From the NCBI GenBank assembly GCA_021299095.1, contig JAJTFW010000061.1, positions 1-33,770 on the forward strand: 33,770 nucleotides of DNA. Reading direction: 5' to 3'. Shown here piece after piece: positions 1-33,770 of the stretch; position 1 is the stretch's first letter, and every line of letters begins with the position of its first letter. A program made the translations under genes and the position numbers. Under the pieces are notes generated by a model. It saw only the letters and a list, made by a program, of their open reading frames with translations, did not search any database and was not told where the DNA came from. The DNA comes from Sphingobacteriales bacterium. Lineage in GTDB: Bacteria > Bacteroidota > Bacteroidia > AKYH767-A > OLB10.

Positions 1-280
1 AGTATGGAATGCTGATGAAATTGCTTGTGCCGTTGAAACTGTATGCTTTTGCTGAAAATCCAAATCGATCTGGGGTTAATACTGCTCCATTTACCACCCC
101 ATGATTCCCATTCCCACTTTCATCATTCGCATTTCCATTAAAGGGCCACCAGCCGACCAATCCGTTGGTGGGGACGTACGAGGGTACGCTTTGGGCTTTC
201 GCAGCGTGTATGTTGAAAAGAATAGCTGCGGCAAGTGTCAGCATACATGTGCGAACAAACAAAGCGAACGTTGAATTCAT
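1..280 (-). CDS. LamG-like secreted protein, N-terminal part (runs off window)
   Basis: The reading frame starts at ATG 278-280 and stays open for 93 codons to the window edge, so the C-terminus is missing. Residues 1-30 form a signal peptide: a hydrophobic stretch LTLAAAILF ending in AKAQ, a typical Bacteroidota cleavage site. The mature start contains GLVGWWPFNGNANDESGNGN, the usual opening of concanavalin A-like LamG/laminin-G domains in Bacteroidota surface proteins, followed by SFNGTSNFISIP. Such proteins are usually exported and often end in a T9SS sorting domain, but that end is not visible here. The ligand is unknown. It lies 63 nt downstream of the outer-membrane protein gene on the same strand. 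Confidence 0.8.
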   Translation of the reverse strand, partial: MNSTFALFVRTCMLTLAAAILFNIHAAKAQSVPSYVPTNGLVGWWPFNGNANDESGNGNHGVVNGAVLTPDRFGFSAKAYSFNGTSNFISIPY

Positions 281-343
281 TGAAACAGTTTTTTTAATCG
301 GGTTGGTAAGTCTGGTTTGCAATCAGTAAGGTATGGGTATTAC

Positions 344-1207
344 TTAAAACCTCCAACCAAAAATCAGGGTGTTGCGCGATTTTTTGGAGGCATCGGTGGT
401 GCCCAGAAGGCTTTCGACACTGACATAGGCCTTGCCGTTGAATCTGTACTGCAGGAGCGGGCCGAAGTAGAGCTCGTCGCTATAGTCGGGGTCGTTGTAG
501 CGGTACATGCTGCTGGCGCCAACCGTCAGGTCGTCGTTGATCATGTAGCCGTACGATGCGGTGCTGGCCCATTCACGCTCCTGGTCGATGCGCTTGCGTG
601 CGATGTTGGCTTCGTAAATCAGGTTAACGCCCCAAATGCCGCGTGCACCGATTTGGTCGCCCAGCAGGATTTTAGGCTCTATGCCCATGTAACCGTTCAG
701 GAATTTGTGTTCGAAGTAAAGCGTTGGGTTGCCCCAGATCTTTCCCCAGTCGGCCAGGGCATAGCGTACTTCCCAACTGAATCCGCGTAGGGTGATGGCA
801 TAGGTTCCGGGTTTGCCTTTGAGTACGGTGTGCAGATACAAATCGAGTTCAAGTCTCCGTCCTAACCCAAAGGCGAATTCGTCACGGAAGCGGATTTCCG
901 TGGTTCCTTTTCGTGGCTCGCGTGCATCTACCCATTTCTCGTACATGTTGGTGCCCGGTGGTGTCATGAGGTAAACACGCGTTGCAGGAAATTTACGTAC
1001 CAAGGTCCAGGCCGGTTGCTGGTATTCGCCCACCAGTTGTGTTTGCGGATAAGCCTGTGCCGATACCTGCACTTCTTTCAGCAGGTTGGTGTCAGGTTCT
1101 TCGCTGCGGTTCGCTTCAGCACCGCGAGCTACTGCCGATGGGGCATATTGTGCCTTTGCCGAGCCAAATGCTGCGAATAAAACCAGGATGACGAGTCTTT
1201 TGTTCAT
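344..1207 (-). CDS. Outer-membrane beta-barrel protein of unknown function
   Basis: This is a 287-residue protein with a clear signal peptide: MNKRLVILVLFAAFG, with cleavage after SAKAQ. The mature part begins with a short polar region (about residues 21-50). It then alternates aromatic and polar residues in amphipathic strands, for example GLGRRLELDLYLHTVL, NPTLYFEHKFLNG, GVNLIYEANIA and YFGPLLQYRFNGKAYVSVES. It ends in FGWRF, a terminal aromatic residue typical of BAM-inserted outer-membrane barrels. No specific family is recognised and no catalytic motif is visible. The likely role is a small outer-membrane porin or structural barrel. It lies between the giant T9SS protein and the LamG gene, all on the minus strand, in a surface-protein cluster. 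Confidence 0.75.
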   Translation of the reverse strand: MNKRLVILVLFAAFGSAKAQYAPSAVARGAEANRSEEPDTNLLKEVQVSAQAYPQTQLVGEYQQPAWTLVRKFPATRVYLMTPPGTNMYEKWVDAREPRKGTTEIRFRDEFAFGLGRRLELDLYLHTVLKGKPGTYAITLRGFSWEVRYALADWGKIWGNPTLYFEHKFLNGYMGIEPKILLGDQIGARGIWGVNLIYEANIARKRIDQEREWASTASYGYMINDDLTVGASSMYRYNDPDYSDELYFGPLLQYRFNGKAYVSVESLLGTTDASKKSRNTLIFGWRF

Positions 1208-1281
1208 ACTTATTTTACGTTAAACGTGATTGAATAGGTTGTGACGCAAGTTAACAATATCAATGTTATATCACAAGATAA

Positions 1282-1320
1282 AGCGCAGTGAAAACACGCT
1301 TTAGCATGCTTCACTGCGCT
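1282..1320 (-). terminator. Rho-independent-type hairpin downstream of the HYR/T9SS gene
   Basis: The 11-bp arms AGCGCAGTGAA (1282-1292) and TTCACTGCGCT (1310-1320) are perfect inverted repeats around a 17-nt loop. On the minus strand the stem is followed by TTTATCTTG. It sits 60 nt beyond the stop codon of the 1381-5745 gene, so it probably ends that transcript. It also separates that gene from the outer-membrane protein gene. Confidence 0.65.
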
Positions 1321-1380
1321 ATTATTTCGGACAGACCTGGCGTTATCGGTTCAATCGTGCATACGCCATTCGCTATTACC

Positions 1381-4300
1381 TTATTTTACAATCACCAATC
1401 GCTTGATGTCGTTGTAGCGATCGCCGGTCACCTTTACGAAGTAGGTTCCATCGGGAATTCCGCTCACAGTATAGTCGAAGCTCTGCGGTTGCTGCGCACT
1501 GAATTCGCTGCGGTACATGATGTCCAAACGACGTCCCGATGCATCTAACAATTCAAGCACCAAGCGGGTGTCACTGTCCGCCTGCAAGGTAACCCTCACA
1601 AACTCGCTGGCCGGATTCGGCACAAGGCTCCAGGTCAGGTCGAACGATTCATCTTGTGGTATGGTCAGGCCACGCAAGCTTCCAACGCCATTGATCGGAC
1701 AACTTAGGAAGCAGTTGTTGACAGTTCCTTCGTGGTAGTTCTCATTGATTTTGGTGAGGCTGTAATTCAGTTGCGAATACGTGTAGGTGTTTTCACATCC
1801 TCCGATGTGTCGGTTTGCAACTTCAATGAGTTCGCGTACGGTGAGTCCGCGGAAGGGTCCGACGTTCAGTACGAGGTCGGCGAGTTGTCCCGCAGCGGGT
1901 GCAAAAGCCGCATTGGCCGAATCGAATCCCACGTTGAGAATCGCGGTAACCAGTTGACCGGCGAGGGTGTTTTTGTATCCTGTCGGATTTACAAGGTTTC
2001 CAGTTGGCAATGCTGCCGGTGTTCCGCTGCTGGGGAGGAATCGCAATACCGACTGCCAATTGGTTAATTTAATTGTGTTGGTACAGCCGATGGTTAGCCC
2101 CGATGGGAATACTGCGTTGAAGTTGTTTTTTACATACATCGCCGGATTTTTCCCTGAGGGTTTGTAGCCGTAACCACCCTGTGTATAGGTCACGTATCCA
2201 TCACAGGGCGTGCTGGGAATGGTAATGATGCAGCTGTCCTGGCAAGCGAAACCGTCGGTTGAATATACCTTGTATGTACCGGGGCACAAGTTGTATACGT
2301 CAGCAGTGGTCTTTGGCGGTGTTGTATTCCACAAGAAGGTGAATCCAACGGGGTTGCCCGATAATGCTACATGCACCTGTCCATTACAGAGTCCCGCACA
2401 GCTGATGCCGGCACCATCACAACTGATGGATGGGCAGGGTACTACTTCGATGACCTTGTCACAGCGGTCTTCGTAGCAATAGATATCGTTGGCTGTGAAG
2501 GTGACGTTGTAAATTCCAAGTTGATCGAATGTAGGCGACCAGTTGAATACCGTACTGACCGGGTTGCCGCTGGTGGGTGTAGTCGGATTCATAAATGCAC
2601 CAGGAGGCAAATTGATGACATCCAGTGTTACGGCTTGTGCTGTATCCGCATCGGTACCGTTGATGGTGAAGGTGCGTACCTGTCCTGCAGGAACCTTCAG
2701 GGTGTCTTGCGTACCGCAGCCTTTCGATGAAGTGATGACGGGAGGAACGTTCGGGTATATATCGCAGCACTGTACGGTGAGATCGAACAGTACTGGTGAT
2801 ACATTCACAGTGGCCTGGCGGAACAGGGTTGCACGGACTTCGATGAATCGGCCGGTCACACCAGAGCAGCAGAAGGACTCGCCTTTCTCTACCTGTACCC
2901 ATGGTTTTGATGCAAGGGTAAGCTCAGTGTTGGATGCACGTGCTTCAACGATGATACCGGTGTTGGCAGGAATGCTATCAGTCCAGTCGATCTGTCCCCA
3001 CTTCCTTCCGGAGGCCAATCCATCGTGAATGACTGTCCAGGTGCCGGATGGTACCGTACTGTTGATAACCACGAATCCGGTCATGTCACTGTAATTGTAG
3101 GGAGTCGCGTTGGCGCCCAGGTTTACTGTTAAGTCAACAGCACCCACCGGATAGCCACCTCCCCCAATCGGGCCGGCATTGGGATCGATGCGACAGGCAA
3201 CACTGGAGTTGTAACATGACACCCAAACCTTGCCGAACGCATCCACGGCAACACCGGTTGGGCCTGAACCTGTTAATGGAATATTTCCAACAAAGGTTCC
3301 GTCGGTCCTTAAGTGGCCTACCGTTGTAGCAGGTCCTATCAAGGAGTGAGCAACCCACACGTTGCTATCGGCATCGACGGCAACACCTTGTGCATGGAAA
3401 CTACCATGACTATAGGTGCCGATCAGACTACCTGATGGGCTGATTTTACCTACAATACCGCCGCTGACGAATGTGTGCCAGATTTCTCCGGTGTTCGGGT
3501 CAATGCCAAGTCCATAATTGCCCACACCATTAATCACGGTATATGCATTGGTACTGTCGGGATTGGTCTCAAAGCGCAGAAGTCCGTTGCTTGCCGACCA
3601 CAATCTGCCATTGCCATCAATCAATCCGCCGTAGCCACCGACGCCGTAATTGAACCGCGATCCCGGAATCGGATTGCCGGTTGTACGGTCCAGTTTTTCG
3701 TGGTTTGTATTCGAGCTACCGCCAACCCACACGAAGTTGAATGGGTCAACGGCGATGGTGCGCGCTCCTGTGGCAAACACGCGGGTATATACAGTGATGG
3801 CCTCGTCTTCGGCTGTTTGAACACCACCATCGCTGTCTACTCCAAAGAAATTACCCCATGGGAGTACGTTGCCCAGACCGAACGAGGTCTTGATCAATCC
3901 ATCACCATCACGGTCAATGCACGTATTGTATGCCGGGTCTTTGATGTATTGTCCATTCGGATCCGGTATGCCCGATGCATTGCAACGGGTACCACCGATG
4001 ATCACGCCGATTCGCGCTACGGACCCTTTTGGAATTCCACCTATGGGGCTGGTTTCATCCCGGTTGGTGACCCAGCAATTACCGTCTTTGTCAACCGTGG
4101 TTCTTGATGGGTTTCGGGCCATTCCTGCTGGTGCGGTGAGGTACTCTCCGATAATTTGTCCGGTAATGGCATCAATACGCACTACGGTTCCTTTGCCACT
4201 ACAGGCAATGTTTACGTAGGGAAGAGGTTGCCCGGGTTGATCCAGTCGGAGTGATCCCGAAACGCTCGTATTGACACTCAACAGGAAGCCTTCGTTAAAA

Positions 4301-5745
4301 TCTTCGTCGCTGGTGTAGCTGCGGATGCAGGGGTTGCCATTGCTGCTGGCGCAACTCACCGTCACTTCACACTGACTGGTCACCGGAGTCGTATCGGTAG
4401 GGGTTGTAAGGGTGAGGACGAAGGTAGCTGCACCGGTACCGGCCGTGTAGGTGATGGAGGACGTGTTTGCACCACTTGTGATCACCCATGCACTGTCGCC
4501 TGGCGATAGGGTGGATACAGACCAGGAATACGTCCCTGAGGCACACGTAATTGCAGTAAGGGTGTTGCCTGCAGATCCGCAAACCGGAGTAGTGAGCGGT
4601 GGTGCGATAGCGCAATCCGTAGTCGAATTGACGGTTACCGTGGTGATGCATGTGGCCGTGCTGTTGCACTGGTCGGTTGCACTCGCAATCACGGTGGTTG
4701 TTCCGATGGGGAATGGTGCATTGATTGGAAGGGTGTCACTGCGGGTGATCACCGGTGAAAGGTTTCCATCGCATCCGTCGTTTGCAGTGGGGTTGAAACT
4801 GATCGTGTTGCTTCCGTTGTCGCAGAAGATGATGTTGGTTGACGCAGCGCCGCAGGTAACAAATGGGGCAGATGTGTCCATGCGAAGGTTCACACTACGC
4901 GATACCGATTGGGCAGGCTGTCCACATTGGTCGGACACGCTCCACGTACGGGTCACCGTGTAATTGCAACCAGTACTGGTGGTGTCGTCAACGATTGTGG
5001 CCAAAAGGGTGTTGTCGCAGGCATCGGTTACGGTGGCTGCACCCAAGGCAAGCAAGATGTCCTGCTGAGTCGGGTTGCATCCTAACTCGATCGGGCCGGC
5101 AGGGCCAACGAGGCTGATGACTGGAATTACGGCATCGGCAACGGCAATGATCTGTTGACAGGTTGTGCTGTTACCACAGGCATCCGTGAACGTATAGGTT
5201 CGATAGAGATCTCCTGCGCAGGAATTACCAATCGCTACTGAATCAACAGCAGTGATGGTGACAGGACCGTTGGCATCAAGGATTGGGCTTCCGCTTGCAG
5301 TTTCATAATCCAACACATTGAGGATAGCGGGTGCGACGCTGTTCAGGCATAATGCTGTGGCAGGCGGTAGGCAGGCCACAACCGGTGGATCGGTTTCCGG
5401 TGGGCCGGCAACACATACGGTGTCGGTTGCTTCGCAGGCGGGAATTGCCGGATTGGTCACCTTCAAAATGTAGCATCCTGCACAACCAACTACCGGAGTA
5501 AGGGTGTTGGCGCCGGAAAGGATACAGCCGCCCGAATCAGGCAGGACAGACCATTCAATGATGGCATTGGCAGTCGTTGTTGCACCATCAAGGTTTACTT
5601 GTAGGGCGCCGCAGGCTAATGCCTTATCAGGGCCGGCATCGGCATTGGCATCCGGGCAGTTGCCAGGTCCTGATTGTGCGATCAATTGCGTGGTGGTTAG
5701 GCAGACAACTATCGCAAAGAACAAAGTTGAATAGAGCTTGCGCAT
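1381..5745 (-). CDS. Giant secreted HYR/beta-propeller protein with T9SS type A sorting domain
   Basis: This is a predicted 1454-residue exported protein. The start was set at ATG 5743-5745 because it opens directly into the signal peptide MRKLYSTLFFAIVVCLTTT with cleavage after LIAQ. An in-frame ATG 13 codons upstream would give a poor leader. The N-terminal third carries several Cys-rich Ig/HYR-type modules (motifs such as TFTDACGNSTTCQQ and ASATDQCNSTATC). The middle, about residues 490-920, is a beta-propeller resembling NHL/virginiamycin-B-lyase repeats (GVAVDADSNVWVAHS, GVAVDAFGKVWVSC, GIDPNTGEIWHT). A cadherin/Ig-like module follows (NGTDADTAQAVTLDV), then a Cys-containing region. The last roughly 80 residues are a T9SS type A sorting domain (WSLVPNPASEFVRV, then GIPDGTYFVKVTGD). 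It is likely surface-anchored or released. The substrate is unknown; no catalytic residues were recognised. Confidence 0.85.
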   Translation of the reverse strand: MRKLYSTLFFAIVVCLTTTQLIAQSGPGNCPDANADAGPDKALACGALQVNLDGATTTANAIIEWSVLPDSGGCILSGANTLTPVVGCAGCYILKVTNPAIPACEATDTVCVAGPPETDPPVVACLPPATALCLNSVAPAILNVLDYETASGSPILDANGPVTITAVDSVAIGNSCAGDLYRTYTFTDACGNSTTCQQIIAVADAVIPVISLVGPAGPIELGCNPTQQDILLALGAATVTDACDNTLLATIVDDTTSTGCNYTVTRTWSVSDQCGQPAQSVSRSVNLRMDTSAPFVTCGAASTNIIFCDNGSNTISFNPTANDGCDGNLSPVITRSDTLPINAPFPIGTTTVIASATDQCNSTATCITTVTVNSTTDCAIAPPLTTPVCGSAGNTLTAITCASGTYSWSVSTLSPGDSAWVITSGANTSSITYTAGTGAATFVLTLTTPTDTTPVTSQCEVTVSCASSNGNPCIRSYTSDEDFNEGFLLSVNTSVSGSLRLDQPGQPLPYVNIACSGKGTVVRIDAITGQIIGEYLTAPAGMARNPSRTTVDKDGNCWVTNRDETSPIGGIPKGSVARIGVIIGGTRCNASGIPDPNGQYIKDPAYNTCIDRDGDGLIKTSFGLGNVLPWGNFFGVDSDGGVQTAEDEAITVYTRVFATGARTIAVDPFNFVWVGGSSNTNHEKLDRTTGNPIPGSRFNYGVGGYGGLIDGNGRLWSASNGLLRFETNPDSTNAYTVINGVGNYGLGIDPNTGEIWHTFVSGGIVGKISPSGSLIGTYSHGSFHAQGVAVDADSNVWVAHSLIGPATTVGHLRTDGTFVGNIPLTGSGPTGVAVDAFGKVWVSCYNSSVACRIDPNAGPIGGGGYPVGAVDLTVNLGANATPYNYSDMTGFVVINSTVPSGTWTVIHDGLASGRKWGQIDWTDSIPANTGIIVEARASNTELTLASKPWVQVEKGESFCCSGVTGRFIEVRATLFRQATVNVSPVLFDLTVQCCDIYPNVPPVITSSKGCGTQDTLKVPAGQVRTFTINGTDADTAQAVTLDVINLPPGAFMNPTTPTSGNPVSTVFNWSPTFDQLGIYNVTFTANDIYCYEDRCDKVIEVVPCPSISCDGAGISCAGLCNGQVHVALSGNPVGFTFLWNTTPPKTTADVYNLCPGTYKVYSTDGFACQDSCIITIPSTPCDGYVTYTQGGYGYKPSGKNPAMYVKNNFNAVFPSGLTIGCTNTIKLTNWQSVLRFLPSSGTPAALPTGNLVNPTGYKNTLAGQLVTAILNVGFDSANAAFAPAAGQLADLVLNVGPFRGLTVRELIEVANRHIGGCENTYTYSQLNYSLTKINENYHEGTVNNCFLSCPINGVGSLRGLTIPQDESFDLTWSLVPNPASEFVRVTLQADSDTRLVLELLDASGRRLDIMYRSEFSAQQPQSFDYTVSGIPDGTYFVKVTGDRYNDIKRLVIVK

Positions 5746-6215
5746 TTGGTTGGTTTTAAAATTTCTGTGAAAATAATTTCTCACGTGTCAATAAATGACA
5801 ATCACCATTGGGTTGTTAATTGAAAAAAACATTGATAATCAGTCAATTTGATTTTTTATTTTCAAATCAATCAATGAGTCACTGAAATTCAACCTGAATC
5901 GTAATCGGGTTAGGCCGTTGGTAAAAAGAGCAATCACTTTGGCGTGTGTGCTTATTACCCGAAACCGGATGAAATGCGCTTTTAAGCTTAGCGGATGTAG
6001 GTGCTTGTGGATGTCATTGCGGGCTATTCCATTCGTTGAAGCCTATGCTGATATCCCACTAAAGCAAAACAGGCGACCAATTTGGCCGCCTGTGGGATGG
6101 GATGATATACTACCCGATTCGGGAACGCTTGCTGTGTGTTAGCAATGGAACAAAAATAGGTGTTGACAGCCATATTGCGTAAGTCCATGTTGATGTCAGT
6201 TCTTGTTGGGTTGCG
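5746..6215. other. 470-nt gene-free region between the T9SS gene and the EamA remnant
   Basis: No convincing coding sequence is visible. The part near 5746-5890 is AT-rich and contains a short inverted repeat (TTGATTT and AAATCAA around 5850-5870). It presumably holds the promoter of the 1381-5745 gene, although no clean TAnnTTTG box was found. The distal part contains the hairpin at 6071-6091. Confidence 0.5.
6071..6091 (-). terminator. Possible terminator hairpin downstream of the EamA remnant
   Basis: On the minus strand AGGCGGCC pairs with GGTCGCCT. One position is a G-U wobble that pairs only in minus-strand RNA. The stem closes on a small A/T-rich loop and is followed by GTTTTGCTTT. 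It lies about 125 nt past the EamA stop codon. Direction is inferred from the wobble and the T-rich tail. Confidence 0.5.
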
Positions 6216-6997
6216 TTAGGCCGGTTGCGTCCAGGCCGTGCTCAGAATGGCTCCGGTCATAAGAAGGATTCCTCCGGTTATCTGCCTGATAGTGAGCCGT
6301 TCGCCAAAGAAAAGTGCCGCGACAAATAGGGTGGTGACGGGCTGAACGGTCGAAATCCACGCAAATTGCATTGCGCTGAGTTGACTGATGGCCGCATTGC
6401 AAGCCAGAACTCCGCCCAGGGTCAAGCCGGCAAGCGGGAGCAAGGCCATGAGGGGTTTGGCCCATGGTCCTGTATTGTGTCTCCGGTTTCGGAAACACAC
6501 TGTTTGAAGCCCATGTTGCCCAGGGCCCAGCAAAGCGCTGCGGCCAACACGAGCAAGGTGCCTTTGTGAGGAGCCCTCAAGCGAAGCGGAGCAGGATCAA
6601 TCAGCAGCACCCCGGTTCCGTATATGAGAATCAGCCCGAACAGATTGCGTGGTAAGGAATCACCCGCTCCCTACCAGGCAACCAATGCACCGAAAAATCC
6701 GAGGGAAAGTATCAGGGTTCCTGAAATGCCCGAGGGCTGGTACCGGGTGGAGCGCACAAAGCACCACAATCCAAGCAGGCTCAGTAAAATCCAAGGAATA
6801 CAGCGCAATACCGAGGACAGTGTTGGTGTTTCATGGCCTCCCCAGATCAAAACAATCAGGCCCAGTGTAGCAACAGTCCACAGGCTTCGGTACATCAACA
6901 GGGTTGAGGTGGAAGCGTTTTCCTGGAGGGGTTTCCACAGGCAATTGCTGATGCCGAAGCAGGTCATGCCGGCGAAAAGGAGTATGACGGCGCTCAC
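6216..6997 (-). pseudogene. EamA/DMT-family transporter, broken by a stop codon and a frameshift
   Basis: Three pieces line up as one drug/metabolite transporter of about 260 codons. Piece 1 (6997 to 6674, GTG start) gives hydrophobic helices ending LGFFGALVAW, then an in-frame TAG at 6671-6673. The same frame continues past the stop through NLFGLILIYGTGVLLID and LLVLAAALCWALGNMGFKQ. Homology then moves to another frame somewhere around 6450-6500 and continues through PLMALLPLAGLTLGGVL, AWISTVQPVTTLFVAALFFG and GERLTIRQITGGILL to TAA at 6216-6218. The GERL-(T/S) motif and paired helices are typical of EamA repeats. The gene begins 9 nt after the WYL regulator stop, so the two were probably cotranscribed. 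Two independent lesions point to genuine decay, though sequencing error cannot be excluded. Confidence 0.75.
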
Positions 6998-7006
6998 TCC
7001 GCGAAG

Positions 7007-8068
7007 TTAGCGACCGATACGGTGCGCATCGTTGGTGTCCGTGGGGTCTACCGGTGGCAGATCATCGCGGTACATGGCGGCAATGTGCTCAGCTCGTTCC
7101 TGCATGAGCTTGCGTAGGGAAGCCGGTCTAATCACCTTGGCATGCTCCATCCAACTGAAAATCCAACCCACCAGCTCGATGTTTACAGCGCATTCCATTT
7201 CGAGGTACCAGGTGCCTTTGGTTGATTTGGTGAAGCGCTGACTGTGGTGCCACTGTCTTCGGCTGAGAAAATGGGCAGGACCATCGCCCAATTCGATGCG
7301 GATTTTTTCCGGTTTGGCTTCTACGGTGTCGTGGATGCCGAAGCGGCATTTCAGGAGGCGATCGGCTACACGGCCGCTCTGCCGGGGATAAAAGCGCTCG
7401 TTGGTGCACTCCACCTTGTCAAACAAATCAATTTCGCGGATACCGAATTCCCGATCTCGGTTGGTGCGCCCGTTTATCCAACCTGCTGCATGCAGGGTGC
7501 CCCTGTGGTATATGATGCGGTAGGGCGAAAACAGGTAAGTGACTTGCTTGCTGTGGTATTTCTGCGAAATACGCACCATGCGTTTGTTGGTAATTCCCCA
7601 CAACACGTTTCGCAGGTGAACGGGGTCGAGGTAATGGGCATTGTATTCGCCCCATCCGGTATGCATCATGGCATCGGGTGGGAGGTGGGAAGCAATATCG
7701 CGGAATTCGTTCTGCTGAATCACATAGTTGTTTTTCAGCAATATTTTGAGCGAGTTCCCCGTCAGCTTCCGCATCCAGTCGGGCTTCAATTGCTCAGTCA
7801 CGAACGTCTTGAAATAGGTGTCCTCACGTTCGTGACCACCCTGCTTACGGGCTACAATCACCCACTGCTTGCGGTTGAACTCGCCGTCAAGTACCTGTAA
7901 TTCGGTACGTAAGTCGCTGAAGTGTTCCTCTAGTGAGAGTAAATCGCGGTATACCGAGCGTTTACTGCAGGCCACACCCTTTTGTTTGAGCTTGACCCAT
8001 ATGGATTCGATAGTCTCAGGTCCCAGGCGCAAAAGCTGCTCAATCAGTAAAATCCGCTGGACTTTCAT
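7007..8068 (-). CDS. WYL-domain transcriptional regulator with N-terminal HTH
   Basis: This is a predicted 353-residue DNA-binding regulator. The N-terminus (MKVQRILLIEQLLRLGPET, then SKRSVYRDLLSLEE) is a DeoR-like winged helix-turn-helix. A WYL domain follows, with the ligand-sensing strand YRIIYHRGTLHAAGWINGR and downstream FGIREIDLFDKVE. The canonical WYL triplet reads GWI here. A WCX-like C-terminal part (about residues 255-350) ends the protein. WYL proteins commonly sense nucleotides or nucleic-acid fragments and repress or activate nearby genes. The start at ATG 8066-8068 is preferred over an in-frame ATG at 8137 because a TAnnTTTG box ends 5 nt before it, so the longer frame would span the promoter. 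The broken EamA transporter follows 9 nt downstream and is a plausible former target. Confidence 0.8.
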   Translation of the reverse strand: MKVQRILLIEQLLRLGPETIESIWVKLKQKGVACSKRSVYRDLLSLEEHFSDLRTELQVLDGEFNRKQWVIVARKQGGHEREDTYFKTFVTEQLKPDWMRKLTGNSLKILLKNNYVIQQNEFRDIASHLPPDAMMHTGWGEYNAHYLDPVHLRNVLWGITNKRMVRISQKYHSKQVTYLFSPYRIIYHRGTLHAAGWINGRTNRDREFGIREIDLFDKVECTNERFYPRQSGRVADRLLKCRFGIHDTVEAKPEKIRIELGDGPAHFLSRRQWHHSQRFTKSTKGTWYLEMECAVNIELVGWIFSWMEHAKVIRPASLRKLMQERAEHIAAMYRDDLPPVDPTDTNDAHRIGR

Positions 8069-8073
8069 CCTGG

Positions 8074-8081
8074 CAAAAGTA
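8074..8081 (-). promoter_or_regulatory. Bacteroidota -7 box (TACTTTTG) before the WYL regulator
   Basis: The minus strand reads TACTTTTG, a match to TAnnTTTG, followed by 5 nt (CCAGG) and the ATG at 8068. Transcription starting a few bases past the box would give a leaderless or near-leaderless mRNA. No clear -33 TTTG element was found. Confidence 0.55.
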
Positions 8082-8228
8082 ACCCCTTGTTGTGTAGGAA
8101 TTTCGGGGTGACCCTTGTGGTTGACATTGGGTGTCACAACCTGATATTTAATTACTGGAAATGGTTAGGGTTTTTATGCTTGTTTTCAGAATAAAAAACG
8201 TATGTCAGTTGTGCGGAATGACTGTGTT

Positions 8229-8251
8229 CGGTTTTTGTGTCGTAAAAACCG
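8229..8251 (-). terminator. Possible weak hairpin terminator downstream of purB
   Basis: CGGTTTTT (8229-8236) and AAAAACCG (8244-8251) are perfect 8-bp arms around a 7-nt loop, just past the purB stop at 8260. The stem is A/T-rich and lacks a long T tail on either strand, so the call is tentative. Confidence 0.35.
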
Positions 8252-8259
8252 GAAAATAC

Positions 8260-9612
8260 TTAAAATTCCTTCACAACACCGGTGTAATTGTAGGGGCTTA
8301 CGGCCCGCAATTCGGCGCGGACCCGCTCCTCAACCTCCAGGGTGTCGATAAACCGGCTGATGTGTTCGGCGCTGATACGTTCACCGGTACGCGTTAGGGC
8401 CTTAAGGGCTTCGTAAGGCTTTGGGAAGCCCTCCCGGCGCAGGATGGTTTGTAAGGCCTCGGCCACTACAGCCCAATTGTCTCCGAGGTCGGATGCAATG
8501 GCCTCCCGGTTGATCTCCACTTTGCCCAATCCTTTGAGCAGGGATTTGAAGGCGATGAGGGTGTGGGCGTAGGGTACACCAATGTTTCGCAGTACAGTGG
8601 AGTCGCTCAGGTCGCGCTGCAGACGGGAGATGGGTAGTTTGGCCGAAAAATGCTCATACAGGGCATTGGCTATGCCGAAGTTGCCCTCGGCGTTTTCGAA
8701 ATCGATGGGATTTACTTTGTGGGGCATGGCCGATGAGCCTACTTCGTTGGCTACCACTTTTTGGGTGAAGTAGTTCATAGAGATATAGGTCCACATGTCG
8801 CGCGACAAATCAATCAGGATGGTGTTGATGCGTTTTAGGGCATCGAACAAGGCCGCCATGTTGTCATAATGCTCAATTTGCGTCGTGTAGGCGCTGCGCT
8901 GAAGTCCGAGCCGGGTAATGAAGCGTTCGCTGAAGGCAATCCAGTCGGTATCGGGGTAGGCTACCGCGTGGGCATTTAGGTTTCCGGTGGCGCCGCCGAA
9001 TTTGGCCGAGTAGGCGATGGTGTTCAGCAGCTCGAGCTGAGTTTGGAGCCGGTGGTAAAATACGTACAACTCCTTGCCCAATCGGGTCGGCGAGGCGGGT
9101 TGTCCGTGCGTTCGCGCCAGCATGGGTACATCAGCCCAGGCCTTGGCCATTTGAAGCAGGCGTTCCATCACGGCCTTCAATGCGGGTAAGTAGCTCAGGG
9201 TATTGGCCTCGCGCAGGCTCAGCGGGATCGCGGTATTGTTGATGTCCTGGGAGGTGAGTCCGAAATGGATGAATTCTTGGTAATCGCCCAGGCCAAGCTC
9301 TGTAAAGCGTTCCTTCAGGAAGTACTCCACCGCTTTCACGTCGTGGTTGGTGGTCTTCTCGATGGTTTTGATGTGGAGTGCATCTTGGTGGCTAAAGCCG
9401 AGGTAAATTGCCCGCAGGGATTTGTACAGTGAGGTGTCGAAGTTCTTGAGCTGGGGCAGGGGTAATTCACACAACTCGATGAAGTATTCAACCTCTACGA
9501 GTACACGATACCGGATCAGTGCCTCTTCCGAAAAGTACAATCCAAGCTCTTCGCTCTGCATCCGGTAGCGGCCGTCGACAGGCGATATGGCGTTCAAGGG
9601 ATGCAAAGGCAT
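8260..9612 (-). CDS. purB: Adenylosuccinate lyase
   Basis: This 450-residue enzyme cleaves SAICAR to AICAR in purine synthesis and adenylosuccinate to AMP plus fumarate. It belongs to the fumarase/aspartase superfamily. The superfamily signature is seen as GSSAMPHKVNPIDFENAEGN, containing the flexible-loop serines. Other conserved blocks are LTSQDINNTAIP and ARTHGQPASPTRLGKEL with the general-acid histidine. The opening PLHPLNAISPVDGRYR and the length match the E. coli-type PurB (about 456 residues) rather than the shorter Bacillus type. It starts 47 nt after the fabD stop on the same strand with no hairpin between. It is therefore probably the last gene of the PTPS-folE-fabD-purB run. Confidence 0.95.
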   Translation of the reverse strand: MPLHPLNAISPVDGRYRMQSEELGLYFSEEALIRYRVLVEVEYFIELCELPLPQLKNFDTSLYKSLRAIYLGFSHQDALHIKTIEKTTNHDVKAVEYFLKERFTELGLGDYQEFIHFGLTSQDINNTAIPLSLREANTLSYLPALKAVMERLLQMAKAWADVPMLARTHGQPASPTRLGKELYVFYHRLQTQLELLNTIAYSAKFGGATGNLNAHAVAYPDTDWIAFSERFITRLGLQRSAYTTQIEHYDNMAALFDALKRINTILIDLSRDMWTYISMNYFTQKVVANEVGSSAMPHKVNPIDFENAEGNFGIANALYEHFSAKLPISRLQRDLSDSTVLRNIGVPYAHTLIAFKSLLKGLGKVEINREAIASDLGDNWAVVAEALQTILRREGFPKPYEALKALTRTGERISAEHISRFIDTLEVEERVRAELRAVSPYNYTGVVKEF

Positions 9613-9659
9613 GGCTGGTGGTGTCAGATGTTTGAATAGCTTTTGGCGATGATCAGGAC

Positions 9660-10529
9660 TTAGGCGATTGCGGCTTCTTTCCAGATTTTTTTCACGAGTC
9701 CTTGCAAAACCTTACCCGGACCGAGTTCTGTGAAGGTGGTGGCTCCGTCGGCAACCATGCGCTCTACGCTCTGTGTCCAGCGGACAGGTGCGGTAAGTTG
9801 TGCAATCAGATTGCTTCGTATTTCAGCAGTGTCTGTGTGCGCCTGAGCCGTTACGTTCTGATAAATGGGGCAGGTTGGTGTGCTGAAAGTCGTTGCTTCT
9901 ATGGCTGCCGCCAGACGCTCGCGGGCCGGTTCCATGAGTGGGCTGTGGAAGGCACCTCCGACCGGTAACAACAAGGCGCGCTTGGCACCTGCCTCAGTCA
10001 TCGCTACGCAGGCGGCTTTCACGGCTTCCACTTCTCCGGAAATGACCAATTGCCCGGGGCAGTTGTAATTTGCAGCAACAACTATTCCCGTTGCTGCAGC
10101 GCAGATCTCTTCTACACGGGCATCGTCCAGCGCAAGTATTGCCGCCATGGTACCGGGAACCGCTTCGCAGGCCGATTGCATGGCATAGGCACGTTCCATT
10201 ACGAGGCGGAGTCCGTCGTCGAACTGCAATACACCACAGGCCACCAGGGCCGAAAATTCGCCCAGGCTGTGCCCCGCAACCATAGTTGGTTTGAAATCAT
10301 TACCCAATACCCGGGCATGGATAACTGAGTGCAAGAAGATGGCGGGCTGAGTAACCTTCGTTTGGCGCAGGTCTTCTTCGCTGCCTTCAAACATCAGGTC
10401 CGAAATCCGGAAGCCCATGATGGCATTGGCTTCTTCAAACAGCGCTTTGGCTAGCGCGTTCGATTCATACAGGTCCTTGCCCATGCCGGGGAACTGTGAA
10501 CCTTGTCCGGGAAAGAGGTAAGCGTGCAT
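9660..10529 (-). CDS. fabD: Malonyl-CoA:ACP transacylase
   Basis: This 289-residue cytosolic enzyme transfers malonyl from CoA to acyl carrier protein, feeding fatty-acid elongation. The opening YLFPGQGSQFPGMG is the family hallmark. The nucleophile is S88 in AGHSLGEFSAL, R113 in MERAYAMQ fits the substrate-carboxylate arginine, and H195 in GGAFHSPLM is the catalytic histidine. The sequence continues to the usual PIYQNVTAQ and ELGPGKVLQGLVKKI C-terminal blocks, so the domain is complete. Other fatty-acid synthesis genes are not adjacent. Instead it lies between folE (86 nt upstream) and purB (47 nt downstream), a mixed housekeeping arrangement. It probably relies on an upstream promoter, since no TAnnTTTG box is seen directly before it. 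Confidence 0.95.
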   Translation of the reverse strand: MHAYLFPGQGSQFPGMGKDLYESNALAKALFEEANAIMGFRISDLMFEGSEEDLRQTKVTQPAIFLHSVIHARVLGNDFKPTMVAGHSLGEFSALVACGVLQFDDGLRLVMERAYAMQSACEAVPGTMAAILALDDARVEEICAAATGIVVAANYNCPGQLVISGEVEAVKAACVAMTEAGAKRALLLPVGGAFHSPLMEPARERLAAAIEATTFSTPTCPIYQNVTAQAHTDTAEIRSNLIAQLTAPVRWTQSVERMVADGATTFTELGPGKVLQGLVKKIWKEAAIA

Positions 10530-10615
10530 AGCGTTGCGGAATTGGTGCGTTTGGTTCTGTCGGTCTGTAGTTCTAGTTCTATAGAGATGAAAATTCTACG
10601 CGTTTCCAGAGGGGA

Positions 10616-11254
10616 TTATCGTTCGTGTTTGCGGATGAGGGAGATGAATTCACTCCGTGTGCGATCGTTTTCGAATTCGCCGGTGAATGCCGATGTAGTG
10701 GTAACGGAGTTTTGTTTTTGAACACCACGCATCTGCATGCAAAGGTGTTGTGCCTCGATGACAACAGCCACTCCGAGCGGATCAAGGGTTTCCTGAATGC
10801 AGTCGCGAATTTGGGTGGTAAGCCGCTCTTGTACCTGTAGTCGGCGGGAAAAGGCATCCACCACACGGGGAATCTTGCTCAGTCCAACGATGTATCGGCT
10901 GGGGATATACGCTACATGGACCTTACCGAAAAAAGGCAGCAGGTGATGTTCGCACAGGCTGTAGAGCTCGATGTCCTTCACGATGACCATTTGCTGGTAA
11001 TCCTCACGGAACTTGGCCGAGTTGAGGATTCCCACCGGATCGAGGTCGTTGCCGTGGGTGAGAAACTGGATGGCTTTAGCTGCCCGTTCGGGTGTTTTGA
11101 GTAAGCCTTCACGCTCGGTCGATTCGCCGATTTCCTTCAAAATTCCGGCGTAGAGGGCTGCAATACGCCCCACCCGCTCTGGATTGTAGAGGTCGAGCTT
11201 TTGGTAGCCATCAAGCTCTTCATCGTGCGATATGTCCTTGCCGTGTTCCGCCAT
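10616..11254 (-). CDS. folE: GTP cyclohydrolase I
   Basis: This 212-residue enzyme converts GTP to 7,8-dihydroneopterin triphosphate, the first step to folate, tetrahydrobiopterin and queuosine-type pterins. The Zn ligands are visible as C101 and H104 in [10 protein letters not shown] and C172 in QHLCMQMRG. The substrate-binding blocks [12 protein letters not shown] and [20 protein letters not shown] are intact. The short acidic N-terminus (about residues 1-20) is variable in the family. The ATG is only 3 nt past the stop codon of the PTPS-like gene, so translation of the two is very likely coupled and their products probably act in sequence. Confidence 0.95.
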
Positions 11255-11257
11255 GGC

Positions 11258-11668
11258 CTAGCCGAAGTACTCGGCGTAATTGTTTTCAGTTTCGTACAAT
11301 TTCACGCAATGCAGTTCACAACCTTTTTCCCGGATGGCATCAGCCAACTGATCCCAGATGGCAATGGCCAGGATTTCTGTCGATGCCAGTTTGCCTTGCA
11401 TGAAATCCACTTCCAGGTTGATGTTGCGGTGGTCGAGCTTTTCCACCACCTTGTCCTTAATCAAGTTGCTCAGGAATTTCAAGTCGATGACGAAGCCGGT
11501 GTCGGGGTTCAGCTCGCCCTTCACGGTGACAAACAGCTCGTAATTGTGCCCATGCCAGTTCGGATTGGCGCATTTTCCGAATACCTCAGCGTTCCGCTGA
11601 TCATCCCAATCGGGTCGGGCCAGCTTATGTGCTGAGTTAAATCGTTCTCTTCGGGTAATGAATACCAT
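11258..11668 (-). CDS. 6-pyruvoyl-tetrahydropterin synthase / QueD-family enzyme (PTPS-II-like motif)
   Basis: This is a 136-residue T-fold enzyme acting on dihydroneopterin triphosphate. A Zn-binding histidine is in FNSAHKL, and two more are in the HGH of FGKCANPNWHGHNY. The catalytic cysteine is followed by five residues before HGH, the spacing found in true PTPS (6-pyruvoyl-tetrahydropterin synthase, compare human CNNPNGHGHNY). QueD enzymes usually have CxxxHGH. LDHRNIN and VKLYETENNYAEY complete the active site. By default it would be annotated as 6-carboxytetrahydropterin synthase; the motif favours the tetrahydrobiopterin branch. ATG 11666-11668 was chosen; a TTG three codons upstream is possible. 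folE follows 3 nt later. Confidence 0.85.
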   Translation of the reverse strand: MVFITRRERFNSAHKLARPDWDDQRNAEVFGKCANPNWHGHNYELFVTVKGELNPDTGFVIDLKFLSNLIKDKVVEKLDHRNINLEVDFMQGKLASTEILAIAIWDQLADAIREKGCELHCVKLYETENNYAEYFG

Positions 11669-11704
11669 GTGTGTCAATGAGTTAAGATAATAAATAACCC
11701 GCTA

Positions 11705-11712
11705 CAAAGCTA
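11705..11712 (-). promoter_or_regulatory. Bacteroidota -7 box (TAGCTTTG) for the PTPS-folE run
   Basis: The minus strand reads TAGCTTTG, matching TAnnTTTG, 36 nt before the ATG at 11668. It is the best promoter candidate for the PTPS-like gene, folE and possibly fabD and purB. It lies back to back with the mqnB box on the other strand. Confidence 0.5.
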
Positions 11713-11757
11713 GGGCTTTTCCCTGAGCTTTCAAGCATTTCCGGTGGAGCTGTGGGC

Positions 11758-11765
11758 TACCTTTG
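11758..11765 (+). promoter_or_regulatory. Bacteroidota -7 box (TACCTTTG) before mqnB
   Basis: TACCTTTG matches TAnnTTTG and is followed by the 5 nt CAGGC and then the mqnB ATG at 11771. This is the same geometry as in front of the WYL and sua5 genes and implies a leaderless or nearly leaderless transcript. A -33 element is not obvious. Confidence 0.6.
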
Positions 11766-11770
11766 CAGGC

Positions 11771-12436
11771 ATGTCTGCACAGGATGTATTGCTGGTTGCT
11801 GCCACATTGCCTGAATTGAAGTCCTGCCTGTCCTCGGCCGAGGATGGATACAGGCCCAATGCCGGTCCTGGGATCGATACGTTGGTGACCGGAGTAGGAT
11901 GTACAGCAACAGCCTATCACGTTGGGCGCATACTGTCAACCAATCGCTATCGCCTGGCTATTCACCTCGGGCTGGCCGGCAGTTTTGATCCTGCTTTGCC
12001 TCCCGGAACAGTGGCCGAGGTGGTGTCGGATGGTTTTGGTGACCTGGGTGCCGATGACCATGGTCGGTTTTTAAGTGTGTTCGATCTGCATCTGGCCGAT
12101 CCGGATGGGTTTCCGTTTCAGGCTGGCCTGCTTTGTCCAGCGTATGCCGGCAAGGACGCCAGTTGGCCCTGCGTTTCGGCCACTACGGTGCAAACTGCGC
12201 ATGGTGAGGCTGAACAGATCAGGCGCTTTGCCGAACGGCAGCAAGTGGCGTTGGAAAGCATGGAAGGAGCGGCCTTTTTCTATGCTTGTATGCTTAGCGG
12301 TGTGCCCTGCCGGCAGTTCAGGGCGGTTTCGAATTGGGTTGAACCCCGTCGCCGCGAGAATTGGAAAATCCCGGAAGCCCTTGATGCCCTCGGGCGTTTT
12401 GTTGCCGAGAACAGGGAGCTCATTTTCCGGACCTGA
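11771..12436 (+). CDS. mqnB: Futalosine hydrolase
   Basis: This is a 221-residue nucleoside-phosphorylase-fold enzyme of the futalosine route to menaquinone. It releases the base from futalosine to give dehypoxanthine futalosine. The purine-binding/glycosidase pattern is seen as VTGVGCTATAYHVGR, LAIHLGLAGSFDPALPPG and the ribose-binding ESMEGAAFFYACMLSGV. The FRAVSNWVEPRRRENWKIPEAL tract is characteristic of MqnB in Bacteroidota. The start was set at ATG 11771 because the TACCTTTG box lies 5 nt before it; an upstream in-frame start at 11744 would overlap the promoter. It is divergent from the PTPS-folE run. The other mqn genes are not in this window. 5'-methylthioadenosine/adenosylhomocysteine nucleosidases are related, but the C-terminal pattern favours MqnB. 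Confidence 0.85.
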   Translation: MSAQDVLLVAATLPELKSCLSSAEDGYRPNAGPGIDTLVTGVGCTATAYHVGRILSTNRYRLAIHLGLAGSFDPALPPGTVAEVVSDGFGDLGADDHGRFLSVFDLHLADPDGFPFQAGLLCPAYAGKDASWPCVSATTVQTAHGEAEQIRRFAERQQVALESMEGAAFFYACMLSGVPCRQFRAVSNWVEPRRRENWKIPEALDALGRFVAENRELIFRT

Positions 12437-12502
12437 TTTACGCATTGCCGGGTAAACAGCGACGGGTTGATAACTCCTGTTGGGCAACCCCAAGACGCCA
12501 CT

Positions 12503-12532
12503 GCCGTACAAGGAACTTTACACCTGTACGGC
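12503..12532 (+). promoter_or_regulatory. Inverted repeat abutting the vWA gene start
   Basis: GCCGTACA (12503-12510) and TGTACGGC (12525-12532) are perfect 8-bp arms separated by 14 nt. The second arm ends at the base just before ATG 12533. It may be an operator, or an RNA hairpin that controls access to the start codon. No regulator is identified. Confidence 0.4.
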
Positions 12533-13582
12533 ATGAAGAGGATTTTTACACTGATTCTGACGGTAATATTGGTTCAGTTTGTGGCTCCTGCTGCGGCTGG
12601 TGAGCGTGCCGGTTCGCGCAAAGCGAGCGGGGATAGCACCCGTGCCCCCCTCGAACTGGTCTTTTGCCTCGACCTGAGCGGAAGCACGAATGGCGTACTC
12701 AACGATTTGCGTGAGCGCTATTGGACTCTGGTGAATCATACCCGGCTGGCTCAACCCGGTCGGGAATTGCGCATAGGCATCGTGGGGTTTTCGCGCCCAA
12801 GTTTCGGTAAAGAGAATGGCTATGTGCGTGTTCTGGCACCCATCAGCAACGATCTCGACAAAGCCATGCTTGAACTGATGCGGCTCAAACCCTACGTCGA
12901 AAAAGGCGACCAGTATGTGAGTACAGCGCTCAAAGCCTGCATCCAAAGCCTCGAGTGGACCGATGACCCCCTGGCAGACCGCATGGTCTTCCTGATCGGT
13001 AATGGAATGGTTAGTGCCGATGGATATGATTTTACACGCTACAGCGATATGGCCCGGGTTCGCGATATCCGTGTGCACTCGCTGTATGCCCGGCGGCAGC
13101 ATGGATTCTTCAAGGAATATCCAGGCTGGAAACGCATTGCGGGAATTTCGGGTGGACAAGCAATGGAGTTTCGGGTCAATGAGCCGGACTCGCTGCTCAC
13201 CTGGCCCACCTGCACGGAGGAACGTCTGTTTAGTCTGGAAGCGGAATTCCCGGCAGCAGATAAGAATCTGGAAATCCTACTGCGTGGCACCACCATGGAA
13301 AGCCGGGCTCAGCGTCTGTATTATCGTGCAATGACTTCTGCGATGACGGTTTCTGCAAAAAACAACCTGGTTGCTGCCGAATTCGATGAGTCTGTGCTCT
13401 CAGCACCTGCCGAACAATCAGCGGTCGGGTTTGAATCGGCACCTGGTGAGCTGACCACGGCGTCCATCCAAGAAGACAACAAAGCCATACTCAGCAATGG
13501 GGTAGGCGAGAATTTCGTCCTATACAGATGTATCCTCGGTATTCTGTTTGCTGACCTTGGAATTCGTCAGGTCAATCCCTGA
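12533..13582 (+). CDS. Exported von Willebrand factor A-domain protein
   Basis: This is a 349-residue protein. ATG 12533 opens a signal peptide (MKRIFTLILTVILVQFVAPA, cleavage near AAAG). An in-frame start 22 codons earlier would bury it and would span the inverted repeat. A vWA domain occupies about residues 40-235. Its metal-ion-dependent adhesion site is seen as D47, S49 and S51 in CLDLSGSTNG, followed by hydrophobic strands such as LRIGIVGF and MVFLIGNGM. The C-terminal 110 residues match no family I recognise. Such periplasmic vWA proteins mediate protein-protein contacts, and the partner here is unknown. The stop lies 3 nt from the convergent psd stop, leaving no room for a terminator between them. 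Confidence 0.75.
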   Translation: MKRIFTLILTVILVQFVAPAAAGERAGSRKASGDSTRAPLELVFCLDLSGSTNGVLNDLRERYWTLVNHTRLAQPGRELRIGIVGFSRPSFGKENGYVRVLAPISNDLDKAMLELMRLKPYVEKGDQYVSTALKACIQSLEWTDDPLADRMVFLIGNGMVSADGYDFTRYSDMARVRDIRVHSLYARRQHGFFKEYPGWKRIAGISGGQAMEFRVNEPDSLLTWPTCTEERLFSLEAEFPAADKNLEILLRGTTMESRAQRLYYRAMTSAMTVSAKNNLVAAEFDESVLSAPAEQSAVGFESAPGELTTASIQEDNKAILSNGVGENFVLYRCILGILFADLGIRQVNP

Positions 13583-13585
13583 ACA

Positions 13586-14248
13586 TCAGGCAGGTACTTC
13601 CCCAAGCACAGTCACGCCACCGGTGGTCTTTTGACCGATTTGGACATGCAGTTTTGTACCCACCGGTAAAAACAAGTCCACGCGCGACCCGAACTTGATG
13701 AATCCGAGTTCTGAGCCCTGACGGATCATATCTCCCTGGTGCGGATAGTACACGATGCGGCGGGCCAGTGCCCCGGCAATTTGACGAACCAGAATCTCAA
13801 AGCGGTTTTCCTTTCCAATCACCACTGTGGTGCGCTCGTTTTCGCTCGAGGCCTTGGGATGCCAGGCTACCAGGTATTTGCCCTCGTGGTAGCGCAGGTA
13901 GTTCACCTTGCCTGATATGGGATACCAGTTTACGTGCACATTGAGGGGGGACATGAAAATTGATACCTGCAGGCGCTTGTCTTTGAAGTATTCGTTCTCG
14001 ACGGTGTTTTCAATAACAACCACTTTGCCGTCGCAGGGCGCAACAATCAGGCGCTCGTCGAGGGTTTGGGTTCGAGCCGGAACGCGGAAAAACTGCAGAA
14101 TCAGATAGACCAAGGCCGCGCTCAGTACACCAACGGCAATACGCAGCCAGAGCAAGTCGGGCGCGAAATAAAAGGCTGCTAAATTCATCACCGCCGCAAC
14201 GGTGAGAACGATGGCAATGGAGGGAGTCCCTTCCTTGTGGAGGCGCAT
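13586..14248 (-). CDS. psd: Phosphatidylserine decarboxylase family protein
   Basis: This 220-residue enzyme makes phosphatidylethanolamine from phosphatidylserine at the inner membrane. The N-terminus has two hydrophobic segments (about residues 11-30 and 34-53). The catalytic core follows: APCDGKVVVIE, then VSIFMSPLNVHVNW with its conserved histidines, and GFIKFGSRVDLFLP near the C-terminus. That last block holds the Gly-Ser autocleavage site; the serine becomes the pyruvoyl cofactor. The short length and GS (rather than LGST) motif fit the short, archaeal-type Psd common in Bacteroidota. It lies 26 nt downstream of the receiver-dehydrogenase gene on the same strand with no hairpin between, so they are probably cotranscribed. 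The metabolic link is not obvious. Confidence 0.9.
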   Translation of the reverse strand: MRLHKEGTPSIAIVLTVAAVMNLAAFYFAPDLLWLRIAVGVLSAALVYLILQFFRVPARTQTLDERLIVAPCDGKVVVIENTVENEYFKDKRLQVSIFMSPLNVHVNWYPISGKVNYLRYHEGKYLVAWHPKASSENERTTVVIGKENRFEILVRQIAGALARRIVYYPHQGDMIRQGSELGFIKFGSRVDLFLPVGTKLHVQIGQKTTGGVTVLGEVPA

Positions 14249-14274
14249 GGTGGCGTTTTATCGGTTACCGCGAA

Positions 14275-15879
14275 TCAATAGTGACCGCGTGAATGAATCG
14301 CTGTGGCCACTTTGCCAAGTGCGAAGATGTAGGCAGCGATACGCATGGAGACCTTGTGTTTCTGCGCAACGTTCCAAACATTCTGGAAAGCCTGGCGCAT
14401 CCAGCGGTCGGCACGGCGGTTGATTTCCTCTTCGCTGTAGTAGTAGCCGGTGCGGTTCTGTACCCACGCGAAATAGGAAACAGTCACACCGCCTCCGTTA
14501 GCAAGAATGTCCGGTATGATGACAACACCCTTCTTGTTCAATACCTCATCCGCTCCCGCAGAAGTCGGTCCGTTGGCGCCCTCTACAATCAACTTGGCCT
14601 TGATGCGGGATGCATTCTCCATCGTGATCTGGTTCTCCAGTGCACAGGGGGCAAGGATGTCGACATTCAGCTCGAGCAATTCTTCGGGCTTAATCGGGCT
14701 TGCACCTTTAAAGCCCTTCAGGACGCCACCATTCTTGGCACAATACTCCATGGCCTTGGCGATATCGATTCCTTTGGGATTGAAAAACGCGCCGGTGTGG
14801 TCAGATACTGCAACCACTGTGATGCCGTTTGTTTCGAAGTGCTTGGCTGTAATTGATCCAACGTTGCCGAATCCCTGTACAGCCGCCTTCATTTTCTTCG
14901 GGTTGAGCTTGAGTTTGGTCAAAGCCAGGTGCAGGGGCTTTCCGGTTACAACACCGGGAGTGAATCCTCCGTTAACTTTGGAGTATTCGTCCACGATCCA
15001 GGCCATTTCGCGTCCGCTGGTGTTCACATCGGGTGCGGGAATGTCTTTGTCAACGCCGAAAATATCGGCCATGGCGGCCGTATATGCACGGGTGAGTCGC
15101 TCGATTTCGCCGACACTCATCGTTTTCGGATCGCAGGTGATACCGCCTTTTGCTCCACCGTAAGGGATGTCGGCGATGGCGCACTTGAACGTCATCCATG
15201 CAGCCAACGCTTTAACCTCATGCTCGTCGACCTGAGGATGGTAGCGGATTCCGCCTTTGCTCGGTCCGAGTGCAGTGGAGTGGATTACACGGTAGCCTTC
15301 AAACACGCGGATACTGCCATCATCCATTTTGATCGGCAGACTCACTTCAACCAGCTTACTCGGGGTTTTCACGATCTGGTACACATCCTTATCGAGGCTC
15401 ATGATTTTCGCTGCCTGATCGAGGCGGCTAATCATGGCATCGAATGGGTTGAGTGTTTCCTGCACTTTGGCACTGGCGAGTGCCAGACTCTGTGCACCCT
15501 TGCGGATGAATTTGTCGGGTTTGGCCAATAAGGTCTTATTGATGATGCCAACCCGGTCGTCGTCGGACATGATGATGACTTCGCACTTGGGAGCGGCCTT
15601 TCTCAAACGGGAGGCCACCTTATCGCCATTCATGGCGGTTTTTACTTTTGAATTCAGGTAATAATCGACAAAGGCCATGACGGGTTGTGTTTTTCCCATT
15701 TTGGCGATGCACTCCTCTCCGGTAGAGAAGGTGCGGATTTCACATCCGGTGGTTGTGGATTCGAGGTGATCCTTCAACAACTCCAGCTGGAGCTTGTCGT
15801 CTTCAATAACGAAAATCAGGGGTTGCGCTTTCTGCACTTTGGCAGCCTTCGTCTTCTTCGAAATCTTGGTGATGGCCAT
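14275..15879 (-). CDS. Response-regulator receiver domain fused to Glu/Leu/Phe/Val dehydrogenase
   Basis: This 534-residue protein has a CheY-like receiver domain at about residues 20-135. Its acidic pocket is E26-D27-D28 in FVIEDDKL, the phosphoacceptor candidate is D72 in AFVDYYLN, the switch residue is S105 in IIMSDDD, and the lysine is K127 in KFIRKG. A helical linker (131-160) leads into a complete glutamate-dehydrogenase-type enzyme (about 145-534). Substrate/catalytic residues are K208 in GPSKGGIRYHP, K232, K244 in PYGGAKGG and D284 in PAPDVNTS. The Rossmann motif is VQGFGNVG (335-342). The reaction is oxidative deamination of an amino acid, probably glutamate, with NAD(P). The receiver suggests that phosphorylation controls activity or assembly. 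No histidine kinase is nearby. Neither domain shows damage, and the single open frame argues against an artefactual fusion. The psd gene follows. Confidence 0.9.
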   Translation of the reverse strand: MAITKISKKTKAAKVQKAQPLIFVIEDDKLQLELLKDHLESTTTGCEIRTFSTGEECIAKMGKTQPVMAFVDYYLNSKVKTAMNGDKVASRLRKAAPKCEVIIMSDDDRVGIINKTLLAKPDKFIRKGAQSLALASAKVQETLNPFDAMISRLDQAAKIMSLDKDVYQIVKTPSKLVEVSLPIKMDDGSIRVFEGYRVIHSTALGPSKGGIRYHPQVDEHEVKALAAWMTFKCAIADIPYGGAKGGITCDPKTMSVGEIERLTRAYTAAMADIFGVDKDIPAPDVNTSGREMAWIVDEYSKVNGGFTPGVVTGKPLHLALTKLKLNPKKMKAAVQGFGNVGSITAKHFETNGITVVAVSDHTGAFFNPKGIDIAKAMEYCAKNGGVLKGFKGASPIKPEELLELNVDILAPCALENQITMENASRIKAKLIVEGANGPTSAGADEVLNKKGVVIIPDILANGGGVTVSYFAWVQNRTGYYYSEEEINRRADRWMRQAFQNVWNVAQKHKVSMRIAAYIFALGKVATAIHSRGHY

Positions 15880-15902
15880 GCGTTTTTTTCGTTGATAGCC
15901 GA

Positions 15903-15910
15903 CAAAAATA
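15903..15910 (-). promoter_or_regulatory. Bacteroidota -7 box (TATTTTTG) for the receiver-dehydrogenase gene
   Basis: The minus strand reads TATTTTTG, matching TAnnTTTG, 23 nt before the ATG at 15879. This gives the fusion gene, and probably psd, a promoter separate from the upstream aminopeptidase gene. Confidence 0.5.
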
Positions 15911-15974
15911 GGGATTATTTGAACCCAAGCATTTTCAATGAAAAGAACAGGTTATCAGCTTGTTACAGACGCTG

Positions 15975-17006
15975 TTAATTGGATTTAACCAGACTGTCTA
16001 TCACTTCCCTCAGGTTTCCACCCCTGCGTTCCAGGTCCTGCCTATGGCCAATTTGGCTCGAGCGGTAACGGACATACGATAGCACGACGGTGTTATTGGC
16101 TTCGGCCAATTTTTGGCGCAGCCGGGCGTAACGCTCCGGTTGATTCAGCTTGAGGGCATCGAACCCGGCAAGGATCCTGTGGTAAGCCTGTCGCTTTGCT
16201 TCACGTTTTTCGGCAATGCCAGCCTCATCCGGAAGTTGTCTGTAAAGGCTGTCCAGCTGAACTGCACACTGTTGCATGAATAAACCAACCTGCTCTTCAT
16301 CTTCTCGTTCCTCAGTGTAAAGTTCTTCCTGCCTGGATCCGCTTCCGTGTACAGATCGCAGGTAGCGCAATGCCCCTTCTTCACCTATAAAGGTGGCCAG
16401 GTTTTCACTCGCTTCCGTATCGCCGGGGATAAAAACGGTGCCGTGACTCATTTCGTGGATAATCAGTTCTGCGAATGCGCCTTCGCTGCGATCAAGCATT
16501 CCGGACAGCAGCGGGTCATCAAACCACCCCAAGGTACTCCATGCCCCAACACTTCCCCACCCAACGTCGAGGCCCTTCCGAAGCAATTCCTCCCGTTCCT
16601 TCCGTGCCGTATGTTCATCAAAGAATCCCTTGTATTCCAAGTCACCCAGGAAGGGGAAAGACCAGGTGTAGGCATCAAGTCGAAAAGCATCCGAGGCCGT
16701 CAGGACCCACAGCACAGGCTTTCCGCCCTGATTGTACAGCGTTTTGTACTGCCCATGGTCGTTCAATCCCAGGTTTTCGATGGCGAAACGGCGGACCGAT
16801 TCCAATCGCCGTAGGTTGTGTTTTAGGCTATCTGGGAATTCAGGGTCGTTCAGTACATCTTCAACCGGCCGTGCTTCGCGGATTATGTGCACCTGGCCTT
16901 GCAGTTGCATCAGCCCATAGGACAGGAGCTGGTAATTGAATGCCAGCCAAATTACTGTGCTGATTCCCAGCGTAAGCAGAAACAGCTTGAAGGCGCGTGC
17001 CATCAT
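15975..17006 (-). CDS. Predicted membrane-anchored aminopeptidase (COG4324-like, HExxH metalloprotease)
   Basis: This is a 343-residue protein with one N-terminal membrane segment (FKLFLLTLGISTVIWLAF, about residues 7-24), so the rest is probably periplasmic. The Zn-binding motif is HEMSH in ELIIHEMSHGTVF. A downstream acidic run (NLATFIGEEGALRYL) fits the third metal ligand of the predicted aminopeptidase family PF10023. Other blocks typical of that family are GWGSVGAWSTLGWFDDPLL and the long Arg/Lys-rich C-terminal helices. The substrate is unproven. The ATG overlaps the stop codon of the DUF2723 gene by 4 nt, a strong sign of translational coupling. A second ATG directly follows the first, so the start could be 17003. 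Confidence 0.8.
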   Translation of the reverse strand: MMARAFKLFLLTLGISTVIWLAFNYQLLSYGLMQLQGQVHIIREARPVEDVLNDPEFPDSLKHNLRRLESVRRFAIENLGLNDHGQYKTLYNQGGKPVLWVLTASDAFRLDAYTWSFPFLGDLEYKGFFDEHTARKEREELLRKGLDVGWGSVGAWSTLGWFDDPLLSGMLDRSEGAFAELIIHEMSHGTVFIPGDTEASENLATFIGEEGALRYLRSVHGSGSRQEELYTEEREDEEQVGLFMQQCAVQLDSLYRQLPDEAGIAEKREAKRQAYHRILAGFDALKLNQPERYARLRQKLAEANNTVVLSYVRYRSSQIGHRQDLERRGGNLREVIDSLVKSN

Positions 17007-18913
17007 CGGCGAAAGAGGAAAGGCATGCGTTCCTTCATGTGCTTTTGTCGCTCCTTGATTTCTGCATAGCGGGTTTCCGCTTTAGCCAGTCGGATGGTGT
17101 CGCCAGTAGCGCTCCAATAGCGGCGGTGCATGTCATATGCGGCCTCCAGGTCGACCAGCTTGTCGGATGAAGACGGATCGTTGAGCACACAGGTATTGTC
17201 GATCCACGCATGCTTTTTGTTCAGGAAGGCATCGTTGCCTTTCTCGTTGCCTGCTGTATTAGAGATCATCGAGCCGCTCATGTGGGCAATCGGGAACATC
17301 CCTTGTTGAGATAAAAAGACATACGCTTTGGGGTCGGCCAGGAAAGCGACTCCCTTTTTCCGGCAATAACGCTGAAGTGCTTCGATGGTGGATTTATATG
17401 CGGCAATCAATGCTGGTTGATCAAGCGTACAACCGGTGTTGTATAGCTCTTCCGGATGAAACTGGCCAAGGAGATCCATTAGGCGTTCATATTCGGGAGC
17501 AATGGCTGCATAAACCTCCGGGTGGTTGCGTTGCAGAAGATCACGGTGTGTGAACTTTACATCGTAATTCAGTACGCAAAGGTCTGTTCGGAAATCCCGG
17601 CTGATGCGAGCCTGTTGCGCCATGATGCTGGTGGTCCAGTCTGCAATCAGCACCACACTTCCTTTTGGTGTTGCATCACTGAGGTCATTCATCAACGCAG
17701 GACCCAAGTTGAAATCCCGTAAATCAGTCCGCGGAAAGTTCAGCATACATTGAATCGGAATGAGTGCCAGTGCCGTGGCAGGCATCCAGGGGCGTATGTG
17801 CGCTAATTGCAAAATGCCAGGGCCGATCAATACCGATAGTAACACAAAGGGAACGCACAAATACGCATCCGTATCTGCGGTTTGGTCTATGCGCAACTGG
17901 TACATTAAAAGCAGTACAAAAAAACCGAACAGGGCCCAGGCCAATCGTTTCGCCGAACTACGTGAGAGCACAATGAAACCAGCAAGTATGAATGCACTCA
18001 TCAGCAGAAACTGATAGGCAATCAGGTTCATGAAATAGGGCAGGCGCAAGCCAGCGATTCCTTTGACCACCGATTGGGTATTCTTGATCCATGCCCCACC
18101 ACTTAGATGATATACCAACCGTGAAATCGTGTCGGCACTACCAAAAGCAAAAGCCTGATTACCCGTGCTGATGATCATCATCCATCCATAAAACAGCAAC
18201 AGCACGGCCAGCGTAAGCCCTGCCGCATATACTGTTTCACGGCTTCGAAGGGACTCAAGTATTCCCTGAACCGGCTGCTTGTTGTTGCGTGTTGGTGCGG
18301 TGAACGGAGTCCTTAACCAACCCACAGGCCAAAGCAGCAGGGTAAAGGGCAATAAAAAGACCATGCTGAGGTGGTGGTTCGCGAGTCCCAGACCGATTGC
18401 CAGTCCTGCCCAAAGACTTCCGCTCCGAACATTTCCTTCCTGTCTTAACACAATTCCATGAAGCAGCATGCAGCTGAACAAAACCTGCAGGGTGTACACT
18501 TCAACAGCGTGCGACCAGTGCCAGAGTGTGGCACCGGTAATTGGCGCCAAGGATGAAGCAGTGGCCACAAGTATCCGCCGTGTGGAGCTCTCGCCCGGAA
18601 AAACCGTTGTGCAGATTGATTCGGTAATTCGAAAGAGTAGGAGGGAAGCCAGTGCCATGCACAGGGCGCTGAAAACCACCAACGCATCAATCGTCCCCAT
18701 GAGCTGACTCATCAACGCAACGAAACCATGAGCAAGCAGGATATAGCCTGGAAATCCAGGCGGGTGTGCAACGCTGCCGAGCTCGACACAGAGGGCGAAT
18801 TCGGCGGCATCGGCGAATCCCAAACTACCAGACGGCGCATTCAGGAGAGGAATGGTCAGGACAAGTCCGAAAATGACACACCGGATCAAGTTGCGTAGCC
18901 GTGCGGTATTCAT
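17003..18913 (-). CDS. DUF2723 polytopic membrane protein, glycosyltransferase-like
   Basis: This is a 636-residue protein of the DUF2723 family, widespread in Bacteroidota and thought to act as a GT-C type (protein O-mannosyltransferase-like) glycosyltransferase. The start at ATG 18911-18913 opens with NTARLRNLIRCVIFGLVLTI, the first membrane helix. The luminal-loop acidic motif typical of GT-C enzymes appears as GFADAAEFALC, followed by SVAHPPGFPGY, a signature stretch of DUF2723. About ten further helices run to roughly residue 400. A soluble C-terminal part (about 400-636) follows, with SVVLIADWTTSIMAQQARI. The donor and acceptor are unknown. The aminopeptidase gene overlaps its stop codon. 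Confidence 0.85.
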   Translation of the reverse strand: MNTARLRNLIRCVIFGLVLTIPLLNAPSGSLGFADAAEFALCVELGSVAHPPGFPGYILLAHGFVALMSQLMGTIDALVVFSALCMALASLLLFRITESICTTVFPGESSTRRILVATASSLAPITGATLWHWSHAVEVYTLQVLFSCMLLHGIVLRQEGNVRSGSLWAGLAIGLGLANHHLSMVFLLPFTLLLWPVGWLRTPFTAPTRNNKQPVQGILESLRSRETVYAAGLTLAVLLLFYGWMMIISTGNQAFAFGSADTISRLVYHLSGGAWIKNTQSVVKGIAGLRLPYFMNLIAYQFLLMSAFILAGFIVLSRSSAKRLAWALFGFFVLLLMYQLRIDQTADTDAYLCVPFVLLSVLIGPGILQLAHIRPWMPATALALIPIQCMLNFPRTDLRDFNLGPALMNDLSDATPKGSVVLIADWTTSIMAQQARISRDFRTDLCVLNYDVKFTHRDLLQRNHPEVYAAIAPEYERLMDLLGQFHPEELYNTGCTLDQPALIAAYKSTIEALQRYCRKKGVAFLADPKAYVFLSQQGMFPIAHMSGSMISNTAGNEKGNDAFLNKKHAWIDNTCVLNDPSSSDKLVDLEAAYDMHRRYWSATGDTIRLAKAETRYAEIKERQKHMKERMPFLFRR

Positions 18914-18931
18914 GCTGGGTCTTTGTTCATG

Positions 18932-18939
18932 CGAAGATA
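18932..18939 (-). promoter_or_regulatory. Variant -7 box (TATCTTCG) before the DUF2723 gene
   Basis: The minus strand reads TATCTTCG, one base from TAnnTTTG, 18 nt before the ATG at 18913. The single mismatch (TTCG for TTTG) makes it a moderate candidate only. Confidence 0.35.
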
Positions 18940-18999
18940 CTTGCGGGAATGGATTGCATCTTTTTGTGTAGTAATGTCTCGATTGTGCCCAAGGCAAGA

Positions 19000-19007
19000 T
19001 ATATTTG
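19000..19007 (+). promoter_or_regulatory. Bacteroidota -7 box (TATATTTG) before the small exported protein gene
   Basis: TATATTTG matches TAnnTTTG and lies 7 nt before ATG 19015. The spacing implies a very short leader, as for mqnB and sua5. Its presence is part of the evidence that the downstream small gene is real. Confidence 0.55.
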
Positions 19008-19014
19008 TTGAACC

Positions 19015-19323
19015 ATGCCTCATGTAATCAGTTTCATCCTGTTGTTCGTTTTTGCCTTCGAAACAGCAGTGCCGGTAAGCAGCCTTGGTGGTGGCCTGGT
19101 CGATGCGTTTGCGCTACAGGCTGCTGACATGGCCTCTGGCGAGACGGAGGAGTCCTGCGAAACGGAAACCAAGGTGAAAGAGAAGGAAGCGGATGTCATG
19201 ACGGGGTCGGTTTTCGGACTTGAGCGCGAAACAGCGTCAACCAGTATAAGGCAATCTGCTCTCATCGACTTTTTTATTGCCGATTATCATAGGTCCGCTA
19301 TCGACGAGCCACCGGAGGTTTAA
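19015..19323 (+). CDS. Small exported hypothetical protein
   Basis: This is a 102-residue protein that I do not recognise. Residues 1-22 form a hydrophobic leader (MPHVISFILLFVFAFETAVP). The remainder is acidic with a charged Glu/Lys-rich centre (SCETETKVKEKEADV), a lone cysteine and no membrane span or metal motif. A TAnnTTTG box 7 nt before the ATG supports expression. It ends 77 nt before the SulP transporter gene on the same strand, with a palindrome between them. It could be an accessory of the SulP-carbonic anhydrase pair or simply a neighbour; the sequence alone does not decide. Confidence 0.55.
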   Translation: MPHVISFILLFVFAFETAVPVSSLGGGLVDAFALQAADMASGETEESCETETKVKEKEADVMTGSVFGLERETASTSIRQSALIDFFIADYHRSAIDEPPEV

Positions 19324-19350
19324 CTTTTCAATACCCGATTTGTTCCTTCC

Positions 19351-19366
19351 AGGCAAGGCCTTGCCT
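19351..19366 (+). promoter_or_regulatory. Perfect 16-bp palindrome upstream of the SulP gene
   Basis: AGGCAAGGCCTTGCCT is its own reverse complement. It lies 34 nt before the SulP GTG start and 27 nt after the stop of the small exported protein. With a GGCC loop it would leave only a 6-bp stem, so a dimeric-protein operator is as likely as a weak terminator. Confidence 0.4.
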
Positions 19367-19400
19367 TGCACTTGTTTGTCGATTTCAACCTACATCATTT

Positions 19401-20975
19401 GTGAAAAACACCTCATCATCGTTTAAAACCGATATCCAATCCGGGCTCGTTGTTTTCCTGGTAGCGTTGCCCCTTTGCCTGGGAATTGCACTTGCTAGCG
19501 GTGCTCCATTGTTTGCCGGGATCATTGCCGGCGTAGTGGGCGGCATCGTTATTGGGCTCCTGAGTGACTCGCAGCTTAGTGTGAGTGGCCCTGCGGCGGG
19601 ACTGACAGCCATCGTGCTGGCAGCTATCACTAGCCTGGGTTCCTACGAGGCCTTCCTCGCTGCAGTTGTCATTGGTGGCTTGTTTCAGATCCTTCTCGGT
19701 GTTGCGCGTGCCGGTGCCATCTCCAATTATTTTCCCTCCAACGTAATCGAGGGCATGCTTACGGCGATCGGGGTTATTATCATTCTGAAGCAGCTGCCTC
19801 ATGCGGTGGGATATGATGTCGATAATGAAGGCGATTTTTTCTTCATTGAAAAGGGAACCGGTCACAACACCTTTTCGGCCCTCATTGATGCTGTGAACTA
19901 TTCCCACCCAGGAGCCATCATCGTGACGGTTGTATCGCTTACCATCCTCATCGCCTTTATCAAAGTCCCCCTCCTGAAGCGAATCAAGGTAGTGCCGGGA
20001 GCCCTCGTGGCCGTCATCTCCGGTGTCGCTCTCAATACCTGGTGGAGTGCCAGTGGGTCAAGCCTTGCTATCGGTCGGGACCACCTCGTAAACCTTCCTG
20101 TTCCAGCCGATTTCAACGCGTTTTTTGCACAATTCACCACGCCGGAGGTTTCGGCTTTCCTGCGACCTGAGGTATGGATTGTTGGTGCAACACTGGCCGT
20201 TGTAGCCAGCATTGAGACCTTGTTGTGTGTCGAGGCGGCGGACAAGTTGGATACTCAAAAACGATTCACGAATACAGACAGGGAACTGTATGCACAAGGT
20301 GCAGGCAACCTGATCAGTGGATTGATTGGTGGCTTACCCATGACTTCTGTCATCGTACGAACATCTGCCAATATCAATGCAGGCGCTCAAACCAAGACCA
20401 GCACCATTGCCCATGGTCTATTCCTGTTGTTGGCCGTGGTGACGATTCCCTTCGTATTGAATCAGATTCCTCTTGCATGTCTTGCTGCGGTACTCCTTCA
20501 AACCGGCTTCAAGTTGGCCAGTCCTCGCGTGTTCCGACACATGTGGTCTAACGGACGATTGCAGTTCATTCCATTCTTCGTGACTGTAATCGCTGTCGTG
20601 TTTACCGATCTGCTTCGCGGTGTAGCCGTTGGTCTGGTTGTGAGCGTATTCTACATCCTCCGGGCCAACATGCGACTTTCCTATTTCTTTTCGCGTGAGC
20701 AATACAATGCTGGAGAAAAAATAGTGATGCGTTTAGCCCAGGAAGTTTCCTTCCTGAACAAGGCGGCCATCAAAAAAACCTTGCGGGAGATTCCCCGTGG
20801 TGCCGCCATCGAAATCGATGCCAGCGAGACCGCCTACATCGACCACGACGTACTCAATCTTATCCGTGATTTCGTTTCATCTACCTCAGTTGAAAAAGAA
20901 ATCAGTGTAACCCTCACCGGTTTCAGGGAGCATTATTCCATTGCGCAATCCCTGCCGCATGTCACAATTCAATAA
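19401..20975 (+). CDS. SulP-family anion transporter, likely bicarbonate-type
   Basis: This 524-residue inner-membrane transporter starts at GTG 19401, the only start that keeps the first helix complete. The N-terminal cytoplasmic stub leads into DIQSGLVVFLVALPLCLGIA, a SulP hallmark, then SVSGPAAGLTAIV and about 12 further membrane segments. GNLISGLIGGLPMTSVIVRT is the conserved substrate-site region. The C-terminal part (about residues 455-520) is a shortened STAS domain with AIEIDASETAYIDHDVLNLI. SulP proteins carry sulfate, bicarbonate or other anions. The carbonic anhydrase gene 21 nt downstream favours bicarbonate, since SulP-carbonic anhydrase pairs and fusions are known. Substrate assignment is inference. 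Confidence 0.9.
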   Translation: MKNTSSSFKTDIQSGLVVFLVALPLCLGIALASGAPLFAGIIAGVVGGIVIGLLSDSQLSVSGPAAGLTAIVLAAITSLGSYEAFLAAVVIGGLFQILLGVARAGAISNYFPSNVIEGMLTAIGVIIILKQLPHAVGYDVDNEGDFFFIEKGTGHNTFSALIDAVNYSHPGAIIVTVVSLTILIAFIKVPLLKRIKVVPGALVAVISGVALNTWWSASGSSLAIGRDHLVNLPVPADFNAFFAQFTTPEVSAFLRPEVWIVGATLAVVASIETLLCVEAADKLDTQKRFTNTDRELYAQGAGNLISGLIGGLPMTSVIVRTSANINAGAQTKTSTIAHGLFLLLAVVTIPFVLNQIPLACLAAVLLQTGFKLASPRVFRHMWSNGRLQFIPFFVTVIAVVFTDLLRGVAVGLVVSVFYILRANMRLSYFFSREQYNAGEKIVMRLAQEVSFLNKAAIKKTLREIPRGAAIEIDASETAYIDHDVLNLIRDFVSSTSVEKEISVTLTGFREHYSIAQSLPHVTIQ

Positions 20976-20996
20976 TTTCAAATCAGAAAAACCTCC

Positions 20997-21683
20997 ATGA
21001 AAGTGCATACATCCGAAACCCAAAAGACCATCTCCCCTGACAAAGCCCTGACTATTCTCAAAGAAGGGAATGAGCGATTTGTCAACAACCTTCGTGTAAA
21101 CAGAAACCTGCTTAAGCAAGCCAACGAAACCCGCGATGGCCAATGGCCCTTTGCCGCTATTCTGAGTTGTATTGATTCGCGTACATCGGCCGAGCTGATT
21201 TTTGATCAGGGCCTGGGGGACGTGTTTTCTATCCGCATTGCCGGGAATGTTGTCAACACCGATATCATCGGAAGCCTGGAGTTTGCCTGCAAAGTGGCCG
21301 GATCCAAGCTTATTGTTGTGCTGGGGCACACCGGGTGTGGCGCAATAAAAGGTGCCTGTGATCACATTGAGATGGGAAACCTGACTGAGCTTTTATCGAA
21401 AATTCAGCCTGCGGTTTACGAGGAGCGCGCTACAGCGGATCCTGGAAAACGCAATGGATCAAATCCCGAATTCGTGTACAATGTGACTGAGTTGAATGTG
21501 AAGCGGACCGTTCGCTCCCTGGTGAACCGATCCTACATTCTTGAAAAGATGATTGAGAGCGGAGAAATCGCCATTATCGGCGGCATTCACCATTTGGATA
21601 CCGGTGTGGTAAATTTCCTGCCTGATACATGGATTTCTTCAGCTGCCGATATCCATGCACAGCCTGTGGATGCGGGTAAATAA
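20997..21683 (+). CDS. Beta-class carbonic anhydrase
   Basis: This 228-residue enzyme interconverts CO2 and bicarbonate. The Zn ligands are visible: C58 with the D60-R62 catalytic dyad in ILSCIDSRTSAE, then H111 and C114 in VLGHTGCGAIKGA. The helical start (SPDKALTILKEGNERFV) is the usual beta-carbonic anhydrase lead-in. There is no signal peptide, so it should be cytoplasmic, where it can hydrate or dehydrate carbon moved by the SulP transporter encoded 21 nt upstream. It is tail-to-tail with the acyl-CoA dehydrogenase gene (21-nt gap). That gap holds only a weak AACAAG/TTTGTT dyad, so no firm terminator is called. Confidence 0.95.
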   Translation: MKVHTSETQKTISPDKALTILKEGNERFVNNLRVNRNLLKQANETRDGQWPFAAILSCIDSRTSAELIFDQGLGDVFSIRIAGNVVNTDIIGSLEFACKVAGSKLIVVLGHTGCGAIKGACDHIEMGNLTELLSKIQPAVYEERATADPGKRNGSNPEFVYNVTELNVKRTVRSLVNRSYILEKMIESGEIAIIGGIHHLDTGVVNFLPDTWISSAADIHAQPVDAGK

Positions 21684-21704
21684 CAAGGACTTTGTTTTGA
21701 CCTG

Positions 21705-23492
21705 TCAGAAGCAATAGCGGTTCGCCGAAGTCAAGGCATCGGATACGGCACGACGGGCAAGTACTGCGTTGAACGCTTCCGCTTTGGTGAAACGCTTGAG
21801 ACCCATGAGCAGCATTCGCTGCTGATCCCCCTGGCTCATGGCAATGATGGCATGCTTGCCATTCACCTGCATTCTATCCATAGAATCCTGGATATACACC
21901 CGGGCCATTGCGGAGTGTAGTTCGGCCTGTGCGGCACCTTCAGCAGAGGACTTCATGGCGCGCATCAAGATTGATTCGGACATGAAGGCGTCGATAATCA
22001 TATCGGCAATTCGCATCAGGATTTCCTGCTCCTTGGCGAGCTTCATCATATACGTTTGCACTGCAGTGCCGGCAACCATCAGAATCGCTTTTTTCATGTT
22101 AGCGATTGTCTTTCGTTCGGCTGCAAATGCACTGTCGTCGGAGTTTGAGAAATCCGGTATGGAAGCCAGTTCGGCTTGAATTGCTGTAGCAGGTCCCATC
22201 AGGTCCAGTTCCCCTTTCATGGCACGCTTTAGCAACATGTCGACAGTGAGCAGTCGATTGATTTCATTGGTGCCTTCAAAAATCCGGTTGATACGTGAAT
22301 CACGATAAGCGCGATCCATTGGAAAATCGGCCGAGTAGCCGTACCCTCCAAATATCTGGACGCCTTCGTCTACAACATAATCGAGCACTTCCGAACCTGC
22401 TACTTTCAGAATGGCACATTCCACTGCGTACTCTTCGGCGGCACCCAACAAGGCTGTGCCAAAATCACTACCAGAAGCCAACAGGGCTTCTTCCTTCTCT
22501 TCAATGAGCTGACTGACGCGATAGATAGCCGATTCCAGTGCAAAAATCCGGATGGTCTGTTCCGCAAGTTTGTGTCGTATCGCACCGAAGCGAGCGATGG
22601 GCAACTTGAATTGTTCGCGCGTGTTTGCATATTCAACCGAGCGACTCGAGACCTGCTTGGCGGCACCGAGTGCTGCAGCTGCGAGTTTCGCCCGTCCGAT
22701 ATTTAGAATGTTGAATGCGATTAGGTGTCCTTTGCCGATTTCGCCGAGTACATTTTCGACTGGTACTTTGCAATCGGAGAAAAACACCTGCCTGGTGGAG
22801 GAGCCTTTGATGCCCATTTTATGTTCTTCTTCTCCGAGACTGAGACCTTCCGTATTTCTGTCCACAATGAAACCGGTAAACTTGTCACCATCAACTTGTG
22901 CAAACACGGTGAATACATCGGCGAAGCCAGCGTTTGTAATCCACATCTTTTGTCCGTTAAGGATGTAATGCTGCCCATCATCCGAAAGAACCGCTTTGGT
23001 TTTTGCGGCCAAGGCATCCGATCCTGAACCAGGCTCTGTCAAACAGTACGAACCTTTCCACTCGCCGGTAGCCAGCTTGGGCAGGTACTTTTGCTTTTGT
23101 GCTTCGTTGCCGAAGTAGAGAATGGGCAAAGTTCCGATGCCGGTGTGTGCTGCCATAGCCACCGAGAACGAATGACCTGCACCAAGCACTTCTGTCATTA
23201 GCATGCCGGTCAGAAAGTCCTTTCCAAAGCCGCCGTACGACTCCGGAATCGAAACGCTCAGAATGCCCAACTCTCCGGCCTTATCAATCAAGGATGGCAT
23301 GAGTCCGGGTTCGAGTGCGTCGATACGGTCGAGTTGTGGATACACTTCCTGCTCGAGGAACTCGCGTGCCATATCGGCCATCATTCGGTGCTCTTCGGAG
23401 AAGTGTTCAGGGGTGAACAGTGCGGAAAAATCGCTTTCGCGGATCAGAAATTGACCGCCTTTCATAGCGGAATGTGTGGTGGTGGTGCCCAT
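21705..23492 (-). CDS. Acyl-CoA dehydrogenase, long form
   Basis: This is a 595-residue FAD enzyme catalysing the first beta-oxidation step. The N-terminal helical, middle beta and C-terminal helical acyl-CoA dehydrogenase domains occupy about residues 35-420. The FAD/substrate motif is YCLTEPGSGSDALAAKT, the second signature is QIFGGYGYSADFP, and the catalytic base is E406 in IFEGTNEINR. The extra C-terminal helical part (about 430-595) resembles the extension of VLCAD/ACAD9-type enzymes and suggests membrane association and long-chain preference. Partner enzymes are encoded at 28489-32851, not adjacent. A TACTTTCG variant -7 box lies about 50 nt upstream. Confidence 0.92.
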   Translation of the reverse strand: MGTTTTHSAMKGGQFLIRESDFSALFTPEHFSEEHRMMADMAREFLEQEVYPQLDRIDALEPGLMPSLIDKAGELGILSVSIPESYGGFGKDFLTGMLMTEVLGAGHSFSVAMAAHTGIGTLPILYFGNEAQKQKYLPKLATGEWKGSYCLTEPGSGSDALAAKTKAVLSDDGQHYILNGQKMWITNAGFADVFTVFAQVDGDKFTGFIVDRNTEGLSLGEEEHKMGIKGSSTRQVFFSDCKVPVENVLGEIGKGHLIAFNILNIGRAKLAAAALGAAKQVSSRSVEYANTREQFKLPIARFGAIRHKLAEQTIRIFALESAIYRVSQLIEEKEEALLASGSDFGTALLGAAEEYAVECAILKVAGSEVLDYVVDEGVQIFGGYGYSADFPMDRAYRDSRINRIFEGTNEINRLLTVDMLLKRAMKGELDLMGPATAIQAELASIPDFSNSDDSAFAAERKTIANMKKAILMVAGTAVQTYMMKLAKEQEILMRIADMIIDAFMSESILMRAMKSSAEGAAQAELHSAMARVYIQDSMDRMQVNGKHAIIAMSQGDQQRMLLMGLKRFTKAEAFNAVLARRAVSDALTSANRYCF

Positions 23493-23541
23493 CGTTTAAT
23501 TGACTTCGTGGCGTTCTACGAAAATCAAACGCCCTTCGTTA

Positions 23542-23549
23542 CGAAAGTA
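23542..23549 (-). promoter_or_regulatory. Variant -7 box (TACTTTCG) before the acyl-CoA dehydrogenase gene
   Basis: The minus strand reads TACTTTCG, one base from TAnnTTTG, 49 nt before the ATG at 23492. It is the only near-match in the divergent gap shared with sua5. Confidence 0.35.
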
Positions 23550-23610
23550 CGTGCAGTCGATCCCGAACCGGTTGTTCCCATCAGATAGTTTCCAACGCTG
23601 CAGGAGCGAT

Positions 23611-23618
23611 TACCTTTG
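23611..23618 (+). promoter_or_regulatory. Bacteroidota -7 box (TACCTTTG) before sua5
   Basis: TACCTTTG matches TAnnTTTG and is followed by the 5 nt CAGCT and the ATG at 23624. It is identical to the mqnB box and has the same spacing. The promoter remains intact although the gene behind it is damaged. Confidence 0.55.
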
Positions 23619-23623
23619 CAGCT

Positions 23624-24405
23624 ATGCAAACCATTGTTTCGGCTGACATCAATCGTGCAGCGTCTATCTTGCGTGAAGGTGGGCTGGTAGCGATTCCCAC
23701 TGAGACCGTTTATGGCCTTGCTGCAAACGCTGAATCGGCCGAGGCGGTCGTTCAGATATTCGACGTCAAGCAACGGCCTTCCTTTGATCCGCTGATTGTC
23801 CATATCAGCGGTAGAGCCGAGCTTGATCGCTACGCCCACTCCGTTCCTGAATCCGCATACCGATTGGCAGAGGCTTTCTGGCCTGGGCCATTGACTCTGG
23901 CCAGCTAGGCGGGAAAATCCCCTATATACTTGATGGAGGTGCGTGTTTGGTCGGTGTGGAATCTACCATTGTCGGATTCGAAGGGGGCCAGCCCTGTATT
24001 TATCGGTTAGGCGGATTGCCGATTGAAAAACTTCAAGACGTAATCCCTAATCTTAATCTTAAAATCAGCCAAAGCTCCGATCCCAAGGCACCTGGAATGT
24101 TGGAGAGCCATTACGCTCCCCGAAAACCTCTGGTGTTGGCCAAGCTTTCAAAATTGCTTCCGTTGCCCATTGAAGATCGCGTTGGTATATTGTCTTTCAA
24201 CACAAACTGGACCGGAGTGCACGGTGTAGTGCATGCGGAGGTTTTGTCGCCAGCTGCCGATGTACAGGAAGCTGCCACGAATCTTTTTGCAGCCCTTCGA
24301 CGACTTGATGCTTCGGCTGCGGAACGGATTTATGCCGAGCTGATTCCCGAGGTGGGTGTGGGTCGCGCGGTGAATGATCGCCTGAGGCGGGCGAGTTCAT
24401 CGTAG
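23624..24405 (+). pseudogene. sua5: Sua5/YrdC L-threonylcarbamoyladenylate synthase with internal deletion and frameshift
   Basis: The first part (23624-23908) encodes the start of a YrdC domain: AASILREGGLVAIPTETVYG, then FDVKQRPSFDPLIVHI and EAFWPGPLTLA, ending in TAG. From about 23900 another frame resumes with LGGKIPYILDGGACLVGVES and continues to 24405. That part includes the Sua5-type linker SSDPKAPGMLESHYAPRKPL and the C-terminal Sua5 domain. Compared with the family, the stretch between PLTL and QLGGKI is absent, about 60 residues including the conserved SANP substrate-binding segment. The gene normally makes threonylcarbamoyl-AMP for t6A37 of ANN-decoding tRNAs and is essential in many bacteria. 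Either another copy exists or this is an assembly or sequencing error. The junction is near CTGGCCAGCTAGG (about 23896-23908). Confidence 0.85.
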
Positions 24406-24770
24406 TGAGGCTGAAGGGTCGGGTAATTGTCCTTGATGAATTAAGGAATCGGTGAGGGGAAATTAGTCGTGTGTAAACGGTTAGGGTATTGGGTTGTGTT
24501 GAGTTGTCCGATAACTTTGCGACTGGGGAGGAGGAGTGGCGGCCCCCTTAGCGATTTTCAGCAATAGACTGTATTTCAATTGGATAGCTGCTTTTTGGTT
24601 TAGCCTGTCCGGCGTGTTTTCCGGAAAACAACAATCGCCCAATACACAACAGTGCACAACTGGTCAATCTGCCGTAGGTATTGCCAGACAGCTCAATTCC
24701 CTAGTTTCGAATTTAAAGTGGTTTCGTCCTGAACAATGGGATGTCAACTGGCAACCACTCCTTTCAGTCC
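24406..24770. other. 365-nt region without a supported gene, containing a -7 box
   Basis: The region lies between the 3' ends of the convergent sua5 and SBBP/T9SS genes. TAACTTTG at 24512-24519 (plus strand) matches TAnnTTTG. It is followed by a purine-rich GGGGAGGAGGAG and a GTG at 24536. That frame runs 114 codons but goes about 110 nt antisense into the T9SS gene. The box could be an orphan promoter, a small-RNA promoter or chance. Confidence 0.35.
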
Positions 24771-26921
24771 TTAGTCGCGGACAATTCGCAGTGTGCGGCT
24801 GTTGCCGGACTCGTCGCGAATCTCAAGCAAATAGGTGCCCGCTTCGAGCGATTTCATTTCCAGCCTGGCATCCCGGTTGAAGCGAAGCGGCGCAACGACC
24901 AGTTTTCCGCTTAAATCCATCACCTGCAAGGTATAATCTCCCGCTCTGAGCAGGTCTATGCTTAGCTCTCCACCTGTCGGGTTGGGGTAGGCTCGGATGG
25001 TGTTTCCGGGCTGCAGTTCGTCCAGTCCCACCGCCGAAACGGTATAGCAGGCAGAAGTATCGGTGCATCCGTTACGGGTAACTTGAAGCGCATAGTTGCC
25101 GTTCGAGGTCGGCGTGAAAGATGCAGCTGTTGCACCGCTGATTTGGGCGAAGTTGTTGTTGCAGTTGAGCCATTGGTAACTTGCGCCAACTACATTGACG
25201 CCACTCAATGTGGTTCCGTTCAGAGAAACGCTGGTGTCGGGTGTGCCTACAAAGAGGATTCCAACACCGGAGGTCAGACTTAGACCACAGTCAACGGATA
25301 CGATGCAGCGGTAGAAGCGGTTGTTGAAGGTTGTACTCAATCCTGTTAGACTTAGGGTTGGGCTGGTAGCGCCACTATACACACCTCCGTCACTGATGTT
25401 GGTCCACACGATGCCGCCATTGGTGCCTTCCTGCCATTGGAAACTGGGGTTTTGTCCGCTGGCTTGCACCGTAAAGCTCGTGTTACCGCCGGGGCAAGTA
25501 CCTCCGCTGGCAGGCTGACCGGTGAGTTGGGGATAGGTACACTCTCCGTATCGGCAGAAAAAGGCATCCGTACCACTAACCTGCGCGAGGTTGTTGGCAG
25601 GATTCAAGGGCTCGAAATAACAAATCGAACCACCATAGTATCCCGCTAAGCAGAAATCGCCACTACTATCGAATGCGATGCCACGCATGTAATCGAGTTG
25701 CACGGATCCGATTTTATAAGCCCAGATGAGCTGCCCATTCACGGGGTTGTATTTAGAGGCAAATCCGTCGCGGTTGCCGTAGGAACGCAACCAAGGGTCC
25801 TGGATGGATGGGGTGAAGTCAGCCGAGTCGAGGAATTCGCCCAACAGGTAAGGCTCACCGGCAGCATTGGCCCGTACTCCGCGGGCGTTATCAACGCCTG
25901 TACCGCCCACTGTGGTCGCCCAGTTTAGTAGGCCGTTATCCTGCATGGAATCGGCATTTCCGTTGAAGATGCCCATGGCATAGGTTGTTGTACCAACCGT
26001 TGTCAGCGAGTTTAAATTGTCGGTGCCATTTCCTCCGAATGACCAGGAGGCCTGATAGGTGCCATCGTTCGCGTATCGAGCAATGAAACAATCGGTCTGC
26101 GTCCCGGCCGTTGTTAGCGATGTCCCGGTGATCGAGTCTGTAATGAGTGATCCGCTGAAGTTCCCGCCTACTACAATCCTGTCCTGCGCGTCGATGGCGA
26201 TACTACGCATGTAATCCGAATTTGGTCCCTGTAGGCTCTTCCCCCATAGGATGGAACAAGTACTATCGAGTTTCAGAATGAAGGGTTCATACGTGAACCC
26301 ACTACCGACGCTGTTGTACAATATCAGGCCAGCTCCGATGTCGACTGATGGACTTCCGAATTCACCACTGAGGTATACATTGCTTTGGCTGTCGAAAGCC
26401 AAGCCTTCAATGTAGTCGGTATTGGCTCCAGCTGCGGTGTAGCCGTGCAGGAAGTTTCCATCCGAAGTGTATTTCGCGAGGAATCCGTCAATGCCCGCCA
26501 CTGAACTTACATTGGTCGAATCGGGACCCGGATCAAGGTCCATGGTCTGAGTAAAATCACCTGCCAGATAGAGATTACCTGCTACATCGATGCGCATCGC
26601 ACGCACGTTTTTGCTTCCTATGCCGCTCAGGGATTTAGCCCAAACCAAAGCACCTTGGTTCGAATATTTCGCTAGAAAGATATCGCTGGATGTTCCTGTA
26701 GCCGTGAGGTTGAATACGGTCGTGCCCGGATCAAAATCGCAAATTCCTGTAAAGCGCCCCGAAACATAGAGATTTCCGGAGGCATCGGTTTCAATCAAAT
26801 CCGCGTAGTCGGTTCCGGAACCGGCAATGCGTCCTTTTATATCGAAAACAGGCACCTGTTGTGCACTTGCGGTCAGGGTGAATAGAAGTAGAGCGATGTA
26901 AGTTATACGTAGGCTTTTCAT
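24771..26921 (-). CDS. Secreted SBBP-repeat beta-propeller protein with T9SS type A sorting domain
   Basis: This is a 716-residue exported protein. The ATG at 26919-26921 starts the signal peptide (MKSLRITYIALLLFTLTA, cleavage after SAQ); a start 20 codons upstream would overlap the porin terminator. Residues of about 20-460 are SBBP-type propeller repeats with the pattern IDVAGNLYLAGDF, FDSQSNVYLSGEF, IDAQDRIVVGGNF and FDSSGDFCLAGYY, each followed by FLAKY- or FIARY-like strands. An Ig-like, Cys-containing module follows (about 470-560) with FQWQEGTNGG and RFYRCIVSVDCG, then a second one. The last roughly 80 residues are a T9SS type A domain (IRAYPNPTGGELSID, SLEAGTYLLEI). The ligand is unknown. 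It resembles the 1381-5745 protein in layout but not in repeat family. Confidence 0.85.
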   Translation of the reverse strand: MKSLRITYIALLLFTLTASAQQVPVFDIKGRIAGSGTDYADLIETDASGNLYVSGRFTGICDFDPGTTVFNLTATGTSSDIFLAKYSNQGALVWAKSLSGIGSKNVRAMRIDVAGNLYLAGDFTQTMDLDPGPDSTNVSSVAGIDGFLAKYTSDGNFLHGYTAAGANTDYIEGLAFDSQSNVYLSGEFGSPSVDIGAGLILYNSVGSGFTYEPFILKLDSTCSILWGKSLQGPNSDYMRSIAIDAQDRIVVGGNFSGSLITDSITGTSLTTAGTQTDCFIARYANDGTYQASWSFGGNGTDNLNSLTTVGTTTYAMGIFNGNADSMQDNGLLNWATTVGGTGVDNARGVRANAAGEPYLLGEFLDSADFTPSIQDPWLRSYGNRDGFASKYNPVNGQLIWAYKIGSVQLDYMRGIAFDSSGDFCLAGYYGGSICYFEPLNPANNLAQVSGTDAFFCRYGECTYPQLTGQPASGGTCPGGNTSFTVQASGQNPSFQWQEGTNGGIVWTNISDGGVYSGATSPTLSLTGLSTTFNNRFYRCIVSVDCGLSLTSGVGILFVGTPDTSVSLNGTTLSGVNVVGASYQWLNCNNNFAQISGATAASFTPTSNGNYALQVTRNGCTDTSACYTVSAVGLDELQPGNTIRAYPNPTGGELSIDLLRAGDYTLQVMDLSGKLVVAPLRFNRDARLEMKSLEAGTYLLEIRDESGNSRTLRIVRD

Positions 26922-26949
26922 TGGCTTAATAATGTCACGCAATGATAAC

Positions 26950-26974
26950 AAAAAGGGCGGGATTGCTCCCGCCC
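26950..26974 (-). terminator. Rho-independent terminator after the porin gene
   Basis: On the minus strand GGGCGGGA pairs perfectly with TCCCGCCC around a 4-nt loop and is followed by TTTTTGTT. It lies 22 nt past the porin stop codon and before the SBBP/T9SS start, so the two genes are probably separate transcripts. Confidence 0.8.
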
Positions 26975-26995
26975 CTTGCATGGGTGTGTGGTTAC

Positions 26996-28219
26996 TTAAA
27001 AATTCAATTGTGCCTGCAAACGAAGGAGTTGGCCTTTTTGAAAGTTGTCCTGGATTTTAAAGTCTTCGAAGCGGCGGGATGAAATGGTGTACATGGCTAC
27101 GAACTCGAAGTTTTTGGAAGGTTGCCATTCGACACCTATTTCAGTCTCCTCCACACGATAACTTCTGGCATCCAGTTCGTGTTTCTTTCCGCCATCGTAG
27201 GTTTGCCAACGGGCAAAGGGAAAAACAACATGTTTTCCAATGTTTGTTTTGTAATTGATCATCACGTACCCGCCCTTTAGGTTCCTAGTTTCGATGGAGT
27301 CGGTGGCCGTGTTGAACTCAGGACCTTTACCGATGTTGTACTCGGCCATGATACCGAATGGTTTCGGATACAAAACGAAAGTTGCAGCGGCACGTTCATC
27401 GAGGTATTGGTAGTCGCTTGCGACCTTGGTTCCGGTACTGATTTGATCTTTCGGAATGACAAATCGCCCTGTATATGCCTGTGCCCCCGGCTCTATCAAT
27501 TGGCTGCCTATGGCAATGGGGTAGGTCACACGGGTAACAATGTGTTGGTTGTTGTTCAGTTCGGGTTTGTTGGCAGTTTGACCATTGTAGACGCCGATGC
27601 CGAAGATGCCATAATCCCCCGATCCTTTCAAACCTTCAGCTACCAAGCTCGAATACAGTTTGCGAATTCGCTCTGGAGCATAATAGAAAATCACACCCAG
27701 GTCGCGTTCGTTGCTCAGTGCACTATTCAAGGCATCTGCACGGTCAAGCGGAAGGCGGTTCTGGGAGCTTTGCAAGTTTTCAAATCCGAATGGTATCTTA
27801 CTTTGACCAATGCGGAACCTGAATTCATTTTTCGGATCAACACCAATGTCGAAGTATGCATCGCGCAGCTGTGTGAAGTGCAGGCTGGTAGAACTTACTG
27901 AACTTGCAAAATCGGGCTGAATGTAGAAATAGACCTGTTTTGATAGTTGTCCGAACCAAATGATACGCACCCGACGCAGGAAGAATCCGCCGTTGTCGCC
28001 CCAGCTGCGGTCACATTGTTCGCAGCGCAAGTCAGGATTGGTTTCGAGCAGGCGGTTGTAACGGGCCTGAACATAGCCGCGTAGACTCATCGATTCATAC
28101 CACTTTTTTGGGGTTTCCTTTTTGATGGTGTCGGTAGTTGTCTGAGCGTTCGTCACCATCGAGGTAATCAGCAGTAGCGCTACCAGCGCTAGACTTTTGA
28201 TTCTTGGCTGTGATGTCAT
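26996..28219 (-). CDS. Outer-membrane porin of the O/P (phosphate-selective) family
   Basis: This is a 407-residue outer-membrane barrel with signal peptide (LALVALLLITSMVTNAQ). The barrel pattern resembles porin O/P: SLRGYVQARYNRLLETN near the start, FFLRRVRIIWFGQLSKQVYFYIQPDF, then RFRIGQSKIPFGFENLQSSQ (cut here to its core), RDLGVIFYY, and the terminal strand LLRLQAQLNF ending in phenylalanine. The family takes up phosphate or polyphosphate in Pseudomonas, but homologues in Bacteroidota are often untested. The Cys pair in LRCEQCDRSWG is unusual for a porin. Upstream lie 11-bp-phased TTAACA-like repeats that look like PHO boxes and fit a phosphate role. A strong terminator follows. Confidence 0.85.
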   Translation of the reverse strand: MTSQPRIKSLALVALLLITSMVTNAQTTTDTIKKETPKKWYESMSLRGYVQARYNRLLETNPDLRCEQCDRSWGDNGGFFLRRVRIIWFGQLSKQVYFYIQPDFASSVSSTSLHFTQLRDAYFDIGVDPKNEFRFRIGQSKIPFGFENLQSSQNRLPLDRADALNSALSNERDLGVIFYYAPERIRKLYSSLVAEGLKGSGDYGIFGIGVYNGQTANKPELNNNQHIVTRVTYPIAIGSQLIEPGAQAYTGRFVIPKDQISTGTKVASDYQYLDERAAATFVLYPKPFGIMAEYNIGKGPEFNTATDSIETRNLKGGYVMINYKTNIGKHVVFPFARWQTYDGGKKHELDARSYRVEETEIGVEWQPSKNFEFVAMYTISSRRFEDFKIQDNFQKGQLLRLQAQLNF

Positions 28220-28330
28220 TTTATGGAATTGTTATGATGTGATTAGGTAAGGATATTCCAATGTTGAGACAGAAGATCAGTTTCATCTCTGATAGACTCG
28301 CTGTAGCTTCTCTGATTCTTGCTTTTGGTC

Positions 28331-28338
28331 CAAATAAA
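28331..28338 (-). promoter_or_regulatory. Candidate -7 box (TTTATTTG) for the porin gene
   Basis: The minus strand reads TTTATTTG, one base from TAnnTTTG, about 110 nt before the porin ATG. Its position, 17 nt from the nearest TTAACA-like repeat, suits an activator-dependent promoter whose -33 element is replaced by the repeats. Confidence 0.35.
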
Positions 28339-28354
28339 TCGCAGAACAAAGAAC

Positions 28355-28451
28355 TTAACATTGATTTAAGTATTCCTTAACGAAAATCAATCATAACCAT
28401 ATCTTAATGAAAAGGCTATCTCCTTAATGTTTTGGTAACATTCGGGTAACG
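28355..28451 (-). promoter_or_regulatory. PHO-box-like cluster of 11-bp-phased repeats upstream of the porin
   Basis: Plus-strand hexamers recur exactly 11 nt apart in three groups. The first is TTAACA 28355, TTAAGT 28366 and TTAACG 28377. The second is ATAACC 28393 and TTAATG 28404. The third is TTAATG 28424, GTAACA 28435 and GTAACG 28446. PhoP/PhoB boxes are tandem TTAACA-like or CTGTCAT repeats with an 11-bp period. The region lies between the thiolase stop and the porin start, so only the porin is an obvious target. The hexamers are on the strand opposite to the porin message. Confidence 0.5.
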
Positions 28452-28488
28452 GAACTTCGATCCGTTTAAAGGGGCAAAGCGGATGATT

Positions 28489-29670
28489 TCAGATGCGCTC
28501 GAAAATACCTGCCGCACCCTGACCGGTACCTACACACATGGTGACCATGCCATAGCGCTTCTGCCTGCTTTCGAGTTCATGCATGAGTTGCACACTCAGT
28601 TTGGCTCCTGAGCATCCCAAGGGATGTCCAAGGGCGATGGCTCCTCCATTTACATTCACGAGATCCGGGTTGAGCGAAAGTTCCCGAATGACGGCAAGGC
28701 TTTGCGATGCAAACGCCTCATTGAGTTCGATCAAGTCGATGTCCTGTTGTTTGAGCCCGCTGCGATGGAGGACTTTCGGAATGGCTGCAAGAGGGCCGAT
28801 TCCCATCACCCGGGGTTCGACGCCGGCCACAGCATAGCCTACGAAGCGCATCCTGGGCTTCAATCCAAAGCGCTTGAGGATGCTTTCTGATACAACCAAG
28901 ACAAAAGCTGCTCCATCACTGGTTTGTGAGCTGTTGCCGGCTGTCACGCTTCCGCCCGCTGCGAATACCGGCTTTAGTCCTGAGAGTTTATCAAGGCTGG
29001 TGTCGGCACGCGGCCCTTCGTCGGTGTCTGCAATGGTTTCACGGGTTCGCGTCTTCTCGTTTTGGTCGAGGTAGGTTTCGCGAACGGGGTAGGGGACAAT
29101 CTGTTCTTTAAATCGGCCAGTCTGGATGGCCTGTAAGGCTTTTTGATGGGATGCCAGCGCGAATGCGTCCTGGTCTTCACGGCTCACTTTGTATTCCTTG
29201 GCAACCTCCTCGGCTGTGAGCCCCATGCCCCAGTAGTAATCAGAATGGTGTTTTGCCACTTCCGCATTGAGTGCAATGCGCCAGCCACCAAAAGGAATCG
29301 GACTCATGCACTCTACGCCCCCGGCGACAATGCAGTCGGCCATCCCCGATCGGATCCTGTCTGCTGCAAGGGCGATGGTCTCCAGCCCCGATGCACAATA
29401 GCGGTTCACCGTCATGCCAGGTACTTTCCAGGTGTCGAGTCCCATCAGCGAAATCATGCGCCCCATATTGAGTCCCTGCTCGGCTTCGGGTGTGGCATTG
29501 CCTACGATGACGTCTTCGATGCAGGTCTTGTCAAAATCGGGGAGGCTTTCGGTGAGGTGCCTCAGTATGTGGGCGCCCAGGTCATCCGGACGGGTTGTCC
29601 TGAACATTCCGCGCGGGGCTTTGCCGACGGCACTTCTGAAACCGGTTACGATGTAGGCGTCCTGTACCAT
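28489..29670 (-). CDS. fadA: Acetyl-CoA C-acyltransferase (3-ketoacyl-CoA thiolase)
   Basis: This is a 393-residue cytosolic thiolase catalysing the last beta-oxidation step. The nucleophile is C92 in [13 protein letters not shown]349 in [14 protein letters not shown] and C379 in [13 protein letters not shown] complete the active site, and [12 protein letters not shown] provides the usual NEAF loop. The opening [20 protein letters not shown] and the length match FadA-type thiolases. Some acetoacetyl-CoA thiolases look alike, but the nearby hydroxyacyl-CoA dehydrogenase fusion supports beta-oxidation. The gene has its own -7 box (TACATTTG, 29688-29695), which overlaps a hairpin following the MORN-repeat gene. 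It may therefore be transcribed separately from the two genes upstream. Confidence 0.93.
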
Positions 29671-29687
29671 GCAGATGGGCTTTACTG

Positions 29688-29695
29688 CAAATGTA
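29688..29695 (-). promoter_or_regulatory. Bacteroidota -7 box (TACATTTG) for the thiolase gene
   Basis: The minus strand reads TACATTTG, 17 nt before the thiolase ATG. Its first five bases are the end of the 3' arm of the 15-bp hairpin at 29691-29723. Confidence 0.55.
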
Positions 29696-29723
29696 AACGG
29701 GAGCCGTGGGCTCCCGTTTACAT
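29691..29723 (-). terminator. Perfect 15-bp hairpin after the MORN-repeat gene
   Basis: ATGTAAACGGGAGCC (29691-29705) and GGCTCCCGTTTACAT (29709-29723) are exact inverted repeats around a 3-nt loop. It lies 33 nt past the MORN-gene stop and 20 nt before the thiolase start. The strong stem lacks a long T tail, so termination may be partial, or the hairpin may act as a transcript-end stabiliser. Confidence 0.6.
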
Positions 29724-29756
29724 TCTGTCCGCGAAGCGGATCAGTTATTCACAAAC

Positions 29757-30413
29757 TTATTTTTTGTCTGCTGGAGCAGGTGCTGGACTTGGAGCAGGCG
29801 GAGCTGGGGTCTTCAGGGAATCAGCAGGAGCACCACCTTTCTTTCCGGCATTCTTCTTTGCATCTGCCGCCTTCTTTGCATCTGCCGCTTTTTTGGCTTC
29901 CTCAGCGGCAGCCTTGGTATCGATACCATCCTTGAAGGTTACAGCACTGATGAGCTGTCCCTTCCGGTTGAAAGTCCTCCACTCACCGTCGCGTTTGTTG
30001 TTTTTGTATCCGCCCTCACTGTTGATCTCACCATCCTCGAAGTACTTCACCCAACGTGCTTCTTTTTTGTTGGCCGAATATTCACCTTCCATCTTCACAG
30101 TGCCGGAGTAGTAATAGCGCTTATACACGCCGTCCTTGATTCCGTTCTGATATTCCTGTTCCTCCATGATTTTTCCGTAGGGGTAAAACCTACGGCTCAT
30201 ACCATGACGTTTGTTGTTAATGTACTCAACTTCGTTGATCAGATCGCCCAGCGAATTGTAAGTGCGCCACACGCCTTGCTTCTGGCCGAGTTCGTCTGTC
30301 TTGTTTCGGTGCTTTTCACCACCGGGAGCGTACTTGGGCTTTTCTTCCGTCTGGGCGTGCAGGAAAAGCGGCGCGGCCAGCAGGATCAGGAGCAGTTTAC
30401 ACCAGGACTTCAT
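29757..30413 (-). CDS. Exported MORN-variant repeat protein with Ala/Lys- and Pro-rich tail
   Basis: This is a 218-residue protein. The start at ATG 30411-30413 gives a clean signal peptide (MKSWCKLLLILLAAPLFLHA, cleavage near AQ). A longer frame would overlap the FadB-like gene. About residues 40-155 hold five MORN-variant (PF07661, YwqK-like) repeats of roughly 23 residues: GVWRTYNSLGDLINEVEY, HGMSRRFYPYGKIMEEQEY, DGVYKRYYYSGTVKMEGEY, ARWVKYFEDGEINSEGGY and DGEWRTFNRKGQLISAV. The tail (about 160-218) is low-complexity, first ADAKKAADAKK and then PAPPAPSPAPAPADKK. These repeats form beta-hairpin surfaces; the partner is unknown. A perfect 18-bp tandem duplication codes for part of the tail. 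The gene sits inside a beta-oxidation block with no obvious functional link. Confidence 0.8.
   Translation of the reverse strand: MKSWCKLLLILLAAPLFLHAQTEEKPKYAPGGEKHRNKTDELGQKQGVWRTYNSLGDLINEVEYINNKRHGMSRRFYPYGKIMEEQEYQNGIKDGVYKRYYYSGTVKMEGEYSANKKEARWVKYFEDGEINSEGGYKNNKRDGEWRTFNRKGQLISAVTFKDGIDTKAAAEEAKKAADAKKAADAKKNAGKKGGAPADSLKTPAPPAPSPAPAPADKK
29853..29888 (-). repeat. Two perfect 18-bp tandem units in the MORN-protein tail
   Basis: The plus-strand unit CTTCTTTGCATCTGCCGC occurs twice without mismatch (29853-29870 and 29871-29888). It encodes the duplicated ADAKKA-type residues. Copy-number change would keep the frame, so the tail length may vary between strains. Confidence 0.8.
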
Positions 30414-30448
30414 ACGGATTGATTCTGAGGATAAAGATAGGTAAAAAT

Positions 30449-32851
30449 TCAATTGCGGAGCACTTTGCCGGTGGTGAGGATGGACTGAATGCGTTCGAGG
30501 GTCTTTTTCTCTCCGCACAATGAAAGGAAGGCTTCGCGTTCGAGGTCGAGTAGGTAATTTTCGGAAACCAGGGTCGGACTGCTGAGTTCCCCACCGCACA
30601 ACACGTGGGCTAGTTTTCTGCTGATCAGCTCATCGTGCCCGGAGATGAAGTTGGCTGCGCGCATGTTGGCAGCACCGCCCCAAATGACCCCGATTCCAGC
30701 CTTGCCTTGAACGAGGATGTCTTTTCTAGGCAGGGGCTGTACATACCCTTCCTCGGCAAGGGTGATGACTCGTTGCTTCGCGTCGGATAGTAGTCGGTCG
30801 CGGTTCATGCTGATGTGGTCTTTGCCTTCCCGGAGGAATCCCAGGTCGAAGGCTTCGTCGGCAGAGGTGCTTACCTTGGCTTGTCCGATGGTCAGGAAGC
30901 GCTCGCGCAGTCGGTTGAATGCGATGTCCCCTTCACGCAGTTCGTCCGAAAGCCGTAGTGCGAACTCCTTGGTTCCTCCACCGCCTGGAATGAGGCCCAC
31001 GCCGAATTCAACGAGTCCGGTATAGAGCTCCGCATGCGCTTGAACCGCATCGGCATGCATCAGCATTTCACAGCCACCACCCAGACTCAGGCCAAAAGGG
31101 GCAACCACTACCGGAACGGGACTGTATCGCACCCGCATGTTGATTTTTTGAAACATCCGGACCGCCAGGTCGATTTCATCCCATTCCTGTTCCACGGCGA
31201 ACATGAACACCAATCCGAGGTTGGCGCCTGCACTGAAGTTGGCCCCTTCGTTGCCGATCACCAGCCCACGAAAATCTTCTGCAGCAAGGTCGAGGGCTTT
31301 GTTCAAGCCCTCAACGACTTCCCCGCCGATGGTGTTCATTTTGGTTTTGAAGGCACAGCACAATACTCCGTCGCCCATGTCGATCAATTCGGTTCCGCTG
31401 TTTTTCCAGATAGTGGATTCGCGCCGTAGCGGAACGAGCGAAAGCATGTTCTCGCGGCCTTCGATGGTTCCGTGTTTGCCATTCTTAGGGTCGAAGCAAG
31501 TGCGTTTTCCGCCCGAATAGGCATAGAATGAACTTGCGCCGGAAGAAAGCATATCATACACCCACCTGGCCGGCGGAAATCCGGCTTGCTCCATGGCTGT
31601 GAGCGTTGGTTGAACGCCAAGCGCGTCCCAGGATTCAAATGGCCCCAGTTCCCATCCGAAGCCGGCCTGCATGGCTTGGTCGATGCGATAGGGCTGGTCT
31701 GCTATTTCCGGAATGCGGTTGGATACGTATTGAAACAGACGGTAGAATGTGTCCCGGTAAAATGCTCCCGCCTTGTCTTTACCTGATACGAGTACCGGTA
31801 AGCGTTGTCGAAGGTCATCAATGGACTTGGTCTGTTCGAGGGTCTCGAATTTGACCTTTTTAGAAGGTTCGTATTCGCCGGTTTGCAGGTTGAGGGCCAG
31901 TATTTCAGTCTTGCCCGACTCCGTTTTGGTCTTCTTGTAAAAGCCACCCTTGGTTTTGTCGCCCAAGCGGCCGGCACCTGCCATACCCGCTATGGCTTCG
32001 GGTATGCGAAACAGTTCGCGTGATTCGTCCTGCGGGAGGTTCTCATACAGGCCTTTTGCAACGTGCAGCAGTGTGTCGAGGCCCACTACGTCGCAGGTTC
32101 GGAAGGTTGCTGATTTGGGTCGGCCCAATACCGGACCCGTCAGTTTGTCTACTTCCTCCACCGTAAAAGAGCCATCGGCAACACGATGAAAAATTGACTG
32201 AATTCCGAATACCCCGATGCGGTTGGCGATGAATGCCGGTGTGTCCTTGCACAGGACGGTTGTTTTTCCAAGGTGCTTATCGCCAAAACTGCTGAGGAAT
32301 GAAATCAAGCCGGGATCGGTTTCCGGTCCGGGGATCAGCTCGAGTAGGCGCAGGTACCGTGGGGGATTGAAGAAGTGTGCACCGCAGAAGTGCTTGCGGA
32401 AGTCTTCGGAGCGCCCGGCTGCCATCATCGTGATGGGAATTCCGGAGGTGTTGCTGGTGACAGGGGTTCCGGCTTTGCGGTGCATCTCCACGCGCTCGAA
32501 CAGGCTTTGTTTGACGTCGAGCCGTTCTACCACAGCTTCAATGATCCAATCACAGGATGCGATCCGGTGCAGGTCATCGTCGAAGTTGCCCGTGCTGATG
32601 CGGGATGCGTAGGACTGGCGGAAAAGGGGAGAAGGTTTTGAGCCGACTGCTGCCTTCAAGGCATCGTTCACCAGGCGGTTTCGAACCTGTGGGCTGCTGG
32701 TGTCGAGCCCTCGGGCCGTTTCCTCGGCTGTACAATGCGGTGGAACGATATCGAGCAGCAGTACCCGGTATCCGGCATTGGCAAAGTGGCAGGCGATGCG
32801 GGAGCCCATGATTCCTGAGCCCAAAACGGCAACCTGTTGAATCCTATACAT
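30449..32851 (-). CDS. 3-hydroxyacyl-CoA dehydrogenase / enoyl-CoA hydratase fusion (FadB-like)
   Basis: This 800-residue bifunctional beta-oxidation enzyme starts at ATG 32849-32851, opening the Rossmann motif VAVLGSGIMGSRIA directly. The hydroxyacyl-CoA dehydrogenase part (about residues 1-420) includes the catalytic histidine and glutamate in GAHFFNPPRYLRLLELIPG and a C-terminal helical repeat. The enoyl-CoA hydratase part (about 490-690) has the oxyanion stretch GANFSAGANLGLV and both catalytic glutamates, in LSLGGGCEMLMHAD and LVEFGVGLIPGGGG. The order is dehydrogenase first and hydratase second, opposite to E. coli FadB but known in other phyla. The thiolase gene is downstream with the MORN gene between, 35 nt after this stop. 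It is divergent from DUF5606, and an inverted repeat sits in the shared promoter region. Confidence 0.92.
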   Translation of the reverse strand: MYRIQQVAVLGSGIMGSRIACHFANAGYRVLLLDIVPPHCTAEETARGLDTSSPQVRNRLVNDALKAAVGSKPSPLFRQSYASRISTGNFDDDLHRIASCDWIIEAVVERLDVKQSLFERVEMHRKAGTPVTSNTSGIPITMMAAGRSEDFRKHFCGAHFFNPPRYLRLLELIPGPETDPGLISFLSSFGDKHLGKTTVLCKDTPAFIANRIGVFGIQSIFHRVADGSFTVEEVDKLTGPVLGRPKSATFRTCDVVGLDTLLHVAKGLYENLPQDESRELFRIPEAIAGMAGAGRLGDKTKGGFYKKTKTESGKTEILALNLQTGEYEPSKKVKFETLEQTKSIDDLRQRLPVLVSGKDKAGAFYRDTFYRLFQYVSNRIPEIADQPYRIDQAMQAGFGWELGPFESWDALGVQPTLTAMEQAGFPPARWVYDMLSSGASSFYAYSGGKRTCFDPKNGKHGTIEGRENMLSLVPLRRESTIWKNSGTELIDMGDGVLCCAFKTKMNTIGGEVVEGLNKALDLAAEDFRGLVIGNEGANFSAGANLGLVFMFAVEQEWDEIDLAVRMFQKINMRVRYSPVPVVVAPFGLSLGGGCEMLMHADAVQAHAELYTGLVEFGVGLIPGGGGTKEFALRLSDELREGDIAFNRLRERFLTIGQAKVSTSADEAFDLGFLREGKDHISMNRDRLLSDAKQRVITLAEEGYVQPLPRKDILVQGKAGIGVIWGGAANMRAANFISGHDELISRKLAHVLCGGELSSPTLVSENYLLDLEREAFLSLCGEKKTLERIQSILTTGKVLRN

Positions 32852-32880
32852 GGTGTGAACGTGAGAAATGGTGGTGCACT

Positions 32881-32888
32881 CAAACTTA
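32881..32888 (-). promoter_or_regulatory. Bacteroidota -7 box (TAAGTTTG) for the FadB-like gene
   Basis: The minus strand reads TAAGTTTG, matching TAnnTTTG, 29 nt before the ATG at 32851. It should also drive the MORN gene, which follows without a terminator. Confidence 0.5.
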
Positions 32889-32916
32889 AAACCTGGGAGG
32901 AAGTGCACTATCCAGG

Positions 32917-32942
32917 CCGCTGTGGAATTATCAACACAGCGG
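32917..32942. promoter_or_regulatory. Inverted repeat in the divergent FadB-like/DUF5606 promoter region
   Basis: CCGCTGTG (32917-32924) and CACAGCGG (32935-32942) are perfect 8-bp arms separated by 10 nt. The repeat lies between the two divergent -7 boxes, at the -33 region of the DUF5606 promoter. It is a candidate operator, perhaps for a fatty-acid-responsive TetR-type regulator, though no regulator gene is nearby. Confidence 0.45.
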
Positions 32943-32959
32943 GGCAAGGGAATTCCGAC

Positions 32960-32967
32960 TATTTTTG
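32960..32967 (+). promoter_or_regulatory. Bacteroidota -7 box (TATTTTTG) for the DUF5606 gene
   Basis: TATTTTTG matches TAnnTTTG and lies 20 nt before the ATG at 32988. The position supports that start over an in-frame start 40 codons upstream. Confidence 0.5.
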
Positions 32968-32987
32968 CCCTTCATCCAGCATTATCC

Positions 32988-33548
32988 ATGAGCTTCGAAA
33001 AAATCATTTCAGTACCCGGCCTGAGCGGTCTCTTTAAAATGGTGGCGCAAATGCGCAATGGCGGTTTTATTGTCGAATCCCTGCTCGACGCACGCCGTAT
33101 TCCGGTTTCATCTACCCAGCGTATCATCATGCTCAAGGACATTGCGGTCTACACCATGGAGGATGAAATGCCCTTGTACCTTGTCTTCAAGCGGATGAAG
33201 GAACAGGATGGGTTCGCCTCGGGTGTTTCTCCCAAGTCCGAACCTGCTGATCTGCTTTCGGCCATGAAAAAAATCCTGCCCGAGTTTGATCAGGAACGTG
33301 TTCATGCCTCTGATATCCGCAAGATGTTTACCTGGTATAACCTGGTGAAGGAGTTGATCGGTTCCGAAGAATCCGAAAAAGCCATGCAGGAGCTTTTGGG
33401 CGAAGCGGGAGTAGAAGCAGCCGAAGTCGTTGCTGAGGAACCCGTGAAAAAGCCCGCTGCCCGCAAGAAAAAGGCCGAGACCGAGGGTGAAGCCGAGGGG
33501 GCTGAGCCCAAAAAGGCCCGCAAAACAACGGCGAAGGCAAAAGCCTGA
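32988..33548 (+). CDS. DUF5606 family protein
   Basis: This is a 186-residue cytoplasmic protein of a Bacteroidota family of unknown function. The conserved part is the N-terminal roughly 135 residues: MSFEKIISVPGLSGLFKMVA, NGGFIVESLLDARRIPVSS, IAVYTMEDEMPLYLVFKRM and FDQERVHASDIRKMFTWYNLV. The C-terminal 50 residues are a lysine/alanine/glutamate-rich tail (KKPAARKKKAETEGEAEG) that could bind nucleic acid or be disordered. The start at ATG 32988 matches the family's usual opening and is preceded by a TATTTTTG box. It is divergent from the FadB-like gene and 78 nt before the M3 peptidase ATG at 33627 on the same strand. The function is unknown. Confidence 0.88.
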   Translation: MSFEKIISVPGLSGLFKMVAQMRNGGFIVESLLDARRIPVSSTQRIIMLKDIAVYTMEDEMPLYLVFKRMKEQDGFASGVSPKSEPADLLSAMKKILPEFDQERVHASDIRKMFTWYNLVKELIGSEESEKAMQELLGEAGVEAAEVVAEEPVKKPAARKKKAETEGEAEGAEPKKARKTTAKAKA

Positions 33549-33626
33549 TTGCATCCATACACGTACTCTGTCATGTAGCCCTATCTTCAAGGGCCTGAAA
33601 TAATGCGTCCAAAATCCATCCAAGCC

Positions 33627-33770
33627 ATGACAACTCCTAGCCTCGAACTTACACCCGTACGTCGTTTTCTTCCCACACGGCTCGATGTGAACGATTGGTC
33701 GGCGGTAGAGCCTTTTTTCACGGACCTCTTGGAGCGGCCGATCGATACGGCCGGGCAACTGGAAGCTTGG
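33627..33770 (+). CDS. M3-family oligoendopeptidase, N-terminal fragment (runs off window)
   Basis: Only 48 codons are visible, from ATG 33627 to the window edge. The sequence LTPVRRFLPTRLDVNDWSAV followed by EPFFTDLLERPIDTAGQLEAW resembles the opening of Bacteroidota M3 oligoendopeptidases (PepF-like), whose HExxH zinc site lies far downstream and is not seen here. An in-frame ATG at 33603 would add eight residues. The assignment rests on the N-terminal pattern only. Confidence 0.6.
   Translation, partial: MTTPSLELTPVRRFLPTRLDVNDWSAVEPFFTDLLERPIDTAGQLEAW

Follow-up and report, generated by a model that had tools for sequence, protein, structure and literature searches.

A phased repeat array upstream of a Porin_O_P family gene in a Sphingobacteriales bacterium, probably a PHO-box operator of PhoB

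The DNA analysed here, hereafter the window, is a stretch of 33,770 nt from a Sphingobacteriales bacterium, in which an array of short repeats is located in a 269-nt gap (28220-28488) with a porin gene on one side and a thiolase gene on the other. As the thiolase gene lies upstream on the same strand as the porin gene, this gap can serve the porin alone. The features of the region are the following:

24771..26981, - strand: T9SS-sorted beta-propeller protein, ORF of 736 aa, possible second gene of the porin transcription unit
26996..28219, - strand: Porin_O_P family outer-membrane porin (PF07396), 407 aa, presumed target
28331..28338, - strand: TTTATTTG, the -7 box of the original prediction, present, not conserved in congeners
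28347..28351, - strand: CTTTG, candidate -7 element, conserved in the genus
28355..28382, + strand: PHO-box group 1, TTAACA, TTAAGT and TTAACG at 28355, 28366 and 28377, in 11-nt steps
28393..28409, + strand: PHO-box group 2, ATAACC and TTAATG at 28393 and 28404, one 11-nt step
28424..28451, + strand: PHO-box group 3, TTAATG, GTAACA and GTAACG at 28424, 28435 and 28446, in 11-nt steps

The product of the presumed target gene matches the Pfam profile PF07396 with an E-value of 2.7e-28 and 99.7 bits (gathering cut-off 20.9), in agreement with the O/P-family assignment of the original prediction; "phosphate-selective" is a family name only, and selectivity of this porin is putative. A structure model of the porin (pLDDT 76) displays a beta-barrel with the general-porin fold, and a fold search with this uncertain model returned OprP (2o4v) at rank 7 with a TM-score of 0.58, similar to OmpF-type porins; a sequence search of the PDB found no relative of the porin. 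Since the model resembles general porins and OprP about equally, selectivity is not inferable from it, and its uncertainty is too great for pore residues such as an arginine ladder to be assigned. The T9SS beta-propeller gene downstream may be co-transcribed with the porin gene, and a weak box pair (26915-26936, + strand; dimer score 10.7) is found near its start. Elsewhere, the window encodes a glutamate dehydrogenase fused to an N-terminal response-regulator receiver domain (14275-15879, - strand; PF00072, E 7e-11, residues 22-131), an unusual arrangement, as well as a SulP-family anion transporter (19401-21683, + strand) that adjoins a carbonic anhydrase, likely forming a bicarbonate uptake pair.

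All eight hexamers and their 11-nt steps, first described in the original prediction, were recovered on the + strand at the positions listed above; steps within groups are exactly 11 nt, and those between groups are 16 nt (28377 to 28393) and 20 nt. Only the hexamers at 28355, 28377 and 28435 match TTAACA with at most one mismatch, and the remaining five of the eight differ at two positions, a degeneracy that counts against the reading favoured below. The pattern TTAA-N7-TTAA-N7-TTAA without mismatch has its sole occurrence in the 2.51 Mb genome here, and group 3 is one of four one-mismatch sites genome-wide. The array is absent from the output of direct and tandem repeat finders, which are blind to the boxes because the spacers differ.

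Genome-wide, 12 one-mismatch TTAA trimers were identified, one of them directly upstream of phoB-phoR on contig C38 and another on contig C72, upstream of a gene encoding a Lys-rich protein of 119 aa that is followed by ppk1 and ppx; moreover, the divergent pstSCAB-phoU operon is preceded by its own run, TTAACC/ATAACA/TAAACG/GTAATC. Thus, the genes for the regulator, the transporter and polyphosphate metabolism share the phased motif. The generic TTAA pattern itself is not enriched (26 matches versus 18 for the reversed pattern in each of two genome scans), hence isolated matches carry little weight, and the evidence lies in which genes carry the motif and in its conservation; generic trimer and dimer patterns were dropped as sole evidence, given the similar forward and reversed counts. 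Regarding the genes at these sites, pstS appears as two same-frame ORFs split by an in-frame stop near 8217 (L016, 7767-8726, - strand), either a sequencing error or a pseudogene, and the Lys/Ala-rich 119-aa protein located between the PHO boxes and ppk1 (L018, 5767-6126, - strand) had no match in a Pfam search, its basic tail suggesting a possible polyphosphate- or DNA-binding partner.

Conservation was assessed by searching 61 genomes of the class for porin orthologues and phoB homologues, and by counting pairs of TTAACA hexamers with at most one mismatch each. Only nine of these genomes, own included, yielded a porin orthologue, and the nine upstream regions contained 16 pairs at 11 nt versus 1.1 expected, with a further peak at 22; in 28 phoB upstream regions there were 36 such pairs versus 2.1 expected, again with a peak at 22 and with one at 33 that was clearest in this set. 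The upstream regions of the control gene purB displayed a flat spacing profile without an 11-nt peak. Few boxes were found in the first 350 nt upstream of ppk1 of relatives, since other genes often precede ppk1 in the operon, and extending the region to 1500 nt recovered boxes. Furthermore, a larger set of 80 porin loci from named genomes, Pedobacter cryophilus, Hymenobacter arizonensis and Telluribacter humicola among them, was compared with 324 other intergenic regions of similar G+C from the same contigs. The porin upstream regions contained 125 pairs at 11 nt (4.57/kb versus 0.46/kb in the controls, about tenfold), with strong spacing peaks at 11, 22 and 33 nt; a phased pair was present in 54 of the 80, compared with 31 of the 324 controls, and a phased triple in 19 and 3, respectively. 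The controls displayed a small 11-nt excess only, and about one third of the porin orthologues had no phased pair by this simple test. Because these loci share descent, the counts are not fully independent and P values are nominal, the control being drawn from the same genomes. Within the genus, comparison of three congeneric species indicated that upstream conservation falls on the boxes, with their 16/11/11 spacing, and on CTTTG; group 1 and the first two boxes of group 3 are conserved in two congeners, and the 16-nt step between groups 1 and 2 is kept in both (G001 and G003). The outcome that would have spoken against the original prediction, a lack of conservation of hexamers or spacing in close relatives, was therefore not observed in the two congeners or the 80 orthologues; its claim that period and sequence are PHO-box-like agrees with the presence of the motif before phoB, pstS and ppk1 and with the spacing peaks of the porin set.

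A matrix trained on 104 upstream regions, all outside the genus, yielded the consensus [CG]TTAACA[AT]T. Among 67,498 positions in the window, 28424 ranks first and 28355 second as matrix dimers, and the order is reversed for trimers; group 1 is the best trimer in the window (16.0), group 3 the best dimer (17.0), and group 2 scores 9.0 as a dimer. In relatives, 11 of 28 ppk1 upstream regions scored at least 15 with the matrix, compared with none of 26 for purB. That TTAA has clustered here by chance, the intergenic region being AT-rich, would agree with the generic pattern being nearly as common reversed as forward; nonetheless, in 1000 dinucleotide shuffles the intergenic maximum was reached by one for the dimer and by none for the trimer, and the boxes keep their position and spacing in congeners and their 11-nt peak across the 80 orthologues. 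We regard this explanation as having a next to negligible probability, and the conservation tests refute it in practice. As a separate observation, phased trimers scoring 16.1 and 15.3 (L017, 5594-5621 and 6823-6850; G000:C53) precede two adjacent genes of unassigned function; a Bacterial Ig domain is encoded by one and a T9SS sorting domain by the other, and the N-termini of the two products resemble each other. These genes are possible further Pho targets.

The conserved element CTTTG (28351-28347) lies 4 nt past the box at 28355, and on the coding strand the distances from the starts of the TTAA cores to its TTTG are 8, 19 and 30 nt. The original prediction had placed the -7 box at TTTATTTG; the sequence is present at 28338-28331, but it is out of register and, whereas CTTTG is conserved, it is not conserved in congeners, so it was rejected as the -7 element and CTTTG is the better candidate. 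In related promoters with coding-strand boxes, the TTTG core keeps a register to the boxes: in 36 of 64 cases TTTG falls at 8 mod 11, which corresponds to 19, 30 or 41 nt counted from the nearest hexamer (nominal P about 3e-20); the register is 19 nt in the own pstS and phoB promoters. Judged by their flanks, the boxes of the window read against the direction of the porin gene, versus the coding strand in most orthologues (43 vs 11), yet their 19/30-nt register to TTTG fits a coding-strand reading. A single PHO operator, with [CG]TTAACA[AT]T recurring at 11-nt intervals and positioned 19+11n nt from the TTTG of the -7 element TAnnTTTG, may be common to the class Bacteroidia and perhaps to all Bacteroidota, occurring in either orientation before the same porin gene, with a switch of strand and retention of the register in the genus of the window; we consider this proposal evenly balanced.

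The PhoB of this genome is an OmpR-family protein whose gene is next to phoR and the pst operon on contig C38; in the alignment to 1GXP, E. coli PhoB has an almost identical recognition helix (drtvdvhirrlr versus drtidvhirkir here). Several defining features of a PHO box are present: at least two direct repeats with an 11-nt period in the array, the same motif before core phosphate genes (phoB, pstS and the ppk1 operon), conservation in orthologous promoters, and a cognate PhoB-PhoR system with a conserved DNA-recognition helix. A further feature, a fixed spacing to the promoter core, is seen in the related promoters as a group and in the own pstS and phoB promoters, but is ambiguous for the porin gene of the window, where orientation and register disagree. 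Because the same 11-nt motif precedes the phosphate genes of this genome and the same porin gene in dozens of relatives, we read the array as a PhoB site; very probably, the region is a PHO-box operator bound by PhoB that most likely activates the porin at low phosphate, the porin feeding PstSCAB. Binding of the boxes by a different OmpR/PhoB-family regulator, e.g., one with an ArcA-like motif, is quite improbable: OmpR-family proteins generally bind tandem sites, and the motif reported for Riemerella PhoP is ArcA-like and has 583 peaks, many without phosphate function (PMC9603813), but the motif studied here preferentially marks phoB, pstS, ppk1 and the porin gene, not purB, and control intergenic regions are nearly free of the 11-nt excess.

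The genomic neighbourhood points to a function as well. Of the 80 loci, 12 have genes of the pst system within 10 kb of the porin gene, and another 4 have phoB or phoR but no pst there (16 of 80 in total), for a chance expectation of about 0.5 by our own estimate for a single gene (20 kb of a genome of about 3.5 Mb); in G020 the porin gene is divergent from phoB. This synteny with pst/pho supports a putative part of the porin in phosphate uptake. We infer that phosphorylated PhoB would bind head-to-tail in front of the porin gene, on 11-nt repeats whose core is [CG]TTAACA[AT]T; when phosphate is scarce, bound PhoB would most likely activate porin transcription, and the porin would let phosphate through the outer membrane for uptake by PstSCAB. 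The boxes might instead be PhoB sites that serve to repress or just to adjust porin expression, or at which binding has no effect, in line with the non-coding orientation of the boxes in the window, with the many transcriptionally inert, mostly intragenic sites of E. coli PhoB (PMC10294691), with a B. fragilis porin that falls at low Pi (PMC3547664), and with an unresponsive F. johnsoniae porin (PMC8115612). This appears unlikely, as the location of the boxes, ahead of the conserved CTTTG and with the 19/30-nt register that the own pstS and phoB promoters share, is expected for an activator, and the porin gene is syntenic with pst. Several points count against activation by PhoB, our preferred reading: the degenerate boxes, the conflict between flanks and register in the window, which leaves its core promoter ambiguous, the F. 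johnsoniae and B. fragilis porins just named, the third of orthologues lacking a phased pair, and the small number of genomes with an orthologue.

Bacteroidota matter for phosphorus cycling in the gut, in soil and in wastewater, and their PHO operators are poorly defined: in the accessible parts of the reports, PhoB binding is described without a box in B. fragilis, and a core hexamer in Riemerella. In the former, PhoB controls ppk (+24-fold), exopolyphosphatase (+42-fold), porin O (BF0375, +3.55 in the wild type and -2.70 in the phoB mutant) and pst, whose promoter it binds, and a second porin (BF2289) went down (PMC3547664); this parallels the gene set described here, but a box sequence was not found in that part of the account. 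Riemerella anatipestifer, of the same phylum, has an autoregulated PhoP with the same core as in the window, TTTAACA by DAP-seq, and with EMSA on its own promoter; unlike here, a direct-repeat period, a promoter register and a porin target were not found in the accessible part of the account (PMC9603813). Fjoh_0542 of Flavobacterium johnsoniae, an OprP-family porin encoded in the phoBR operon, is not Pi-induced (PMC8115612). Beyond the phylum, the Pho boxes of cyanobacterial SphR consist of at least three tandem copies of CTTAACCT separated by 3-bp linkers, which makes the repeat unit 11 nt long (PMC1906773). They share with the window the 11-nt period, the TTAAC core, three tandem units and the location upstream of pst and other phosphate genes, and differ in their last bases (CTTAACCT vs [CG]TTAACA[AT]T), phylum and promoter type, and in that both orientations are seen here. 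The PhoP boxes of Bacillus subtilis are TTAACA-like repeats with 11-nt spacing, the same hexamer and period by consensus, and differ by their Gram-positive sigma-A promoter.

The PHO box of E. coli PhoB likewise consists of 11-nt direct repeats (crystal 1GXP; PMC4415409). The similarity extends to the near-identical recognition helix and the short distance upstream of the promoter core. The core of the E. coli box is CTGTCA-like, which differs from that described here, and in Bacteroidota the -7 element TAnnTTTG stands in place of the -10. In view of the B. fragilis, Riemerella, F. johnsoniae and SphR reports, the array adds a well-supported case to a type of operator already described, the core TTTAACA having been reported for Riemerella PhoP; it links a well-conserved group of orthologous porins with phosphate uptake, and the addition to these systems is a phylum-level matrix and the -7 register, which, with the period and flanks, allow Pho regulon prediction across the phylum.
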